A DNA stretch of 64,000 bases from assembly GCF_024267655.1 (NCBI RefSeq), contig NZ_CP100595.1:2232001-2296000 (forward strand), read 5' to 3'. The translations under genes were made by a program, and so were the position numbers. Below, in pieces: positions 1 to 64,000 of the stretch; within the stretch, counting starts at the first letter, position 1; each line of letters opens with the position of its first letter. Source of the DNA: Arcobacter roscoffensis (GTDB lineage Bacteria > Campylobacterota > Campylobacteria > Campylobacterales > Arcobacteraceae). The notes under the pieces are model-generated. The model saw only the letters and a program-made list of their open reading frames with translations. It was not told the origin of the DNA and did not search any database.

Positions 1-1
1 T

Positions 2-367
2 TACTCAACTTTTTTAGAAGATATATTTAAACTATCTAATCAAATGTATCATAATAAATCAAATAATAAAAAAAATACAATTGCAATCAATGAAGAACTA
101 GAATGGGATAAGGATAGGAAATTATTAGCTAGAAATAATGAAACAATTAAACTTACAAAAAATGAACATCGTTTTGTAGAAACTATACTTAATAACAATG
201 GCAAAGTATGTACTGTTGAAAACCTTATAAATGTTATTTGGAATGATGATTTTGAAGTTGATGCAGATATTAGCCATCTAAAAAGTTTGATTTATAGATT
301 AAGAAAAAAAGTACCAGATTTACACATAAAAAACATATATGGAATGGGTTATATTCATGATAATTGA
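2..367 (+). CDS. Response regulator, OmpR type, C-terminal part (partial)
   Basis: The frame is open to the left edge of the window, so the true start lies outside; the first in-frame ATG at 44 is internal. The visible part is a winged-helix DNA-binding domain of the OmpR/PhoB kind: a 'LTKNEHRFVETIL' segment, a recognition-helix region 'SHLKSLIYRLRKKV' and the usual final hairpin 'IYGMGYIH'. The receiver domain would be upstream and cannot be seen. By family it is a two-component transcription regulator; its kinase is not visible here. It ends 17 bases before the polymerase gene on the same strand. Confidence 0.8.
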   Translation, partial: YSTFLEDIFKLSNQMYHNKSNNKKNTIAINEELEWDKDRKLLARNNETIKLTKNEHRFVETILNNNGKVCTVENLINVIWNDDFEVDADISHLKSLIYRLRKKVPDLHIKNIYGMGYIHDN

Positions 368-384
368 TTGCTAATACTTAATAA

Positions 385-2334
385 ATGAAATACTACATAT
401 ATGACCTAGAGACCTTTCCAAATATCTTTACTTGTGTTATGCAAAATGCTCAAACAAAAGAGCTTAGAGTTTTTGAGTTAAGCATAAGACAAAATGACTT
501 AGCAAAACTTCTCAAAACTCTGCAATGGCTAAGTAAAACAGATAAAATATTAGTGGGATATAATAATCTAAACTTTGATTACGCAGTACTTCAATATCTC
601 TATAAAAATGCTAATAACTATGACCTAAATGAGCTTATTTATAAAACATTTCTTTTTGCTGATGAATTGATAAAAAATAATACTATTTATAAAGAAGATA
701 AAAACTCTATACTTCTAAAGCAACTTGACCTTATGAAAATACATAACTTTGATTATAAAGCAACAAGAGTTAGTCTAAAGGTTTTAGAAGTAAATATGTG
801 TATGGATTCTATTGAGGATTTAAACTTCACTATTGGAGAGAATCTAAAAACAGATGAATTTGATAATCTAATCAAATACAACAAACATGATGTTGAAGCA
901 ACACTACTTTTTTTTAATCACTCTTTAGAATCTATCGAATTTAGAGAAAGTTTAAGTTCAAAATATAATGAGTATATGCTTAATTATAGCGATACAAAAA
1001 TAGGAAAAAGATACTTTATTAGAAACCTAGAAGAAAAACTTGGAAAAGATATATGTTATATAAATGGAAAACCAAGACAAACTGTAAGAAACTTCCTTAA
1101 TTTTGGTGAGATTATATTTGATTATGTGAAGTTTGAAAGCTTTGAGTTTCAAGCTCTTTTAAAATATCTAAAAAAACAGTATACAAACGATATGTCAAAA
1201 GTCTTTTCAAGTATCAAAAAAGAAGATTTAGAAGAACTATCTTCATTTTGTAATCTAAATGCAAAAAATGAAGCTTCTTCTTTGCACCTAAACTATAAAG
1301 GCTTTTCTTTTTACTTTGGTACTGGTGGGCTTCATGGAAGTGTTGAGGGTAAGTTTTATGACCAAAGTGATGAGTATCTTATCATTGATGTAGATGTTGC
1401 TAGTTATTACCCATCTATTGTGATACAAAATAGACTCTATCCTGAACATCTTGGGGCTGAGTTTGTGGATATATATAAAGAGATAAGGGATATGAGATTT
1501 TCATACAAAAAAGGAACTTCTCAAAACAAGATGCTAAAACTAGCCCTAAACTCAGCATATGGGGATACAAATAACCAGTTTAGTCCATTTTATGACTATA
1601 AAATGACTCTAAGTATCACCCTAAACGGTCAACTTATGCTTTGTATGCTTGCTGAAAAACTTATGAGTATAGACTCTGTTTCACTTATTCAAGCAAATAC
1701 AGATGGTCTTACTTTTAAAATAGATAAAAAAGATAAAACCTTATATGAGAATATTTCTAAAAACTGGCAAGAGTTTACAGGTCTAGAACTAGAAGAAGCA
1801 ATATACAAAAAACTATGGATTAGAGATGTAAATAACTACATAGCCCTAAAAGAAAATGGTGAAGCAAAAAAAATAGGTGCTTATAAATATGAACTAGCTT
1901 GGAATCAAAATCACTCATGCCTAGTAGTACAAAAAGCAGTAGAAGCACATCTTTTAAAAGGTATCTCAATAGAAGAGTTTATCCATAATCACAGAAATAA
2001 ATATGACTTTTTACTAAATACAAAAGCTACTAAAAACATAGACTTAGTACTTGAAAAAGTTTACTCACTTGAAAAAACCTATGTAAAACTTCCAAATACT
2101 ATAAGGTATTTTATCAGTAAAAATGGTCTTTCCCTAAAAAAGATTCTTCCACCTCTAAATAACACTAGTGAGCAAAGAGTAATAGGAATAAATGTAGGAT
2201 ATAAAGTAGAGCTTTGTAATAAAATAGAAGATTTTTCATATGAGTATTTAGATTTTGATTTTTATATAAAAGAAGCCTATAAATTAATAGAGCCTTTCAA
2301 ACAAAAACAAGAATCTCTTTTTGATTTCAGCTAA
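385..2334 (+). CDS. Family B DNA polymerase, phage/plasmid type
   Basis: Predicted template-directed DNA polymerase with 3'-5' proofreading exonuclease. All expected motifs are visible. Exo I is 'YDLET' (D7, E9), exo II 'NLNFDY' (D65) and exo III 'YNKHD' (Y165, D169). Polymerase motif A is 'DVASYYPSI' (D337), motif B 'KLALNSAYG' (K385-G393) and motif C 'ANTDG' (N438, D440). Motif C has Asn where classical enzymes have the first Asp of DTD; the second Asp is kept. At 649 aa it is shorter than E. coli Pol II (about 780 aa) and resembles virus- or plasmid-encoded family B enzymes more than cellular PolB. No phage genes adjoin it, so it looks like a captured stand-alone gene. The family call is firm; the cellular role is unknown. 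Confidence 0.85.
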   Translation: MKYYIYDLETFPNIFTCVMQNAQTKELRVFELSIRQNDLAKLLKTLQWLSKTDKILVGYNNLNFDYAVLQYLYKNANNYDLNELIYKTFLFADELIKNNTIYKEDKNSILLKQLDLMKIHNFDYKATRVSLKVLEVNMCMDSIEDLNFTIGENLKTDEFDNLIKYNKHDVEATLLFFNHSLESIEFRESLSSKYNEYMLNYSDTKIGKRYFIRNLEEKLGKDICYINGKPRQTVRNFLNFGEIIFDYVKFESFEFQALLKYLKKQYTNDMSKVFSSIKKEDLEELSSFCNLNAKNEASSLHLNYKGFSFYFGTGGLHGSVEGKFYDQSDEYLIIDVDVASYYPSIVIQNRLYPEHLGAEFVDIYKEIRDMRFSYKKGTSQNKMLKLALNSAYGDTNNQFSPFYDYKMTLSITLNGQLMLCMLAEKLMSIDSVSLIQANTDGLTFKIDKKDKTLYENISKNWQEFTGLELEEAIYKKLWIRDVNNYIALKENGEAKKIGAYKYELAWNQNHSCLVVQKAVEAHLLKGISIEEFIHNHRNKYDFLLNTKATKNIDLVLEKVYSLEKTYVKLPNTIRYFISKNGLSLKKILPPLNNTSEQRVIGINVGYKVELCNKIEDFSYEYLDFDFYIKEAYKLIEPFKQKQESLFDFS

Positions 2335-2381
2335 TATTATCTCTTTATAATTGGTTAACAAACTTTTGATAACATAGGCAC

Positions 2382-2990
2382 ATGAAAAAGATAATTTTTA
2401 TCCTATGTATAATAACACTACAAATTTTAACAGCAAATTCAAGTACAAAAACTATCCTATTTTTAGGGGATTCACTAACTGAGGGCTTAGGAGTATCAAA
2501 AAATCAAGCCTATCCAAATTTAGTACAAGAACTAGCAAAAAAAGAACTAAACAAAAATATAAAAGCTATAAATGGTGGAGTTTCAGGCTCAACAACAAAT
2601 GATGCCTTATCTAGACTAAAATGGTATCTAAAAAGAAAGCCTGATATTGTATTTATTGCTCTTGGGGCAAATGATGGGCTTAGGGGTTTAAATCTTACTC
2701 AAAGCCAAAAAAATCTAGAAGAGATTATAGACTATGCCAAAAAAGCGAAGGCAAAAGTACTATTAGCAGGTATGATAATCCCACCAAATTATGGACCTGT
2801 CTACTCAAAAGAGTTTGAGAAAATGTATCTTGAAATCAAAGAAAAATATAATCTTAAATTTATGCCCTTTTTACTAAAAAATGTGGCAGGAGTACAAAGC
2901 TTAAATCAAGCAGATGGTATACATCCAAATGCTAAAGGTCATAAAATCATGTCAAAAGAAGTATTCAAGTTTCTAAAGGAAGAGTTATAA
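2382..2990 (+). CDS. tesA: SGNH-family lysophospholipase/thioesterase (TesA-like)
   Basis: An exported esterase predicted to hydrolyse acyl thioesters or lysophospholipids in the periplasm. A hydrophobic signal segment spans residues 4-18. The SGNH blocks are all present: 'GDSLTEG' with nucleophile S31, the 'NGGVSGST' oxyanion glycine, 'GAND' with N97, and 'DGIHPN' with D178 and H181. Its 202 aa match E. coli TesA. The stop codon overlaps the start of the ABC ATPase gene, and the permease follows. Thioesterase, ATPase and permease sit next to each other in E. coli as well (tesA/ybbA/ybbP), which supports the assignment. The natural substrate is not shown by the sequence. Confidence 0.85.
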   Translation: MKKIIFILCIITLQILTANSSTKTILFLGDSLTEGLGVSKNQAYPNLVQELAKKELNKNIKAINGGVSGSTTNDALSRLKWYLKRKPDIVFIALGANDGLRGLNLTQSQKNLEEIIDYAKKAKAKVLLAGMIIPPNYGPVYSKEFEKMYLEIKEKYNLKFMPFLLKNVAGVQSLNQADGIHPNAKGHKIMSKEVFKFLKEEL

Positions 2991-3652
2991 TGCTACAAAT
3001 CAAATCACTTAAAAAATCATATTCACAAGGCTCAACTGAAGTAAAAATCTATGAAGATTTAAATTTTCATGTAAAAGAAGCTTCAAAAGTTGCAATCATG
3101 GGAAAATCAGGAAGTGGAAAGTCAACCCTACTTTCACTAATCTCAGGAATCATCAAACCAACATCAGGAGACATTTTACTTGATGGTGTTTCATATAAAG
3201 ATATGAAAGAAGAACAGATAAATGACTTTAGAGCTTCAAATATAGGCTTTGTATTTCAAAACTTTCATCTTGTTTCATACTTAAACGCACTAGAAAATGT
3301 AATGCTTCCAGCAAAAGTATGTGGTATAAAAAATCCAAAAGAAAAAGCAGTTGAACTTTTAGAGAGTGTAGGATTAGGACATAGGCTTGATCACTTGCCA
3401 TCAGAACTAAGTGGTGGGGAGAAACAAAGAGTTGCAATAGCAAGAGCTTTGATACACAATCCAAAAATTATCCTAGCAGATGAACCAAGTGGAAATTTAG
3501 ATGAAGATACTGGAATAGCTGTAATGGACAAACTTTTTGAACTAATCAGTAAAAACAATACAACTTTGATTTTGGTAACTCACTCAAAAGATGTAGCTGC
3601 TAGATGTGAGCAGACTTATTCACTAAATCATGGAAACCTAGATAAATGTTAG
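2990..3652 (+). CDS. ABC transporter ATP-binding protein (YbbA/LolD-like)
   Basis: Cytoplasmic ATPase subunit of a MacB/LolD-class ABC exporter. The Walker A motif 'GKSGSGKST' is at residues 38-46, followed by a Q-loop 'FVFQNFH', the signature 'LSGGEKQRVAIARAL', the Walker B 'IILADEPSGNLD' and a 'VTHS' H-loop. The 220 aa length suits the LolD/YbbA group. The gene starts inside the tesA stop codon and its 3' end overlaps the permease gene by 7 bases, so the three genes are almost surely co-transcribed. By analogy with YbbAP it may extract lipids or hydrophobic compounds from the inner membrane. Confidence 0.88.
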   Translation: MLQIKSLKKSYSQGSTEVKIYEDLNFHVKEASKVAIMGKSGSGKSTLLSLISGIIKPTSGDILLDGVSYKDMKEEQINDFRASNIGFVFQNFHLVSYLNALENVMLPAKVCGIKNPKEKAVELLESVGLGHRLDHLPSELSGGEKQRVAIARALIHNPKIILADEPSGNLDEDTGIAVMDKLFELISKNNTTLILVTHSKDVAARCEQTYSLNHGNLDKC

Positions 3653-6114
3653 TAGTTGAACTAGTTTCAAAAGCCCTTAAAAGGTCAAAATCTTTTAGTC
3701 TTATTTTTATACTAAACTTTTGTTTGGCTATTGCTTCACTATCTTACTTGCAGTTTTTTAAAGGAAGTATCGATACTTCCCTTGATGCAAAAGCTAAAAG
3801 TTTACTTGGAGCTGATTTAGTAATAAATTCTAGATTTCCAATAAGCGATGAGCAAAAAGAACAAGTAAAAAATCTACTACCTCAAATCAAAAGCTATGAT
3901 GAGGGAATATCGACAGTAAGCATGGTAGCTTCTTCTAAAAGAGCTAGACTTATGGAACTTGTACAAATAAACAAAGGTTTTCCATACTATGGTGGTTTAG
4001 TTTTCAATGACAGCTCAACTTATCCAAAAGGACAAGCCCTACCAAAAGAGAATGAGGTTTGGGTATATCAAGAAGTTTTAGACCAACTAGGACTTACTCT
4101 TGGAAGCACTCTTAAAATAGGAAGTAAAAACTACACTATTTCAAAAGTCATAAAAGAAGATAGCCTTAAAAACATAAGTTTTAGTGGCTTTATGCCAAAA
4201 GTATATTTAAGCCCCAAAGGGCTTGAAAGAAGTGAACTTCTAAAGTTTGGTTCAACAGCTAGATATAAACTAAACTATCTTTTTGAGCAAAACTTTAGTA
4301 ATGACAAGCTAGAAGAGTTAGAAGAGCAAATGGAAACGAAACTTGATAGAAGTCTTAGAGTTCTATCTCCAAATGATGGAAGAGATAGACTTATAGCAGT
4401 TCTTAGTTTCTTGACAAATTTCTTATCACTTGTATCTTTGATTTCATTTTTCTTAGGACTTGTGGGGCTTATATATCTCTACTCAGGTTTTTTGAAAAAA
4501 CATCAGCAAGATATAACTGTACTAAATGATATAGGAGTTAGTAAGAAAAATCTTATTATGACTTACTTGCTTCACCTTTTTGTGCTTATATCAATAGCCA
4601 CTGTTTTAGTTTTTGCTTTTATAACAGCATCTTCACAGTTTATAGGACCACTTGTTCAAAAGTATATTGATTTTAGTTTTGATTTTAGTCTTGACTATAT
4701 GTTTTTTGTAAAGTCTGCTGTTGTACTTTTTGCACTAAGTTTATCTATTGGGCTTCCTTTGATACTGCCACTTGTACAAAGGCAAAAAAGAAAACTATCA
4801 AGAGTTATCTTAAGTTTCACTCCTTTTGTAGTTTTCTTACTTGTGCTTTCACACTTTGTAACCCCTGCTCGGAATATAGGATTTTTCTTTGCTTTAAGTG
4901 TACTTGTAATCATCGCCCTACTTTTTGGTATAGGCTCTTTTATCCTAAAAAGATTTGATTTTTCAGGACACCTTGATAATCTAGCTTTATCGCTGGCTCT
5001 AAAAAATATCACAAGACAAAAAAGAACCTCACTTACACTATTTAGTGCCATACTTTTATGTACTGCATTTTTTAGTTTGATACCACAAGTTGGAAGTTCT
5101 TTATCAAATGTCTTATCAAAAAGTGTAGAAGAAAGACCTAGATTTTTTGTAGTAGATGCAAAGGAAGAGCAACTATCTGACATAAGTAAACAAGTTGAAA
5201 AACTAGGAGCAAAACTAGAAAATACAGCCCCAATGATCCGAGCAAGAGTTCTTAAAATAAACGGTAAAGAACAATCTCAAGAAGGTGAAAATGCAAGAAA
5301 CTCAACTGTAAATCTATCATATAGAAGTGATTTAAAACCAAGTGAGCAAATACTTGAAGGTAGAGAGTTTAGTGGAGTTTATGACTCTGTTGATTACTCA
5401 AAACCTATTGAAATGAGTGTTGAGAAAAGATATGCAAAAAGAAGAGGTATAAGCTTAGGGGATACAGTAGTATTTGATGTATTAGGTCTTGAACTAGTTG
5501 CTAAAGTAGTAAACATAAGATCAGTTAAATGGACAGAGTTTACACCAAACTTTTTCTTGATACTGCAAGAAGGAGCTATAAATGACGCTCCAAAAACTAT
5601 ACTAGCAACTATCTCTACAGGAGAATATGACACTACAAAAATGTTACTTGCCTTAACAGACAAGTTCCCTAGTCTTACGGTAATAGATGTGAAGAGTTTA
5701 TTTGAGTCATTTGCCACGGTGGTTGATGATGTGGCAGCTATCACTGAAAAGATGAGTTTTTACTCTATAGCTATTGGACTTCTAATGAGTTTTATCATCA
5801 TTCAGTATCAAATGAACTTACAAAAAAACAATATCCTAAGACTAAAGATGATAGGTATAAAAAATAAGACTATTAAAAATTCATTTTTATTGGAGTTTGG
5901 GCTGATAGCACTTAGTGCAAGTAGTATAGGTATCATACTTGGAAGTGTTGGTTCGTACTTTATAAGTAGTTTACTTTTTGAGTCTTATTGGGATTTTAGA
6001 GCTGATATACTAGTGCTTTATTTCTTACTAATACCAATACTTACTATTTTAGTTGTAAACTTCTTTACATCTAAAATCATACATCAAAAAGAGAATGTAC
6101 TTTTTGGTGAGTAA
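3646..6114 (+). CDS. ABC transporter permease, FtsX/YbbP-like
   Basis: Inner-membrane permease of 822 aa, partner of the preceding ATPase. An N-terminal membrane helix (about 14-34) is followed by a large periplasmic domain, a three-helix FtsX-like block around residues 250-360, further hydrophobic helices near 380-430, a second periplasmic segment, and a final FtsX-like block in the last 130 residues. This duplicated layout, with about ten helices, matches E. coli YbbP. The gene lies at the end of the tesA operon, and a weak stem-loop sits at its stop codon. The likely role is lipid or lipoprotein handling together with TesA; the substrate is inferred only from the family. Confidence 0.8.
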   Translation: MLVVELVSKALKRSKSFSLIFILNFCLAIASLSYLQFFKGSIDTSLDAKAKSLLGADLVINSRFPISDEQKEQVKNLLPQIKSYDEGISTVSMVASSKRARLMELVQINKGFPYYGGLVFNDSSTYPKGQALPKENEVWVYQEVLDQLGLTLGSTLKIGSKNYTISKVIKEDSLKNISFSGFMPKVYLSPKGLERSELLKFGSTARYKLNYLFEQNFSNDKLEELEEQMETKLDRSLRVLSPNDGRDRLIAVLSFLTNFLSLVSLISFFLGLVGLIYLYSGFLKKHQQDITVLNDIGVSKKNLIMTYLLHLFVLISIATVLVFAFITASSQFIGPLVQKYIDFSFDFSLDYMFFVKSAVVLFALSLSIGLPLILPLVQRQKRKLSRVILSFTPFVVFLLVLSHFVTPARNIGFFFALSVLVIIALLFGIGSFILKRFDFSGHLDNLALSLALKNITRQKRTSLTLFSAILLCTAFFSLIPQVGSSLSNVLSKSVEERPRFFVVDAKEEQLSDISKQVEKLGAKLENTAPMIRARVLKINGKEQSQEGENARNSTVNLSYRSDLKPSEQILEGREFSGVYDSVDYSKPIEMSVEKRYAKRRGISLGDTVVFDVLGLELVAKVVNIRSVKWTEFTPNFFLILQEGAINDAPKTILATISTGEYDTTKMLLALTDKFPSLTVIDVKSLFESFATVVDDVAAITEKMSFYSIAIGLLMSFIIIQYQMNLQKNNILRLKMIGIKNKTIKNSFLLEFGLIALSASSIGIILGSVGSYFISSLLFESYWDFRADILVLYFLLIPILTILVVNFFTSKIIHQKENVLFGE

Positions 6115-6138
6115 AAAAGGGGTTTCAAGGTTTTACTC
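6109..6138. terminator. Possible bidirectional terminator
   Basis: An 8-bp inverted repeat (6109-6116 with 6131-6138, GAGTAAAA / TTTTACTC) encloses a 14-base loop. It covers the stop of the permease gene and lies at the stop of the convergent 155-aa gene. The stem is AT-rich and weak. Confidence 0.35.
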
Positions 6139-6592
6139 TATACAAAACCTGCCCTACAAAAAAGGCAAGTAAAACACATAAAGACATAAGAGCAGAGAAG
6201 AAACTCTTAGGTTTTTTCTTGTGTTGTCTTTGATACTTGTGTATATACATCCACTTTTTTACAAGATAAAAAACAAATCCATCAGCAAAACTAAAATGCT
6301 TTAGCAAAAATATCACAGGAGCTAAAACAAACAAATATCCCCTAAAAGTAAGCTCATCATAAAGTGAAGCCACCTCAACAGTCTCAAACTCATACTCTTC
6401 ATCACTTAGGTATTTTTTACTATTTAAAACACTACAAATAGTCTCTCTTTTCTTCACCCTATCCAAATCAATATGAACTCTTTTTTTATAAAGAAGTGAG
6501 CCAACAAGAGAAATAATAAAGCAAAAAAGTAACCAGATAGTAAATAGTGGTATGCTTATGAGGTAGGCTGTTGTTTTTTGTTTGAGTGTCAT
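6125..6592 (-). CDS. Hypothetical membrane protein
   Basis: I do not recognise this 155-aa protein. It has a strongly hydrophobic N-terminal helix (about 12-34), a charged middle, a hydrophobic stretch near 86-97 and a C-terminal helix at about 132-148, so it is probably an inner-membrane protein with two or three spans. The start lies four bases after the stop of a truncated relB, so it may now be expressed from the old relB promoter. It converges on the permease gene. No enzyme motif is visible. Confidence 0.6.
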   Translation of the reverse strand: MTLKQKTTAYLISIPLFTIWLLFCFIISLVGSLLYKKRVHIDLDRVKKRETICSVLNSKKYLSDEEYEFETVEVASLYDELTFRGYLFVLAPVIFLLKHFSFADGFVFYLVKKWMYIHKYQRQHKKKPKSFFSALMSLCVLLAFFVGQVLYRVKP

Positions 6593-6595
6593 ATA

Positions 6596-6652
6596 TTACT
6601 TTATTTTTAGTTTATTATCTACTCTTGCTCTTACTGTAGAATCTAAAGGCAT
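6596..6652 (-). pseudogene. Truncated RelB/DinJ-type antitoxin (N-terminal relic)
   Basis: A GAGG ribosome-binding site precedes an ATG and 18 codons reading 'MPLDSTVRARVDNKLKIK', then TAA. This is the start of the RelB/DinJ family, which pairs with RelE/YafQ-type mRNA-cutting toxins and binds its own operator through this ribbon-helix-helix end. The remaining 60 or so residues and the toxin gene are absent. The promoter-side operator (6679-6700) is still present. It is read as an antitoxin gene cut off by deletion; the match is by eye. Confidence 0.6.
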
Positions 6653-6678
6653 AATTCAATCCTCTTTATTTTTATAAA

Positions 6679-6700
6679 TTGTAGTACCTTTATACTACAA
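6679..6700. promoter_or_regulatory. Operator-like inverted repeat upstream of the relB relic
   Basis: A perfect inverted repeat TTGTAGTA-N6-TACTACAA lies 27 bases upstream of the relB-relic ATG. A TTGACT -35-like element just upstream on the minus strand places the repeat inside the promoter. This is the usual position for a RelB-type autoregulatory operator. The -35-like element falls in the last codons of the neighbouring truncated gene. Confidence 0.5.
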
Positions 6701-6904
6701 AGTCAATATTATGGATTGTTTTAAAATAGGTTCTACATTTGTCTGATTTAGGGTTGACATATCATGAAGTCCATTAGGGTCAATCAAAGAATATATTACA
6801 TTGGAATGCATTCCAACTTCAGCATTTTCTTTTCTTACAAGATTTACTATATTATAATCATTTAATCCACGCTGTTTTTGTTTTTCTTGCTCAGATAAAA
6901 ACAT
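6695..6904 (-). pseudogene. Truncated PD-(D/E)XK-nuclease-like protein, N-terminal fragment
   Basis: The 69-residue frame begins with a fair ribosome-binding site (AAGG) and contains 'VGMHSNVIYSLIDPNGLH'. That resembles the opening of PD-(D/E)XK proteins of the Pfam PDDEXK_4 kind, which begin with an 'HSxFLxWLLxPNxxHG' segment. The nuclease core that should follow is missing, and the last 20 codons do not continue the family. The frame ends inside the promoter of the relB relic, so a deletion probably fused two gene ends. It could instead be an intact small gene of unknown role. Confidence 0.4.
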
Positions 6905-7108
6905 ATTAACCTTATTAAAAAAATCAATATATATATATGGATTTTATATTTTCATTATCTGTATTCATCTTTTTTCTAATCCCTTTAATAATTATTTAAA
7001 TTAAGAAGTATAATATCTGACAACTTCTATCCTTACCTATAATAATTATCCTAAATTAATAACCTTATTTTTTCGTACTAACATCAAAATTAACTTTTAT
7101 CTATAAAT

Positions 7109-8224
7109 CTATTTAGTACTAGTTTTATTTTCTATTTTTTCATTAGATATAATACTTTTGATATATTTAACGCCACCTAGTTCTTCAAAATCTTTATATG
7201 CACTCACAAGGGATATCAATGCTATTGCAATAGCAATTTTTGTTAATCTCTTAGTTTTTTTATTAAATTCTAAATTTTCTAGATTCCTTCTCTCTTCATC
7301 TTTTTCTTTTTCTTTAAGATACTCATCTTTTTGTTTTCGATATCGTCTTTCTTCTTCCTTCCTCTCTTTATCTTTATCTTCTTGTATCTTTCGATATCTT
7401 TTTTCTTCTTCTAATCTTTTTTCTTCTTTTTCTTTTTTTTCAATATCTCTATTATTGAATTCAATTAAATTGACTAAATCTTCTACTTGTGACTTCATTT
7501 CTCTATGATTATGTTCAACTGAATATATTTCTTTTAAATATGGCCATATATTATATAACTGATGCCATCTATAATCTATAGGATTATAAAAGAAATATTT
7601 TAAATCAAAAATGTATATATCTCTTCGCAACTCTAACATTTTTTTATTTTGTTCATTATCCAAAGACTTCGATACTTCATACATTAAACGTTCCGTATAC
7701 ATATTATAAACGTGAGCCAAAAGATATAAAATATTTATTCTTAAAAATTTATCTAATTGAGCTTTTTTTGTTGAGCTTTTTGAATTATCAAAGTTATTTT
7801 TACATACAAATGTATTTTCTGAAAATGTTACTTCTATATCTACATTTTTGTAAGTATTAAACTCTAAAAACTTTAAACTCTTACTTCCTCTTAATAAATA
7901 ACTAATTTGTTCGTCATTTAAATTTAATTCATTTTTAGAAATATATAAAGAATAGTAGTCATTTTCTTTTTTTAATTTCCTATTTTTTTCCTTTAAAGAA
8001 TTTGAATCAAAATCAACAATGTTTAATTCTAAACCTTCAATATCAATTCTAAAGTATACTTTTTCAAAAAAATCAAGATAAATAAAATCTTTATATCTAT
8101 AATACTTTATTTTTTCATTTAAACTTTTATAAAAAAACTTTGTATTATCAAGACCTTTACTCTGAAACTCTTTAAATTCCTCTTCTTTAATTTCATTAAT
8201 CTTATATATATAATTATTATTCAA
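7109..8224 (-). CDS. Unknown protein with long charged helix and C-terminal membrane anchor
   Basis: I do not recognise the 371-aa family. Residues 1-245 look globular and rich in Lys, Glu and aromatic residues. Residues about 250-325 form an almost unbroken E/K/R-rich stretch, typical of a long single alpha helix or coiled coil. This is followed by one hydrophobic helix ('IAIAIALISLVSAY', about 331-344) and a short polar tail. The layout suggests a soluble domain held off the membrane by a rigid stalk. It is the last gene of the five-gene operon, starting two bases after the nuclease gene. In defence operons such membrane proteins can be effectors, but nothing here shows that. Confidence 0.7.
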   Translation of the reverse strand: MNNNYIYKINEIKEEEFKEFQSKGLDNTKFFYKSLNEKIKYYRYKDFIYLDFFEKVYFRIDIEGLELNIVDFDSNSLKEKNRKLKKENDYYSLYISKNELNLNDEQISYLLRGSKSLKFLEFNTYKNVDIEVTFSENTFVCKNNFDNSKSSTKKAQLDKFLRINILYLLAHVYNMYTERLMYEVSKSLDNEQNKKMLELRRDIYIFDLKYFFYNPIDYRWHQLYNIWPYLKEIYSVEHNHREMKSQVEDLVNLIEFNNRDIEKKEKEEKRLEEEKRYRKIQEDKDKERKEEERRYRKQKDEYLKEKEKDEERRNLENLEFNKKTKRLTKIAIAIALISLVSAYKDFEELGGVKYIKSIISNEKIENKTSTK

Positions 8225-8226
8225 AT

Positions 8227-9699
8227 TTAATCCTTTAATTTTCTCAAAATCTCCACCATAGCCAAAGTATCAAGTTTACAATACTCTAAAAGAGAAGTTC
8301 TCATTTTTTCTTTCTCTTTATCATCAGGCTTCCCAAGATTTGCAAAAGCATTCATAGCTTCGCTTCCATTTTGTACACCATCTAATTCTTTATATGCTTT
8401 TTCAAACTCTGGAACCAATGATGGTAATACATACTTGATAGAATAACTTCCTTGCATAGAAGGTGTTATATACCATTTCTTGTGGAAAGGGATCATCAAG
8501 TCTTTCATGTTTTCATTTATACTTAGTAGGTGTTCGCTATATTCTGAGTAAGTATTTGCAAGTCTTGATATAACACCTTTTTCAAAACTCATGTTATAAG
8601 CTAAAACTGTCACATCACTTGGTATATCTTCAATTAATCTTTTTACTATTTTCTCTCTTGGGTCAATACCATCTTGTGCTAAAAATTCTTTGTGTCCTAA
8701 AGTTCCATCTTTATACTCTATATGAAGTGAATATTGAAAAGGTATTTGCTCAAAAGGTTTAAGACCTTTGTATTGTGGTACTGCTTGTTGGAATGTCTCA
8801 AAATCAAGATGATAAATAGGATATGTCAAATCATCGCAAAAGGCTTTGATATTCTCACTATCAATATAGGTTGTATTGTTTTTATAGTTTTCTACTGCTT
8901 TTTTTTGATTCGCTGTTAACTCAAAGTTTTCTGGAATATCTTCTATATTTACTATTCCTTGAGAATATAGCTCTACTTGCTTTTTACTTCCAAGTTTGAA
9001 AATATTAAATATAGAATAATCTGGAATTTGTCTTTGAACTTTCCAACAGTAGTCTTTAGCATCACATGCATAAGGCTTTTTACAATGACTTCCTATATCA
9101 ATATTTGGTTCATTTTGTTTATCAGATAAATACACCCTAAACTCTTCTAAATTTTTTGGGATATTTGATTGTAATTCTTCTACTTGTGAACTTACTTCAT
9201 CAATCACAAAAAGTTTATCAAGTTCTAGTTTATCACCTCTTATATACTCATTGTTTATATAAACTACATTTGAACTTTTGATATTGAAGCCTAGATTTGT
9301 AAGTACATAATACTGTATAGAGACATCATGTAAATATATATCTTTTAAAGAAGTTGAACTTTTAACTTCATAGATACTTACTCCATCATCTTCTACTTCT
9401 AAAACATCTACCATCACTAAGATGCCTTGATATTCAAAAGTGGCTTCATAGATATAGGGTAGTTTTTCATCTAAATACTCTTGAGTAGTATCTAACATTA
9501 AAGAGAAATCTTTTGAGAAGTGCACTTCTTTACCATCAGGGAAAAGTTTACAAGCTAAGTTCCCTACTATATTTCCAGTTTCAAATATAGCTTGGGCTGA
9601 TTCATCAGGTGGGGTTAGCACACTTGGCTTATACTTTTTAAGCCAAAGTGCTTTAGGGCACTGGATGCCTTTTGTGTAGAGGGATTTGGAGAGGTTCAT
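8227..9699 (-). CDS. DUF2779 protein: Cas4/RecB-like nuclease domain fused to a DEDD-exonuclease-like domain
   Basis: Predicted DNA-processing protein of 490 aa. The N-terminal half has Cas4/AddB features: C14 in 'GIQCPKALW', three clustered cysteines (C206, C212, C218) fit to hold an iron-sulfur cluster, and a PD-(D/E)XK core at D98 ('VDVLE') and E111-V-K113. The C-terminal half carries 'HLDFETF' (D299, E301), 'YNMSFEKG' (about 368-375) and 'YCKLD' (Y473, D477), the spacing of a DEDDy 3'-5' exonuclease fold; this is the DUF2779 region. It follows the 230-aa gene by one base and precedes the membrane protein by two. Exonuclease activity is inferred from motifs only. Confidence 0.8.
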   Translation of the reverse strand: MNLSKSLYTKGIQCPKALWLKKYKPSVLTPPDESAQAIFETGNIVGNLACKLFPDGKEVHFSKDFSLMLDTTQEYLDEKLPYIYEATFEYQGILVMVDVLEVEDDGVSIYEVKSSTSLKDIYLHDVSIQYYVLTNLGFNIKSSNVVYINNEYIRGDKLELDKLFVIDEVSSQVEELQSNIPKNLEEFRVYLSDKQNEPNIDIGSHCKKPYACDAKDYCWKVQRQIPDYSIFNIFKLGSKKQVELYSQGIVNIEDIPENFELTANQKKAVENYKNNTTYIDSENIKAFCDDLTYPIYHLDFETFQQAVPQYKGLKPFEQIPFQYSLHIEYKDGTLGHKEFLAQDGIDPREKIVKRLIEDIPSDVTVLAYNMSFEKGVISRLANTYSEYSEHLLSINENMKDLMIPFHKKWYITPSMQGSYSIKYVLPSLVPEFEKAYKELDGVQNGSEAMNAFANLGKPDDKEKEKMRTSLLEYCKLDTLAMVEILRKLKD

Positions 9700-9700
9700 T

Positions 9701-10393
9701 TTAATTCCTTAAAAAAAGTCTTTTTAAATCACTTATTGTTAAGTTTAAATAATTTTCTTTACAATAACAATCAGAACATTTTCTCCATTCAAAATAATTT
9801 TTTGAAATCAACTCTTTATTTATCAACATCGACAATTCATCTTTTAAAACTTTACTTAATACTATTGCCCCATCTTCTATAGATACACAAGGATCATCAA
9901 CAATAATTTTCTCTAAATAATCGAATAAAATTGGATCTGTTGCATTTCTTACAGTAAACATTTTCCGTTGAATATCATATTCATCCCATTTTTCTTTTAG
10001 CTCACATACACTTTGAAAATACTTGTTTTCCATAGTCTCATTTTCATCCCAATAAATTGGATTATTTTTTGTAACCCATATTTCAAGACTATCTTCTTTT
10101 AAAAATTCAATATTAAACTTAAATAAAATAGGTCCATATAAATTTTGTCGGGGAAAATGACCATGTAAATCAACTACATCTAAAAAAATATCATTCCATA
10201 CATCAAATTTTTTATCAATTTCATCTGAACTCTGTGGAGTTTGTGACAAACCCTTTGTTTCAACTAGACCTCTTGATATTAATCCTTTATTTTCTAAAAA
10301 TGATAAAGAAGTTGTTAAGGTATTTGCATGAAAAAAATTCTCTATACCTTTTTCTTTTAAAAGATTATATAATTCTTTATTATCTAACTTCAT
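9701..10393 (-). CDS. Unknown 230-aa protein of the dGTPase operon
   Basis: I cannot name this family. The N-terminus has 'FFHANTLTTS' (H22, N24, T25) followed by 'LISRGLVETKGLSQTP', then 'NLYGPILFKFN' and a 'MFTVRNATDPILFDYL' segment. A short Cys cluster (C206, C209, C211) lies near the C-terminus. The early His-x-x-Thr element before a 'GLISRG' turn recalls DarT-like ADP-ribosyltransferase folds, but this is a guess. It lies 12 bases after the dGTPase gene and one base before the nuclease gene, so it is surely translated from the same message and probably belongs to the same system. Confidence 0.65.
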   Translation of the reverse strand: MKLDNKELYNLLKEKGIENFFHANTLTTSLSFLENKGLISRGLVETKGLSQTPQSSDEIDKKFDVWNDIFLDVVDLHGHFPRQNLYGPILFKFNIEFLKEDSLEIWVTKNNPIYWDENETMENKYFQSVCELKEKWDEYDIQRKMFTVRNATDPILFDYLEKIIVDDPCVSIEDGAIVLSKVLKDELSMLINKELISKNYFEWRKCSDCYCKENYLNLTISDLKRLFLRN

Positions 10394-10405
10394 AATTATT
10401 TCCTT

Positions 10406-11893
10406 TTATTTTATTGCTGATAATTCTTGAAATTCTTTAATAGCGTATTCATCAGTCATCCCACTAATAAAATCAATTATTAAACGTGCCCTATAATACC
10501 ATTCAAGAATTCTAAATTCAAAACCTTTTATATTTTGATCATTCATTTTTTTTATTACTTTTTCATAAGAACTTATATGTTTATTAGATAACCGTTTAAA
10601 TAATCTTGATTCAAGAGGAGTTCCATCACTAACTCCTAAAACAAGACAATTAAACTTTTTATTTGAAAGATTAAGTAATGGCTTATAACAATTTAATAAA
10701 CCTCTAATTGAAGAGTTACCTTTGAGTTCAAGTAATTCAACCTCTTCATGACTAAACACATGTTGAAATGCTACATTTTTTAAAACTTTTAAAGCTACAT
10801 GATATTTACTTTTATCTTCGAGTAATGCTCTATTAAAACTTCCATCATATATAGATTGATGATTTTCTATAAAGACTTTTGTAGCATAAGGAACTAGCTC
10901 ATTAACTAACTGCGTACGGAAATTAATAATAAAGGTATTGATTTTTAATCTTTTGGCTTTTTTAGCTTTTTGATAGTTCTCTTCTGCAATACATTTAATA
11001 TAAATACCTTTCCCCTCATGCTCTTCTTTTGAAGCCTCATTAATTATTGTTTCATATAATTTTTTTAAAGAAATTATGCCTTTATCAACAGCATCTTCTA
11101 AATCTGCAATTCCATAAGATATATCATCTGCTGCCTCCATTATATAAGTTAAAGAGAATCTATGTCCATCTTTAATAGCTAACTCATTACAAACCTCTTT
11201 GATGAAATCCTCTTCACTAAAATAAAAGCCTGGTTTTTTTTTCAAATAACTAAAATCAGAATCTGACGAAGGTCTAGGTTCATAAGCAGCACGAGTATAT
11301 TTTAAAATTGAAGCAACTTGAGTATATGTCAAATTTAAACCTTGTAAGCTATGTACAATTCTAATGCCCTGCGCATTCCCCTCAAAGCAGCAGATATCTT
11401 CTTCAAGTTTCCTTTTAAATTTCCTCAATTTTGGCTCTAAAAAGGAATTTTTCTTTATATTAAGAGACTTATTAAAACACTTTACCCCTTTAGTTTTCAT
11501 CCAGTTATTTATTGCTAACTCACCAAAGTGTCCAAATGGAGGATTTCCTATATCATGCATTAAACTTGCCATTTCTGTAGTAGATACAAATGCATCTTCT
11601 AAACTTTTTAAATTAAATTTTTTAATTTTATTTTTTCTTTTCAGCTTATTTATAATACTTCTAGAAATGTATCTTGCTGTTTGCTGAACCTCCAAAGAAT
11701 GAGTTAGTCTACTTCTTACTGCAGCATTTATTTCAAGAGGGAAAACCTGAGTTTTTTGTTGAAGCCTTCTAACCGCTGGTGAATTTACAATTCTTCCTCT
11801 ATTACTTTCAGTAGCTAAGTCTATATCTGTAGTTACTTTTTTCTGATATTTTCTTGTACATGTTATTTTTTTTCTATAATCAATCATAATCAT
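10406..11893 (-). CDS. dgt: Deoxyguanosinetriphosphate triphosphohydrolase (dGTPase)
   Basis: HD-domain enzyme that converts dGTP to deoxyguanosine and tripolyphosphate. The 'VRRLQQKTQVFPL' substrate-loop segment, 'RSRLTHSLEV' (H65), 'LMHDIGNPPFGH' (H113, D114) and the later 'ADDISYGIADLED' Asp supply the metal-binding HD set. The length of 495 aa fits the long, E. coli-type Dgt (505 aa). Enzymes of this class can lower the dNTP pool, and dGTPases are known as phage-defence effectors (Tal and colleagues, 2022). It sits between a radical SAM gene and an unknown gene with gaps of 11-12 bases, so this copy is probably part of an accessory system rather than general metabolism. Confidence 0.88.
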   Translation of the reverse strand: MIMIDYRKKITCTRKYQKKVTTDIDLATESNRGRIVNSPAVRRLQQKTQVFPLEINAAVRSRLTHSLEVQQTARYISRSIINKLKRKNKIKKFNLKSLEDAFVSTTEMASLMHDIGNPPFGHFGELAINNWMKTKGVKCFNKSLNIKKNSFLEPKLRKFKRKLEEDICCFEGNAQGIRIVHSLQGLNLTYTQVASILKYTRAAYEPRPSSDSDFSYLKKKPGFYFSEEDFIKEVCNELAIKDGHRFSLTYIMEAADDISYGIADLEDAVDKGIISLKKLYETIINEASKEEHEGKGIYIKCIAEENYQKAKKAKRLKINTFIINFRTQLVNELVPYATKVFIENHQSIYDGSFNRALLEDKSKYHVALKVLKNVAFQHVFSHEEVELLELKGNSSIRGLLNCYKPLLNLSNKKFNCLVLGVSDGTPLESRLFKRLSNKHISSYEKVIKKMNDQNIKGFEFRILEWYYRARLIIDFISGMTDEYAIKEFQELSAIK

Positions 11894-11904
11894 TTCCTTT
11901 TATT

Positions 11905-13287
11905 TTAAGTATCTAAAGAAAAAGGCAAATGCCTTTCTTCAATTTTATATATGTGTTCTATAAAATTGTCATAGGTGTAATTTCTTGGAAAATAGCTAAA
12001 AGATTTTAGTTCGAAGTAATCATTAAAGGACATAAATTTCTTAGCAATATTTATTGACAATTGCTTAGATTTATCAAAATTTATTTGTTCTGATAAATTT
12101 AATTTAGTAATACCATTACTTTCAATTGTTCCATTTAAAGATGAAGCACCATATTGTTCTATTTCTCTTAAGAAATTAACTGCATACTTATCTGAACCAT
12201 AAATAATTGTTGGATAAACAGATAATCCCTTAAAATAGTTTTGATTAGACTCTAGAAACTTTATTGTTTCATTTAAGGTTTCTTCTGTTTCTCCAGGATA
12301 AAGTAATATATTAATTTTCACCCAAATATCATACTTTGAACAAAGTCTAATAAACTTTTGTGCTTTTTCTAAGTACCTTTGTGGATTATTTGTTTTTTTC
12401 ATTCTTTTTAATTGAAGGATACTAGCTGATTCTAAGCCTAAATCAATAACCTTTAAACCACTTAGAGCCAGTAGTTTTATATTTTCTTCCTTCAAATTTA
12501 TATCTGCTCTTGTTTCACATCTCCACTTATTTTTTAAATTGTGATTAATGTATAGCTCATAAAATTCATTTATCCATTTATCTTTAGGATTAAAAATTGA
12601 TGCTTCAAAATAAAAATGTAATTTTCTATCATTATATAATTTACTTATATCAATAATTTCATCAATTATTTTAAAAGGAGATTTTAAATTTGTTGCCGCC
12701 ACATTTTTATCTGCACAAAAACCACATCCCATACCACATCCTCTAGAGACCTCAATAGAAGGTAAGATCTTTTCGTAATCATAAAGTAATGTGTAATCAA
12801 ATCTATCAAATAATTCACTTTTTAAAACTACTGGAGCATCAATATATTTAGATTTTTGAATTTCTTTGTCCGACTCCAAAACTTTAGTAAGTATTCCTTC
12901 AACTTGGCCATTTATAATTGTATCTGCATTTACAAAAGTTTTTAAAGCCCAAGTTTTATCTGACAATACCCATCTACCTCCAATTATTATTTTACATTTT
13001 AAATTTATTCGTAGTAGATTAATAAATTCAAGTCCCCAAGAAACTGCAAAAAAACTTGGTATTGAAATTAAAATATTATTGTCTTTTTCTTTATATCTTT
13101 CAACTAACAATTTAATTAAATCTTCTGGATTAAAAAGATCTCCTTGATAAACAATGACATTATTTTTAAACTTTTTTAAATTAGTAGCTAATCCTAAAAT
13201 TGCATAATTAAGATAAACATGTTTTTCTTGATGTTTTTTCTTTTTTTTAAGCATACCTGCAGAAACAAATATATAATTACTAGACAT
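11905..13287 (-). CDS. Radical SAM protein with Rossmann-like N-terminal domain
   Basis: First gene of the five-gene operon; ATG preceded by AGGAAAAATT. The radical SAM cluster motif CxxxCxxC is 'CGMGCGFC' (C184, C188, C191), followed by 'VIDLGLESAS' and 'ILLYPGETEETL' strands of the TIM barrel. Residues 1-150 form a Rossmann-like domain laid out as in B12-binding radical SAM proteins, with 'IIIGGRW' and 'NGQVEG' segments, but I do not see the cobalamin DxHxxG motif. The 5'-deoxyadenosyl-radical chemistry is expected from the family; the substrate is unknown. Its cluster motif differs from the viperin motif. It abuts a decayed sbcC piece. Confidence 0.8.
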   Translation of the reverse strand: MSSNYIFVSAGMLKKKKKHQEKHVYLNYAILGLATNLKKFKNNVIVYQGDLFNPEDLIKLLVERYKEKDNNILISIPSFFAVSWGLEFINLLRINLKCKIIIGGRWVLSDKTWALKTFVNADTIINGQVEGILTKVLESDKEIQKSKYIDAPVVLKSELFDRFDYTLLYDYEKILPSIEVSRGCGMGCGFCADKNVAATNLKSPFKIIDEIIDISKLYNDRKLHFYFEASIFNPKDKWINEFYELYINHNLKNKWRCETRADINLKEENIKLLALSGLKVIDLGLESASILQLKRMKKTNNPQRYLEKAQKFIRLCSKYDIWVKINILLYPGETEETLNETIKFLESNQNYFKGLSVYPTIIYGSDKYAVNFLREIEQYGASSLNGTIESNGITKLNLSEQINFDKSKQLSINIAKKFMSFNDYFELKSFSYFPRNYTYDNFIEHIYKIEERHLPFSLDT

Positions 13288-13295
13288 AATTTTTC

Positions 13296-13434
13296 CTATA
13301 TATTTAAATTTAAAATTCTCGTCCCATCACCCTTAGGCTCAAGATTCATCTACAATGGGATTCTCTTTTTTAGTGCTTCAACATGGGAAATCAAACATAC
13401 CATTTTTCCTGAACTTTGTAATTGACTTAGCGTA
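13296..13434 (-). pseudogene. sbcC: sbcC relic (C-terminal about 45 codons, broken)
   Basis: The minus strand reads 'LSQLQSSGKMVCLISHVEAL' then 'KKRIPL', a TAG stop, and in the same frame 'MNLEPKGDGTRILNLN' before a final TAG. This is the C-terminal ATPase end of SbcC (the Rad50-like nuclease subunit), whose family hallmark is 'G..VG.ISHV..LKERIP'. The rest of the gene is absent, and an in-frame stop interrupts what is left. The remnant ends eight bases before the radical SAM start codon, so the island promoter and ribosome-binding site lie at the junction. It marks a deletion or replacement of an sbcCD-like locus. Confidence 0.7.
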
Positions 13435-13696
13435 TTTAGTACTAGTTATAAACGCTTTTATCTAAGAAAAGAGTATTTATTTTTATTTCAACGAGTAAAT
13501 GATATGAGAACATAAGTTCATATATATTTAGCGTCTCCAAATCTCAAACCTAAAATAATTTTACTATTATAGTATTATTTATTCATTTGATTTTGGATTA
13601 AAAAGTAAGTTTTTATAACACTTATTTATAAATATATACTTGATTATTATTTTATATAATAAATATTTATATCTGACATGTAGTAGTTGTAGAGAT

Positions 13697-13721
13697 AAAA
13701 CAAAGAGTTATTCTTTGTTTT
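13697..13721 (-). terminator. Stem-loop downstream of alr
   Basis: A perfect 10-bp stem (13697-13706 with 13712-13721, AAAACAAAGA / TCTTTGTTTT) with a five-base loop lies 38 bases past the alr stop. The stem ends in T residues on both strands, so it could act either way. The rest of the interval from 13435 to 13696 holds no convincing frame or structure. Confidence 0.45.
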
Positions 13722-13758
13722 ATTAAGATTTATTGAGATTTATTTTTACTTATTTTAT

Positions 13759-14934
13759 TTAGTCTTTACAAAGACATAGTACATAGTCTTTGTAGTTTGT
13801 TTTAGTATTGTTTTTTAGGTAGACTCTTGGGACTCTTTTGTCTACCATACATACGATTTCATAGTTTATTGTATTTAGAAGCTTTGCTACACTATCGATT
13901 GAGATTCCATCTTTGTTATTTCCTCCGTATAGTACTACCTCCTCGCCCATTTTTACATCAAGGTTTGTTACGTCTATGATACATTGATCCATACAGATAT
14001 TTCCTAGTACTGGAACTATTTTGTTTTTTACTAGTACTTTTGCTTTATTTGAAAGCATTCTTGTGTAGCCATCTGCATAGCCTATTGGTAGGGTTGCGAT
14101 TTTTGTTTTGTGTTCACATTTATATGTAAGTCCGTAGCTTATGCCTGAACCTGCTTCGATTTCTTTTACTTGGGCTATTTTTGCTTTTAGACACATCACT
14201 TCTTTTAAGTTTACTCTTTCATGGTTTACACTTTGTGATGGATATAGTCCATACAGCATGATACCTGCTCTTACCATATCGAAGTTAAACTCAGGCATAT
14301 CTATGATAGCAGCACTATTTGATACATGTTTGATAGGTATAGATAAACCTTTTTGTTCTATTTGCTCTACTATTTTACTGAACTTTTCTACTTGTGTTTT
14401 TGTATATGTTTTATCTAGTTCATCGGCTGCTGCGAAGTGAGTATAAATACCTTCAATCACTAAGTTTTCAAGCTTACTTATCTGTAAAACTGTTTGTACT
14501 GTATCTTCACTACATAGCATACCAAGACGGTTCATACCGCTATCTATCTTTATATGAACTACGATATTTTTATTTAGTTGTTTAGCTACTTTTGAGAACT
14601 CTTGGGCTTGTTCTAGTGAATATATTGTTTGGATTATGTTGTTTTGGATTACTTCTTTGGCTAAGTGTTCAAGTGTGTATCCTAAGACCATGATTTGAGT
14701 TTCTTTAAACTCTTTTCTTAGTTGTATTGCTTCACTTAAAGTAGCAACAGCAAATCTATCTGCTCCATTTTCAAGCAATGTTTGAGCAATAGCAACTGCT
14801 CCATGTCCATAGCCATCTGCTTTTATCACGGCTGATATTTTTGTATTAGGCTTTGTAACTCTTCTTACTTCACTTATATTATTTGCTAGATTATCTAAGT
14901 TTATTTCAGCCCAAACAGCTCTTGTTAGTTCCAC
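13759..14934 (-). CDS. alr: Alanine racemase
   Basis: PLP-dependent interconversion of L- and D-alanine in the cytoplasm. The PLP lysine motif 'AVIKADGYGHG' places K38 in its usual position. 'GYTLEHLAK', 'HIKIDSGMNRLGML', 'THFAAAD', 'GSGISYG' and 'ICMDQCIIDV' follow in family order. The 391 aa are slightly long because of a tail after 'RVPRVYLKN'. It is the last gene of the ridA-dadA-symporter-alr set. Next to a D-amino-acid dehydrogenase this looks like a catabolic racemase (DadX role), although it may also supply D-Ala for peptidoglycan if no second alr exists. A very long stem-loop separates it from the symporter gene. Confidence 0.93.
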   Translation of the reverse strand: MELTRAVWAEINLDNLANNISEVRRVTKPNTKISAVIKADGYGHGAVAIAQTLLENGADRFAVATLSEAIQLRKEFKETQIMVLGYTLEHLAKEVIQNNIIQTIYSLEQAQEFSKVAKQLNKNIVVHIKIDSGMNRLGMLCSEDTVQTVLQISKLENLVIEGIYTHFAAADELDKTYTKTQVEKFSKIVEQIEQKGLSIPIKHVSNSAAIIDMPEFNFDMVRAGIMLYGLYPSQSVNHERVNLKEVMCLKAKIAQVKEIEAGSGISYGLTYKCEHKTKIATLPIGYADGYTRMLSNKAKVLVKNKIVPVLGNICMDQCIIDVTNLDVKMGEEVVLYGGNNKDGISIDSVAKLLNTINYEIVCMVDKRVPRVYLKNNTKTNYKDYVLCLCKD

Positions 14935-14960
14935 GCTCTTTCCTCACATTTTTATAAAAA

Positions 14961-15022
14961 ATTATTCTTATGAGGACAATATAAAGAAGCACAAAACTTT
15001 ATATTGTCTTCATAAAAATAAT
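14961..15022 (-). promoter_or_regulatory. Long stem-loop between symporter and alr
   Basis: Two arms of 26 bases (14961-14986 and 14997-15022) pair with only two mismatches around a 10-base loop. One mismatch becomes G-U on the minus-strand transcript. The structure lies about 27 bases upstream of the alr ATG and 40 bases beyond the symporter stop. It may be an attenuator, an RNA-processing site or a terminator separating alr from the catabolic genes. Confidence 0.6.
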
Positions 15023-15028
15023 ACAAGC

Positions 15029-15051
15029 ACAAGAAAGTAAAACTCTCTTGT
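15029..15051 (-). terminator. Stem-loop just after the symporter gene
   Basis: A 10-bp stem with one mismatch (15029-15038 with 15042-15051) and a three-base loop lies 11 bases past the symporter stop. On the minus-strand RNA it is followed by a U-rich stretch before the larger stem-loop. It probably terminates, or stabilises the 3' end of, the upstream transcript. Confidence 0.45.
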
Positions 15052-15062
15052 ACTAATTATAT

Positions 15063-16571
15063 CTACTTATATTTTTTAATTTCGCCTGAATCAATTCTTG
15101 CAAGATATGATTTTAGCTCTTTTTTTACAACTGGCATTAAGTAGTATAAACCAATGATATTAAAAATCGACATTGCAAACATAGCAGCATCTGAGAAGTC
15201 AATTGCTGCACCAAAACTAATACTTGTACCAACAACTACAAATAAACAAAACATAGTTTTGTAAGCAAGTTCAGTTTTCTTACCCTCTCCAAATAGATAA
15301 GTCCATGCTTTTAATCCATAATAAGACCATGAAATCATCGTAGAGAATGCAAATAATACAATACAAAGTGTTAATAAGTATTCAAAAATTGGTGACGTTT
15401 GTGTAAATGCAGCTGATGTTAATGTTACACCTGTTAATTCACCAGTGTTAACTCCTGCAATAATAATAACTAAGGCAGTCATCGTACAAATCACAACCGT
15501 ATCAATAAACGGCTCTAATAATGAAACTAAACCTTCTGTTACAGGCTCTTTTGTTTTTACTGCTGAGTGAGCAATAGCAGCAGAACCAACACCTGCTTCA
15601 TTTGAGAAAGTTGCTCTTTTTAGACCTTGAATCAATGCCCCAAGGAATCCACCTGCTACACCAGCACCAGTAAATGCACCTACAAATATTTGCTCAAATG
15701 CCCAACCTATTTTGTCATAGTTAGCTATTAAAACAATTAGTGCCATTCCGATATAAAGGAAAGCCATAGATGGAACTAATTTTGAAGTAACTGCACCAAT
15801 TGAAGGCATACCTCCAATAAGAACACTAGCAATTAAAACTGCTAAAATAACACCAGTAACCCATCCATATCCAGGAGCAATATCAAATGTCTGAACAATC
15901 ATAGCATTTGCTTGATTTCCTTGGAATAAGTTTCCAGCACCAAGAGCTGAGAATATTGTCATAATAGCAAAACCAATAGCAAAGAACTTACCAAGAGTTG
16001 CATAACCACCCTCTTTGAAACCTTTAGAAAGGTAGTACATAGGACCACCTGATACAGTACCATCAGGATTTATATTTCTATATTTTACACCCAGTGTACA
16101 TTCAGTAAACTTTGAAGCCATACCAAATAAACCACATAAAATCATCCAAAATGTAGCCCCAGGTCCACCAATAGCAATAGCAACACCAACACCTGCGATA
16201 TTACCAAGTCCTACTGTACCAGAAAGTGCAGATGTAAGAGCCTGAAAGTGTGAAACTTCACCAGATTTTTTCTCAGCTGGATTAGTATATTTTCCAGAAA
16301 CTATATCAATTGCTAGACCAAATCTTTTAAATTGAATAAATCCAAAATAAATAGTAAATACAATAGCTGCAACAAATAACCATCCAACAATCAATGGAAA
16401 TGAAACACCATCCTCAATTGAAGCACCAAAAAAGATAGCATTAGCAAACCATCCTAAATAATCAGTAAAAAACTGATCTATTTGTTTATCAATACCCATA
16501 ACCTCTTGGGCTAAAACAAGGCTTGGCAAACATAAAACTGCCATATATAGCAATACTTTTTTTAATATCAT
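15063..16571 (-). CDS. Sodium:alanine symporter, AGCS family
   Basis: Inner-membrane Na+-coupled alanine/glycine uptake protein of 502 aa. It has about ten hydrophobic spans and the AGCS hallmarks 'SALSGTVGLGNIAGVG', 'GGPGATFWMI', 'GGPMYYLSKG' and 'ATFSNEAGVGSAAIAHS'. An N-terminal signal-like helix ('VLLYMAVLCLPSLVLA') precedes the core, as in some homologues. It is flanked by dadA upstream and alr downstream on the same strand, so its substrate is most likely L- or D-alanine. Confidence 0.92.
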   Translation of the reverse strand: MILKKVLLYMAVLCLPSLVLAQEVMGIDKQIDQFFTDYLGWFANAIFFGASIEDGVSFPLIVGWLFVAAIVFTIYFGFIQFKRFGLAIDIVSGKYTNPAEKKSGEVSHFQALTSALSGTVGLGNIAGVGVAIAIGGPGATFWMILCGLFGMASKFTECTLGVKYRNINPDGTVSGGPMYYLSKGFKEGGYATLGKFFAIGFAIMTIFSALGAGNLFQGNQANAMIVQTFDIAPGYGWVTGVILAVLIASVLIGGMPSIGAVTSKLVPSMAFLYIGMALIVLIANYDKIGWAFEQIFVGAFTGAGVAGGFLGALIQGLKRATFSNEAGVGSAAIAHSAVKTKEPVTEGLVSLLEPFIDTVVICTMTALVIIIAGVNTGELTGVTLTSAAFTQTSPIFEYLLTLCIVLFAFSTMISWSYYGLKAWTYLFGEGKKTELAYKTMFCLFVVVGTSISFGAAIDFSDAAMFAMSIFNIIGLYYLMPVVKKELKSYLARIDSGEIKKYK

Positions 16572-16606
16572 TTTTATCTCTCCTTTAAAATTTAAAATTA
16601 AATATA

Positions 16607-17845
16607 TTACCCTTGATAAAATGCAGAGAATAACAACACATCTTCATTAGTCTCATTTTTTCCATCTTTAGTAATCACATCCCCTATTATCTTTCCAATT
16701 GCCGGTGCAAATGTAATACCTAACCATCCAAGTCCCGTAGCATGAACTAGATTCTTGTATTTTTCATCAAAACCTATAATTGGAATATCATTTGGTGTAA
16801 GAGGTCTAAAACCTGTCCACTCTACTTGCTCTTCCATATCAAATTTATTTGTATACATTCCAAGATTTTTATGAATACTATCTATTTGTTTTCTAACAAC
16901 TTCAGGGTTTGTAGTTCCTAGCTCTAACTTTGAAGTCATTCTAACTGTATGTCTTCTTGGAGTCATAGCTATAAATAAATCAGCAAAAAGTGATGAAGTT
17001 TTTGGTTTTAACTCATCTTTCATTTTGAAAGTTACACTATATCCCTTTGCAGGTGTCATCATGAACTTATTTTTTGCTTGTTTTGCTAGTGTATCATCTG
17101 CCCCTGTTGATAATACAAAAGTTTCCGCTTCATAAGAGCCTTTTGATGTTCTGATTTTACTTACCTTTGAACCTTCAAACTCTAATCTTTGAACTTCTTC
17201 ATTTAGTAAAAACTCTACACCATTTGATTCAAGATATTTTTTAAGCTCAAGCATAAATTCACCTGGATCAACATGACCATTTTCTTTTAATAAAATAGAA
17301 CCAATTACTTTTTCATTTAAGATAGGCATATACTCTTTTGTTCGCTCTTTTGAAAGAATCTCATAAGCATCTGGATTTGTACAAAGTTTTGCTTTTGCAT
17401 CAAATGTATTTTGCTCAGTATAGATCATAAGTAAACCATCTTTACAAAAGTGAAAGTCCATACCATCGTCTTTTACCATTGATTCATACATATCTAAACT
17501 TATTTGTCCATATCTTTCAAATAAGGCTAGTGTTCTTTTTAGTCTTGACTCAGTTGCACTAGCTGCAAATTTTAAAAGCCATTTATATAAGTGTAAATCA
17601 AAAGTTGGATGAACACTTGCAGGTGATTCACCCTTTGCCATAAGTTTTAATGTATCTAGGATTACTCCTGGAGCACTTAGAGGTGCTTTTTTAAATGCAG
17701 ATAATAAACCTGCATTACCAAAAGATGTACCATCTGTAATGTCGTTTTTCTCAATTACAGTTACTTCTCTTCCACTTTTATGTAAGCAGTAAGCACTCAT
17801 AAGTCCTATACAACCACCACCTACAACTACAACATCTCTTTTCAT
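16607..17845 (-). CDS. dadA: D-amino acid dehydrogenase, FAD-dependent (DadA-like)
   Basis: Membrane-associated flavoenzyme that oxidises D-amino acids to 2-oxoacids and feeds electrons to the quinone pool. The dinucleotide-binding 'VVVGGGCIGLMSAY' starts at residue 5, followed by 'EKNDITDGTSFGNAGLLS', a DAO-family middle, and the C-terminal 'GWLGITFAPAIGKIIGD'. The 412 aa match DadA (about 430). It follows ridA and precedes the symporter; racemase, uptake and reactive-imine deaminase genes surround it, so D-alanine is the probable main substrate. Confidence 0.88.
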   Translation of the reverse strand: MKRDVVVVGGGCIGLMSAYCLHKSGREVTVIEKNDITDGTSFGNAGLLSAFKKAPLSAPGVILDTLKLMAKGESPASVHPTFDLHLYKWLLKFAASATESRLKRTLALFERYGQISLDMYESMVKDDGMDFHFCKDGLLMIYTEQNTFDAKAKLCTNPDAYEILSKERTKEYMPILNEKVIGSILLKENGHVDPGEFMLELKKYLESNGVEFLLNEEVQRLEFEGSKVSKIRTSKGSYEAETFVLSTGADDTLAKQAKNKFMMTPAKGYSVTFKMKDELKPKTSSLFADLFIAMTPRRHTVRMTSKLELGTTNPEVVRKQIDSIHKNLGMYTNKFDMEEQVEWTGFRPLTPNDIPIIGFDEKYKNLVHATGLGWLGITFAPAIGKIIGDVITKDGKNETNEDVLLFSAFYQG

Positions 17846-17870
17846 GATTATCTCTCCATATAATTTATTA

Positions 17871-18245
17871 CTATCTTTTTGCTATTGCTTCTATTTCAAT
17901 TAGTGCGTCTTTTGGAAGTCTTGATACTTCATATGTTGCTCTTGCAGGGAAAGGCTCAGAGAAATAACTTCCATAGATTTCATTTACTACTACAAAATCT
18001 TCTAAATCTTTTAATAAAATAGTTGTTTTTGTAATATCTTTCATTTCTAAACCAGCTTCTTCTAAAATAAACTTGATGTTTTCTAAAGATTGTTTTGCTT
18101 GCTCTTTTATAGTTTGACCTGCAAACTCTCCTGTATTCTCATCAATTGGTAATTGACCTGATACAAAGATAAAACCATCTTTATCTACTGCTTGTGAATA
18201 AGGTCCTATTGCACTTGGTGCTTTTGTTGAGTTTATAGCTTTCAT
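17871..18245 (-). CDS. ridA: RidA-family enamine/imine deaminase
   Basis: Hydrolyses reactive 2-aminoacrylate and related imines to 2-oxoacids plus ammonia. The 124-aa protein carries '[13 protein letters not shown]', 'FVSGQLPID', the catalytic-Arg segment 'FPARATYEV' and the end 'ALIEIEAIA'. It is the first gene of the operon, directly upstream of dadA, whose imine products it would clear. It diverges from the YheO-like regulator across a 299-base intergenic region that holds both promoters. Confidence 0.92.
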
Positions 18246-18486
18246 TTTCTATTCCTTTTGTGATAATTTATTTTCATTACGGTCAGTATATAATAAAATT
18301 TTATCATTGTAAATAGTTTTTATTAGAAATTGAGAAATTTTTATTATATTTTTTATACAGTTATTGTCTTTCTTTTATATAAAAGTCACTTTTATTCTTC
18401 AAAAACTAATATTTTATAGCAATTAATAATTATATATAAAACTATATTGGAAATTTTTATTAATCTAATAACAATTTATTATCACC

Positions 18487-18515
18487 TTGACATTTTTTTG
18501 TATATTTCTTATAAT
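18487..18515 (+). promoter_or_regulatory. Consensus sigma-70 promoter of the YheO-like regulator
   Basis: TTGACA at 18487-18492 and TATAAT at 18510-18515 with a 17-base spacer form an exact consensus promoter. The start codon follows 29 bases later with an AAAAGG ribosome-binding site. The rest of the intergenic region 18246-18486 is very AT-rich and should hold the ridA promoter, but I see no clear operator in it. Confidence 0.75.
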
Positions 18516-18544
18516 TCATCACCAAACAATATAAAAGGTAAAAC

Positions 18545-19195
18545 TTGAATCCTTATATAAAAAAATACATTCCTATAGCTGATTTCTTAGGAGAAGTATT
18601 AGGACAAAATACAGAAATTATCATACATGATATGACTAATTATGATCATTCAATAGTACATATAATAAATGCACATATTAGTAATAGAAAAATAGGTGAT
18701 CCTATAACTGATTTGGTTTTAGATTTTATTGCTACTGAATCAAAAGGAAATAAACAGTTTATATGTAACTACAACTCTAAAACAATTGAAGGAAGACTTT
18801 TATACTCTTCTACATTTTTTATTAGAAATGATAAAAATGAAATAGTTGGAGCTTTATGTTTAAACTCTGATTATCATGATGTTAAAAAGTCTTTATCATT
18901 TATCACATCACTACTTCCTAACTATGTGGATGATAAAATTTTATCACTTAACAATATAAAAGAGAATCTAAATACAAACCCACAAGAAATAACACTAAAT
19001 AAAATAGATGCAATAATACAGCAATTTGATGTAGTACCTCAAAGAATGAACACAAAAGAAAAAACAGAAATCATTCAAGCTTTAAATGATTGTGGTATTT
19101 TCAATATAAGAGGTGCAGTTCAAGAAGTAGCAGATAAACTACAAATGTCTGAACCATCTGTTTATAGATATATCAAAAAAATCAAAAAGGTTTAA
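18545..19195 (+). CDS. YheO-like transcription regulator (PAS_6 + HTH_22, DauR type)
   Basis: Predicted DNA-binding regulator of 216 aa. Residues 1-115 match the YheO-like PAS domain: 'LGQNTEIIIHDM', 'HSIVHIINAHISNRKIG', 'FIRNDKNEIVGALCLN'. Residues about 165-216 form the HTH_22 helix-turn-helix 'GAVQEVADKLQMSEPSVYRY'. The start codon is TTG. DauR and relatives control D-amino-acid catabolism, and this gene diverges from ridA-dadA-symporter-alr, so it most likely regulates that set in response to alanine or a related ligand. Confidence 0.85.
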   Translation: MNPYIKKYIPIADFLGEVLGQNTEIIIHDMTNYDHSIVHIINAHISNRKIGDPITDLVLDFIATESKGNKQFICNYNSKTIEGRLLYSSTFFIRNDKNEIVGALCLNSDYHDVKKSLSFITSLLPNYVDDKILSLNNIKENLNTNPQEITLNKIDAIIQQFDVVPQRMNTKEKTEIIQALNDCGIFNIRGAVQEVADKLQMSEPSVYRYIKKIKKV

Positions 19196-19387
19196 ATGAA
19201 AAATTTGATTTTAAAAACTACATTTCTTCTATTTATAGTATTAAATTTTCAAGGATGTATAGTAGGAACTGTTGCAGCAGCTCCTTTTAAAATAGTAGGT
19301 GCAGCTGTAAATGTAGTAACACCTGATATTGTAGGTGATACTATTTCAGCAACAGGTGATGTAGTAGATACGGTAATACCATTTTGA
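19196..19387 (+). CDS. Small putative lipoprotein
   Basis: The 63-aa product has a Lys-start hydrophobic signal and a lipobox-like 'NFQGC' with Cys at residue 21. A Val/Ala/Gly-rich tail follows ('FKIVGAAVNVVTPDIVGDT') ending in 'VDTVIPF'. Small lipoproteins of this pattern occur widely in proteobacteria (DUF6726-like, a tentative match). The ATG directly follows the regulator's stop codon, and its own stop overlaps the next start, so the three are translationally coupled. Function is unknown. Confidence 0.65.
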   Translation: MKNLILKTTFLLFIVLNFQGCIVGTVAAAPFKIVGAAVNVVTPDIVGDTISATGDVVDTVIPF

Positions 19388-19503
19388 TGAATGATTTTAT
19401 TTCTGAAATAATTGGCTTTAGTATTGTCACACTAGTTGTACTAATGCTTGCATTTTTTACTAAAAAAATGGAAGATAAATATAAAGATGAGGATAAAAAT
19501 TAA
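19387..19503 (+). CDS. Small single-span membrane protein (38 aa)
   Basis: The ATG overlaps the stop of the lipoprotein gene (ATGA-type coupling). The product is a 38-aa peptide with one hydrophobic helix (about 8-24, 'IIGFSIVTLVVLMLAFF') and a charged, Lys/Asp-rich cytoplasmic tail. A terminator-like stem-loop covers its 3' end. No similarity is recognised. The coupling and clean helix-tail layout support it as a real gene. Confidence 0.5.
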   Translation: MNDFISEIIGFSIVTLVVLMLAFFTKKMEDKYKDEDKN

Positions 19504-19517
19504 TCCTGCATCTTTAT
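19481..19517. terminator. Bidirectional terminator between convergent genes
   Basis: Arms at 19481-19494 and 19503-19517 pair almost fully, with one bulged base, around an AT-rich loop. The stem covers the stop codon of the 38-aa gene and touches the azlD stop on the other strand. Confidence 0.5.
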
Positions 19518-19825
19518 AGAAAGAAGTTTCTATATAAAGCTATCGTTACTACACCTATTAGAAGTGATAGTAAAATACTCTTTGTTTTATACATACACAA
19601 AAATATCAAAAAAGCAGCCACAAGACCTATCATACCCTCTTTTAAAATCGAAGGTACAACCAAAGCTAAAAGTAAAGTTGATGGAAGATAATCTAAAAAA
19701 AGTTTTAAATCCCCCTCTTCTTTTACAAACTTTGAAGACAAAAGAAGTCCTGATACTCTTAAACTATAAGTTCCAAGTGCTACAAAAAATATGATTATTA
19801 AAGCATTTAAATCTATACTACTCAT
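19514..19825 (-). CDS. azlD: AzlD-family branched-chain amino acid exporter subunit
   Basis: Small inner-membrane protein of 103 aa with four predicted spans. The AzlD signature appears as 'LGTYSLRVSGLLL' followed by 'FLDYLPSTLLLALVVPSIL'. AzlD works with AzlC, a larger permease-like partner, in export of branched-chain amino acids or analogues. The start overlaps the azlC stop by four bases, so the two are translationally coupled. Confidence 0.88.
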   Translation of the reverse strand: MSSIDLNALIIIFFVALGTYSLRVSGLLLSSKFVKEEGDLKLFLDYLPSTLLLALVVPSILKEGMIGLVAAFLIFLCMYKTKSILLSLLIGVVTIALYRNFFL

Positions 19826-20502
19826 AAACTCTTCCTTTTATGTAAAATCACAGCACTGTATGAGCCAACTATTGCAGCTATTACAATATAAAAGTTTCCA
19901 TCTATATATAAACTTGATACTACTGCTACAAGTGCTGTGATTATCCAAGGAGTTATATCTTGTTTTCCTTTATACATACTCAAAGCCAAAGCAAAAAATA
20001 TAGCCACAAAAGCAAAGTCTAAACCATAAATTTTAGGGTCATTTATAAACTCTCCTAAGTTATACCCTAAAACAGTTCCAACAAACCAAGTAAGAAAGAT
20101 ACAAACTCCACCACCAAATAAAAACTTTGGAGTAATATCTTGACTTTTTAATCTTTGCATTGTTATAGCCCAAGACTCATCTGTTGCGAAGTGCATATAT
20201 TTGAACTTCTCTTTTTTACTACTTTGTTTAAAAAGAGGATTTAGTGAAGCCCCAACTAAAAAATATCTAAGATTTATAAGTAAAGCAGCTGTTATCATAG
20301 CTATAATATCAAGAGTATTATCCCACATTTGTACTAGGACAAACTGGGAAGAACCTGCAAAAATAAATATATTCATAAGTACCAACTCAAAAAGCTCAAC
20401 ACCCTTTTGAGTACTAAGTACACCTAATACTGAACCATAAGTGAAAACACTTATTCCTATTGGCATATTTGCCACAAATCCATCTAAAAATTCATTTTTC
20501 AT
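19822..20502 (-). CDS. azlC: AzlC-family branched-chain amino acid exporter subunit
   Basis: Inner-membrane protein of 226 aa with several hydrophobic spans. The AzlC core reads 'FAGSSQFVLVQMW', 'LLINLRYFLVGASLNPLF', 'HFATDESWAI' and a final hydrophobic domain. It pairs with AzlD directly downstream. The AraC-family gene 47 bases upstream, on the same strand, may be its regulator. Confidence 0.9.
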   Translation of the reverse strand: MKNEFLDGFVANMPIGISVFTYGSVLGVLSTQKGVELFELVLMNIFIFAGSSQFVLVQMWDNTLDIIAMITAALLINLRYFLVGASLNPLFKQSSKKEKFKYMHFATDESWAITMQRLKSQDITPKFLFGGGVCIFLTWFVGTVLGYNLGEFINDPKIYGLDFAFVAIFFALALSMYKGKQDITPWIITALVAVVSSLYIDGNFYIVIAAIVGSYSAVILHKRKSL

Positions 20503-20549
20503 AAAAGAATTCTATCAAAGAGACTAGCAAAAAATCTTGTACCTAATTG

Positions 20550-21380
20550 CTAATTAAAAAACTTTCTATAGTTTCCTGGAGTTAAACCTACAAAGGCTTT
20601 GAATCTTCTGCTTAAATGGCTTTGATCATTAAAGCCACACATATATGTAGTATTTATAATACTCTCACCTTTTTGTAAAGCTTGTTTTGCTCGCTCAATT
20701 CTTTTTAGCATTAAGTATGAATGAGGTGAGATAAAAGTCTTTTGTTTAAAAAGTCTTAAAAAGTGATATTTAGATATATCAAGTTCATTTGAAATATCAT
20801 CAAGTGACAAGTCAAGATGCAAGTTATAATTCATAAACTCTTTAGCTCTATTTATCATCATATCATGTTTACTTAAAATAATAGGAGTTTTAGCTTTACT
20901 ATTATTTAAAAATAATTCATTTAAAGTATTTACTAAATCACACTCAAAGTCTATATTTGAGTGTGTTTTATACTCATTTTGCATTATCAAACTTGTAAGT
21001 TTATTTGCAAGATATTGATTTTCAAAGATTCCTGAAGAGAAAAAAAGCTCTTCATTGTAGAAGTTTTCCTCTTGAAACTTTTTTACAAAGCTTGGTTTAA
21101 GATATAAAGAATAATGCTTGTAGCCCTCACAGTACTGGCTTTGGCAAGCATGTGTTTCATCTGGATTAATCGTAATTACACTGGCTTTATTTAGCTTTTT
21201 TTTCTGTCCATCTACAAAAGCATCCATCTGTCCTTCATAAATTAGACCAATAGTATAGTCTTCATGTACATGCTTATCAAAACCATAGTTATTAAAATGA
21301 GCCTTATGTAAAACTATATCTTCATTTATTTTAGGCTTCCAAAATTTTGCATCATAAATTACTTCTTCTTGCTTCTTCAT
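20550..21380 (-). CDS. AraC-family transcription regulator
   Basis: 276-aa regulator. The N-terminal half is a cupin sensor ('KHVHEDYTIGLIYEGQMDAF', 'INPDETHACQS'). The C-terminal about 100 residues contain two helix-turn-helix motifs: 'LSLDDISNELDISKYHFLRLFK' in part, then 'YMCGFNDQSHLSRRFKAFVG' with the usual 'TPGNYRKF' end. AraC proteins of this build often control azlCD-type exporters, and azlC lies just downstream, which suggests a local target. The ligand is unknown. Confidence 0.88.
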   Translation of the reverse strand: MKKQEEVIYDAKFWKPKINEDIVLHKAHFNNYGFDKHVHEDYTIGLIYEGQMDAFVDGQKKKLNKASVITINPDETHACQSQYCEGYKHYSLYLKPSFVKKFQEENFYNEELFFSSGIFENQYLANKLTSLIMQNEYKTHSNIDFECDLVNTLNELFLNNSKAKTPIILSKHDMMINRAKEFMNYNLHLDLSLDDISNELDISKYHFLRLFKQKTFISPHSYLMLKRIERAKQALQKGESIINTTYMCGFNDQSHLSRRFKAFVGLTPGNYRKFFN

Positions 21381-21492
21381 AATAATATTATATCAAAATA
21401 AGAAATCTATTTCTTGTATCAAATTGCTATTATGAAACTTTGTATTAATTCTATATAGATATAATTCTTTCAATTTTTTATAAGAGGTATCT

Positions 21493-21735
21493 ATGGCAAT
21501 AAAAAATATTGTAATTGGTGGTTTCACTAAAGAACAAAGAGAAAAAGAACTTGAAAAAACAAAAGTTAAACTTTCAAAAAAAGGCTATAAGTTTTTGAAG
21601 TTTGAAGAAAAAGGTGCTTTAAAATCAGTGGCTATCTTTGAAGTAGATGAAGCTATTTTGAAAAAAGAAAAGTCAATGCAACTTATCGTAGTTGGTGTTG
21701 GTTTTATGATAATTGCAGCTATTTTATACTTCTAG
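21493..21735 (+). CDS. Small protein with C-terminal membrane helix
   Basis: An 80-aa product preceded by a good ribosome-binding site (AGAGG). Residues 1-60 are charged and may form a small alpha/beta unit ('NIVIGGFTKEQREKE', 'GALKSVAIFEVDEA'). Residues 62-80 form a hydrophobic C-terminal helix, so it is probably tail-anchored in the inner membrane. It converges on the histidine kinase gene with a 13-base gap. No family is recognised. Confidence 0.6.
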   Translation: MAIKNIVIGGFTKEQREKELEKTKVKLSKKGYKFLKFEEKGALKSVAIFEVDEAILKKEKSMQLIVVGVGFMIIAAILYF

Positions 21736-21748
21736 AGTATAAAGTAGC

Positions 21749-23305
21749 TTACTTTGGAACTTCTATAGTAAATCTCGCTCCATCATTTATATTTTCTACT
21801 GAAAGTTTACCTTTCATATTTTTATCTACAATTGTTTTTGACATATAAAGTCCTATTCCTGTACCATCATTATCATCTCTTGTAGTAAAGTATGGTTCAA
21901 ATATCTTTGATTTTGGTTCAACAGTAACTCCACCACCATTATCTTCTATATATAAAGATACATCAAATTCTTGCTCTTTTGCCCAAATGAAAATCTTTGG
22001 ATTACTCACATTTTTTTCAATCAATACATCTTTAGCATTTTTCAAGATATTTAAAAGTACTTGTTCATACTCATTTTGGTAAGTGAATAGTTTTATGTTT
22101 TCATCTATATCAATTGTTACAGTAATATTATTGTTTTTTAAAGCACTTGAAACAATAGTCATAACAGATTCAAGCATTTTAACTAGATAAAACTCTTCTT
22201 TCTCTTTTTTAGGCATAAAGAAGTTTCTAAAGTCATCAATAGTATGAGACATAAACTCTAAAACAGTATCTGCTTCTTTAGATTTTTTCTGCATTGTTTC
22301 ATCATCTAAAGCACCGATACTATGTTTAAATTTAATATACATCAAAATAGAAGAAAGCTCAGATAAAGGCTGTCTCCATTGATGAGCGATATTTGAAATC
22401 ATTTCACCTAAAGCAATAAACCTTGACTTTTGAATAAGAAGTTGCTCTTTTTCTCTATTTTTTTCAACCTCATAAGTTACTCTATTTTCTAAATTCTGAT
22501 TTAACTCTTCAAGCTCTTTTGTTTTTGTTTTTACTTTATTTTGATAAACTTTTAAAACCTCATCAATTTTTTGAGATACTGCAATAGAGATTAAGATAGC
22601 AATAGATAAAAACATCACAAATAAAACTATATTTTGCCCTACTTGGTTTCTTACTGTTTTTTCTAAAGCTTCTCTTTTTTTTGTTATTTCTTTTTCTATA
22701 TCGTCGATATAAACACCAACAGCAATTACCCAGTTCCAGTTTTCATAATATTTAAAGTAGGATAACTTTTGTCTAATCTCATCATTTGTATTTGGTTTTT
22801 TATATGCATATTGAGTAAAAGCTTCACCCTTTATACTTATATTTTTTAGAAACTCTTCTCTAAATTTTTTACCATTTGCATCTTTAAATTCTGTAGAAAT
22901 CAATTTACCAATAAGATCAGGTCTATTTGGATTTACAATAAGCCTTGCAAAATCATCTCCACCTTTTATGTCTAAAATATCATATACAAAATAATAGTTG
23001 CTTTTACTTTCTTGAAATGAAATATTATTTAAAAGTCTTATGGCATCTTCTTTTATCTCTTCTTCATCTGTATCTACTTTAGTAAGATTGTAATTTAATA
23101 CATCAATAACAGTATCTATCTCTTTTTTAAGTATTCTTTTTTGGTCTTCATAGTACTCTTGAACAAAATTTTCCATTTGCTTTTCAAAATCATCATATGT
23201 ATTTTTTACATAAAAATATGAAATCATAAATATCATAGACGACATAATGATTATAAAAATGTATATGGTTATTTTTGATAGATTATTTTCTGTTATTAAA
23301 TTCAA
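21749..23305 (-). CDS. Sensor histidine kinase with periplasmic Cache domain
   Basis: Membrane kinase with two spans flanking an sCache-type sensor ('YYFVYDILDIKGGDDFARL', 'YYENWNWVIAVGVYIDDI'), a coiled coil, the H-box 'NIAHQWRQPL', the N-box 'ILKNAKD' and ATP-lid boxes 'EDNGGG' and 'GTGIGLYMSK'. I prefer the TTG start at 23305, which has an AGGACAAG site five bases ahead. The ATG at 23371 would put the start two bases from the divergent regulator gene and leave no room for promoters. The partner is the response regulator on the other strand. The signal is unknown. Confidence 0.85.
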   Translation of the reverse strand: MNLITENNLSKITIYIFIIIMSSMIFMISYFYVKNTYDDFEKQMENFVQEYYEDQKRILKKEIDTVIDVLNYNLTKVDTDEEEIKEDAIRLLNNISFQESKSNYYFVYDILDIKGGDDFARLIVNPNRPDLIGKLISTEFKDANGKKFREEFLKNISIKGEAFTQYAYKKPNTNDEIRQKLSYFKYYENWNWVIAVGVYIDDIEKEITKKREALEKTVRNQVGQNIVLFVMFLSIAILISIAVSQKIDEVLKVYQNKVKTKTKELEELNQNLENRVTYEVEKNREKEQLLIQKSRFIALGEMISNIAHQWRQPLSELSSILMYIKFKHSIGALDDETMQKKSKEADTVLEFMSHTIDDFRNFFMPKKEKEEFYLVKMLESVMTIVSSALKNNNITVTIDIDENIKLFTYQNEYEQVLLNILKNAKDVLIEKNVSNPKIFIWAKEQEFDVSLYIEDNGGGVTVEPKSKIFEPYFTTRDDNDGTGIGLYMSKTIVDKNMKGKLSVENINDGARFTIEVPK

Positions 23306-23372
23306 TTTTTCTTGTCCTGTAACCTTTAATATGATATGATAACATAATATTTCTAATAAGGATTTTATCATA

Positions 23373-24068
23373 ATGCAAGATAATATAATTAGTAAGTTAA
23401 ATGCTTTTTCAGTACTTTACATAGAAGATGAAGATGGCATTAGAAATAATATCAAAGAGATATTAGACCACTTATTTAAAGAAACAATTACAGCAAAAAA
23501 CGCAAGCGATGGCCATATAAAATATGTTCAAAATAAACCTGACTTAATCATTACAGACATTAGAATGCCCCCTGGTGAAACTGGAATTGATTTAATAAAA
23601 AAAATAAGAGAATCAGATTCAAAAACTAGAATCATAATCACTTCAGCTCACACAGATTTAGAATATATGCTAAAAGCAGCTGAACTACATCTTGTAAAAT
23701 ATATCATCAAACCTATAACACAAGAAAAACTTATGGATGCTCTTGAAGCTTTTGTAAAAACACATGATGAAAATAAAATCTACACTTTAAATGAAAATTG
23801 CTATTTTGACTATAGTAAATCTATTATTTCAAACAAAGAAGAAACACACAATCTTACAAAAAAAGAGAATATGTTCTTAAAACTTCTTATCACTAAAAAT
23901 AGAATCATCACATATGAAGAAATGGAAACTCAAATCTGGGATGAAGACTCTGTTATGACACAAAATGCCATGAGATTATTTATCAAAAACTTTAGAAAAA
24001 AATTACCTGAAAAATGCCTAAAAAACATTCAAGGTACTGGATATAGACTAGTTTTAGGAGAGCAGTAG
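23373..24068 (+). CDS. Response regulator, OmpR type
   Basis: 231-aa two-component regulator. The receiver domain has acidic residues in 'LYIEDEDG', the phosphate-acceptor Asp in 'LIITDIRMPPG' and the conserved Lys in 'YIIKPI'. The C-terminal winged helix reads 'LTKKENMFLKLLI' to 'IQGTGYRLVL'. It diverges from the Cache kinase, its probable partner. The next gene starts at the base after its stop, so it heads an operon with the secreted protein and the S8 protease, and probably governs them. Confidence 0.9.
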   Translation: MQDNIISKLNAFSVLYIEDEDGIRNNIKEILDHLFKETITAKNASDGHIKYVQNKPDLIITDIRMPPGETGIDLIKKIRESDSKTRIIITSAHTDLEYMLKAAELHLVKYIIKPITQEKLMDALEAFVKTHDENKIYTLNENCYFDYSKSIISNKEETHNLTKKENMFLKLLITKNRIITYEEMETQIWDEDSVMTQNAMRLFIKNFRKKLPEKCLKNIQGTGYRLVLGEQ

Positions 24069-24485
24069 ATGAGAAAGTTTATACTTTCAACTACTCTTTT
24101 AACCTTTTGTAGCTCTTTGTTTGCAAATGAGTTTTATTATGAGTTTGATAAAAAAATAGAACTTATTAAACCAATAGAATCAAAAACTTATAGCACAAAT
24201 TCACAAGATGAAAACACTTCTGAAAAAATACATACATACCAAACAACAAATGGAAAAACAATAAAATTTAAAAATGAACTAATAGTTCAATGTCATAAAG
24301 AAGCATATTGCCAAGATGATTTTAGTGATTTAAATATTACTAACTACAAAGAAATAAGTAAGGGATTCTTTCTTATAAAAGTAGAAGATTCACAAAATAT
24401 TTTTACTCTAGCACAAGAGTTACATAACAAAGAAGATATTAAAAGTGCCACACCAAATAAATTATTAAAGTTGCAGAAAAGATGA
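24069..24485 (+). CDS. Secreted protein with propeptide-like C-terminal half
   Basis: 138 aa with a signal peptide (residues 1-19, ending 'SSLFA'). The second half ('KFKNELIVQCHKEAYC', 'EISKGFFLIKVEDSQNIF', 'ELHNKEDIKSATPNKLLKL') follows the alternating strand-helix pattern of subtilisin propeptides. Those end with a strand that enters the protease active site. Its stop overlaps the protease start (ATGA). I infer that it is a separately encoded chaperone/inhibitor of the protease; no direct family match was made. It could also be a plain periplasmic protein of unknown role. Confidence 0.65.
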   Translation: MRKFILSTTLLTFCSSLFANEFYYEFDKKIELIKPIESKTYSTNSQDENTSEKIHTYQTTNGKTIKFKNELIVQCHKEAYCQDDFSDLNITNYKEISKGFFLIKVEDSQNIFTLAQELHNKEDIKSATPNKLLKLQKR

Positions 24486-25642
24486 AATTAATTAATATTC
24501 AAAAATATAGCATAGCACTTACTTTAGCTATTAGTCTTACTGCTTGTGGTGGTGGAGGTGGAGGTAGTACCTCATCTACTTCTATTTCAAATGTTGTAAA
24601 TTCAGTGATTGATGATAATATGTTTCAGTTTGCTTGGCATATTAATAAAAATATAAACTCAACATACAAAACAAACAATAACATAAATAATGAATCACAC
24701 ATAAGTTTGGAAGAAGCTTGGGCAATAACAAAAGGTAAACAAACAAATGGTGAAGCTATAAAAGTAGCAGTAATTGATGAAGATTTTGAAGTCAATCACC
24801 CTAATATAAAAAATAAGATATATAAAGCTTACAATGCAATGGATGATACTTCAAATATTTCAGACGCAGATGGTGATACATTTTATCATGGTCTTGCGGT
24901 TGCAGGTATTATTGTAGGAGATGAAGTTGGTGTTGCTCCAAATACAGAACTTATTTTAATTAACTTGGACTTTGAAGACAATAACCTTAGTGAACTTGAT
25001 ATTTTAAAAGCCTTTAATTATGCAAAAGACAATGGAGCAAAAGTTATAAACTGTAGTTGGGGATTAGGAAATATTCCACAAACAATTTCAGATAGAATAA
25101 ATCAACTTAAAGATGATGGAATTATAGTTGTATTTGCATCTGGAAATGAAGGAGTAGACTTAGACCAAGCTGGAAATGAAGACTTATCTGAAATTAGCTC
25201 AGTTATTGGAGTGGGTGCTTCAAGTGTAAAGAATGACGTAACTTCATACTCAAACTATGGTTCAACCATTGATGTAATAGCACCTGGTGGAGGAAGTTTA
25301 AACGATGGATTACTTGGTATTTTATCCCTAGATCAAAGTGGAAGTGCAGGAGAAAATGATAATAATCAACTTTCCTATACAAATGAAAATTTAAATAACT
25401 ATACTTTAACATCTGGTACAAGCTTTGCAGCACCTACAACAAGTGGTTTAGTTGCATTAATGTTATCTGTAAACCCAAATCTTACTTTTAATCAAATAAG
25501 AACTATTTTGATTTCAACTACGGATAGAGTTGGAGGGACAGATGCAGACTACTCAAACGGTGGATTTGATACGAAAAGAGCCTATGGAAAAATAAATGCA
25601 AAAAAAGCTATAGAGGCTGCACAAGCATCACTTAACCCATAA
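24482..25642 (+). CDS. Subtilisin-like (S8) serine protease, lipoprotein
   Basis: 386-aa exported protease. A lipobox 'LTAC' followed by a Gly6 run (from residue 22) predicts lipid anchoring. The catalytic Asp is in 'VAVIDEDFEVNHP', the His in 'YHGLAVAGI', the oxyanion Asn in 'FASGNEG' and the Ser in 'SGTSFAAP'. It lacks an obvious N-terminal pro-domain of its own; the preceding gene may supply it. It is the last gene of the regulator operon and ends at a strong terminator. The substrate is unknown. Confidence 0.88.
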   Translation: MKLINIQKYSIALTLAISLTACGGGGGGSTSSTSISNVVNSVIDDNMFQFAWHINKNINSTYKTNNNINNESHISLEEAWAITKGKQTNGEAIKVAVIDEDFEVNHPNIKNKIYKAYNAMDDTSNISDADGDTFYHGLAVAGIIVGDEVGVAPNTELILINLDFEDNNLSELDILKAFNYAKDNGAKVINCSWGLGNIPQTISDRINQLKDDGIIVVFASGNEGVDLDQAGNEDLSEISSVIGVGASSVKNDVTSYSNYGSTIDVIAPGGGSLNDGLLGILSLDQSGSAGENDNNQLSYTNENLNNYTLTSGTSFAAPTTSGLVALMLSVNPNLTFNQIRTILISTTDRVGGTDADYSNGGFDTKRAYGKINAKKAIEAAQASLNP

Positions 25643-25645
25643 AAA

Positions 25646-25673
25646 AAGATAAGTAAGAAATCTTACTTATCTT
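25646..25673. terminator. Bidirectional intrinsic terminator
   Basis: A perfect 13-bp stem (25646-25658 with 25661-25673) with a two-base loop, preceded by an A-run on the plus strand. It lies just after the protease stop and covers the last codons of the convergent EI24 gene. Confidence 0.7.
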
Positions 25674-26502
25674 CTAAAAGTTTCACTTCTTCTTTTTTCT
25701 CTTCACTTTTATTATTTATGTCTGGTACTTCAAACTCATACATTTTATCTAGTTTTACAAAATAAGCATGTCCTAAATAAATTATATAAAATACTGCTGT
25801 AAATAGTGTAATAAAAGGTATCATAGAAACTAAATATAAAAATAGAGTTCTTCCTCTAAAAGCATTTGCTTCTTTTTTATATATTTTTTTATACTCTTCT
25901 TCACTTAAAAGTGTAGAGGCAACATCATAGTTTAAAAGCTTATGAAAGAAATAGTATAAAGGTAATGCGAAAGCTATTATATTTAATACTGGAACAAAAT
26001 ACACCGGAATTAAGAGTATAAATAAAAGTATCATCATAAATGAACTTTTTAACAAAACCCACAAGGGAGATAAAAGTGAACCATGTCCATGCAAGGTTAT
26101 ATGACTATAGTGTCTTTTATGAACGATTCCCAAAATCATTGGAGTTAAAAAACCAATAACAACTAAAGTTAAAATAACCGATGCTTGTAAAACTATAATA
26201 GATCCAATAGTATAAAGTAAAAAGCCTGCTATCCATGAAGTAAATGAATACTTAAATAAAAACACTACTAAATAAGTAGCCCATACAAAATAAAATGGTG
26301 CATTTTCATCAACGATAACTTCTTCACCATTTTGAGAAGCTTCTGCTGCTTCTTGAAGTGCAGTAATTCCAAAGTCAGCTGCTGCAAAAAATAGTGAATA
26401 AATTAAAATCATTGTAACTATCAATGGAACTAATGAAATCTTTAACATCTTTGATGTTAAAAAGTCTTTCAAACTTCGAGATAAAATATCTATTTCTGTC
26501 AA
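25663..26502 (-). CDS. EI24/CysZ-like membrane protein
   Basis: 279-aa inner-membrane protein with an EI24-domain pattern: 'ILSRSLKDFLTSKMLKISL' at the start, about five hydrophobic spans, 'IVHKRHY' after the middle spans, and 'NAFRGRTLFLYLVSMIPFI' near the end, then a charged Lys/Glu-rich tail. In proteobacteria this family includes the sulfate channel CysZ, but many members are uncharacterised and nothing nearby points to sulfur use. Confidence 0.75.
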   Translation of the reverse strand: MTEIDILSRSLKDFLTSKMLKISLVPLIVTMILIYSLFFAAADFGITALQEAAEASQNGEEVIVDENAPFYFVWATYLVVFLFKYSFTSWIAGFLLYTIGSIIVLQASVILTLVVIGFLTPMILGIVHKRHYSHITLHGHGSLLSPLWVLLKSSFMMILLFILLIPVYFVPVLNIIAFALPLYYFFHKLLNYDVASTLLSEEEYKKIYKKEANAFRGRTLFLYLVSMIPFITLFTAVFYIIYLGHAYFVKLDKMYEFEVPDINNKSEEKKEEVKLLEDK

Positions 26503-26541
26503 ATTAAACCTTTAAATAATTTTTCAAATTATAGCTTAGTT

Positions 26542-27420
26542 TTACTTATCAAATCTAAGTCTATACTCACACTTTTGGCAAAGTTCTTCTACTACTTTAC
26601 CTTCTTTAAAACCTTTTTGAATATCTATTACTCTTTTTGAGTTTAATATATCTTTTATTTGTGTATCATTTGTATTTCCAAGATTTACACAAGCATTTTG
26701 ATCTAAACAGCAAGGTATTACATCTCCTGATGAAAGAATTCCAAAGTGAGAATCTAAGCCATAACAAAAACCTTTATCTGATACAAACTTATTACCTAAG
26801 CTAGGCCAGTTAAAGTACTCATCAAAATTAAAAAATAGCTTTCTGTCTATTCTTATATTTTTAGGTTTATTTTTATATACCTCATCAAGTAAGATATTTG
26901 TTTCAAAACTTTTATTTATTTTTTCAAATACTTTTTGATTAAACTCTTTTGCACTTTGCTCTTCATCTAAATTCCAAATTCTAAGATTTATAAAATATTC
27001 ATGTTTTTTATCTTGTGCATGTTTTATAAAACTAATAATTGGATCTAAATACTCATCTAAACTTTTCTTATGTGAATTTGCATTATATGAATTAATAGAG
27101 AAATTAATCTGTCTTATTGCCTTATGCATTAAAGTATCAAAATGTTTTTCATTTAAATTATTTGCAGTTGTAGTAATATTCACTTCTAATTCATTTTTTA
27201 AACTTACATCTAAATACTTAGCCAAACTTGATAATACTAAAGGATCTCCTACTACATGATAGGCTAACTGTTTTGTATAATCTTTTAATTGGGAGTTTAT
27301 CTCTTCAAAATGTTCTAAACTCATAGTCTCATTTGGCTTTATTTTTGGAGGGCAAAATGTACACTTTAGATTACAAATATTTGTAATTTCTATATGAACT
27401 TTCTTAAACTTTTTTATAAT
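26542..27420 (-). CDS. Radical SAM/SPASM domain protein with non-standard start
   Basis: The radical SAM cluster motif 'CNLKCTFC' lies upstream of the first in-frame ATG (27324), so the gene must start further up. The frame is open to a TAA at 27430-27432, and between there and the motif no ATG, GTG or TTG occurs. The only plausible starts are ATT (27420) or ATA (27417), behind AAAAAGG. From ATT the protein is 292 aa with C16, C20 and C23, and a C-terminal SPASM-like Cys set ('GFCYG', 'VIPCCLDQ', 'LCQKCEYR'). It probably modifies a peptide or small molecule; the substrate is unknown. Confidence 0.75.
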   Translation of the reverse strand: MIKKFKKVHIEITNICNLKCTFCPPKIKPNETMSLEHFEEINSQLKDYTKQLAYHVVGDPLVLSSLAKYLDVSLKNELEVNITTTANNLNEKHFDTLMHKAIRQINFSINSYNANSHKKSLDEYLDPIISFIKHAQDKKHEYFINLRIWNLDEEQSAKEFNQKVFEKINKSFETNILLDEVYKNKPKNIRIDRKLFFNFDEYFNWPSLGNKFVSDKGFCYGLDSHFGILSSGDVIPCCLDQNACVNLGNTNDTQIKDILNSKRVIDIQKGFKEGKVVEELCQKCEYRLRFDK

Positions 27421-27539
27421 ATAGCCTTTTTAAAATTTTAGCAATTGTATCAAATAGTTCATAAAATAAAGGCTCTTAAAGCCTTAAGTAATAGTAGTTT
27501 AATTATAATTGCCTTCAAGTTCAAAACAAAGGTTTTATA

Positions 27540-27863
27540 ATGGAAATGATTTTAAATGATAATGATATAGTTGTAGGAGCACAATTTGATGGTGGAACTA
27601 TTCAAGACTATGTAGATGATAAAAAAACTTATGGACTAATCAGAATAGAAAACTCAACTGCAAACTGGTTTTTATTTAATAAAAATGAGAGTGATGAGGA
27701 TATTCAAAAACTATATAGTGAAGTTATTAAACAAGATCATTTTATTCATGATGACTTTGGAGAAGAAATAGTTATATTTAATAAACTAGGTTCAAAAGAC
27801 TTCAAAGACTTTAAAGAAAAAGTAGATGAATACCTAAATGATGAAATGGGTAGTATTTTTTAA
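27540..27863 (+). CDS. Hypothetical protein (107 aa)
   Basis: Acidic soluble protein without signal or membrane segment. It is preceded by an AAGG-type site and ends in a stem-loop shared with the convergent gene. The pattern 'YGLIRIENSTANWFLFNKNESDEDIQ' (about 31-56) and a C-terminal amphipathic helix 'DFKDFKEKVDEYLND' are visible, but no known family is recognised. It stands alone between divergent and convergent neighbours. Confidence 0.6.
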   Translation: MEMILNDNDIVVGAQFDGGTIQDYVDDKKTYGLIRIENSTANWFLFNKNESDEDIQKLYSEVIKQDHFIHDDFGEEIVIFNKLGSKDFKDFKEKVDEYLNDEMGSIF

Positions 27864-27869
27864 TACTAC
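27850..27869. terminator. Bidirectional terminator
   Basis: A perfect 8-bp stem (27850-27857 with 27862-27869) and a TTTT loop cover both convergent stop codons. It is AT-rich, so moderate in strength. Confidence 0.45.
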
Positions 27870-28603
27870 TCCATAAATACCTTTTTATAAATCTCATCAA
27901 AGTTTTGTATATCGTCGGGATGAAAAGCTTTATCTCTTTGTTCATTCCAATACAAAAGCTTATGTCTTAATGTCTTTTTATACAAGAACTTCACATAATA
28001 TGCTGTTGCTAAAACTTCATTTGAACTATTATCAATAAATCTGTATTTATATTCATCATAAATACTAGGAAGCAAACTCTTTACTTTCTCAACTTTTATC
28101 TCAAATCTTGCTTTTTCAAATTTATTATTTGATTCTTCACTATATTCATATTCATTTAAAAAAAGTCTTATTTTTTTATATTTATATCTTTTAAATTTAT
28201 ACTCCAAAGAAGGAATATCAATAAATTTTTCTATATGGTTTTCATGTCCTATTGAAATAGCATGCTTAGCACTTGAAGATAAATTTGCCAATTGTTTTAT
28301 ATTATAAGAATACACTTTTATCGTAGATAAACTTTCAATTCTTCCATATTCATTTTTAGGTGCTTTTTTCAAAAAAGTACTATTATATGAAGTTAAGCTA
28401 TAGAAGTTTTTAACAGCGTACTTTAAAAATATATCATGATAAAAAATACTTAAGGCTAAAAAAACACATACTAAAAAGAATATTTTAGATCTAAATATTT
28501 TAAATAATAAAAAACTTACAAATATACAAAAAGATATGTAAGATAAATTTGCAGGTATAAATAAAAAGTTTTCTGGTATTACAAATTCAAAAGATGTTGG
28601 CAT
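27866..28603 (-). CDS. Hypothetical membrane protein (245 aa)
   Basis: Two or three hydrophobic helices lie in residues 15-60 ('ISFCIFVSFLLFKIF', 'IFFLVCVFLALSIFY'), followed by a basic, Tyr/Lys-rich domain of about 180 residues, probably soluble. It lies seven bases after the CxxC-containing gene and is likely translated with it. No family is recognised. Confidence 0.55.
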   Translation of the reverse strand: MPTSFEFVIPENFLFIPANLSYISFCIFVSFLLFKIFRSKIFFLVCVFLALSIFYHDIFLKYAVKNFYSLTSYNSTFLKKAPKNEYGRIESLSTIKVYSYNIKQLANLSSSAKHAISIGHENHIEKFIDIPSLEYKFKRYKYKKIRLFLNEYEYSEESNNKFEKARFEIKVEKVKSLLPSIYDEYKYRFIDNSSNEVLATAYYVKFLYKKTLRHKLLYWNEQRDKAFHPDDIQNFDEIYKKVFME

Positions 28604-28610
28604 TGAAACT

Positions 28611-29144
28611 CTATTTTAAAAGATATGGTAAATCTCTTTTAAGACTTTCTAATAAATCTTCATTTAGAAAAAACTTACACTCTTCTTTTTCAATATTTTT
28701 ATGACAATAAGCACATACATATCTATTTCTTTTTAAAATTTCTATACTTTGCTCTAAGTTCACTTGATTTTCTTCATTTGAGTTGTAGTAATCAAACATA
28801 TCTTTTAGTTCATTTTTAATTTCATCTTTTACAAAAACTATACTCTCATCCATAAACTCTATTACATTGTCTCTGTTATTTGTTATATTTAAAAAAGCAT
28901 CTTTTATATCTGAAAATCTTATATCAAATTTTGCTCCAACTAATAGCAGTTCTTTTAAGTTATTTAATTCATTTTTTTGAAAGTAAAATTGTAAAAGTAA
29001 ATTCAAGTAGTGCTCTTGAATATCACTATCATAATCTTCTATATATTCAAATACTAAATTTGCATCTTTGATTTTTTCATTATTTATAAGTTCGTTATGT
29101 AAAACACCTATTTGGGCGATTATCTCATGTAATCTATCACTCAT
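28611..29144 (-). CDS. Hypothetical helical protein with CxxC motif
   Basis: I place the start at the ATG at 29144 ('MSDRLHEII'), which has AGGA six bases ahead; the ATG at 29171 has no such site. The 177-aa product is acidic and mostly helical. Near the C-terminus 'YVCAYCHKNIEKEEC' contains a CxxC plus a later Cys and a His, which could bind zinc. No family is recognised. It precedes the membrane protein gene on the same strand. Confidence 0.55.
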   Translation of the reverse strand: MSDRLHEIIAQIGVLHNELINNEKIKDANLVFEYIEDYDSDIQEHYLNLLLQFYFQKNELNNLKELLLVGAKFDIRFSDIKDAFLNITNNRDNVIEFMDESIVFVKDEIKNELKDMFDYYNSNEENQVNLEQSIEILKRNRYVCAYCHKNIEKEECKFFLNEDLLESLKRDLPYLLK

Positions 29145-29330
29145 AATTATTCCTATATTTAAGTTGCCCAATTATAGCCAAAGAAGATTTTATTTTCCTA
29201 TAAGTACATGTAATAAAAATGTTACTTTATTATACTTTCTTTTAAATAAATAACTATTAATTATAATACTTATTCTTTATCTAATTTATATAATATATAA
29301 TTATAATAAATAGAAAAAGAAAGGAAAGAA

Positions 29331-29828
29331 ATGAAGATTATTAGTAGATTAATCTTATCTATATTTATTACACTTTTATCTTTAAATAGTTTAAGTGCTA
29401 AACAAATAAATGACAAAGTAGCTCTAAATGGAATAAAAGAAGCCAAAAGTGTTTTCTTAATTGATTTTACAAATGTTAGAAAAACTGCTTTTTATTTAAA
29501 TATCATCGAAGGGACACATAAAGGTTTAGTAGATCAAGGCGTTAAACCTAAAATGGTTTTAGTTTTTATTGGTGAAACAGTAAAATATTTAAGTACAAAA
29601 CAAGATGAAGCTTTTGAAATGGAAAATGAAGAGCATTTAGAATCAATTCAAAATTCTATAAAAAGATTAGCTAATTTAGGTGTTAGAATGGAAGTTTGTG
29701 CTGTAGCAACAAAGGTATTTAAAATAGATAATAATACTATTCCAAAAGAAATGGATATTATTGCTGATGGGTTTATCTCACTTATTGGTTGGCAAACTCA
29801 AGACTATAAATTAGTTCCGATTTTTTAA
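29331..29828 (+). CDS. Exported DsrE-family protein
   Basis: 165 aa with a signal peptide (residues 1-23, 'LLSLNSLSA') and a single DsrE/DsrF-like domain. Visible elements are 'VFLIDFTNVRKTAFYLNIIEG', 'PKMVLVFIGETVKYL', 'RLANLGVRMEVCAVATKV' and 'DGFISLIGWQTQDYKLVPIF'. The Cys in 'MEVCAVA' is in the usual DsrE active position. Family members handle sulfur species in the cytoplasm; periplasmic versions are common near respiratory genes, but none adjoin here. The role is not settled. Confidence 0.72.
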   Translation: MKIISRLILSIFITLLSLNSLSAKQINDKVALNGIKEAKSVFLIDFTNVRKTAFYLNIIEGTHKGLVDQGVKPKMVLVFIGETVKYLSTKQDEAFEMENEEHLESIQNSIKRLANLGVRMEVCAVATKVFKIDNNTIPKEMDIIADGFISLIGWQTQDYKLVPIF

Positions 29829-29840
29829 AATTGGAACTAA
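29811..29840. terminator. Bidirectional terminator
   Basis: An 8-bp stem (29811-29818 with 29833-29840, TTAGTTCC / GGAACTAA) extended by an inner A/T stem covers the stop codons of the DsrE-like gene and the convergent MerR-like gene. T-runs occur within it on both strands. Confidence 0.6.
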
Positions 29841-30181
29841 ATAATATCTACGTCTTTTACATCAATACCTGAAAGTTTTTCCATCTTAGTCTCAACTATA
29901 TCTAAGAAGTCAGCTTTATTTTTTTCATCCATATTATTTTCTAACATTTCTGTGATATATTTAATACCATTTGCATTGATTTTTTTTGCACTTGCTAGAT
30001 AGTGAACAAATGCAATTATTTTAACATCATTAATTGAGTAAAGTTTTTTACCATCTGTTTTTTTAGGAAGTAATCCTTTATCTTCATACATCTTAAGAGT
30101 TCTTACTTTTGCCGTTAAAAGTTCTGCAATACTACTTAAAGGTAAAATATCTTTATCATTGTTCAATAGTGCCAAAACCAT
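29837..30181 (-). CDS. MerR-family transcription regulator
   Basis: 114-aa protein with a MerR winged helix at the N-terminus: 'LSSIAELLTAKVRTLKMYEDKGLLPKK', then 'LYSINDVKIIAFVHYLASAK'. The C-terminal part is a short helix for dimerisation, without a metal-binding Cys pattern. It resembles the HspR-like small MerR group. It diverges from the TPR gene across 121 bases and may control it or itself; the effector is unknown. Confidence 0.78.
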   Translation of the reverse strand: MVLALLNNDKDILPLSSIAELLTAKVRTLKMYEDKGLLPKKTDGKKLYSINDVKIIAFVHYLASAKKINANGIKYITEMLENNMDEKNKADFLDIVETKMEKLSGIDVKDVDII

Positions 30182-30302
30182 CCTTTATTTTTTTTCAAAT
30201 TATACAATTATTTCTATAATTATCTTATAAATCTTCTATTTATTTCGATTTTTGTTAAATAAGATATAATATATTTTTATTATAAAATCTAGAAGGACGC
30301 AC

Positions 30303-31184
30303 ATGAGAAAAATTGCAGTTTTATTACTACTTATTAGCACTATACTAATAGCTCAATCAAAAACTGAACCTGTTACAAAAGAAAAAATAAATGAGAAAGT
30401 TAATTCTTTAGAAAAGCCTCTTTATAATCCATTTGTAGAAAATTATATATTAAATGAGATAAAGCAACTAAGAGAGGAAAATAGAGACTTAAAAGTTGAC
30501 TTACATAAGACATTAGCAAAAAAAGAAGTTGATATATCAACAAACGTGATAAATTATGCTACCTCAACAATAAATAATATGTTTTATATTATAGCTGCAG
30601 CCAGTTCTATTTTAGTAATAATTGGTTGGTCTTCCATTAGAGATATTAATGAAAAAGTGAAACATATGATTGATGAAAAGACCTCAAAAACAATCCTTGA
30701 ATATGATGAAAGAATGTCAATCTTTGAAAAAGATTTAGCAAAAAGAGCTAAACAAGTAAAACAAAATGAACATGAAATCGAAATAATGAATGCAATTCAC
30801 TCATTATGGCTTAGAGCTTCACAAGAAACAACTCCAAGTGGTAAGATTGAAATATATGATGAGATTCTAAAAATAAGACCTGATGAAGTGGAAGCCTTAA
30901 CTTATAAAGCAGATGCAACACTAGATTTAGGAGAAGCAAACTGGTCTTTAAGTCTTACAAATCAAGCATTAAGCATTGATAATGACTATCCTAATGCCTT
31001 CTATCAAAGAGCGAAAGTATTTGCTGTTTTAGGACAAGAAGATAATGCTATTGTAGATTTAGAAAAAGCTATTGAACTAAATGAAGAGTATATTTATAAA
31101 ATAGAAACAGAAGAAGAGTTTACAGAACTTGTACAACACGAAGATGTACAAAAAATACTAGAAAAGAAAGTAGACTTAACTTAA
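30303..31184 (+). CDS. Membrane protein with TPR repeats
   Basis: 293 aa. A signal-like N-terminal helix (residues 3-17), a periplasmic coiled segment, a second hydrophobic helix (about 96-112, 'MFYIIAAASSILVIIGW') and a cytoplasmic coiled coil lead to two or three tetratricopeptide-like helix pairs at about 195-280 ('EALTYKADATLDLGEANWSL', 'AFYQRAKVFAVLGQEDNAIV'). TPRs usually mediate protein binding. No enzyme motif is present and the partner is unknown. It ends at a clear terminator. Confidence 0.68.
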   Translation: MRKIAVLLLLISTILIAQSKTEPVTKEKINEKVNSLEKPLYNPFVENYILNEIKQLREENRDLKVDLHKTLAKKEVDISTNVINYATSTINNMFYIIAAASSILVIIGWSSIRDINEKVKHMIDEKTSKTILEYDERMSIFEKDLAKRAKQVKQNEHEIEIMNAIHSLWLRASQETTPSGKIEIYDEILKIRPDEVEALTYKADATLDLGEANWSLSLTNQALSIDNDYPNAFYQRAKVFAVLGQEDNAIVDLEKAIELNEEYIYKIETEEEFTELVQHEDVQKILEKKVDLT

Positions 31185-31214
31185 AAAAGGTGTGTAATTA
31201 CACCTTTTATTTTT
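31185..31214 (+). terminator. Intrinsic terminator
   Basis: An AAAAGGTGT / ACACCTTTT stem with a six-base loop, followed by TTTTATTTTT, directly after the TPR gene stop. The same stem, read on the other strand, lies downstream of the oxidoreductase gene. Confidence 0.7.
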
Positions 31215-31220
31215 CAATCT

Positions 31221-32270
31221 CTATTTTACTTCGAGAACTATCTTTCCTATATGTTTTTTCTCTAAAAACTCTTTTTGAGCCAGAACAATATCTTGAAGTT
31301 TGTAAACTTTTGAAACTAAAGGTTTTATCTTTTTTTCTTCAATCAAACTTACAAGACTTGAAAATACTCCCTCTTCTAAAACTGTCCCACCTATTAAAGT
31401 CAAATCTTTTAAATAAAGTGTTCTTAAATCAAGATTTACAATAGCACCGCCTATTGCACCTGATGTTGCATATTTTCCTTTTGCTTTTAAAACTTCTAGT
31501 AAATCATTGAAGTTCTCACCACCAACTAAATCAATAACTACATCAATACTATTTTTATCAAGTTGCTCTAAAATGGGCTCTTTTCTTGAAAGAGTTTTAT
31601 AAGCACCTAGATTTCTAATATCACTGTATTTTGAAGGGCTTGTAATGGCTATTATCTTTGCACCTCTTGCTGTTGCTAACTGTATAGCTGCACTTCCCAC
31701 ACCGCCAGATGCACCTGTAATAAGTACAATATTATCTTTTTTTACATCTGCTCGTGTTAGTAGATTTTCTGCTGTAGAATATGAACAAGGAAATGATGCT
31801 AATTCAATATCAGTATAATCACTTTTTATTTCATGGGCATGTTCTGTTGAAACTACAGTGTATTGGGCAAATCCACCATTACACTCACTACCTAAAAAAT
31901 ATGCTGGATTCATTAACTTTGAGTTTACATATTTTAAACAAGGTTCGAGTATAACTCTTTGCCCTACTCTTTTTTTATCAATATTCTCTCCAACAGCTAC
32001 TATAATACCACATACATCGATTCCTTGTATTAAAGGAAATTCTAAACCCTTACCAGTCCAAGCTGCATCATCACTTGAGTTATCATTTTTTGAATACCAG
32101 CCTATTCTTGTATTTATATCAGTGTTATTTACTCCTGCTGCTTTCACCTCAACTAAAACCTCATTTTCTTTTGGACTTGGGGTTTTAAAATCCAAAACAT
32201 ACTCTAAATTATCATAATCACCATTTGCTTTTAAAATTACCGCATTCATTTGTTTAGGAATATTATTCAT
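31221..32270 (-). CDS. Medium-chain dehydrogenase/reductase (quinone-oxidoreductase-like)
   Basis: NAD(P)H-dependent oxidoreductase of 349 aa in the MDR superfamily. The GroES-like N-terminal half includes 'LVEVKAAGVNNTDI' and 'QGIDVCGIIVAVGENI', and the Rossmann half 'LITGASGGVGSAAIQLA' with 'VVIDLVGGENF'. It lacks the four-Cys structural-zinc lobe of classical alcohol dehydrogenases, so it is more like the zinc-independent quinone/enoyl reductase group. The substrate is unknown. It stands alone. Confidence 0.82.
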   Translation of the reverse strand: MNNIPKQMNAVILKANGDYDNLEYVLDFKTPSPKENEVLVEVKAAGVNNTDINTRIGWYSKNDNSSDDAAWTGKGLEFPLIQGIDVCGIIVAVGENIDKKRVGQRVILEPCLKYVNSKLMNPAYFLGSECNGGFAQYTVVSTEHAHEIKSDYTDIELASFPCSYSTAENLLTRADVKKDNIVLITGASGGVGSAAIQLATARGAKIIAITSPSKYSDIRNLGAYKTLSRKEPILEQLDKNSIDVVIDLVGGENFNDLLEVLKAKGKYATSGAIGGAIVNLDLRTLYLKDLTLIGGTVLEEGVFSSLVSLIEEKKIKPLVSKVYKLQDIVLAQKEFLEKKHIGKIVLEVK

Positions 32271-32328
32271 ATTTACTCTTTAATTTTTGTTTTGATTTAT
32301 ATTTGTAAGTTTAGTGTAGAATTTGTTT

Positions 32329-32352
32329 AAACAAGGGAGCTTTCCCTTGTTT
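32329..32352. terminator. Intrinsic terminator after proX
   Basis: A perfect 10-bp stem (32329-32338 with 32343-32352) with a GCTT loop, containing GC-rich core AAGGGA / TCCCTT and ending in T residues. It lies 34 bases past the proX stop. Confidence 0.7.
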
Positions 32353-32385
32353 GTAAATTTTATATTTAACTATTTAAGAATATAG

Positions 32386-33357
32386 TTATTTTGCAGCTTT
32401 AGCTTCAGAAACCCAAGCATCAACTTGTTTAGAATTTTGTTTTAACCATAATTTAACATGTCTTTTCACGTCTTTTTCTTTATTTTGACCATTTGCCATT
32501 AACATGTTTTGACCTGAAATGTCATTTACATCAATTTTAATAATTTCAAATAATTTAGAAATATCTTTATGATTTTTAACATTTGCACTTGCTACGATTT
32601 TTTGATTATTTACATTAAATCCATAATCAGCACCATTTGATAATTTTGTAGAATCAGTATTTGGGTTAGCACTATGAGTTACTTGTAAGAATTTTACATC
32701 TTTACCAGGAACTAATTTTCCAGAAACCCAGTATGGAGTCCAAGTATAGTAAAGAATTGGTTTACCAGTTTTATAGTTTGCAATAGTATCAGCAATAAGT
32801 GCTGAATACTCGCCTTGATTATGCTCAACTGTATCTCTTAATCCATAAGCATCTAATTGATGTTCAATAACCTTTTCACATCCCCAACCTGCATTACATC
32901 CAGTTAAATCAGCTTTACCATTTCCATTTAAATCAAATAATTTTGCGATTTCTGGCTTTTTTAAATCATTATAATACTTAATATTATATTTATCAGCAGT
33001 TTTTTTATCAACTAAATAACCTTGAGCACAATTTGCCACAAAGTTAGTATCAAATTTTTTAACCTTATCATTAACTGCTGCTAATTTACTATTATGTAAA
33101 GGAAACCATGCAGAAGCTAAAAAGTAAACACTTTCACCTTTTGAATTATTTGCTATTTCTTGATATGCAATATCATAATTTATATCATTTGTTGTTGTAA
33201 CTTCATGACCCATTTTTTCTAATAATGCAGAAACAATTTCCATTTGAAATGCTTCCTCTGCAATATTTGTTTTAACAGCAGTTACCTTTGCTCCAAATAA
33301 TGATGATGCTACAACAGCTGAAGCTACACCTGCTAATAATAATTTCTTTAAACTCAT
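32386..33357 (-). CDS. proX: Glycine betaine ABC transporter substrate-binding protein
   Basis: Periplasmic binding protein of 323 aa with a signal peptide (residues 1-22, ending 'SSLFG'). The OpuAC/ProX fold shows in 'AEEAFQMEIVSALLEKMGH', 'FLASAWFPLHNSKL' and 'ILYYTWTPYWVSGKLVPG', where Trp residues would form the aromatic cage for the quaternary amine. It is the last gene of a proV-proW-proX operon and is followed by a terminator. A choline/betaine-type ligand is inferred from the family and from the BCCT gene opposite. Confidence 0.88.
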   Translation of the reverse strand: MSLKKLLLAGVASAVVASSLFGAKVTAVKTNIAEEAFQMEIVSALLEKMGHEVTTTNDINYDIAYQEIANNSKGESVYFLASAWFPLHNSKLAAVNDKVKKFDTNFVANCAQGYLVDKKTADKYNIKYYNDLKKPEIAKLFDLNGNGKADLTGCNAGWGCEKVIEHQLDAYGLRDTVEHNQGEYSALIADTIANYKTGKPILYYTWTPYWVSGKLVPGKDVKFLQVTHSANPNTDSTKLSNGADYGFNVNNQKIVASANVKNHKDISKLFEIIKIDVNDISGQNMLMANGQNKEKDVKRHVKLWLKQNSKQVDAWVSEAKAAK

Positions 33358-33366
33358 AAACTCTCC

Positions 33367-34386
33367 TTATTTTTTAATTAATTTATATACAAAACCTGCT
33401 GGTCCTTTTTCAAACCATTTAGTTTTATCACTTTTATCTTTTTGACCCATTGACTGAGTAAGTCTGTCTAAAACAACCGCAAGTAATACAATACCAAGAC
33501 CACCAACAGCAGCAAGACCAATATCAAGTCTTCCTATACCTCTTAATACCATTTGACCTAAACCACCAACTGCAATCATAGAAGCAATTACAACCATTGA
33601 TAGTGCAAGCATTAGTGTTTGGTTTATTCCTGCCATAATAGTAGGCATAGCAACTGGTATTTGAACCTTCCATAACATCTGTTTTGAACTAGCACCAAAA
33701 GACCTTGATGCCTCAATTAAATCCTCAGGCACTTGTCTAATACCTAAATTTGTTAATCTAATCAAAGGTGGAAGAGCAAAAATAATAGTAACAATAACAC
33801 CTGGAACGTTACCAATACCAAATAGCATTACAATTGGAATTAAGTAAACAAAGGCAGGAGTTGTTTGCATAGCATCTAAAACAGGTCGTAGAAACTTATC
33901 TACATTATCACTTCTTGCACTCCAAATACCAAGGGGAAGACCAATTACTATTGAGAATAATACAGCTGTTAAAACAAGCGCTAGGGTAATCATAGATTCT
34001 TCCCAAGCTCCAATAAATCCTATAACTAAAAATGAAAGTAAAGTACCAATTGCTAGTTTTTTAGTAGAGAATTGTAAAGCTAATAAAACAAAAAATATGA
34101 TTACAACATAAGGATTTAAAAACAATAAAAAAGCTTCAATTGATTTTAAAACAATATCAATAGGAGCTTTCGCAGCTAAAAAAACCTCTCTAAAGTTCTC
34201 AACTAACCAATCAATACCTTTGTTTGTCCAATCATCAAATGGAATAATCGCATTTTCAAAAGGATTTAAAATATCAAAATTTGTTGGCTCTTCTACAGGA
34301 GTATTTGAAGCTTCTTGTGTCCAGTTTACACTTGATTCTTTATTCTCTTGTGCAGTAGAAGCATTTCCCCATGGATCATTACTCAT
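33367..34386 (-). CDS. proW: Glycine betaine ABC transporter permease
   Basis: Inner-membrane permease of 339 aa. An N-terminal polar segment leads into '[19 protein letters not shown]', the typical ProW opening, then about six or seven spans. The EAA loop that contacts the ATPase is '[20 protein letters not shown]'. '[19 protein letters not shown]' is the usual pore-helix segment. It overlaps proV by eight bases and precedes proX by nine. Confidence 0.92.
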
Positions 34387-35626
34387 TTTCTACTCCTTCA
34401 TCAAATACTTTTAACAATCTACTTTTTGAGATTGTTCCTTTATATTTTCCATTTTTATCTATTACTGCTGTTGGATAGTTGTGTTCTGCTACTTTTGCAA
34501 TAAAATCAGATATTTGCATATCTTCATCAATAGCTTTTTCATCAATTATTGCATCATGAATACTTCCACCAGCAGCTTTTTGTTCTTTTAAAGACTCTAA
34601 AGTTAAAATACCTATGTATTTTCCACTTTTTTCTACAAAATATGCATAGTCTTCATCAAAATCAGATATGTATTGAAGAGCTGATTTAATACCTGTACTT
34701 TCTTTATTTATAATAGTTGGTCTAATTTTCTTAGCAATATGAGAAGCATTTAATACAGATGTTACATCAACACCTTTAAAGAATGATCTTACATAATCAT
34801 TTGCAGGATTATTGATAATATCTTCAGGAGTTCCAATTTGAACAACCTCTCCATTTTGCATAATAGCAATTCTATCACCAATTCTAATAGCTTCATCTAA
34901 GTCATGAGAAATAAATACAATTGTTCTTTTCTCTTCTTCTTGTAAAACTAAAAGTTCATCTTGCATTTCTGTTCTAATTAATGGGTCAAGGGCTGAAAAT
35001 GCCTCATCCATCAACATAATTTCTGGATCATTTGCTAGGGCTCTTGCAAGACCAACTCTTTGTTGCATACCACCACTTAGCTCATCAGGATATGAAAACT
35101 CATGTTGAGCAAGACCAACTTGTGCCAAGGCCTTTCTTGCTTTTTCATATCTTTTATTTTTAGTAACACCACTTAATTCTAAACCAAATGAAACATTATC
35201 AATAATATTCATATGAGGCATTAATGCAAATGATTGAAATACCATAGAGATTTTTTCTCTTCTTATGTTTATAAGTTCTTTATCACTTAAATTTGTAACA
35301 TCAGTATCATCAATTAAAATTTGCCCAGAAGTAGGTTCAATTAACCTATTAAGAAGTCTTACTAAAGTAGATTTACCAGAACCTGATAGTCCCATGATTA
35401 CGAAAATTTCACCTTCATTTATTTCAAAACTTGCATCTTGAACACCGATTGTCATACCAGTTTTATCAAAGATTTCTTCTTTTGAAACACCATCTTCTAA
35501 AAGTTTTAAAGCCTTTTTGGGATTGTCTCCAAAAACTTTAAAAACATTTTTAACTGTTAGTTTTTTCTTTTTATTTGTGTCGATATTTAAACTCCATCGT
35601 CTTAAATGTAATATATCTACATTCAT
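34379..35626 (-). CDS. proV: Glycine betaine ABC transporter ATP-binding protein
   Basis: ATPase subunit of 415 aa. Walker A 'GLSGSGKST', signature '[15 protein letters not shown]', Walker B '[12 protein letters not shown]' and H-loop 'FISHDLDEA' are followed by two CBS domains (about 280-410), which sense ionic strength in OpuA-type systems. The first 24 residues ('[11 protein letters not shown]...') are unusual and the ATG lacks a clear ribosome-binding site, so the real start may be downstream near '[14 protein letters not shown]'. It is the first gene of the operon, divergent from the BCCT gene across 240 bases of AT-rich DNA. Confidence 0.9.
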
Positions 35627-35866
35627 TATGTATTAATTTAACTTAATTTAGTCTGAAACAAATCATATAACATGTATATTTATTAACACATTAAATGTTT
35701 TATAAAATGATACATTTCTACATATCAAAACTTATTTATGTCTTTATGAAACATATAAATTGTTTTTATTAAGTTTGTTTTCAATATTATAAATCCTTAT
35801 TTTTTATTGTACCAATAATTGTATGATAAATTTTTATTATTACACAATGAAAGGAACTAACACATA

Positions 35867-37429
35867 ATGTCAAAAAATGAGACACAAACTGACTATAAAA
35901 TTGGTCAAGATAACTTGCAAAAATTTGGCTTAGATATACATAATCCTGTTTTTGCTATAAGTGCATTACTTATACTTGTGTTCGTAATTGGAACACTTAT
36001 ATCACCAACAGAGGCAAAAGAAATATTAGATGGAGCTAAATGGTGGTCAATAAATAACTTTGATTGGTTGTTTATGTTAGCTGGTAATATTTTTGTAATT
36101 TTCTGTTTTTTATTAATATTTTTACCTGTAGGAAAACTAAGAATTGGTGGGAAGGATGCAAAACCTGAATTTTCAACATTTTCATGGTTTTCTATGTTAT
36201 TTGCTGCTGGTATGGGAATTGGTCTTATGTACTGGTCGGTAGCAGAACCTGTTGCATACTATACAGCTTGGTGGCATACACCTTTAAATGTTGAAGCAAA
36301 TACTCCTCAAGCACAAGAACTAGCAATGGGTGCTACTATGTATCACTGGGGATTACACCCTTGGGCCATTTATGCAGTAGTTGGATTATCTTTAGCATTT
36401 TTTTCTTATAGTAAAAAACTTCCACTTACAATGAGATCAGCTTTTTATCCTATATTAAAAGAAAAAGTTTGGGGATGGCCTGGACATATTATTGATATTT
36501 TAGCTGTGTTTGCAACTATTTTTGGACTAGCAACATCTTTAGGTTTAGGAGCTCAGCAAGTATCTGCTGGTTTAAACTTCTTATTTGATATAGACAAGGG
36601 TGTAAATACTCAAATTATAGTTATTATAGCAATTACAGCTATTGCTGTAGTATCAGTTTTAAGAGGACTTGAGGGTGGAGTTAAAGTATTAAGTAAATTT
36701 AATATTATACTAGCTTCATTACTTGTACTTTTTATCATAATAGTTGGACCAACATTAGATATCTTACTTGGTGTAGGAACTACATTAGGAAATTATGCTT
36801 CAAATATTATAGATTTAAGTAATTTTGTGGGAAGAGAAGATGACAAATGGTTTCATGGTTGGACTATTTTTTATTGGGCATGGTGGATTGCATGGTCTCC
36901 ATTTGTTGGTATGTTCATTGCAAGAGTATCAAAAGGAAGAACTGTAAGAGAATTTGTTATAGCTGTACTACTTGTACCTATGATTGTAACAGCAATTTGG
37001 ATGAGTACTTTTGGTCTAACTGCTTTAGATCAAGTAATTTCTAGTACAGGTGCACTTGCAAATGGTATTTCTGATAAATCATTAGCAATGTTCCAAATGT
37101 TAGAAAATATTCCATTTGCTTCGATTACTTCTCTTGTTGCTATATCATTGGTTGTTGTATTTTTTGTAACATCTTCTGATTCAGGTTCATTAGTAATTGA
37201 TAGTATTACAGCTGGAGGAAAAGTAGATGCACCTGTTGTTCAAAGAGTATTTTGGGCTTTAATTGAAGGACTAGTAGCTATTGGTTTACTTTATATAGGT
37301 GGGAAAGAAGCACTTCAAGCCTTACAAGCAGGTTCAATTACAACTGCACTACCCTTTACAATAATACTTCTAGTAATGTGTTATAGTTTGTACAAGGGCT
37401 TAAATGACGAACTTAAACTAACTAAGTAA
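35867..37429 (+). CDS. BCCT-family betaine/choline/carnitine transporter
   Basis: Secondary transporter of 520 aa with twelve predicted spans. The BCCT signature is clear: 'FAAGMGIGLMYWSVAEPVAYY' in part, 'YHWGLHPWAIYAVVGL', 'FYWAWWIAWSPFVGMFIARVS' in part, and 'FFVTSSDSGSLV'. It imports quaternary ammonium compatible solutes with Na+ or H+. An AAAGGAA site precedes the ATG. It stands opposite proVWX, so the two uptake routes share a regulatory region and probably respond to salt stress. A strong stem-loop follows. Confidence 0.93.
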   Translation: MSKNETQTDYKIGQDNLQKFGLDIHNPVFAISALLILVFVIGTLISPTEAKEILDGAKWWSINNFDWLFMLAGNIFVIFCFLLIFLPVGKLRIGGKDAKPEFSTFSWFSMLFAAGMGIGLMYWSVAEPVAYYTAWWHTPLNVEANTPQAQELAMGATMYHWGLHPWAIYAVVGLSLAFFSYSKKLPLTMRSAFYPILKEKVWGWPGHIIDILAVFATIFGLATSLGLGAQQVSAGLNFLFDIDKGVNTQIIVIIAITAIAVVSVLRGLEGGVKVLSKFNIILASLLVLFIIIVGPTLDILLGVGTTLGNYASNIIDLSNFVGREDDKWFHGWTIFYWAWWIAWSPFVGMFIARVSKGRTVREFVIAVLLVPMIVTAIWMSTFGLTALDQVISSTGALANGISDKSLAMFQMLENIPFASITSLVAISLVVVFFVTSSDSGSLVIDSITAGGKVDAPVVQRVFWALIEGLVAIGLLYIGGKEALQALQAGSITTALPFTIILLVMCYSLYKGLNDELKLTK

Positions 37430-37449
37430 TAGCTTTAGGCTATTACTTA
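37423..37449. terminator. Bidirectional terminator
   Basis: A perfect 11-bp stem (37423-37433 with 37439-37449) with a five-base loop, covering the BCCT stop codon and ending immediately before the convergent kinase stop. Confidence 0.65.
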
Positions 37450-39612
37450 TTAAATTTCAATTGGAATCTCTATTTTAAACTGCGCGCCTTTTAAAGACTT
37501 ATTATTATATTTATAAGTTTTATTTTTCACTAAAATTTTTCCTTTTAACTGTTTAGTTATAAGCTGATGAGTCATATATAAACCTATTCCTGTACCAACT
37601 GATTGATGTTTAGTAGTAAAGTAAGGGTCAAATATTTTATCAATTATTGATTCATCAATTCCTCCTGCACTATCAATTACTTTTATTACAATACAATCAT
37701 CTTTTTTATTTAGAGAAATAAATAAATACCTATCATCACTGCTAATATTTTTATCGAGGAAGGCATCTTTTGCATTATTAATAATATTGATTAATGCTTG
37801 TACAATAACACTATCATTGTTAAAAATACTCACTTCTGGTGTATCAATTTGTACATTTATATAGTTAGCTTTTAATGAATCTTTTGTAATGTCAAAAACT
37901 TTTTCGATAAGTTCATTTACTTTGAACTCTTTTGAAGATAAACCATCATCTTTAAAAAAGTTTCTAAAATCATCAATAGTTTTGGAAAGATACTTAGCTT
38001 GAAAATTTACTCTATCAAAAGATTCAATAAAACCTTTTTTATCAAAATCATCATTATATTCAAGTTGAAACTTTAGACCTGTTACACATGTAGTAATTAC
38101 AGATAAAGGTTGCCTCCACTGATGAGCAATATTCCCTATCATCTCTCCAACTGCTGCTATCTTTGATTGAGTGTAAACTATTCTTTGTAAGTTTATTAGT
38201 TCACTAATATCTGTTAGAACTAAAATAAAAGAGTTATTTCCACTATAAAAATTAATATTGATTAAATAAGTTTGTTCTTTTTTTAGAAGTGTATTATAAA
38301 TTTTTAGCATCTTATTATTTATTTTAGAGAAGTTTTTATATGAAATAGCATCTTGTAAATTTACTTTTTTTACATAATCTTCTTCATTTGTATCTAGTAT
38401 CATATTTTCAAAACTAGAACTGCAAAAACTATTATCAGTAAATAATTCTCTAAACTTTTGATTTACTGTAATAATTTCTGAATCTTCATATATAATAATT
38501 AAGTTTTTTTGATTATCAATTATATTTTGTAAATTTATATTACTTTTTTCTAACTCTTTTTTATTTTTAATTGTTCTTGATCTATGTTCAACTGCAATAC
38601 TAATAAGATAAACAAATAAAGCAATCAATACTAATCCTAAAGCTTTAAAAATGTCATATTTATTAGCAATATTAACTAAATCTTCGAAATCCATATAAGA
38701 GACAATATATCCAGCAAACATCTTTTTTGTATCATATACAGCTAAAAAAGTTACCATAAAACCTCTATCATCTTTTAAAATAGGTAGATAGAAACTTTTA
38801 TGCTTTTGATGTGAAGATAAAAATCTCTTATCATCTTTAATAATATTGTCTAAACTTTTTATTAATTTATTTTCATGATATTTTTTTGAAAGTGATGAGA
38901 TTAAACTATTTTCTATATAATAATCTTTAAAAAGTACAGAAGCCTCAAAATATTTCTTTTTAGAATTAAATACCTTTTTTAAAGTTGTTTGATCATTCAT
39001 TAAAAGCATATGCATTTTTGATGATAATACACTATTTAGCTTTTTCTCAACTGCATCAAAAGATATAGAGAACTCAACACTTCCTAAATGATCTTCTTTA
39101 TATACTATGGGAAAAACATATCTAAATCCAGGGTATACTCTACCACCTTCAAAACCAAAACTAGTTTTTAACTTAGTGTTCGCTATGTTTATTGACTCTC
39201 TTAAATCAATAAGACTATCTGCACTATTTGAAGGATTATGAAACCTTAATAAACTTTCACCTTTATGTGTATGAAAATGAAACTGTCTAATACCATTACT
39301 TTTTAAAATTTCATAATCTTTATAAAGTGCTCTATAAAGTAAGCCTCTATATACATTTTTATCTTTATTATTTCCATATTTAAACTGATGTAATAACTTT
39401 AAAATTTTTTCTTGTTTCATCAAAAAATTAAAATCTTTTTTTGCAGCTAATTTATATGTATCTAAAATACTATTATAAGCAATTTGAGTAGATTCTAGTC
39501 TTTGTTTTGAAAGTATATCAATTTCATTTTTTTCTATTTTCTCTAAAACAAAAATGAAAATAAATCCAATAACAAAAAAATATAAAATAAAAAGAAACTT
39601 ATTTTTTTTCAA
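37450..39612 (-). CDS. Sensor histidine kinase (periplasmic double-Cache-like sensor, PAS)
   Basis: 720-aa kinase. One N-terminal span (8-24), a large periplasmic sensor ('FHFHTHKGESLLRFHNP', 'SFGFEGGRVYPGFRYVFP'), a second span near 325-345, a coiled coil, a PAS-like segment ('NIIDNQKNLIIIYEDSEIIT'), then the H-box 'NIAHQWRQPL', N-box 'INNAKDAF' and ATP-lid 'GTGIGLYM'. Its start overlaps the PhnD-like gene by 14 bases, so the two are co-translated. I infer that the binding protein presents a ligand to this sensor. No response regulator adjoins. Confidence 0.87.
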   Translation of the reverse strand: MKKNKFLFILYFFVIGFIFIFVLEKIEKNEIDILSKQRLESTQIAYNSILDTYKLAAKKDFNFLMKQEKILKLLHQFKYGNNKDKNVYRGLLYRALYKDYEILKSNGIRQFHFHTHKGESLLRFHNPSNSADSLIDLRESINIANTKLKTSFGFEGGRVYPGFRYVFPIVYKEDHLGSVEFSISFDAVEKKLNSVLSSKMHMLLMNDQTTLKKVFNSKKKYFEASVLFKDYYIENSLISSLSKKYHENKLIKSLDNIIKDDKRFLSSHQKHKSFYLPILKDDRGFMVTFLAVYDTKKMFAGYIVSYMDFEDLVNIANKYDIFKALGLVLIALFVYLISIAVEHRSRTIKNKKELEKSNINLQNIIDNQKNLIIIYEDSEIITVNQKFRELFTDNSFCSSSFENMILDTNEEDYVKKVNLQDAISYKNFSKINNKMLKIYNTLLKKEQTYLININFYSGNNSFILVLTDISELINLQRIVYTQSKIAAVGEMIGNIAHQWRQPLSVITTCVTGLKFQLEYNDDFDKKGFIESFDRVNFQAKYLSKTIDDFRNFFKDDGLSSKEFKVNELIEKVFDITKDSLKANYINVQIDTPEVSIFNNDSVIVQALINIINNAKDAFLDKNISSDDRYLFISLNKKDDCIVIKVIDSAGGIDESIIDKIFDPYFTTKHQSVGTGIGLYMTHQLITKQLKGKILVKNKTYKYNNKSLKGAQFKIEIPIEI

Positions 39613-40426
39613 GCATATTCCCTTCTAATGGTAATTTAGATATTTCCACTTTTAAATTTCCATAATCACTCTTATTTGCTTTTACAAATCCATAAGATCC
39701 TTTTTTTAATTTTTTTAAGTCATCATCTGAGATATTCAATAAAGTTTCAGTAATTTTTTGTGATAGCTCATTGTCAACATTATTAGTATTAACAACAAAG
39801 GTAAAGCCAGGAAGTAAAATACTCTTTTTAATAATATCCACACCTAAACTTTTATATTTATTAGCAATAGTATCTTTTGCTCCTGCTAGATTGTGAGTTC
39901 CTTTTACCAATGACAATAAAGCATTTTGATGTGACATTTCATAAGAATATAAAAGCTCATCAAGATTTTTTGAATACTCTTGTTTTAATAAAATATTTGT
40001 CATAAAGTATCCGCAAGTAGACAAAGGTTGAGTTAGTGCAAGCTTTGTATTATTAGAGATGTCTATTTTAGATGTTTTAAACTTTGCAAGAACACATCTA
40101 TAGTTATGTTTATTGTTTTTTTCTTTAAAAGTTACAAGGGGTTTTATATCATTGTATTTAGTAGATAAAGCTACATAAGGTAAGGGTCCTAAATATGCTA
40201 AATCTATTTTTTTCTTTTCTATATCACTTATAATATCTTTGTAGTTTGAATAAAACTTATATTTAATTTTTATATCTAAATGTTTTTCTAAATATATTAG
40301 TAAAGGATTAAAATCATTTATAATGTTTGCTTTTGATTTAGTAGGTAAAGGTGCGAATACTATTTCTTTAGAATAGACTGTAACTAGTAAAAATAAAGTC
40401 ATAAAAACTATTCTTAATAACTTCAT
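39599..40426 (-). CDS. PhnD-like periplasmic binding protein
   Basis: 275-aa exported protein with a signal peptide (1-20). It follows the phosphate/phosphonate-binding (PhnD) fold: 'VFAPLPTKSKANIINDFNPL', 'IDLAYLGPLPYVAL', 'LALTQPLSTCGYFMTNILL' and 'AGAKDTIANKYKSLGVD'. No ABC ATPase or permease lies next to it; instead the overlapping downstream gene is a histidine kinase. It is therefore more likely a sensory accessory than an uptake component. The ligand is not deducible. Confidence 0.8.
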   Translation of the reverse strand: MKLLRIVFMTLFLLVTVYSKEIVFAPLPTKSKANIINDFNPLLIYLEKHLDIKIKYKFYSNYKDIISDIEKKKIDLAYLGPLPYVALSTKYNDIKPLVTFKEKNNKHNYRCVLAKFKTSKIDISNNTKLALTQPLSTCGYFMTNILLKQEYSKNLDELLYSYEMSHQNALLSLVKGTHNLAGAKDTIANKYKSLGVDIIKKSILLPGFTFVVNTNNVDNELSQKITETLLNISDDDLKKLKKGSYGFVKANKSDYGNLKVEISKLPLEGNMLEKK

Positions 40427-40492
40427 TTACACACCCCATAATATTTCATATATTATATAAAATAATTTGTTAATGTTGTATAAAGTTTAAGA

Positions 40493-40924
40493 TTATTTAT
40501 ATGTGATTTTTTTATTTTCATGCAAAACAAAATCTTTTAATATTTTGTTATGGTCAAAAACCATTTTATCAAATGGTAATTCATCCAAAGAAAAAACATA
40601 AACCTCTTTTGCATCATCACATGCTTTTGGTGTACCTATTGCAGAACAAATATAGGCAATTGATGCAGTATGAAATCTTGGATCTCTGTTTGGATCTGAA
40701 TATACACCCAATAAGGACTCAATTTTTACATCTAAGGAAGTTTCTTCTTTCATTTCACGAACTAAAGCATTTTCAACACTCTCACCAATATCAACAAAAC
40801 CACCAGGAATTGCTATACCATGGGGTGTATTAAGTCTTTCAATAAGCACTATACCTTTAAAGTTCTCATTTTTATCATATAGTTTGATAATACCATCAAC
40901 ACTTAAGTGGGGAGTTTTTATCAT
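40493..40924 (-). CDS. NUDIX hydrolase
   Basis: 143-aa hydrolase of nucleoside diphosphates linked to another moiety. The NUDIX box is 'GGFVDIGESVENALVREMKEETS', here split as 'GGFVDIGESVEN' plus 'ALVREMKEETS'. It matches GX5EX7REUXEEXGU except that the last Gly is Ser. The 'VYSDPNRDPRFH' segment is typical of ADP-ribose-pyrophosphatase-like members. A small membrane-peptide gene may precede it in the same transcript. Confidence 0.88.
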   Translation of the reverse strand: MIKTPHLSVDGIIKLYDKNENFKGIVLIERLNTPHGIAIPGGFVDIGESVENALVREMKEETSLDVKIESLLGVYSDPNRDPRFHTASIAYICSAIGTPKACDDAKEVYVFSLDELPFDKMVFDHNKILKDFVLHENKKITYK

Positions 40925-40946
40925 AGATTAGCCTTAGTTTCTAATA

Positions 40947-41060
40947 TTATACTAAATTCTCAACAATAAACTTAGCTAAAGAAGTGAAATATTTATCAAT
41001 ATTTTCAGAAAAGATTATAATAACAAATGTAAGCAATATAAAATTAAAAATATATGCCAT
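40947..41060 (-). CDS. Possible small membrane protein (37 aa)
   Basis: Within the 333-base interval 40925-41257 the minus strand has an ATG with an AAGG site eight bases ahead. It opens a 37-codon frame: one hydrophobic helix ('FNFILLTFVIIIF') then an amphipathic tail ending 'SLAKFIVENLV'. It ends 22 bases before the NUDIX start. No homologue is recognised; composition and placement are the only support. The rest of the interval is AT-rich with no structure seen. Confidence 0.4.
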   Translation of the reverse strand: MAYIFNFILLTFVIIIFSENIDKYFTSLAKFIVENLV

Positions 41061-41257
41061 TTATAAACCTTATATAATATTTTTGTGTAATTATATATAA
41101 AATATTCTTACATATAAATAACAATTATGTTATATATGATGTTATATTAAAAAATTTATAAAAGAAGCTTTTTACTATGTATAATCTACATATATTTGGT
41201 AAGTAAATGTTATAATTTAATAATACTCATATATTAAATTATTTTTAAGGCAAAACA

Positions 41258-43030
41258 TTGAAAACAATTTTTATAATTGCATTACTACTTATACAAATAA
41301 ACTCCTTATATGCCATTGCTATAGATAAAGCAAAAGTTAAATTAACAGATTTTGAACTTGAATATTTTGTAAATGACAATAAAAATCTCAGATTTGAAGA
41401 CCTTAATGAAGCTAAGTTTAAAAAAGGCAAAAACAAAGATAGCTTGGGTACGGCTATTACAAATAGTTGGTTGAAAATTCAATTAACAAATACAAGTGAT
41501 AATACACTTGAACTTTATATTCATCAAAATTTAGCTTTTACATTTGATGCAATCACATTTTATGAAGCAAATATAAAAAATGAACTAATAAAAAAAACAA
41601 ATATTTCCACAGGTTACTCAAAAGAACAATCAGAACTATTAGGCGCAAATAGCGTTTATCCCGTAGTTTTAGAAAAAAATGAAACAAAAAATATATACAT
41701 AAATCAAAAAACTTTAGCATATCATTTTTATGACTATTCAATACTAACAAAAGATGAGTCAACTAATTATTTGATTTATGAAAAAGCAGATGGTATTTTC
41801 TTTTTTGGATTATTAGTCGCCCTTGCTTTATATAATTTACTCATTTTTATATCTACTAGATACAAAGAGTATTTATACTACTTTCTATATCTATTAAGTG
41901 CAACTATATGGATACTTTATATGTATGGCTCTTTATCACACTACTTTAATGTATATGGACAACTAGCTGTAAAATTTAATTTTGCTTTGATGCTGACACC
42001 TATTTTTTTAGCACTTTTTATTCAATCAGTATTTGAAACTAAAGAAAAATATATAAAAGAACATCTTTTTTTAAATAGTATAATAGTTTTACTTTCTTCA
42101 AATGTAGTTTATTCATTTATAAACTTCAATCATGCATTAGGATTATTATCTTTAAGTCTAAACTACTCACTGGTTATTTTCTTGTTCATTAGTATTAGTA
42201 TTTATAAAAAAGGAAATCAATTTATAAAAATATTTTTAACTGCTCACATCTTCTATATAGTATTTAGTCTTTATGGACTTATGTTTTATATGGGAATAGT
42301 TGATTTTAACTATATTTCATCTCGTAGTATGGGAATAGGTATTATAATTGAAGCTTTAATCCTATCTTATTTAATATCATATAAATTTAAAAAGATTGAA
42401 GAAGAAAAAAAATTAGAACAACTTTTAAAACAAAATGCTTTAAATGATAAATCGAAAATTGAACTTCTTTTAGAAGAAAAAAATAAGCTTCTAGATATAT
42501 CTCAACAAAAGTCAATTGAACTTACAAAATTAAATAAACAATTAGAGCAATTATCTATTACTGACAAGCTAACTAAATTATATAATAGAACTAAAATAGA
42601 TAGTTTCTTAGAAGAACAACTAAAATATGCAAAAAGGTATAAAGAGTGTTTTAGTGTGATTTTATTAGATATTGATTTCTTTAAAAAAGTAAATGATACG
42701 CATGGTCATCAAACAGGAGATATTGTGCTTAAAGAGTTCTCAGCTATCTTAAAATCAAATATAAGAGAAACAGATGTACTTGGAAGATGGGGTGGTGAAG
42801 AGTTTATAATCATTTGTCCTAAAACAAATTTAGAAGAAACTCTTGTAGTTGCAAAAAAAATAAAAAGCAAAATAGAAAACTACAACTTTACAACCATAGT
42901 TAACTGCACAGCAAGTTTTGGTATTAGCAATTATAAAATTAATTTGGATATAAAAGATATTATTAAAAATGCAGATGATGCACTTTATGAAGCTAAGAAA
43001 AATGGTCGTAATAGTATTGCTAGTAGATAG
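41258..43030 (+). CDS. Diguanylate cyclase with 7TMR-DISM sensor
   Basis: 590-aa c-di-GMP synthase. A signal peptide precedes a 7TMR-DISMED2-like extracellular domain (about 25-165), seven hydrophobic spans (about 175-375), a coiled coil, and a GGDEF domain at about 425-590. The active-site loop is 'GRWGGEEF' and the inhibitory I-site RxxD is 'RETD', five residues earlier, so product inhibition is expected. 'DIDFFKKVND' carries the metal ligand. The start codon is TTG. The signal is unknown. Confidence 0.9.
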   Translation: MKTIFIIALLLIQINSLYAIAIDKAKVKLTDFELEYFVNDNKNLRFEDLNEAKFKKGKNKDSLGTAITNSWLKIQLTNTSDNTLELYIHQNLAFTFDAITFYEANIKNELIKKTNISTGYSKEQSELLGANSVYPVVLEKNETKNIYINQKTLAYHFYDYSILTKDESTNYLIYEKADGIFFFGLLVALALYNLLIFISTRYKEYLYYFLYLLSATIWILYMYGSLSHYFNVYGQLAVKFNFALMLTPIFLALFIQSVFETKEKYIKEHLFLNSIIVLLSSNVVYSFINFNHALGLLSLSLNYSLVIFLFISISIYKKGNQFIKIFLTAHIFYIVFSLYGLMFYMGIVDFNYISSRSMGIGIIIEALILSYLISYKFKKIEEEKKLEQLLKQNALNDKSKIELLLEEKNKLLDISQQKSIELTKLNKQLEQLSITDKLTKLYNRTKIDSFLEEQLKYAKRYKECFSVILLDIDFFKKVNDTHGHQTGDIVLKEFSAILKSNIRETDVLGRWGGEEFIIICPKTNLEETLVVAKKIKSKIENYNFTTIVNCTASFGISNYKINLDIKDIIKNADDALYEAKKNGRNSIASR

Positions 43031-43096
43031 CAAAATATTTAGGTGGATAGAGAGATTCAAAGCCCCAATAACGATATAAGTTTTTGAACTGCTAGA

Positions 43097-43576
43097 CTAT
43101 TTTTGTCTTTGTAAAACTCTTCTATTTATTTCTTTATTTAAAATATTTTCATCAGCAGTCGTTATAAATTTTGTAAGTTCAGGTACTTTTAGTTCTTTAA
43201 TATTTAAATATTCAGGTTTTTTTGATGTAAGAATTTTATATTGATCAAGTACATTTGTTTTATACTCATCAAAGTTTGTTTTTTCCATAGGACTAAGTTC
43301 ACTTGTATTTTTAGCTATATAAATTAAATACTTTAAAGAACCATTTATATATCTATGAGCAGTCTCATAGTCTTCTAATTTAAAACAAAGTATTGTTTTC
43401 ATTACAAAATAAGAAGGAACTATTTTAAAAAGAATTACACTATTCTCAAAATCTTCACACTGCTTTAATATAAGTTTATAATCAGGTTTTTCTTCTTTAC
43501 ATATAGCTAATGAAATATTATCAAATGCAAAGGCATCATCTTTCATAAATTCTTTTATATTTAAGTTTTCTGACAT
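43097..43576 (-). CDS. Hypothetical helical protein (159 aa)
   Basis: A soluble, mostly helical protein rich in Lys, Glu and Asp, with no signal or membrane segment. The stretch about 60-95 ('FKLEDYETAHRYINGSLKYL') has a TPR-like helix pair feel, but no repeat is certain. It lies alone between the diguanylate cyclase and the tRNA array. No family is recognised. Confidence 0.55.
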   Translation of the reverse strand: MSENLNIKEFMKDDAFAFDNISLAICKEEKPDYKLILKQCEDFENSVILFKIVPSYFVMKTILCFKLEDYETAHRYINGSLKYLIYIAKNTSELSPMEKTNFDEYKTNVLDQYKILTSKKPEYLNIKELKVPELTKFITTADENILNKEINRRVLQRQK

Positions 43577-43688
43577 TGTTTATATCCTTTGTAAACTTTT
43601 ATATTTCCCATTTCAAGTAATAGTGAATTATTGGTTCATCTTGCACTTATAAGCTAAACAGGCATAAATAATAAAGTAAAATAGTAAG

Positions 43689-43772
43689 TGGTACCAGTGA
43701 CCGGACTCGAACCGGTACGCCCTAAGGCAAAAGATTTTGAATCTCTCAAGTCTACCATTCCATCACACTGGC
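43689..43772 (-). tRNA. tRNA-Leu (CAA)
   Basis: Minus-strand cloverleaf with a long variable arm. The anticodon loop TTCAAAA gives CAA, the T-arm is CCGGTTCGAGTCCGG, and CCA is encoded. The acceptor opens with a G1-U72 pair. It is the last tRNA of the array. Between it and the next tRNA lies an AGCT-rich nested inverted repeat (about 43789-43835), probably an RNA-processing hairpin. Confidence 0.93.
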
Positions 43773-43840
43773 ATAATGTTGCTAAAAAAAAGCTTCTAGC
43801 TAAAAGAACTAAAAGTTCAAATAGCTAAAAGCTTTGTAAT

Positions 43841-43917
<77 letters not shown>

Positions 43918-43976
43918 ATTTGAAATACTTATTAGTATTTTATAAAATTCAACATAATAATATTGTTGGATTGTAG

Positions 43977-44051
43977 TGGATGGGGTAGAGGGATTCGAAC
44001 CCCCGAATAACGATACCAAAAACCGTTGCCTTACCACTTGGCGATACCCCA
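43977..44051 (-). tRNA. tRNA-Gln (TTG)
   Basis: Minus-strand cloverleaf with acceptor TGGGGTA/TACCCCA, anticodon loop TTTTGGT giving TTG, T-arm GGGGGTTCGAATCCCTC, and encoded CCA. Confidence 0.94.
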
Positions 44052-44091
44052 TTCTGAGTCTAACATATAATTTGTGTAGTTTAAAATAAAG

Positions 44092-44168
44092 TGGAGCTGG
44101 TGAAGGGACTTGAACCCCCGACCTGCTGATTACAAATCAGCTGCTCTAGCCAACTGAGCTACACCAGC
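44092..44168 (-). tRNA. tRNA-Thr (TGT)
   Basis: Acceptor GCTGGTG/CACCAGC, anticodon loop TTTGTAA giving TGT, T-arm GGGGGTTCAAGTCCCTT, discriminator T, encoded CCA. Confidence 0.94.
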
Positions 44169-44205
44169 TTCCAAAATTAATAAAGATTATTCACTATGTG
44201 AATAA

Positions 44206-44282
44206 TGGTGTCAAGAGAGAGACTTGAACTCTCGACCTCCGGCTTATGAGACCAGCGCTCTAGCCAGCTGAGCTACCTTGAC
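44206..44282 (-). tRNA. Elongator tRNA-Met (CAT)
   Basis: Acceptor GTCAAGG pairs fully with its 3' arm, so it is not an initiator. The anticodon is CAT. The D-arm 'AGCTCAGCTGGCTAGAGCG' is like elongator Met tRNAs. I call this Met and the CAT tRNA at 44600 Ile by resemblance; the two could be exchanged. Confidence 0.8.
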
Positions 44283-44292
44283 ACTGACTAAT

Positions 44293-44369
<77 letters not shown>

Positions 44370-44387
44370 TTATGTTAAAATAATAAG

Positions 44388-44464
44388 TGGAGCGGGAGAC
44401 GAGACTCGAACTCGCGACAATCTGCTTGGAAGGCAGAGGCTCTAGCCAACTGAGCTACTCCCGC
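44388..44464 (-). tRNA. tRNA-Gly (TCC), copy 1
   Basis: Acceptor GCGGGAG/CTCCCGC, anticodon loop CTTCCAA giving TCC, encoded CCA. The 77-base gene is identical to the next copy. Confidence 0.95.
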
Positions 44465-44517
44465 TCATATGGTAAATTAATTAAAAAATAAATAGTATTA
44501 CCAACCCTATTTATTAG

Positions 44518-44594
44518 TGGAGCGGGAGACGAGACTCGAACTCGCGACAATCTGCTTGGAAGGCAGAGGCTCTAGCCAACTGAGCTACTCCCGC
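44518..44594 (-). tRNA. tRNA-Gly (TCC), copy 2
   Basis: Exact duplicate of the preceding tRNA-Gly gene, separated from it by 53 bases of AT-rich spacer. A recent tandem duplication is likely. Confidence 0.95.
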
Positions 44595-44599
44595 ATAAG

Positions 44600-44676
44600 T
44601 GGTGGGTCTAGAAGGACTCGAACCTTCGACCACTCGGTTATGAGCCGAGTGCTCTAACCAGCTGAGCTATAGACCC
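44600..44676 (-). tRNA. tRNA-Ile2 (CAT, presumed lysidine-modified)
   Basis: Acceptor GGGTCTA with its full complement, anticodon CAT in the stem 'CTCGG CTCATAA CCGAG', encoded CCA. The anticodon arm and 'GTCGAAGGTTCGAGTCCTT' resemble tRNA-Ile(CAT), whose C34 is changed to lysidine by TilS to read AUA. The alternative is an elongator Met tRNA. Confidence 0.75.
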
Positions 44677-44685
44677 TCACTTAAA

Positions 44686-44780
44686 TGGCGGACAGAGAGG
44701 GATTCGAACCCTCGGTACCGTTGCCAGTACGCATCCTTAGCAGGGATGTGGTTTAAGCCAGCTCACCCATCTATCCGTCT
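44686..44780 (-). tRNA. tRNA-Ser (GCT)
   Basis: A 95-base gene with a long variable arm, anticodon loop CTGCTAA giving GCT, discriminator G and encoded CCA. The acceptor reads AGACGGA against TCTGTCC, leaving an A1-C72 mismatch where a G-C pair is normal. It is first in the array. A TATAAT element at 44815-44820 on the minus strand, about 35 bases upstream, is the probable array promoter. Confidence 0.9.
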
Positions 44781-44981
44781 AAACTTGATAACTATGTATC
44801 AAATTTGGATGGGAATTATAATAGTTATGTGCTTAAAGAGCCCTTAAAAAATATATTACTTTTAATTTTTTTCTTTTTTTAGCTAAAACATTAGTATTAA
44901 CAAGTATTATTGCAAATAATTTTTATTTTTATCTTTTTCAAATAGAGAAAATACTAAAATTGAAGAAAACATAGGTTAACA

Positions 44982-46457
44982 ATGAAATCACACACCAACA
45001 ATTTAATTTTAATACTATTAGGTATTTTATTTTTAATTACTTCATACTATATATATAAAAATGAAGAAAAAAAGCTTAGTAAAGAAATAGAAAATTATAC
45101 TCAAACACAAAAAACTATCATTGAAGATTATTTAAATATCTCAAAAACTATACTTTTTACATATAAAAACTTATTAGAAAATATGACTAATGTAGATATC
45201 CAAAAACATAAAAGTTTTTCACATATAAAGCAAAATACAAGTGATAGCTATCATATTCAAAATGAGGTTGATAATACCTATAACTCAACTCTTTTTGGAG
45301 TAGGAAAGATTGAGTCTCTTTCAAAAGAACATGTAAATGAAATAAATAGAGTACTATATTTAGAGTCGATATTTAAAACAGCATTAGATATTCTTCCTGA
45401 TATAAAATGGGTATATTATAGTTCAAATAACAGATATATATACCTAGCACCATCAATATTAAATGTTAATAAACAATTCATCGAAAATCAGTTCAAAAAA
45501 AACTTTTGGACAGAAGCTGCACCTCCTAACAATAAAACAAAAGAGCTTGTTTTGACTAAACTTTACGAAGATGGAGTAAGTAAAGAGCTTCTAACTACTT
45601 TATCTTTGCCAATATTTAATAAATCCAATAAGTTTTTAGGAATAGTTTCAATTGATATAGGACTTCAAGTCTTTAATAAAATATTTAATAAATATAAAAA
45701 CATTAGTGGAGATACTTATTTAATAAATCATAATAACTATATTCTAGCTTCAACTAATAGCTTTGACAAAAATACAAAACTATCTTTTTCAAATACAAAA
45801 CAAAAAAGTAAAAACATTTTTAATGATAAGATAAAACTAGTATATCTTGAAAATGAAAGAAAAAAACATTCTATTATAATTAATAGATCCATGTCTAAGA
45901 TATTCTTATTTCTATTTTTACTATCTATAATATATTTATCTTACCACCTTGCATGCTTATTAAGAAAAGTAGAAAGACTAGCTAACTATGACTCCTTAAC
46001 TAAACTCTTAAATAGAAGAGCCTTGAGAGATGAAGCTTCTAAATATATTGAACTTTCAAAAAGAAATAAAAATCCCATATCCTTTATACTTATAGATATA
46101 GATGACTTCAAATCTATAAATGATACATATGGACATGCAATTGGTGATTTAGTTTTAACAAGCTTATCTGATACTCTTTTATCTTCTGTTCGAAAAAGTG
46201 ATTTAGTTTCAAGGTACGGAGGAGAAGAGTTTTTAGTTGTATTGACAAATACAAATTTAGAAAAATCTTTTATTCAGGCAGAAAGACTTAGAGAAAAAGT
46301 TCTAAAACTAAAGTTAAAAAATATAAAAGGAAATATAACAATAAGCCTTGGATGTAGTGAACTTAAAGAAAATGAGTCTTTAGATAATGCAATTCAAAGA
46401 GCAGATGAACTGCTCTATGAAGCAAAAAAGAATGGGAAAAATCAAACTAAATATTAG
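44982..46457 (+). CDS. Diguanylate cyclase with Cache-like sensor
   Basis: 491-aa c-di-GMP synthase. A first span (8-26), a periplasmic Cache-like domain ('IKWVYYSSNNRYIYLAPS', 'LPIFNKSNKFLGIVSIDIGL'), a second span (about 307-325), and a GGDEF domain at about 335-490 with 'DIDDFKSIND' and the loop 'SRYGGEEF'. The I-site RxxD is 'RKSD'. Its 3' end overlaps the convergent pyrF gene by 11 bases. The input signal is unknown. Confidence 0.9.
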   Translation: MKSHTNNLILILLGILFLITSYYIYKNEEKKLSKEIENYTQTQKTIIEDYLNISKTILFTYKNLLENMTNVDIQKHKSFSHIKQNTSDSYHIQNEVDNTYNSTLFGVGKIESLSKEHVNEINRVLYLESIFKTALDILPDIKWVYYSSNNRYIYLAPSILNVNKQFIENQFKKNFWTEAAPPNNKTKELVLTKLYEDGVSKELLTTLSLPIFNKSNKFLGIVSIDIGLQVFNKIFNKYKNISGDTYLINHNNYILASTNSFDKNTKLSFSNTKQKSKNIFNDKIKLVYLENERKKHSIIINRSMSKIFLFLFLLSIIYLSYHLACLLRKVERLANYDSLTKLLNRRALRDEASKYIELSKRNKNPISFILIDIDDFKSINDTYGHAIGDLVLTSLSDTLLSSVRKSDLVSRYGGEEFLVVLTNTNLEKSFIQAERLREKVLKLKLKNIKGNITISLGCSELKENESLDNAIQRADELLYEAKKNGKNQTKY

Positions 46458-47145
46458 CTAAGATTTTTTCTACTACCTCTTTTGGATTAGTAGCTTTATA
46501 AATTGGTCTTCCAACAACTATAAAGTCTACTTTATTCTCTTTAGCAAAAGGAATGTCAGCTACTCTTTTTTGATCACCAGCATCTTCACCAAAAGGTCTA
46601 ATACCAGGACACAAAGTAATAAAACTATCACAAGTATTAGCTTTGATATCTAAGCTTTCAAAAGCAGAACACACTACTCCATCAATACCTGATTCATGTG
46701 TGTCTTTTGCCATTTTTGTAGCTTTTGTTTTAATATCTTCATTATAAATAGCTTTAAATGATTCATTATCAAAAGAAGTAAGAGCTGTTACAGCTAAAAC
46801 TAAAGGCTTATTTGGAATATCTTTAATTCTATCCATAACTGTACTCATAGCTTTGCTACCAGCACTTGCATGTACATTAAACATATCAACTAAACCAAAG
46901 TTAGCTATTTCTTGGGCTGCATCAGCCATTGTATTAGGAATATCATAAAGCTTTAAATCTAGGAAAATTTTAAAATTAGGATTAATAACTTTTAATTCTT
47001 CTAAAAATTCTTTCCCGTCTCTAATATATGATCTAAATCCAACTTTTAACCATACATCAAAATCTTTAATTTGCTTAACAATTTCTAAGTTTTCTTTTGC
47101 AGTTGGTAAATCAAGTGATACACAAAGTTTCATAGCATTACTCAT
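46447..47145 (-). CDS. pyrF: Orotidine 5'-phosphate decarboxylase
   Basis: Last step of UMP synthesis: decarboxylates OMP. 232 aa, about the family norm. The catalytic 'DLKLYDIPNT' contains the Asp-x-Lys-x-x-Asp set, and 'VVGRPIYKA' is the C-terminal phosphate-binding strand. It is the last gene of the kdsA-ribH-nusB-pyrF run, three bases after nusB. Confidence 0.95.
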   Translation of the reverse strand: MSNAMKLCVSLDLPTAKENLEIVKQIKDFDVWLKVGFRSYIRDGKEFLEELKVINPNFKIFLDLKLYDIPNTMADAAQEIANFGLVDMFNVHASAGSKAMSTVMDRIKDIPNKPLVLAVTALTSFDNESFKAIYNEDIKTKATKMAKDTHESGIDGVVCSAFESLDIKANTCDSFITLCPGIRPFGEDAGDQKRVADIPFAKENKVDFIVVGRPIYKATNPKEVVEKILANI

Positions 47146-47148
47146 AAA

Positions 47149-47541
47149 TTATGCCTTTTGAACTTTATCTAAAAGTCCATTTATAAACTTAGGAGCACCG
47201 TCACTTGCAAGCTTTTTTGATAATTCAATTGCTTCATTAATTACAATCGCTTTATCTAAACCATCTAAAATTTCATAAATAGCAAGTCTTAAAATAGATT
47301 TTTCAACAGAACCAATATCTGTAATATTTCCTTGTTTTAAGTGACTTATTAATTCTTCATCAATTTTTTCAATATTTTCAACTGTTCCATTGAAAAGTTT
47401 TAATGCAAACTCTTTTTGCTTATTTCTAATTTTTTTATCTTCTAATATTTCATCTACAAATTTAGCAATACCTTCATTACCTAAATCATATGCATATAAA
47501 AGACCAATAACTGACTCTCTTGCTTGTGTTCTTGTAGCCAA
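47149..47541 (-). CDS. nusB: Transcription antitermination factor NusB
   Basis: RNA-binding partner of NusE in rRNA antitermination. The 130-aa all-helical protein opens with 'ATRTQARESVIGLLYAYDLG' and ends with 'INEAIELSKKLASDGAPKFINGLLD', the typical NusB finish. It lies one base after ribH; the ribH-nusB pair is conserved in many bacteria. Confidence 0.95.
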   Translation of the reverse strand: MATRTQARESVIGLLYAYDLGNEGIAKFVDEILEDKKIRNKQKEFALKLFNGTVENIEKIDEELISHLKQGNITDIGSVEKSILRLAIYEILDGLDKAIVINEAIELSKKLASDGAPKFINGLLDKVQKA

Positions 47542-47542
47542 A

Positions 47543-48013
47543 TTATTTCTCCATCTCAGAGTAAAGGTCTAACATCTCAATGATTGTAACCATTGCTTCA
47601 GCACCTTTATTCCCTGCTTTTGAACCAGCTCTTTCAATTGCTTGTTCTAAAGTATCAGTAGTTAAAACTCCATTTGATACAGCTTTTCCATGTTGTAATG
47701 CTACAGTTGCTATACCTTTTGTAGCTTCTGCTGAAATATAATCAAAGTGAGGAGTAGAACCTCTAATTACAGCACCAACACAACATACAGCATCATATTT
47801 TCCAGAAGCTAATGCTTTTTCTAATGCAAAAGGAATTTCAAATGCACCTGGTACTAATAATAAATCTAAATTATCTTCATTTCCACCATGTCTAAGAAAT
47901 GCATCTTTTGCACCCTCAACTAATCTATCAGTGATTATGTGATTAAATCTACCATTAATAATAGCAACTTTTTCATCACCTTTTAATCTTAATTTTCCTT
48001 CAATAACGTTCAT
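47543..48013 (-). CDS. ribH: 6,7-dimethyl-8-ribityllumazine synthase
   Basis: Penultimate step of riboflavin synthesis; forms a hollow oligomer in the cytoplasm. 156 aa with '[15 protein letters not shown]', '[17 protein letters not shown]' and '[24 protein letters not shown]', split here for length. It is followed directly by nusB and preceded by kdsA with a 71-base gap. Confidence 0.96.
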
Positions 48014-48084
48014 AAAATTTCTCCGAATTTTTTATAATATTTTGCGATTATACCTAATTTTTATTTAAAGCCTAAAAATGTAAC

Positions 48085-48888
48085 TTATTTGTTAAAACCA
48101 AGTACTTCTTGAATAGCAAAGATATCATCAATAACTTTATATAGTTCATCAACTTGAACCATATTAGGACCATCACTTAAAGCAACACTTGGGTCTGTAT
48201 GAGTTTCAAAGAAAAATCCATCAACACCAACAGCTGCTGCAGCTTTTGCTAAACTTGGTACTACTGCACTATTTCCACCAGTTGTTCCACCAGTACTTGG
48301 AACTTGTGCTGAGTGTGTTGCATCAAAAATCACAGGTGCATACTCTCTCATTGCAATTAAGTTTTTCATATCAACTACTAAAGAACCATAACCAAATGTG
48401 TTTCCTCTTTCACAAAGCCATACACCATTTTCATCAGAGTTTTTGTAGTTAACTTCTTCTACACCTCTTGTTTTTAGTATTTTTTCAACTGGATGCTTCA
48501 TAGCTCCTGCTGCTAAAAACTGACCTTTTTTAATATTGATTTTACAGTTTGTCTTTGCTGCTTCTACTAGTAAGTCAGTTTGTCTACATAAAAATGCTGG
48601 AATTTGTAAAATATCTAATACTTCTCCTGCTGGTGCAGCTTGATATGATTCATGAATATCACTTACTAATTTGTATCCAAACTGATCTTTAATCTCTTGG
48701 AATAATTTTAAACCCTCTTCAAGTCCTGGTCCTCTATATGAGTCTAAACTTGTTCTGTTTGCTTTATCAAATGATGCCTTGAAGTAAAACTCTACTCTCT
48801 TATCTTCACTTAAAGGCATTAGCTTTTCAGCAATTCTCATTACCGTATCTCTATCTTCTAAAACACAAGGTCCAGTTAAAATTTTCAT
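48085..48888 (-). CDS. kdsA: 3-deoxy-8-phosphooctulonate (KDO-8-P) synthase
   Basis: Condenses PEP with arabinose 5-phosphate to make KDO-8-P for lipopolysaccharide. 267 aa with 'GPCVLEDRDTVMRIAE', 'YFKASFDKANRTS', 'DIHESYQA' and 'FFFETHTDPSVALSDGPNM'. The conserved 'AFLCRQTDLL' is present. The gene begins one base after the K+ channel gene ends and precedes ribH. Confidence 0.96.
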   Translation of the reverse strand: MKILTGPCVLEDRDTVMRIAEKLMPLSEDKRVEFYFKASFDKANRTSLDSYRGPGLEEGLKLFQEIKDQFGYKLVSDIHESYQAAPAGEVLDILQIPAFLCRQTDLLVEAAKTNCKINIKKGQFLAAGAMKHPVEKILKTRGVEEVNYKNSDENGVWLCERGNTFGYGSLVVDMKNLIAMREYAPVIFDATHSAQVPSTGGTTGGNSAVVPSLAKAAAAVGVDGFFFETHTDPSVALSDGPNMVQVDELYKVIDDIFAIQEVLGFNK

Positions 48889-50574
48889 TTAATTCCTTTT
48901 AAAAATTGTTTCTTTTTCTTTACCTGTTAAGGCATAATGAAACTCATAAATATTTTGACAGATATATTCAATATCACTTTTTGCGTACTTATCGCAAGCA
49001 ATTAGTATTTTATCTTCAATTTCCAACTCCAAACTATTTTGAGGTAAAAGAGTATATTCCTCTTTTCTTTTTAGCAGTAATGGTACCACATTATTACTCT
49101 GTTCTTTATTATGTAAAGACCTAAATAAAAACTCCAAATTTAAAGTTTGATTATTTTTTAAATGCTTATAAACCTCAGGGGATTGATCTTCATCTATGGA
49201 TAATTCAAATACTATTGGGCTTTCATCAATTACTGTTATCAAATTTTTCACAAGTTTACTAGCCCATTTTTCATCTTTTTTTAACATTAATCTTATAAAC
49301 TTATCTGATAATGGTCTAATTAAAGCATTTGTTGTTTTATTTATCAAAATTTTAGAAGGTAAAAAAATATGATCAATATCTGCATTTTTAAAAATTGAAA
49401 AATCTTCCATTTCATTTTCACGAACTATGGTTTTTATACTAGGATTTAGTTTTTTTGCTGTTGCTAATATAGATAAATTTGTAGTATCATCATTAGTTGC
49501 AGCAATAATAGCACTTGCTTCTTTAACCCCTACATTTAAAAGCATTTGTTTATCATCTGCATTTCCAAAGTTTACATGAGATATTTCTTCATCTGAATAG
49601 CTTTGAGCTTTATTTATATCAAGTTCTACTAAATCAAGTTCAATGTCATTTACATTTAATTTTTCATATATTTTTCGCCCCAATCTTCCATAACCACAAA
49701 TAATATATTTACCTTTTGGAAAAACTGGAAGTTTTGCTACTAAAGTATCTAGTCCATAAAGCCATTTCTCAAGCCTAAAAATATTAGGAGCTGATAAAGC
49801 TATATTTATTTCTGATGAGATAATAGAAAAAGGGTTTGCAATAATCTCAACATCTAAATCTTTTAAGTTTTCTGTTTGATTTGTAGTTGTTGACTTTGCT
49901 GCAATTTTTACATGCTTATTTAAAAGTCTTGAAGTTAAAGCAATTCTTAAATTCATATTGTCATCTTCAAAAAGGGAAACTATTGCTTTACAATTTGACT
50001 TTTTAATTCCAGCTGATTCTAAAACTTTTATAGAATAATTGTCACAATTTAATACAGGAACAGTAGGAGTGAAACTTTCTAATAAAAGCTCATTGATTCT
50101 TTTTTTATCTTTCTCGATTACAACTGTTCTTGTTCCTTGTTCTATTGCTTTATTTATTATCTCTTTTGTGATTTGATTGTAACCTAAGATGATGATAAAC
50201 TTCTCTTTTAAATCACCAATTTGTCTTTTAAATTTACTTTTTTGAATTTCTTGTAAAAAAAGTTTATCTTGAAGAAGTGAAACCAAAGACCCTATAGCAT
50301 AAAACCAACCAAGTACTGTCAAATATATAGAAAAAGTCACCCACATTCGTTGGGAATAAGTAAAATCGTAAGGAGTCTCTCCAAAACCTATAGTAGTTGC
50401 TGTGTATGTTATAAAATAAAAAGCATCAAAAATACTCATATGATAAGGCTTGCCATTTGAGTCGAGCCCCTCAATAAGAATAAGACCAGTAATTGCTATT
50501 GTATAAGTTATAACAATTACTAAAAATGGTACTCTCATTCTTTGCAGAATGATAAATAGTGAACTGTTTTCCAA
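48889..50574 (-). CDS. Potassium channel with two TrkA/RCK domains
   Basis: 561-aa inner-membrane channel. Residues 15-110 give two spans around a pore helix and the filter 'TTIGFGE' (T60-E66), where the usual K+ filter is TVGYGD. Two Rossmann-type TrkA_N domains follow ('FIIILGYNQITKEII' near 140 and 'YIICGYGRLGRKIYE' near 307), then two TrkA_C-like segments. It resembles MthK/Kch-type ligand-gated channels, but with both RCK units in one chain. It is placed between the DUF6394-like gene and kdsA in a long operon. Confidence 0.82.
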   Translation of the reverse strand: MENSSLFIILQRMRVPFLVIVITYTIAITGLILIEGLDSNGKPYHMSIFDAFYFITYTATTIGFGETPYDFTYSQRMWVTFSIYLTVLGWFYAIGSLVSLLQDKLFLQEIQKSKFKRQIGDLKEKFIIILGYNQITKEIINKAIEQGTRTVVIEKDKKRINELLLESFTPTVPVLNCDNYSIKVLESAGIKKSNCKAIVSLFEDDNMNLRIALTSRLLNKHVKIAAKSTTTNQTENLKDLDVEIIANPFSIISSEINIALSAPNIFRLEKWLYGLDTLVAKLPVFPKGKYIICGYGRLGRKIYEKLNVNDIELDLVELDINKAQSYSDEEISHVNFGNADDKQMLLNVGVKEASAIIAATNDDTTNLSILATAKKLNPSIKTIVRENEMEDFSIFKNADIDHIFLPSKILINKTTNALIRPLSDKFIRLMLKKDEKWASKLVKNLITVIDESPIVFELSIDEDQSPEVYKHLKNNQTLNLEFLFRSLHNKEQSNNVVPLLLKRKEEYTLLPQNSLELEIEDKILIACDKYAKSDIEYICQNIYEFHYALTGKEKETIFKRN

Positions 50575-50589
50575 AGGCCTATTCCTAAT

Positions 50590-50967
50590 TTATCTTTTTG
50601 ACTTTAAAGTATCTCCCACATAAAGTGTAACAGAAACTAAATTTGCAAGTAATGCACCACCTGATAAAGATACAATAGTTGCAATAATCTCTGCATCAAC
50701 AGTATATGCGTAAGCAGCCACTGTCCATACAATAGCTGCTGCTATTAATTGAATATCAGCTACAAGAGATGTTGCTAATAATACAGAACCCATTTGAGTT
50801 TTATCACCAATCTTTAAAGTAGTAGCAATTAAATTTATTACAATTGCTGCAAAAAGTTCATATTTACTATGGCTTTCTAGGGAGTACATATCTCCATAGA
50901 AAAAGCCAAAGTTAATAGTCATTGCTAAGATTATAAAAAATCCAGAAATAACCTTATCTAGATTCAT
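50590..50967 (-). CDS. DUF6394-like small membrane protein
   Basis: 125 aa with four hydrophobic segments ('GFFIILAMTINFGFFYGD', 'AAIVINLIATTLKIG', 'LIAAAIVWTVAAYAY', 'ALLANLVSVTLYVG'). I recall this family (DUF6394) from Campylobacterota next to potassium-channel genes, but could not verify it here. I take the ATG at 50967, which has GAGG nine bases ahead, over the one at 50976 that directly abuts it. It overlaps the GltB-like gene and precedes the channel, suggesting a link with ion transport. Confidence 0.65.
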   Translation of the reverse strand: MNLDKVISGFFIILAMTINFGFFYGDMYSLESHSKYELFAAIVINLIATTLKIGDKTQMGSVLLATSLVADIQLIAAAIVWTVAAYAYTVDAEIIATIVSLSGGALLANLVSVTLYVGDTLKSKR

Positions 50968-52696
50968 GGTACTCATCCTCTAGATCTTTACCAATATCTA
51001 GTCTTCTTTTAAATACATTGTCAATATTATCATGAACTCTTGAGTCTTTATCTAGGAATAACAATCTATGTTTATTTAATTGTTTTACATTTTTAAGTCC
51101 CATAATTGCAAGCATTCCCTTAACACTTTTTAATAAGTTGTTATGGTAGTTTCTTACTTTTTTAGCTTGTTTATAAACAAAGTATTTTTTTCTTTTTTCT
51201 TTATTTTGAGTTGCAAGTCCAACTGGACAATCATGACCTGTTGTACCTGAACAATATCTAGCTCTAATACACCCTGCACTCATCATAAATCCTCTTGCAA
51301 TTTGAATAAAATCAGCACCTAATGATAAAATTACAATAATATCATCAGGAGTTAAGATTTTACCACTCGCAACAATTTTTACTTTGTCTCTTATTCCAAA
51401 CTCTTGTAATACTTTATCAGCTAAATAAACAGAATCTCTGATATTTAAACCAACTCTTTCCATCATTTCAATAGGAGCAGTTGCACTACCACCTGAACCA
51501 CCATCAATAGAAATAAAGTCAGGATATCTAGTATCACCTGCATCTATTCTTCTTTTTATTTCTCTTGCATAAGGTTCAATATTTTCAATATCTGAAATTA
51601 CAATTTTTACACCAACTGGCTTATCTGACAATTCTTGTAATGTTCCAATAAAATCAAATAATTCCTCGATTGTATTTGCATAAGGGAATCTATTTGGAGA
51701 GAAAACATCAGTATAAGCTCTTACATTTCTATAATATGCAATAGCAGGAGTTACTTTATGAGCAGCAAGTTTACCACCTGTTTGTTTTGCCCCTTGAGCT
51801 ATTTTAATCTCAGTCATTCTACAAAATCTCATAGTCTTTTGGTATCTATCAGGATCAAACTTACCGTCTTTATCCCTAGCACCATAAAGTCCAGAACTTA
51901 ATTGTAAAATAATATCAGGCATATCTTTTGGAACTTCACTTGGAAAATTTACTAAAGGTGCGTCCCAATTTACTCTATGGAAAAGCTGTGATTTTAAATC
52001 AAATACATAAGTTTCTGCTTCTGGATCATCTTTGAATACAAGTTTTCTATAAACATCAGCTGCCATTGCACCATTGAAAAAGAATTGAACTACATCTTTT
52101 ACTTTTTTTGCAAAAGTTGTACCATGAACTATCTTCATATAGCCTTTTTCATAAGTTTTATGAGTTACAAAGAAGTTAGAAGTTACACTACCCTCACCTG
52201 AATTAATAGGAAAACCTCCCATTTGAGCACCTCTTACAAAGGCTCTTGTACCCTCAGGAGAAATAGACCCATCACTCATCGCACTTCTTGCTATAATTGA
52301 CTTTGCAGTATAAGGATACTTTCTTGTCTCACCAAATGTTACTTCAAAATCATTATCAACTTCATCTTCATTTAAAACAATATTTGCATGTCTAATCATA
52401 AACTTAGGTTTTGGAAGAGGCTGTGATGGAGAAAATGCTGCATAATTTGGTTTGTCATTTGCAGCTTTATAAACCCAGTCAAGTTTATCTTTTGATTCAT
52501 AAAACTTCTCATCACCAAAGTATTGTCTAAAAGGCTCTCTCGCCTCTTCTAAAACATATCTCAATCTACCAATAATTGGGTAGTTAACTAAAAGCTGATG
52601 ATCTCTTTGTACATATTTATCATGAACATACCAAGCAGTTATGATAATTAAAAATATTAATACAATAATCTCTATATATAATAAAAAAACGTCCAT
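50954..52696 (-). CDS. FMN-binding glutamate-synthase-like protein
   Basis: 580-aa protein with an N-terminal membrane helix (about 5-23) and the FMN/iron-sulfur GltS domain of glutamate synthase alone. Landmarks are 'PFRQYFGDEKFYESK', 'GQ..-type' glycine strands such as 'ISIDGGSGGSATAPIEMMERVG' in part, and the 3Fe-4S ligand region 'CIRARYCSGTTGHDCPVGLATQ'. It lacks the amidotransferase domain, so it cannot use glutamine by itself. Archaeal-type single-domain GltB homologues have this form. It sits three bases after the DMT transporter gene. Confidence 0.82.
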   Translation of the reverse strand: MDVFLLYIEIIVLIFLIIITAWYVHDKYVQRDHQLLVNYPIIGRLRYVLEEAREPFRQYFGDEKFYESKDKLDWVYKAANDKPNYAAFSPSQPLPKPKFMIRHANIVLNEDEVDNDFEVTFGETRKYPYTAKSIIARSAMSDGSISPEGTRAFVRGAQMGGFPINSGEGSVTSNFFVTHKTYEKGYMKIVHGTTFAKKVKDVVQFFFNGAMAADVYRKLVFKDDPEAETYVFDLKSQLFHRVNWDAPLVNFPSEVPKDMPDIILQLSSGLYGARDKDGKFDPDRYQKTMRFCRMTEIKIAQGAKQTGGKLAAHKVTPAIAYYRNVRAYTDVFSPNRFPYANTIEELFDFIGTLQELSDKPVGVKIVISDIENIEPYAREIKRRIDAGDTRYPDFISIDGGSGGSATAPIEMMERVGLNIRDSVYLADKVLQEFGIRDKVKIVASGKILTPDDIIVILSLGADFIQIARGFMMSAGCIRARYCSGTTGHDCPVGLATQNKEKRKKYFVYKQAKKVRNYHNNLLKSVKGMLAIMGLKNVKQLNKHRLLFLDKDSRVHDNIDNVFKRRLDIGKDLEDEYHESR

Positions 52697-52699
52697 TTT

Positions 52700-53584
52700 C
52701 TAATCCTTTTTCATGGAAACTAAAACACCACTAATTACTATCAAAAGTATACCAAAAGTAATCCAAATGTCAGGCAAACTATCCCCTAAAATCAATCCTA
52801 AAAGAATTGAAAAGGCAATATTACTATAACCTATAGTACCAATAATACCCGCCTTAGCACAAGAGTAGGCTTTTGTCATATAAATTTGTGCAAATGTTGC
52901 AAAAATTCCCAGTAAAATAATAAATAACCAATCATCACCTTTAGGCATTACAAAAGGTGCGAATAAAAAGTCTAAATTATCATTTGTATAAAATTCACCA
53001 ATAATTAAAAGTATCATTGGTCCAACTGTTCCTATTGTCATAAATGATAAAACAATTGCCCTACTATCATAAAATTTTCTAAGCTCTCTTATAGAAGTAT
53101 AAGCAAGCCCAGCTCCAACACCACAAAGTATCCCTAAATAATCTGTTTTATCTAAGGAAGAGCCATCAAATTTTGTAATAAATAAAATACCAATAAAACC
53201 TATAAATACTCCAAGCCAACCTTTAAAGCCTAGTTTCTCTTTTACAAAAATGTAAGCAAAAATTGCAGTAAAAATTGCAGATGTTTTAGAGAAAGTCATA
53301 GCTTCACCTAAAGGAATATTTGCAATATTATAAAAGAAGAATAATAAGGCTATAAAACCTGCCATACCTCTAAAAATTAGAAGCCACATTTTTCCACCGA
53401 TTTGATTTAAGGGACTTTTGTATATTGACAACAAAATTAATATAACCCCAAAAACATTTCTGAAAAATACTACTTCAATTGAGCTCATAGAGTTACTAAG
53501 CTCTTTTGCTGCTGCACCCATTAAGGCAAATAATACAGCAGCAAATAACATATATTTGACACCTAATTTAACACTATTTTCCAT
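52700..53584 (-). CDS. DMT-family transporter (two EamA domains)
   Basis: 294 aa with ten predicted spans in two EamA repeats, the first ending in 'AIFTAIFAYIFVKEKLGFKGWLG' in part and the second in 'GYSNIAFSILLGLILGDSLP'. Such proteins export or import small metabolites. The substrate is unknown. It heads the minus-strand operon and diverges from murA over 125 bases. Confidence 0.85.
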   Translation of the reverse strand: MENSVKLGVKYMLFAAVLFALMGAAAKELSNSMSSIEVVFFRNVFGVILILLSIYKSPLNQIGGKMWLLIFRGMAGFIALLFFFYNIANIPLGEAMTFSKTSAIFTAIFAYIFVKEKLGFKGWLGVFIGFIGILFITKFDGSSLDKTDYLGILCGVGAGLAYTSIRELRKFYDSRAIVLSFMTIGTVGPMILLIIGEFYTNDNLDFLFAPFVMPKGDDWLFIILLGIFATFAQIYMTKAYSCAKAGIIGTIGYSNIAFSILLGLILGDSLPDIWITFGILLIVISGVLVSMKKD

Positions 53585-53709
53585 TCATTACCTTTTAAAA
53601 TCGCAATTGTATTCCTTATCATATTAAAAAAAGATTATTAGTATTAATTTTTAAAGGCTTTTTTAGATATTATATTAGCTTTGTTTATATATATAATTGT
53701 AGGAATGAC

Positions 53710-54975
53710 ATGGAATACTTAAAAATAATAGGAAATAAAGAGATTTCAGGAGAAGTTGAAATCTCAGGAGCTAAAAATGCAGCCCTTCCTTTAATAGCAG
53801 CAACGATACTTGCTAAAAATGAAATCAAAATTGGAAATATGCCAAACGTAGTTGATATTAACACATTTTTAAAATTAATTGATATGCTTGGTGGAAGTTT
53901 TGAAAAACAAGATGGTATTGTAAAAATAAACACATATGAAATAGATAAAACTACTGCAACATATGATATTGTGAAGACTATGAGAGCTTCTATTTTAGTT
54001 TTAGGACCTCTTTTGGCTAGGTTTGGTCACTGTGAAGTTTCACTTCCAGGTGGATGTGCTATTGGTCAAAGACCTGTTGATTTACATTTAAAAGCTTTAG
54101 AGCAAATGGGTGCTAAAATTGATATTAAACATGGATATATTCAAGCAACTGCACCAGAAGGACTAAAAGGTTCTAAAATTGTATTTGATAAAGTTACAGT
54201 TGGTGGAACAGAAAATATCTTAATGGCAGCAGCATTAGCTCAAGGAACAACAACTATTATAAATGCAGCAAAAGAGCCTGAAATAGAACAACTTTGTGAA
54301 GTTTTAATGAATGCTGGTGTTAAAATAGAAGGACTAGGTACTTCAAAACTTACAGTTGAGGGTTCTAATAAAGAATTATTAGAATTTAAAGATTTTGATA
54401 TTATTCCAGATAGAATTGAAGCTGGTACATATATGTGTGCTGCTGCAATTACAAATAGAAAACTTAAGATAAAGAAAGTAATTCCATTACATTTAGAAGC
54501 TGTGATTTCAAAACTTGAAGAAATGAATTTTGAAGTAATAAGTGATGAAAACAGTGTAACTATTCTTCCTACAGATGAGATAAAACCTGTGAATATTATA
54601 ACAAGTGAATATCCAGGTTTCCCAACAGATATGCAAGCACAATTTATGGCTTTAGCAACTCAAGCAAATGGAACTTCCACAATTGATGAAAGACTTTTTG
54701 AAAATAGATTTATGCATGTAAGTGAGCTTTTAAGATTGGGAGCTGATATTCACTTAAATGGAAATATTGCAACTATAAATGGTCAATCTCATACTTTAAA
54801 TGGTACTGATGTAATGGCAACTGATCTGAGAGCATCATCTGCTTTAGTTTTAGCTGCACTTGTAGCAAAAGGCGAAACTAATATTCATAGAATTTACCAT
54901 TTAGATAGAGGATATGAAAACCTTGAGGGAAAACTAACTTCAATTGGTTCTGATGTAAAAAGGTTTACAGAATAG
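53710..54975 (+). CDS. murA: UDP-N-acetylglucosamine 1-carboxyvinyltransferase
   Basis: First committed step of peptidoglycan synthesis: adds enolpyruvate from PEP to UDP-GlcNAc. 421 aa. '[15 protein letters not shown]' opens the protein, and '[17 protein letters not shown]' carries the catalytic Cys (C116), so the enzyme should be open to fosfomycin. '[14 protein letters not shown]' and '[13 protein letters not shown]' follow. It ends at a strong terminator. Confidence 0.96.
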
Positions 54976-54985
54976 GACACTTTTT

Positions 54986-55024
54986 AAATGATAAGAGAAA
55001 AATACATACTCTTATCATTTTTTT
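54986..55024 (+). terminator. Intrinsic terminator after murA
   Basis: A perfect 12-bp stem (54986-54997 with 55009-55020) with an 11-base A-rich loop, followed by TTTT, lies 10 bases past the murA stop. Confidence 0.75.
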
Positions 55025-55077
55025 AAGTTAAAATTCCATAAAATTTACTCAACTACAAAAAAGGTGATAATACTAAT

Positions 55078-56175
55078 ATGAAACTAGAAATATCTTTATT
55101 TAAATTTGACAAAAACTCTGATTATTTACCATACTATACTAAGCATTTTATTAAAACAAAAGAAGAAAAAACACTTCTTGATATTTTAAAAAATATTGAC
55201 AATGAACAAAAATTAAGTTTTGTTGATTGCCAAGATTTTGATTTAGTAGTAAATGGTGTATATGTAAAAGCAGGAATTGAACTAAAAAGATTAAAAAAAG
55301 AGTTTGGAACTGATATTAAAATTGAACCAATCTCAATTAGAAGAGCATGTGATGACTTACTTATAAATGATGATGACTTTAATGAAAGATTAGAACTTCT
55401 AAAAGATTTTATAAACGAAGAAGATAAAAAAACTTATCAAGAATTAAAACCATACTTTTATGCTTCAAATACACTAAATTTAGATACATCATATATTGGT
55501 GATTCTTTACTTATTTTAGCTTCTATGATAATAGAGAGAGCCAATAAAGAAGAAAAAGACTCTATTTTAAAAATCATAAACTCGTATGAAGTATCAGCAA
55601 GTTTTTACAATAGTTCTAAAAATGTGATTTTAGACTTTGATAACTCTTATGAAGAAAGAATTATCAAACTTCAAAAAGCTTTAAATGTTTATGAAGAGAC
55701 TGAGAAGCAAAACTTTAGACTAAATAAAACTCTTATCTTAGACTTTGGTAGTTTTGAAGAAGAGTATGAATTAAATCATGACTTTAGTGATTTTGCTATT
55801 GCATACTACGCTTCAAATAAGGAAGAAAAATATTCTAAACTAATCAATAGTTTAAAAGCAAAAAAAATAAACTTAGAGTCTCAAAGATTAGACTTATCAA
55901 AAAATACTTTTAATATAAATAGTAAGATTACACTGTATACAGCTTGTACAATACTATTGGAAGCATTCGATGCAGGAGCTGATTTAATTGTAGTTGATAA
56001 TGACGAAGATTTCTATATTTTTGATTATAACAGAAAAGAGTTAGAAAAAATTTGTGGTAGAGAAGTTGCTATTCCAGTAGTTCATATAAATGAACTTCAA
56101 AAACTAGTAAGTGGAAACCATAAAGAAGCAAAAGAAACACTTGAAAAACATCAAGTAAATCCAGAATTAATCTAA
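55078..56175 (+). CDS. Degenerate ferredoxin-like / HdrB C-terminal-like fusion protein
   Basis: 365 aa of unsettled function. Residues 1-95 align by eye with the 2Fe-2S N-terminal domain of succinate dehydrogenase/fumarate reductase iron-sulfur subunits ('ISLFKFDKNSDYLPYYTKHF', 'TLLDILKNIDN', 'LVVNGVYVKAGIEL'), but the cluster cysteines are nearly all lost. The C-terminal 100 residues ('AFDAGADLIVVDNDEDFYI', 'IPVVHINELQKLVSG', 'EKHQVNPEL') resemble the end of HdrB-type subunits. A DUF5644-like Campylobacterota family may fit. It precedes the HNH-like gene by 20 bases. Confidence 0.6.
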   Translation: MKLEISLFKFDKNSDYLPYYTKHFIKTKEEKTLLDILKNIDNEQKLSFVDCQDFDLVVNGVYVKAGIELKRLKKEFGTDIKIEPISIRRACDDLLINDDDFNERLELLKDFINEEDKKTYQELKPYFYASNTLNLDTSYIGDSLLILASMIIERANKEEKDSILKIINSYEVSASFYNSSKNVILDFDNSYEERIIKLQKALNVYEETEKQNFRLNKTLILDFGSFEEEYELNHDFSDFAIAYYASNKEEKYSKLINSLKAKKINLESQRLDLSKNTFNINSKITLYTACTILLEAFDAGADLIVVDNDEDFYIFDYNRKELEKICGREVAIPVVHINELQKLVSGNHKEAKETLEKHQVNPELI

Positions 56176-56195
56176 AAAAATAAAAAGGCAAAAAC

Positions 56196-56810
56196 ATGAT
56201 TTTAGATATAAAGTTTATCGTTCTATCGTCACTTTTAATAGCAGCAATAATTCCTCTTTATATCTATAGAGAAAAGGTTTTTGCCTTTGCATATAGAAAA
56301 GGTGATATTGAACCTTTTTTGGACCTTGTAAAAAACCATATGAAAAAAGAACACCCTTTAGTTCCTATAAACTATGCTATTGTAGAAAAAACTGCTGATG
56401 AAAAAGATATAAGAGTAAGGGAAACTATCATAGTTGAAGATATTGTATCTCAATATTTTAATTATGAATATGAGAAGCAAACTCAAGGAAGTGTTAGTAA
56501 AGACAAACTATGGACAGGATATGATGAAAAATCTGTTCATAATGTAAAAATGCCATCTGATTGGGTACAAAGAAAAGAACTAGCTTGGGCAAGAGATAAT
56601 CAAAAATGTAATAGATGTGCTAAAACTGTTTCACTAAAAAACTCAATTAGTATCTTTGTAAAAGATATAGAAGATGGCGCTGGATATAATATAGAGAATA
56701 TCATTACTCTTTGTGAAGATTGTAATAGAGTATTAAACTCAAAAAATCCAAGAAATACTATGGCAAATCTTGAACTTATGGATAGACTTATGAAATATGT
56801 AGAATCATAA
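56196..56810 (+). CDS. Membrane-anchored HNH-like protein
   Basis: 204 aa with one N-terminal membrane helix (about 4-22) and a C-terminal HNH-fold region at about 125-190: 'RKELAWARDNQKCNRCAK', then 'YNIENIITLCEDCNRVLNSK'. The two CxxC pairs of the zinc site are kept, as is the central Asn. The first catalytic His is replaced ('FVKDIED') and the last His is Asn in 'CEDCN'. It may have lost nuclease activity. It is co-oriented with the HdrB-like gene and overlaps the convergent SH3 gene by six bases. Confidence 0.65.
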   Translation: MILDIKFIVLSSLLIAAIIPLYIYREKVFAFAYRKGDIEPFLDLVKNHMKKEHPLVPINYAIVEKTADEKDIRVRETIIVEDIVSQYFNYEYEKQTQGSVSKDKLWTGYDEKSVHNVKMPSDWVQRKELAWARDNQKCNRCAKTVSLKNSISIFVKDIEDGAGYNIENIITLCEDCNRVLNSKNPRNTMANLELMDRLMKYVES

Positions 56811-57386
56811 GTTTAATAAAAATTTTGCAATAAATCCACTTTTATTATTTACTTTAATCTCACACCAATCATACTTATTACAACTTTTTAACTCAACTAA
56901 AACATCTTTATTTAAATTATACATAATCTTTGAATTATAGTTTGGTTTCTCTCTTACATTTGAGTTATTAGTATTTATTATTGCCTTATTTATCACTAGA
57001 TTAGTACTTTTTTCTTTTATTATTTTTCTAGTTTTTAGACTTCTAATCTCACTCTTTAAAAGTTCTATTTCTTCTCTAAGTTCACTAATTTCTTTTGTTT
57101 TTATTGACTTATCAACAGTTAAATTACTATCTTTTTCAACTAATAGTCTCTTATCTTTGTAAACCTCATCCATGATAATTTTTACTTTATCTTTTAAGTC
57201 TTTGATATTTTCTTCATTTTGTATTGACTTATCTTTTGTTATATCTACATCAGTTAATAAAGATTGAAATCCAACTTTAAACAAAAGCAATTCTAATTCT
57301 GATGTTTTAACTACTCTACTTTCTTCTTGGACTTCTTGAGCAAAAAGAGATGAACAAACAAATAAACTTAAAATAATCTTCTTCAA
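56805..57386 (-). CDS. Exported coiled-coil protein with SH3 domain
   Basis: 193 aa. A signal peptide (1-16, 'LFVCSSLFA'), a coiled coil at about 60-120 ('KEISELREEIELLKSEIRSL') and a bacterial SH3 domain at about 130-193 ('NVREKPNYNSKIMYNL', 'CEIKVNNKSGFIAKFLL'). SH3b domains often bind peptidoglycan. It is the last gene of the type II secretion operon, nine bases after the GspJ-like gene, and may tie the machine to the cell wall (inference). Confidence 0.72.
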   Translation of the reverse strand: MKKIILSLFVCSSLFAQEVQEESRVVKTSELELLLFKVGFQSLLTDVDITKDKSIQNEENIKDLKDKVKIIMDEVYKDKRLLVEKDSNLTVDKSIKTKEISELREEIELLKSEIRSLKTRKIIKEKSTNLVINKAIINTNNSNVREKPNYNSKIMYNLNKDVLVELKSCNKYDWCEIKVNNKSGFIAKFLLNL

Positions 57387-57394
57387 ACCTTCTC

Positions 57395-57907
57395 CTATTT
57401 TAATAAATATGTACTATAAAGTACTCTTTTTTTATTCTTTTGTTTTATAGCTAAAACATACTGCTTTTTATCTTTTTTTATATCAAAATACTCTATATCT
57501 TCTAGAAGAACATCCACATAGGCATTTTCATAGAACTCATAACTTGTATTAGAAAACTTGAACTTATCTTTGCTCTCAATTCTAACTAGTTTGTCATTTG
57601 ATGAAATAAGATAAGTTATATTAGTATAATATGGATTATGATAAGTATTATTCGAAGTAAAAATAAGCCTTGCATTTTTATCTTTATCATAACTAATACT
57701 TAGTGTTTGTGTTGATTCTGCTATATCTTCTAAAAAGATATTATAAAGTCTATTTGAGTCTTTTATAGTTTTTGTTTGTTTTTCAAATATTTTATTTGAG
57801 TGTTTTGTTTGATCTAGTGTTTTATATACAAAAATAATAAAAATCATAAAAAGTGTAATCGAAATAACAACTTCAAGTAAAGTAAATGCCTTTTTAGTGT
57901 TCATCAT
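57395..57907 (-). CDS. gspJ: Type II secretion minor pseudopilin, GspJ-like
   Basis: 170 aa. The prepilin leader reads 'MMNTKKAFTLLEVVISITLF', with methylation site F and Glu at +5, but Ala rather than Gly precedes the cleavage point. A hydrophobic helix of about 20 residues follows, then a mixed beta domain. The size fits GspJ better than GspH or GspI. It overlaps the GspI-like gene by four bases. Confidence 0.72.
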   Translation of the reverse strand: MMNTKKAFTLLEVVISITLFMIFIIFVYKTLDQTKHSNKIFEKQTKTIKDSNRLYNIFLEDIAESTQTLSISYDKDKNARLIFTSNNTYHNPYYTNITYLISSNDKLVRIESKDKFKFSNTSYEFYENAYVDVLLEDIEYFDIKKDKKQYVLAIKQKNKKRVLYSTYLLK

Positions 57908-58302
57908 AACTCTATTTTAAAACTATAAATATTTTTTTGAACTTTCTTATCTATACTATATGAAGTCTCATATGTCACAATACTAAAATCATAAGAGTCA
58001 TTTTTAACAACTCTTGTGTCTATTTGCTCATCTTTAACTTTTACTTTTATTGCTTTTAGCTCTCTTCTTAATTTATCATCTTCAAAATCAAATTTTCTAC
58101 TTAAAAAAAGGTTTTCATTTCTATTATTAAGCTCATCAAGACTAAAAGCTAGTGATAAATACTCTTTGAATTCTTTAGTTTCATTTGATTTATTCACTAA
58201 ATAAATATTATCACTTTTTACTTGAAGAAGTGCTACCATGACTACACTTAGTACCATAACGGCAACTATTACTTCCATAAGTGAAAAAGATTTTTTCGTC
58301 AC
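57904..58302 (-). CDS. gspI: Type II secretion minor pseudopilin, GspI-like
   Basis: 132 aa. The leader 'MTKKSFSLMEVIVAVMVLSV' has Phe and Glu+5, but Ser at -1 in place of the normal Gly. A hydrophobic helix and a short beta domain follow. Size and position (between gspE and gspJ) fit GspI. It overlaps neighbouring genes by one base and four bases, so translation is coupled. Confidence 0.7.
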   Translation of the reverse strand: MTKKSFSLMEVIVAVMVLSVVMVALLQVKSDNIYLVNKSNETKEFKEYLSLAFSLDELNNRNENLFLSRKFDFEDDKLRRELKAIKVKVKDEQIDTRVVKNDSYDFSIVTYETSYSIDKKVQKNIYSFKIEL

Positions 58303-59804
58303 TACTTAATACCTATTCTAATAGCTTCATCCACAGATGTATCCCCTGCTTCAAGCATAAGTTTTAGTTGTTTATCTAAAGATATCATACCATTTGCTAA
58401 AGCTTTTTTCATTAAAGTTGAGTCATCAACTTCACCTTTTAAATACTCTTTTATATCCTCATCTATAACAAATAATTCACCAATAGCAATTCTTCCACTA
58501 TATCCTGTAAAATTACAAGATTTACAACCATTTGCTTTATAAATATTAGTACTACTATCAAGTCCAAATACTTTATGAGAACCCTCTGAATTGTCTTCTT
58601 GTTTACAATCATCACAAAGTTTTCTAACTAGCCTTTGAGCAAGTACTGCAAGTAATGATGAAGAAATCAAGAACTTCTCAACTCCCATATCAATAAGTCT
58701 TGTAATAGCTGCTGGGGCTCTATTTGTATGTAGAGTTGAGAAAAGCAAGTGACCGGTAAGAGCTGATTGAACTGCAATTGAAGCAGTTTCACTATCTCTA
58801 ATCTCCCCTACCATAATAATATCAGGGTCTTGCCTTAAAATAGATCTAAGTCCTGATGCGAAAGTAAGCCCTACTTTTGTATTTACTTGTATTTGAGAGA
58901 ATTCATTTGATTTATACTCAACTGGATCTTCAACTGTTATGATATTTTTTTCATCGCTTACAACTTGATGTAATAGTGAGTGTAAAGTTGTTGATTTACC
59001 ACTTCCTGTAGGTCCTGTTACTAATACCATTCCATAAGAGTTTTGAAGAACACCTTCAAGCTCTTTAGTTATATATGTAGGAAAACCTAACTCTTGAACA
59101 CTTAATATATCCTCACTTTGCATAAGAATCCTCATAACAACTCGCTCACCATAAAAAGTTGGAAGAATAGAAACCCTAATATCCAAAGTCTTACCTGCAA
59201 TCTTTATTTGTGTTCTACCATCTTGAGGAACTCTTTTTTCACTAATATCAAGATTTGAAATAACTTTAATTCTTGAGATTACTAAAGACATGATATTTTT
59301 ATCAAGTTCTATATGCTTAACTAAAACACCATCAACTCTATATCTAACCTCAGCTTTAAACTCATGCATTTCTATATGAATATCTGATGATTTTTTCTTA
59401 ATTGCTTGATAGAAAAGTGAATTTACAAACTTAATAATAGGAGCTGATTCTTCTGAGGTTAAAATATCACTTCCAACTTTTAAGAAATCACTCATAGAGA
59501 AATCTTCATCCTCCAAAGTTGCATCTTCTTGCTCTTGCTGAATTGCACTCATTTCGCTATCTGTTTTTATTTCTAAGAACTTATTATAAAGCTTTTCATA
59601 AGATATTTCATCTAAAAATACTATCTCATGCTCATAATTTAGTTTTGATAAATAATCCAAAGATAAACTCATATGCTCACTTGAAATAGCAATAACTACT
59701 TTTTCATCAATCTTTGTAAAAAGAACATAGTTTTTTAAAGCAGTTGAGTAGTTATCTAACTCATAAGGAATAAGATTTAAATTGTGAACTTCATTTATAT
59801 TCAT
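58302..59804 (-). CDS. gspE: Type II secretion ATPase GspE
   Basis: Cytoplasmic hexameric ATPase, 500 aa, that drives pseudopilus assembly. Walker A 'GPTGSGKST' is at residues 264-272, an Asp box near 'VEDPVEY', Walker B 'DPDIIMVGEIRD' at about 326-337, and a His box 'GHLLFSTLHTN'. The C-terminal zinc-type tetracysteine is 'CDDC...CKSC'. An N-terminal GspE_N-like segment precedes. It starts two bases after gspD. Confidence 0.93.
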   Translation of the reverse strand: MNINEVHNLNLIPYELDNYSTALKNYVLFTKIDEKVVIAISSEHMSLSLDYLSKLNYEHEIVFLDEISYEKLYNKFLEIKTDSEMSAIQQEQEDATLEDEDFSMSDFLKVGSDILTSEESAPIIKFVNSLFYQAIKKKSSDIHIEMHEFKAEVRYRVDGVLVKHIELDKNIMSLVISRIKVISNLDISEKRVPQDGRTQIKIAGKTLDIRVSILPTFYGERVVMRILMQSEDILSVQELGFPTYITKELEGVLQNSYGMVLVTGPTGSGKSTTLHSLLHQVVSDEKNIITVEDPVEYKSNEFSQIQVNTKVGLTFASGLRSILRQDPDIIMVGEIRDSETASIAVQSALTGHLLFSTLHTNRAPAAITRLIDMGVEKFLISSSLLAVLAQRLVRKLCDDCKQEDNSEGSHKVFGLDSSTNIYKANGCKSCNFTGYSGRIAIGELFVIDEDIKEYLKGEVDDSTLMKKALANGMISLDKQLKLMLEAGDTSVDEAIRIGIK

Positions 59805-59805
59805 A

Positions 59806-61749
59806 CTAGTTTCCTAAGATCTCTGCAACTCTTTTTTCATGGGCAGTTTTTGAATCTGTTTGTTCTTGAACTGTTTTCCCAGTTTTTAAAGAAGTGTATT
59901 TTTTATCTAATTCTTCAAGTTTTTCTTTATACTCTTTTTCTCTTTGGATTTTATCGATTTGTTTTTCTCTTAATCTAATTAATGACTCTTTTAAATACTT
60001 ATCTTCTAAAAGTTTTAATTGTGCTAATTGATTTCTAACATAAGATAAATCTTTTGATTTAGGAATAATATATGGAGTTACAACAATAACTAAGCTTCTT
60101 TTTCTATAGTCAGTTTTATTATGTTTAAATAAGTTTCCTAATAATGGAACATCCCCTAAGATAGGAACTTTACTTTCCGTTGACTCTTCTTTATCTTCAA
60201 TTAGTCCACCTATTATTACAGATTCACCATTTTTAACAATTGCACTTGTGATTACTTCTTTTTTTGTTGTATCTGCATTACCACTTGTAGTTTCTGTTGT
60301 TTTTACATCTTCTAAAATAGTATTAATTTCCAATGTAACTTTGTTATCATTTGAGATTCTTGGTTTTACTTTTAAAGTAAGTCCTACATCTTCTCTTTTG
60401 AAATTCTCATTTGTAGTTCCACCATCTGTAACAGTAGAAGAAGTTTTAACAGATATTGTTTCACCCACATAAATAGAGCTTTCTTTATTATTAATAGCTA
60501 AGATAGATGGTTCAGAAACAATATCTAAAGCACCGTCTTGATCAAGCAGACTAATAGAAGCACCCAAAGCTAAACCAGAAGTAATATCAGGTATTTTAAG
60601 ACCAATACTATCTGGTTTAAAAGCTAAAGCTTCCCCTCCATTTAAAGATGAAGAAAATGTTCCAAGACCATTACTTCCAGATTTACCACCTAAAATTCCA
60701 TATTTCACACCTACTTCATCAACTAAGGTATCATTTAACTCAATAATTCTAGCTTGAACATATACTTGTGCTTTTTCCTTATCTAACTCTCTTAAAAGCT
60801 CTTTTATATAAGCTATTTCAGTTGATGGTCCCATTAAAACTATAGCATTTGATTCTTCATCTATTGAAGAAAGTGGTTTATCATTTGGGTCTATGTATTT
60901 TTTCTTTCCAATTACCCCATCAATTATTTTGATTACATTTTTTGCTTCTACATTTTTTAAAGGTATTACTTCAACTACTCTTTTTACTAATGAATCATTT
61001 TCATCTACGCTTTTTACATATTTAGCTAAGTAGTTTATATTTTGTTTATGTCCTATTAAAATTAAAGAGTTATCATCTTTATTTGCAATAATATCTACTT
61101 TTTGAGTCTCTATTTTACTATCAAATTTTGATTTTGCTATTGCATCAAGATTTTTTTTAGCTTCAATTGCTTGAATGTTTTTAAGTTCAACTATCTTAGT
61201 ATCTTTTTTTGCTCCGTAAGTCATAATAGATACTACTTTTTTAACAGTTTTTATATTATCAACAAAGTCTGTTAAAACTAAAGAGTTTGATTCTTTATTT
61301 GTTACAAGTTTTGCATTTTTAGAAATAAGATGTCTTATTTTTGAAGCTACGTAATCTACATTTGCATTGTAAACTGTAAATACTTCTGTAACCATTTGAT
61401 AATGAGTTTTTTGCTTTGCACCATTTACAACAGGTACATTCTTTTTTGCACCTTCATTTAGTTTTACTATTCTTAAAATTTCATCATTTTGAACAAGAGT
61501 ATAACCTTTTGATTCAAGTACATATATAAGTATTTTTACCAACTCATCTTTTTCTAAAGGTTTATTTGAAATAAAATCAACATTTCCTTTTATTTGAGTA
61601 GTAACTAAGATATTCTTATCAATAATCTTAGATGTAATCTTCACTAAATCCATAATCTTTAAATCTTTAAAGTTTATGTTTATTTTCTCACTTGCATTTA
61701 GTGTAAAAGTAAGAAATAGTCCTACTAATAGTACTTTAATCAATCTCAT
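59806..61749 (-). CDS. gspD: Type II secretion secretin GspD
   Basis: Outer-membrane channel of 647 aa. A signal peptide (1-19) leads to an N0 domain ('INFKDLKIMDLVKITSKIID', about 24-95), N1/N2 domains with 'YNANVDYVASKIRHLI', 'LKNIQAIEAKKNLDAIA' and 'IPLKNVEAKNVIKIIDGV', and the secretin core from about 330 ('VYVQARIIELNDTLVDEVG', 'VPILGDVPLLGNLFKH', 'LVIVVTPYII'). A long coiled tail ends it. The start overlaps the GspC-like gene by 14 bases. Confidence 0.93.
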   Translation of the reverse strand: MRLIKVLLVGLFLTFTLNASEKININFKDLKIMDLVKITSKIIDKNILVTTQIKGNVDFISNKPLEKDELVKILIYVLESKGYTLVQNDEILRIVKLNEGAKKNVPVVNGAKQKTHYQMVTEVFTVYNANVDYVASKIRHLISKNAKLVTNKESNSLVLTDFVDNIKTVKKVVSIMTYGAKKDTKIVELKNIQAIEAKKNLDAIAKSKFDSKIETQKVDIIANKDDNSLILIGHKQNINYLAKYVKSVDENDSLVKRVVEVIPLKNVEAKNVIKIIDGVIGKKKYIDPNDKPLSSIDEESNAIVLMGPSTEIAYIKELLRELDKEKAQVYVQARIIELNDTLVDEVGVKYGILGGKSGSNGLGTFSSSLNGGEALAFKPDSIGLKIPDITSGLALGASISLLDQDGALDIVSEPSILAINNKESSIYVGETISVKTSSTVTDGGTTNENFKREDVGLTLKVKPRISNDNKVTLEINTILEDVKTTETTSGNADTTKKEVITSAIVKNGESVIIGGLIEDKEESTESKVPILGDVPLLGNLFKHNKTDYRKRSLVIVVTPYIIPKSKDLSYVRNQLAQLKLLEDKYLKESLIRLREKQIDKIQREKEYKEKLEELDKKYTSLKTGKTVQEQTDSKTAHEKRVAEILGN

Positions 61750-62557
61750 AGTTTAACTCCATTATCTCATTGTTTCTTAATATTTCTATGTTTAGGTATT
61801 TTGTTTTGCTTATATTGTTATATACTGCAAAAGCATCAGCATAAGAGTCTAAAACCTTATTGTTTATTGCTTTTATAATATCACCTTGTTTTAGGCCTAG
61901 TTTCCCAAAAACAGAATTTTGATTTACACTTCCCACTTTGAACCCTTCTATTTTAGAACCATTTCTTAACTCTTCTATTGCTATATTTTGCCAAACTTTA
62001 TCAGGGTTTTGTACATAAGAGTTTAAATAGTCTCTTTTTACAGTAACACTGTCATTTTGAACTACTACATTTTCATTTATATTATTTGTTTTTCTTGATA
62101 TTTCATAAGATATATTTTCTTTAGCTTTTGATATTTCAAGTTTATACTCTTTTGCTTGTTTCTCAAAAATCACATGATTTTTAAAAAGTTTTGTAAGAAT
62201 ATATCCATCTAGTTCTTCATACTGAGCTACAAAGTAGCTTTTCTTGTCTCTCTTATTTTCTATAATAGCCCAACCAGTATTTGAACTTGTAGAGTAAATA
62301 CCTTTTAAATTATAAGAAGACAAACTTTTAATATTTTCTCTTTTTGTTTGTGTTTTAGGAATAGAAGGTCTTGATACTGTACTATTATAAAAACCATCAT
62401 ATTTATTATAGTCAATATCAGAACTAGGCTCTTTTACATACTCTACAGAACTTTTAGGTAAAAAACTTCCTAAAACACTCATAAGTATATATACAAACAA
62501 TGATATATAAATAAAAGGTATTAATAATTTAACTAATTTATTAAAATTTGTATTCAT
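61736..62557 (-). CDS. gspC: Type II secretion GspC-like protein with PDZ domain
   Basis: Inner-membrane clamp that links the platform to the secretin. One N-terminal span ('LLIPFIYISLFVYILMSVL'), a periplasmic homology region about 85-130 ('YNLKGIYSTSSNTGWAIIE'), and a C-terminal PDZ-like domain ('SVFGKLGLKQGDIIKAIN'). I start at the ATG at 62557, with GGAAGG seven bases ahead; an ATG at 62572 lacks that spacing. It overlaps the GspN-like gene upstream. Confidence 0.78.
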   Translation of the reverse strand: MNTNFNKLVKLLIPFIYISLFVYILMSVLGSFLPKSSVEYVKEPSSDIDYNKYDGFYNSTVSRPSIPKTQTKRENIKSLSSYNLKGIYSTSSNTGWAIIENKRDKKSYFVAQYEELDGYILTKLFKNHVIFEKQAKEYKLEISKAKENISYEISRKTNNINENVVVQNDSVTVKRDYLNSYVQNPDKVWQNIAIEELRNGSKIEGFKVGSVNQNSVFGKLGLKQGDIIKAINNKVLDSYADAFAVYNNISKTKYLNIEILRNNEIMELNYEID

Positions 62558-63068
62558 AAACATACCTTCCATCTTTAAATTTCATTTGTCTTAATACATT
62601 TGAATAAGAGTTTTTCATACTACTTGTAGCTTCTAAATAAACTATAGCTTTTCTATCAAAAATATTTATACTTCCATAAAGCTTTCCAAAAATACCATCT
62701 GCTTCTATTTGTACATTTTCATAGTCTAAAATGGAATAAGTCAAGTATATATTTGTAAGAGGTGTTGGAAACATTGATTTAAAGCTATCTAATAATCTTA
62801 CATTTTTAATAGATACTTGATTGTAAAACAAGTAAGTATTTATAGATAACTTTTCTACATTTGCGACATTTATTTGCTCAAAATAAATATCTGAATACTT
62901 TAAGTCAAAGCCTAAAATTTTGTTTTCAAACTGCTCATTTGAAATAACGATATTTTTTTCCTCTATCTTTTTCTCTAAGAAATAAAAAAGCTCTTGTTTA
63001 GGTAGTAAAACCATAGATATAAAAATAAAAAATATCACATAAACTAAACTCTTTAGTATTTTTTTCAT
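62541..63068 (-). CDS. Type II secretion GspN-like protein
   Basis: 175 aa with one N-terminal span (residues 6-22) and a periplasmic beta-rich domain ('QINVANVEKLSINTYLFYN', 'FGKLYGSINIFDRKAI'). The layout and the position between the M-like and C-like genes fit GspN; sequence similarity itself is weak, so this is mainly inferred from context. Confidence 0.55.
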   Translation of the reverse strand: MKKILKSLVYVIFFIFISMVLLPKQELFYFLEKKIEEKNIVISNEQFENKILGFDLKYSDIYFEQINVANVEKLSINTYLFYNQVSIKNVRLLDSFKSMFPTPLTNIYLTYSILDYENVQIEADGIFGKLYGSINIFDRKAIVYLEATSSMKNSYSNVLRQMKFKDGRYVYEYKF

Positions 63069-63463
63069 TATTTATATCCTATTTCTAAAGCAATATAATC
63101 TTTTTGTAGTTCCATTTTTTCTATAATTAACTGCTTATTTAAGACTCTATTTAAAAAATCATTTAACACTTTACTATCTTTTGATTCTATTTTTACTTTT
63201 AGATTTTTTTGAGTTTCAACTTTTAAAATTTTATGTTTTCTAAATTTAGAACTATTTACTATTTGATTAATTGTATTAATACTATTTTGTTTATTAGCCC
63301 AAGAATTACTAAGATTTCTATACTCTTTTGCTTTTGCCTTTAAAGATTCAAACTCTTTTGCTTTTTCATAAAAACTATTTTTTTGCTCATTTAATTGCTG
63401 AAAAGATAAAAGTACTAAGGTTAGCATTAATGCTAGTATGTATAAAGGATTTATTTTATTCAT
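63068..63463 (-). CDS. Type II secretion GspM-like protein
   Basis: 131 aa with an N-terminal span (residues 6-22, 'LYILALMLTLVLLSFQQL'), a coiled coil and a small alpha/beta domain ('KNLKVKIESKDSKVLNDFLN'), the usual GspM plan. It starts inside the end of the L-like gene (4-base overlap) and abuts the N-like gene. The call leans on context. Confidence 0.6.
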   Translation of the reverse strand: MNKINPLYILALMLTLVLLSFQQLNEQKNSFYEKAKEFESLKAKAKEYRNLSNSWANKQNSINTINQIVNSSKFRKHKILKVETQKNLKVKIESKDSKVLNDFLNRVLNKQLIIEKMELQKDYIALEIGYK

Positions 63464-63999
63464 ATTTTAATCCTCACTTTTAGAGTTTGCCCTACTTTTC
63501 TAAATGATAGAATTTCATATTTTTTACTTAAGTAGTTTTTTAAACTTTCTGTATTATTAATAGATTTATACTCTAATTCAAAGTTTCTTTTTTTGATTTG
63601 AACACTCTTTAGAGTAAATCTTTTATCTTTTAAGATATAAGAAACTGCTTCTCTTAATTCAATTTGACTTTTTTGTTTTAGTTTATAAGTGTCTAAAATA
63701 GAGTTTGTTTGAATCATCGAACTAGGTAACTTGCTAGCTTTTTTTGTTGATTCTATTTTTTCTTCTAAAGTTGAGATTTCACTACTATAATCAAAGATTT
63801 TAAATATATTCACAAAACATATTAAAAGCATCACAAACAGCAATGAATAAATCTGATTAGAAGACAATGAACTGTTATATAGTTTTATATCTACTTTATT
63901 TGAGGAAAGTTTTATTTTTTCTAAATTCTTCTCTAAATCAATACTTTGAGTTAATAACGCACTTGGAACTTTTACTAAAATGTCATCGTGTGTATATAA
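63460..63999 (-). CDS. Type II secretion GspL-like protein (partial, N-terminus outside window)
   Basis: The frame is open to the right edge, so the start lies beyond 64000; a TTG at 63867 is internal. The visible C-terminal 179 residues include a cytoplasmic end ('HDDILVKVPSALLTQSID'), one membrane span ('IYSLLFVMLLICFVNIF') and a periplasmic ferredoxin-like domain ('RFTLKSVQIKKRNFELEY'). This is how GspL is built: an actin-like cytoplasmic part, one span, a small periplasmic domain. It should recruit GspE to the platform with GspM. Confidence 0.65.
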   Translation of the reverse strand, partial: LYTHDDILVKVPSALLTQSIDLEKNLEKIKLSSNKVDIKLYNSSLSSNQIYSLLFVMLLICFVNIFKIFDYSSEISTLEEKIESTKKASKLPSSMIQTNSILDTYKLKQKSQIELREAVSYILKDKRFTLKSVQIKKRNFELEYKSINNTESLKNYLSKKYEILSFRKVGQTLKVRIKI

Positions 64000-64000
64000 A

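Follow-up and report, generated by a model that had tools for sequence, protein, structure and literature searches.

Very probable supply of a subtilase lipoprotein's propeptide from a separate gene in Arcobacter roscoffensis

The closest described system is the subtilase ASP of Aeromonas sobria, which is without a propeptide and needs a separately encoded neighbour, ORF2 (excerpts of PMC5638518). According to the same excerpts, ORF2 inhibits ASP, its C-terminal region, which ends in Lys, lies at the catalytic site, and operons homologous to ASP/ORF2 occur in four further genera. Folding of clostridial CspB was restored when its prodomain was co-expressed in trans, and the P3–P1 tail of the prodomain closes the active site (excerpts of PMC3567191). 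Stand-alone members of MEROPS I9 include Pleurotus peptidase A inhibitor 1, yeast peptidase B inhibitor and Arabidopsis SPI-1; TgMIC5 and SUB1-ProM are also separate propeptide-like inhibitors (excerpts of PMC6993865). Among the matches listed from the open-licence PMC literature, no paper describes a separate-propeptide arrangement in Arcobacter or the Campylobacterota.

The pair described here resembles ASP and ORF2 in that a small secreted protein (signal peptide assigned by eye) is encoded separately beside a subtilase without a propeptide. The small proteins of the present family end in Arg or Lys, and this residue would have to lodge at the catalytic Ser to act as the C-terminal region of ORF2 does. 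The gene order differs. In the excerpts, orf2 lies downstream of asp, whereas the propeptide gene lies upstream here, and downstream in one genome (G293). ASP is described there as extracellular, whereas the present protease has a lipobox. A further difference from ASP/ORF2 is that the present family includes fused relatives. A reading made from the letters alone (the sequence-only reading) had called a trans-encoded inhibitor or chaperone under a dedicated two-component system unusual. This holds in part, but ASP, as excerpted, already has a separate chaperone. The natural CspB gene is fused and its trans supply was engineered, as far as the excerpts describe it, whereas the separate gene is natural here. 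The stand-alone propeptide-like inhibitors are small separate proteins with a propeptide fold, as here, but they are eukaryotic and the excerpts describe them as inhibitors.

The features of the locus are listed in Table 1. The window is the whole stretch of DNA that was analysed (64,000 nucleotides).

Table 1. Features of the kinase-regulator-propeptide-protease locus, in positions of the window
Feature	Position	Strand	Basis or remark
sCache_2 sensor kinase gene	21749..23305	-	probable TTG start 23305; ORF open to 23371
TATGATAACATAAT	23335..23348	+	kinase-regulator intergenic; resembling sequence in aligned relatives; promoter/operator candidate
OmpR-type response regulator gene	23373..24068	+	Response_reg + Trans_reg_C (Pfam)
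AGGAGAG, Shine-Dalgarno-like, for propeptide gene	24056..24062	+	within the regulator's coding end
138-aa propeptide gene	24069..24485	+	secreted; probable trans-encoded propeptide, putative chaperone/inhibitor function
Propeptide signal peptide	24069..24125	+	about residues 1-19, ...SSLFA|NEF, by eye; model helix 3-15
Propeptide core fold	24258..24464	+	about residues 64-132; model secondary structure
Propeptide C-terminal tail, conserved Pro129 to Arg138	24453..24482	+	equals putative processing site of fused relatives
S8 protease gene	24482..25642	+	subtilase lipoprotein, 386 aa; PF00082 1.2e-47
Lipobox LTAC (Cys22), then Gly-rich stretch	24536..24547	+	sequence
Catalytic Asp99	24776..24778	+	conservation
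Catalytic His136	24887..24889	+	conservation
Asp234, conserved acidic loop residue	25181..25183	+	alignment
Catalytic Ser314	25421..25423	+	conservation

The response regulator, the small secreted protein and the S8 protease are encoded end to end, and the coordinates and strands given for them in the sequence-only reading were confirmed. The regulator gene ends at 24068 and the propeptide ORF starts at 24069, leaving a 0-base gap. The propeptide and protease ORFs share an ATGA overlap (24482–24485). These 0- and 4-base junctions suggest that the three genes are co-transcribed. The ATGA overlap also invites a frameshift reading, in which a mutation or a sequencing error has split a normal proprotease and the pair is a pseudogene or an artefact. 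The probability of this is negligible: each half has its own signal peptide, and split pairs are present in 62 loci across genera, with a conserved basic C-terminus.

The protease is a member of family S8. It matches PF00082 (1.2e-47), the triad and the oxyanion Asn are present, and D99, H136, N222 and S314 are conserved. Across the entire genome to which the window belongs, PF00082 gave a single match. The PF00082 match in the protease begins at residue 90, which leaves about 67 residues from the lipobox Cys22 to the catalytic domain. The Pfam search matched no pro-domain there, in agreement with the earlier claim that the protease lacks one of its own. The target proteases of stand-alone propeptide-like inhibitors have their own propeptides. 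At position 234, Asp is found in 68 of 68 ungapped split rows, 29 of 31 fused rows and none of 3 outgroup rows. We propose from this alignment that the Asp234 loop may shape S1; its placement at S1 and the preference for a basic P1 residue are putative.

No Pfam or NCBIfam family matches the 138-aa protein at E<=1. In the structural comparison, its AlphaFold model (residues 19–138) aligns with ORF2 (3wqb_B) at Z 9.6 and rmsd 2.7 over 93 of 99 residues. ORF2 is at the top of the VIA-align list, 1.6 Z above the next row, and the predicted fold is propeptide-like as in ORF2. Unrelated ferredoxin-like folds also reach Z of about 6–7 against this model. In Foldseek the E-values are weak, the best being 0.10, with ORF2 at rank 4 (E 0.18). 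For the catalytic part of a fused relative, the alignment with ASP gives Z 39.7; residues 117–120, at the junction of the fused-relative model, have pLDDT below 50, which leaves docking in that model unsure.

The family profiles give a mixed picture. PF18492 (ORF_2_N) is matched by 3 of the 19 relatives in the propeptide alignment A3, all below the gathering score (the best, L186, has 24.2 bits against 29.2), and not by the window protein, which is therefore not filed as a PF18492 member. A link to ORF2 is suggested by the predicted fold together with these matches below the gathering score. PF22148 (Fervidolysin_NPro-like) is matched at E<=1 by 12 of the 19 A3 members, 5 of them above the gathering score. 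Fervidolysin carries its N-terminal prodomain in cis, and its profile is matched by these relatives but not by the window protein. The 19 A3 members match 18 families at E<=1, and Inhibitor I9 (PF05922) is not one of them. Searched against PDB sequences (E<=10), the A1 and A3 profiles matched 3 and 2 chains, with no subtilase propeptide among them.

Relatives of the propeptide are found in two arrangements: 62 split loci, where the gene lies before an S8 gene, and 30 fused loci, where the propeptide stands in front of S8 in one protein. In a scan of 398 genomes of the order at least 83 gave hits, a lower bound because at most 10 candidates were scored per genome. Sixty hits without a locus were taken in and 22 left out, all below 40 bits. 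A further 18 ORFs that stand alone, many of them weak matches or ORFs at contig ends, are outside the split and fused counts. By hand, two of these lone ORFs proved to belong to further split pairs, L093, with a lipobox, and L077 of G293, with the order reversed. The 62 split loci include one (L117) where a 109-aa fragment is all there is of S8, at a distance of 221 bp. In 59 of the 62 split loci the gap is -16 to +6 bp, and the exact 4-bp overlap occurs in 33. The recurrence of this gene order in 62 loci is more than chance.

The C-terminus of the split proteins is conserved. Sixty of the 62 end nine residues past a conserved Pro, and in 59 of these 60 the last residue is Arg or Lys; Arg is C-terminal in all 19 rows of A3. 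The fused relatives have Arg at the equivalent position in 28 of 30 cases, the exceptions being L119 (Ser) and L124 (Tyr). The split C-terminus thus coincides with the putative processing Arg of the fused relatives. The 138-aa protein very probably serves the adjacent S8 protease as its propeptide, expressed from a gene of its own. This reading, already put forward from the letters, is well supported, in that the fused homologues, the C-terminus equal to the putative processing site and the predicted fold agree.

The propeptide and protease distances are correlated (Mantel r 0.81 for 53 split pairs, none of 2000 permutations as high; ten pairs were left out); shared descent would lead one to expect this as well. 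Where a genome has two split pairs, the propeptide and the protease point to the same nearest relative in 9 of 12 cases, which is only suggestive of partner specificity.

The small protein could instead be solely an inhibitor with a propeptide fold, comparable to fungal POIA1 and yeast peptidase B inhibitor, beside a protease that folds alone. Stand-alone propeptide-like inhibitors are known (excerpts of PMC6993865), in hyperthermophilic archaea the main role of subtilase propeptides is inhibition (excerpts of PMC10580911), and some propeptide genes (L083 and L004) have no S8 neighbour within the stretch examined. We consider this unlikely, since the protease follows the propeptide in 62 loci and fused relatives exist, although neither observation separates a foldase from an inhibitor directly.

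As a trans-encoded propeptide, the small protein would be exported by its own signal peptide, and the protease by another. Binding of the propeptide to the nascent catalytic domain, in the periplasm or at the membrane, would aid the folding of that domain. The C-terminal tail of the propeptide would plug the active site, with Arg138 in S1 as a ready-made P1 product, and the protease would be activated once the propeptide is degraded, either by the protease itself or by another protease. The fused forms would autoprocess at the equivalent Arg.

The split and fused loci differ in the N-terminus of the protease. A lipobox is present in 61 of the 62 split loci and in none of the 30 fused loci. The strict rule finds it in 56 of 62 split loci, and the relaxed rule alone, which drops L040, in 58 of 62 and in 0 of 30 fused. 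The lipoboxes beyond the strict rule are those of L060, L080 and L122 (relaxed rule), L131 (LLSC, by eye) and L086 (later start); L117, with its S8 fragment, is not scorable. Six of the 30 fused proteases have a Cys at residues 12–35, none of these within a lipobox, and 7 of the 62 split propeptides themselves have a lipobox-like motif. In the S8 tree, from which six short rows were left out, the label as scored by script makes 5 changes, with L086 and L131 mis-scored.

Autoprocessing of an N-terminal propeptide would lose the lipid anchor, and the split would avoid this loss: the protease would retain its anchor because the propeptide is not covalently ahead of the catalytic domain. It is conceivable, at a little under an even chance, that lipid anchoring favours a propeptide made in trans: where this lineage of subtilases turned into lipoproteins, the propeptide would have been severed exactly at the autoprocessing Arg to give a pre-cleaved foldase-inhibitor, and ORF2-like external chaperones may likewise derive from ordinary cis propeptides. 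The split may also be unrelated to anchoring, one or two ancestral lineages having by chance become both split and lipidated. Well-supported branches force only 2 changes in the association (3 on the best tree), and ASP and ORF2 are split, yet ASP is described as extracellular. Only 1 of 92 loci misfits, however, and that one holds the S8 fragment, and we regard the chance association as a serious but not quite probable alternative.

The kinase is divergent from the regulator on the minus strand, as previously read, and matches sCache_2 and HATPase_c in Pfam; HisKA reaches only 12.7 bits, below the cut-off. In 7 of 11 homologous loci the ORF begins at the codon that corresponds to residue 23 of the kinase, and two relatives' kinases start with MNLITEKNLSK at that codon. 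The start at 23371 therefore probably lies too far upstream, and the TTG at about 23305 would be used instead, which would give a divergent intergenic region of 67 bp. No enrichment was found for the intergenic motif: there are 14 sites with at most one mismatch, one of them exact, against 22 for the reversed control pattern, and a regulon defined by this motif was rejected.

At E<=1e-30, 90 of the 104 genomes of the family contain a match to the regulator, paralogues included, and the best are 51–86% identical. Fourteen non-carrier genomes were selected among the top regulator hits; 13 of them share the gene order of kinase, regulator, EI24 and radical-SAM and have no intact propeptide-protease pair. 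This regulator is directly upstream in only 3 of the 62 split loci (the window, G034 and G017), with less than 300 bp of upstream sequence in 5 of the 62. A fourth carrier of the regulator-linked propeptide gene is G139, where the contig ends after that gene. The two-component system had been read as dedicated to the protease. This was not borne out: the kinase-regulator pair is family-wide, and an operon that contains a regulator is no proof of a dedicated regulatory system. The propeptide and protease would rather be expressed by read-through from this older locus.

The carriers do not form one clade, as G017 groups with non-carriers in the kinase tree (96/92). One non-carrier (G142) contains a decayed remnant of the pair, which speaks for loss in that genome, and the pair may have been gained more than once at the same site. 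The pair in L070 is preceded on the same strand, at a distance of 80 bp, by a different OmpR-type regulator (phmmer E 1.6e-9), so regulator, propeptide and protease genes may have come into this order on more than one occasion. This speaks slightly for a recurring link between regulator and protease.

In a signalling loop likened to CpxP/DegP, the small protein would act on the Cache kinase in the periplasm, as a ligand or a brake, and would be turned over by the protease. The single apparent operon of regulator, small protein and protease and the other regulator upstream in L070 fit such a loop. It is nevertheless very improbable, given the non-carriers that keep kinase and regulator without the intact pair, the rarity of this regulator upstream of split loci, and the membership of the 138-aa protein in a propeptide-like family.

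With the small protein read as a trans propeptide, a membrane-anchored bacterial protease appears to receive its folding helper and temporary inhibitor, which usually forms the N-terminal part of such a protein, from a gene next to its own. Few bacterial proteases are known to be supplied in this way, and here the arrangement recurs within one bacterial group. The presence of cis and trans forms within one family shows where the cut lies and provides natural pairs for testing the role of covalent propeptide linkage. The anchoring idea, if true, would explain why the split is kept.

On re-reading, the four-gene layout proposed in the sequence-only reading was borne out in coordinates, strands and order (see table). 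The window genome (G000) is a single contig of 3.15 Mb, in which one PF00082 protein was found, the protease of this locus. In this protease the lipobox LTAC is followed by a Gly-rich stretch, and the catalytic domain begins at residue 90 in Pfam.

Features of the window and of two related loci, with coordinates in the sequence named
Feature	Sequence	Strand	Position	Remark
Cache sensor kinase	window	minus		start probably the TTG near 23305
OmpR-type regulator	window	plus		138-aa gene begins 1 base past its stop
138-aa secreted protein	window	plus	24069-24485	ATGA overlap with the S8 protease gene
S8 protease	window	plus	24482-25642	386 aa
TATGATAACATAAT	window		23335-23348	between the kinase and regulator genes; aligned relatives have a similar sequence
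tRNA gene cluster	window	minus	43689-44776	ten genes, CAT anticodon in four
Decayed propeptide and protease remnants	G142 (L243)	minus	4466-4736	between regulator and EI24
Different OmpR-type regulator; split propeptide-protease pair	L070		707-1417, 1498-3278	regulator 80 bp upstream of pair

The 138-aa protein has no Pfam or NCBIfam match at E<=1 and no convincing match among PDB sequences (best E 0.13). Homologues are found among 100 related genomes, and an S8 gene adjoins most of the strong ones. A profile built from 13 homologues (A1) matches 20 of the 104 genomes of the family and at least 83 of 398 genomes drawn from the order. Among 19 relatives at E<=1, 12 match PF22148 (Fervidolysin_NPro-like) and three match PF18492 (ORF_2_N). 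Subtilase propeptides usually sit N-terminal to the S8 domain. The loci examined contain 110 distinct domain-bearing ORFs: 62 are split (a small ORF with an S8 ORF downstream), 30 are fused (a single ORF with the domain before S8) and 18 are neither. Weak relatives (L013, L042-L045; 28-51 bits) occur in other gene contexts with no adjoining S8. The propeptide genes L083 (G325 C139; genome 65% complete) and L004 (G067 C219) have no S8 neighbour in the stretch examined, and the L004 protein ends in DYSTY, without a basic residue. These two may be inhibitors in their own right, or may have a partner encoded elsewhere.

The predicted fold of the 138-aa protein is most similar to ORF2, the separately encoded external chaperone of the Aeromonas sobria subtilase ASP, when Foldseek's own candidates are re-aligned with VIA-align (3wqb_B; Z 9.6, rmsd 2.7, 93 of 99 residues aligned). 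CspC (Z 8.0, N-terminal residues) comes next, then CspC-CspA and the PC1/3 prodomain (7.4); unrelated ferredoxin-like folds appear from about Z 7.3 down. By Foldseek E-value ORF2 is fourth (0.18, probability 0.99), behind EF-1 beta (0.10), a PAM protease chain and the PC1/3 prodomain, and its query TM-score of 0.47 is the highest among the 50 matches listed. The PF22148 and PF18492 matches of the relatives point in the same direction. For a fused relative, the predicted structure (pLDDT 86, pTM 0.76) is unsure at the propeptide-protease junction and therefore does not evidence docking of the propeptide.

The ends of the split and fused forms coincide. In 60 of the 62 split proteins the stop codon falls exactly nine residues past the conserved Pro of HP[ND]F, and the final residue is Arg (58), Lys (1) or Gln (1); the other two stop one and three residues sooner, with R and K. 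All 19 rows of alignment A3, which shares members with this set, have the C-terminal Arg. Of the 30 fused proteins, 28 carry Arg at the equivalent place (27 by script, one by eye). None of the 30 has R or K at the following residue, and the catalytic part comes next. Since the split stop matches the fused Arg position, the split protein looks like a propeptide that is already cleaved.

Of the 62 split loci, 61 encode a protease with a lipobox: a strict rule identifies 56, and the others are recognised by a relaxed rule, by eye or with a later start. None of the 30 fused loci has one. Mapped onto a phylogeny of 104 catalytic domains, the split state requires three changes, two of which are forced by well-supported (starred) branches. 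The link between lipobox and split state fits all judgeable loci; with so few independent changes it cannot reach significance. Autoprocessing of a cis propeptide would sever the enzyme from its N-terminal anchor, which may be the reason for the split. A lipobox-like motif is present in seven of the 62 split propeptides (L055, L063, L064, L066, L080, L085 and L097), and these may also be membrane-anchored.

An Asp occupies the window D234 position in all 68 ungapped split rows, in 29 of 31 fused rows and in none of the three outgroup rows having a residue there. In structural alignment, the closest matches to the catalytic part of the fused relative's model are Kex2 (Z 45.4), mirolase (45.0) and furin (44.9), which are tied. 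Judging by the conserved Asp and these alignments, basic residues are probably preferred at P1.

The kinase-regulator pair is more widespread than the protease. Regulator matches at E<=1e-30 occur in 90 of the 104 family genomes; the best are 51-86% identical and the weaker ones are paralogues. Eighteen genomes picked from the best regulator matches were read closely. In the four carriers (G000, G034, G139 and G017) the propeptide gene follows the regulator, as does the S8 gene where the contig continues. In 13 of the 14 non-carriers, the kinase, regulator, EI24 and radical-SAM genes occur in the same order with no intact propeptide-protease pair. One of these 13 (G140) has its kinase in two ORFs, and in the remaining non-carrier (G120) EI24 is not seen in the stretch. 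The remnants in G142 (propeptide, 31 aa, 48% identity, E 2.9e-4; protease, E 0.002; both in a very small search space) argue for loss of the pair there. The kinase tree puts G017 together with non-carriers. Carriers and non-carriers alike have a TATGATAnCATA-like element between the divergent kinase and regulator genes; it shows no enrichment across the window genome, where TATGATAACATAAT has one exact match. Most likely the kinase-regulator locus is the older one, and in some lineages transcription would run from it into the protease pair. The different regulator at L070 speaks against a wholly accidental link between regulator and pair.

According to PMC5638518, ASP lacks a propeptide and ORF2 is encoded alongside it, the C-terminal Lys of ORF2 lies near the ASP catalytic residue, ORF2 inhibits ASP with an IC50 of 84.3 nM, and homologous operons occur in four further genera. 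ASP/ORF2 is a precedent for the present system, which would work alike; gene order and anchoring differ. The present system falls under the PF18492 threshold. One relative (G293 C48; L253/L077) has a lipoprotein S8 gene and then a propeptide gene, which is the Aeromonas asp-orf2 order; a dihydroorotase-like gene (named by eye) follows. For engineered CspB, PMC3567191 demonstrates a prodomain acting in trans and a gatekeeper role of the prodomain tail. Added here are a single family with both cis and trans forms whose ends match, its repeated occurrence within the window's own order, and its lipoprotein association.
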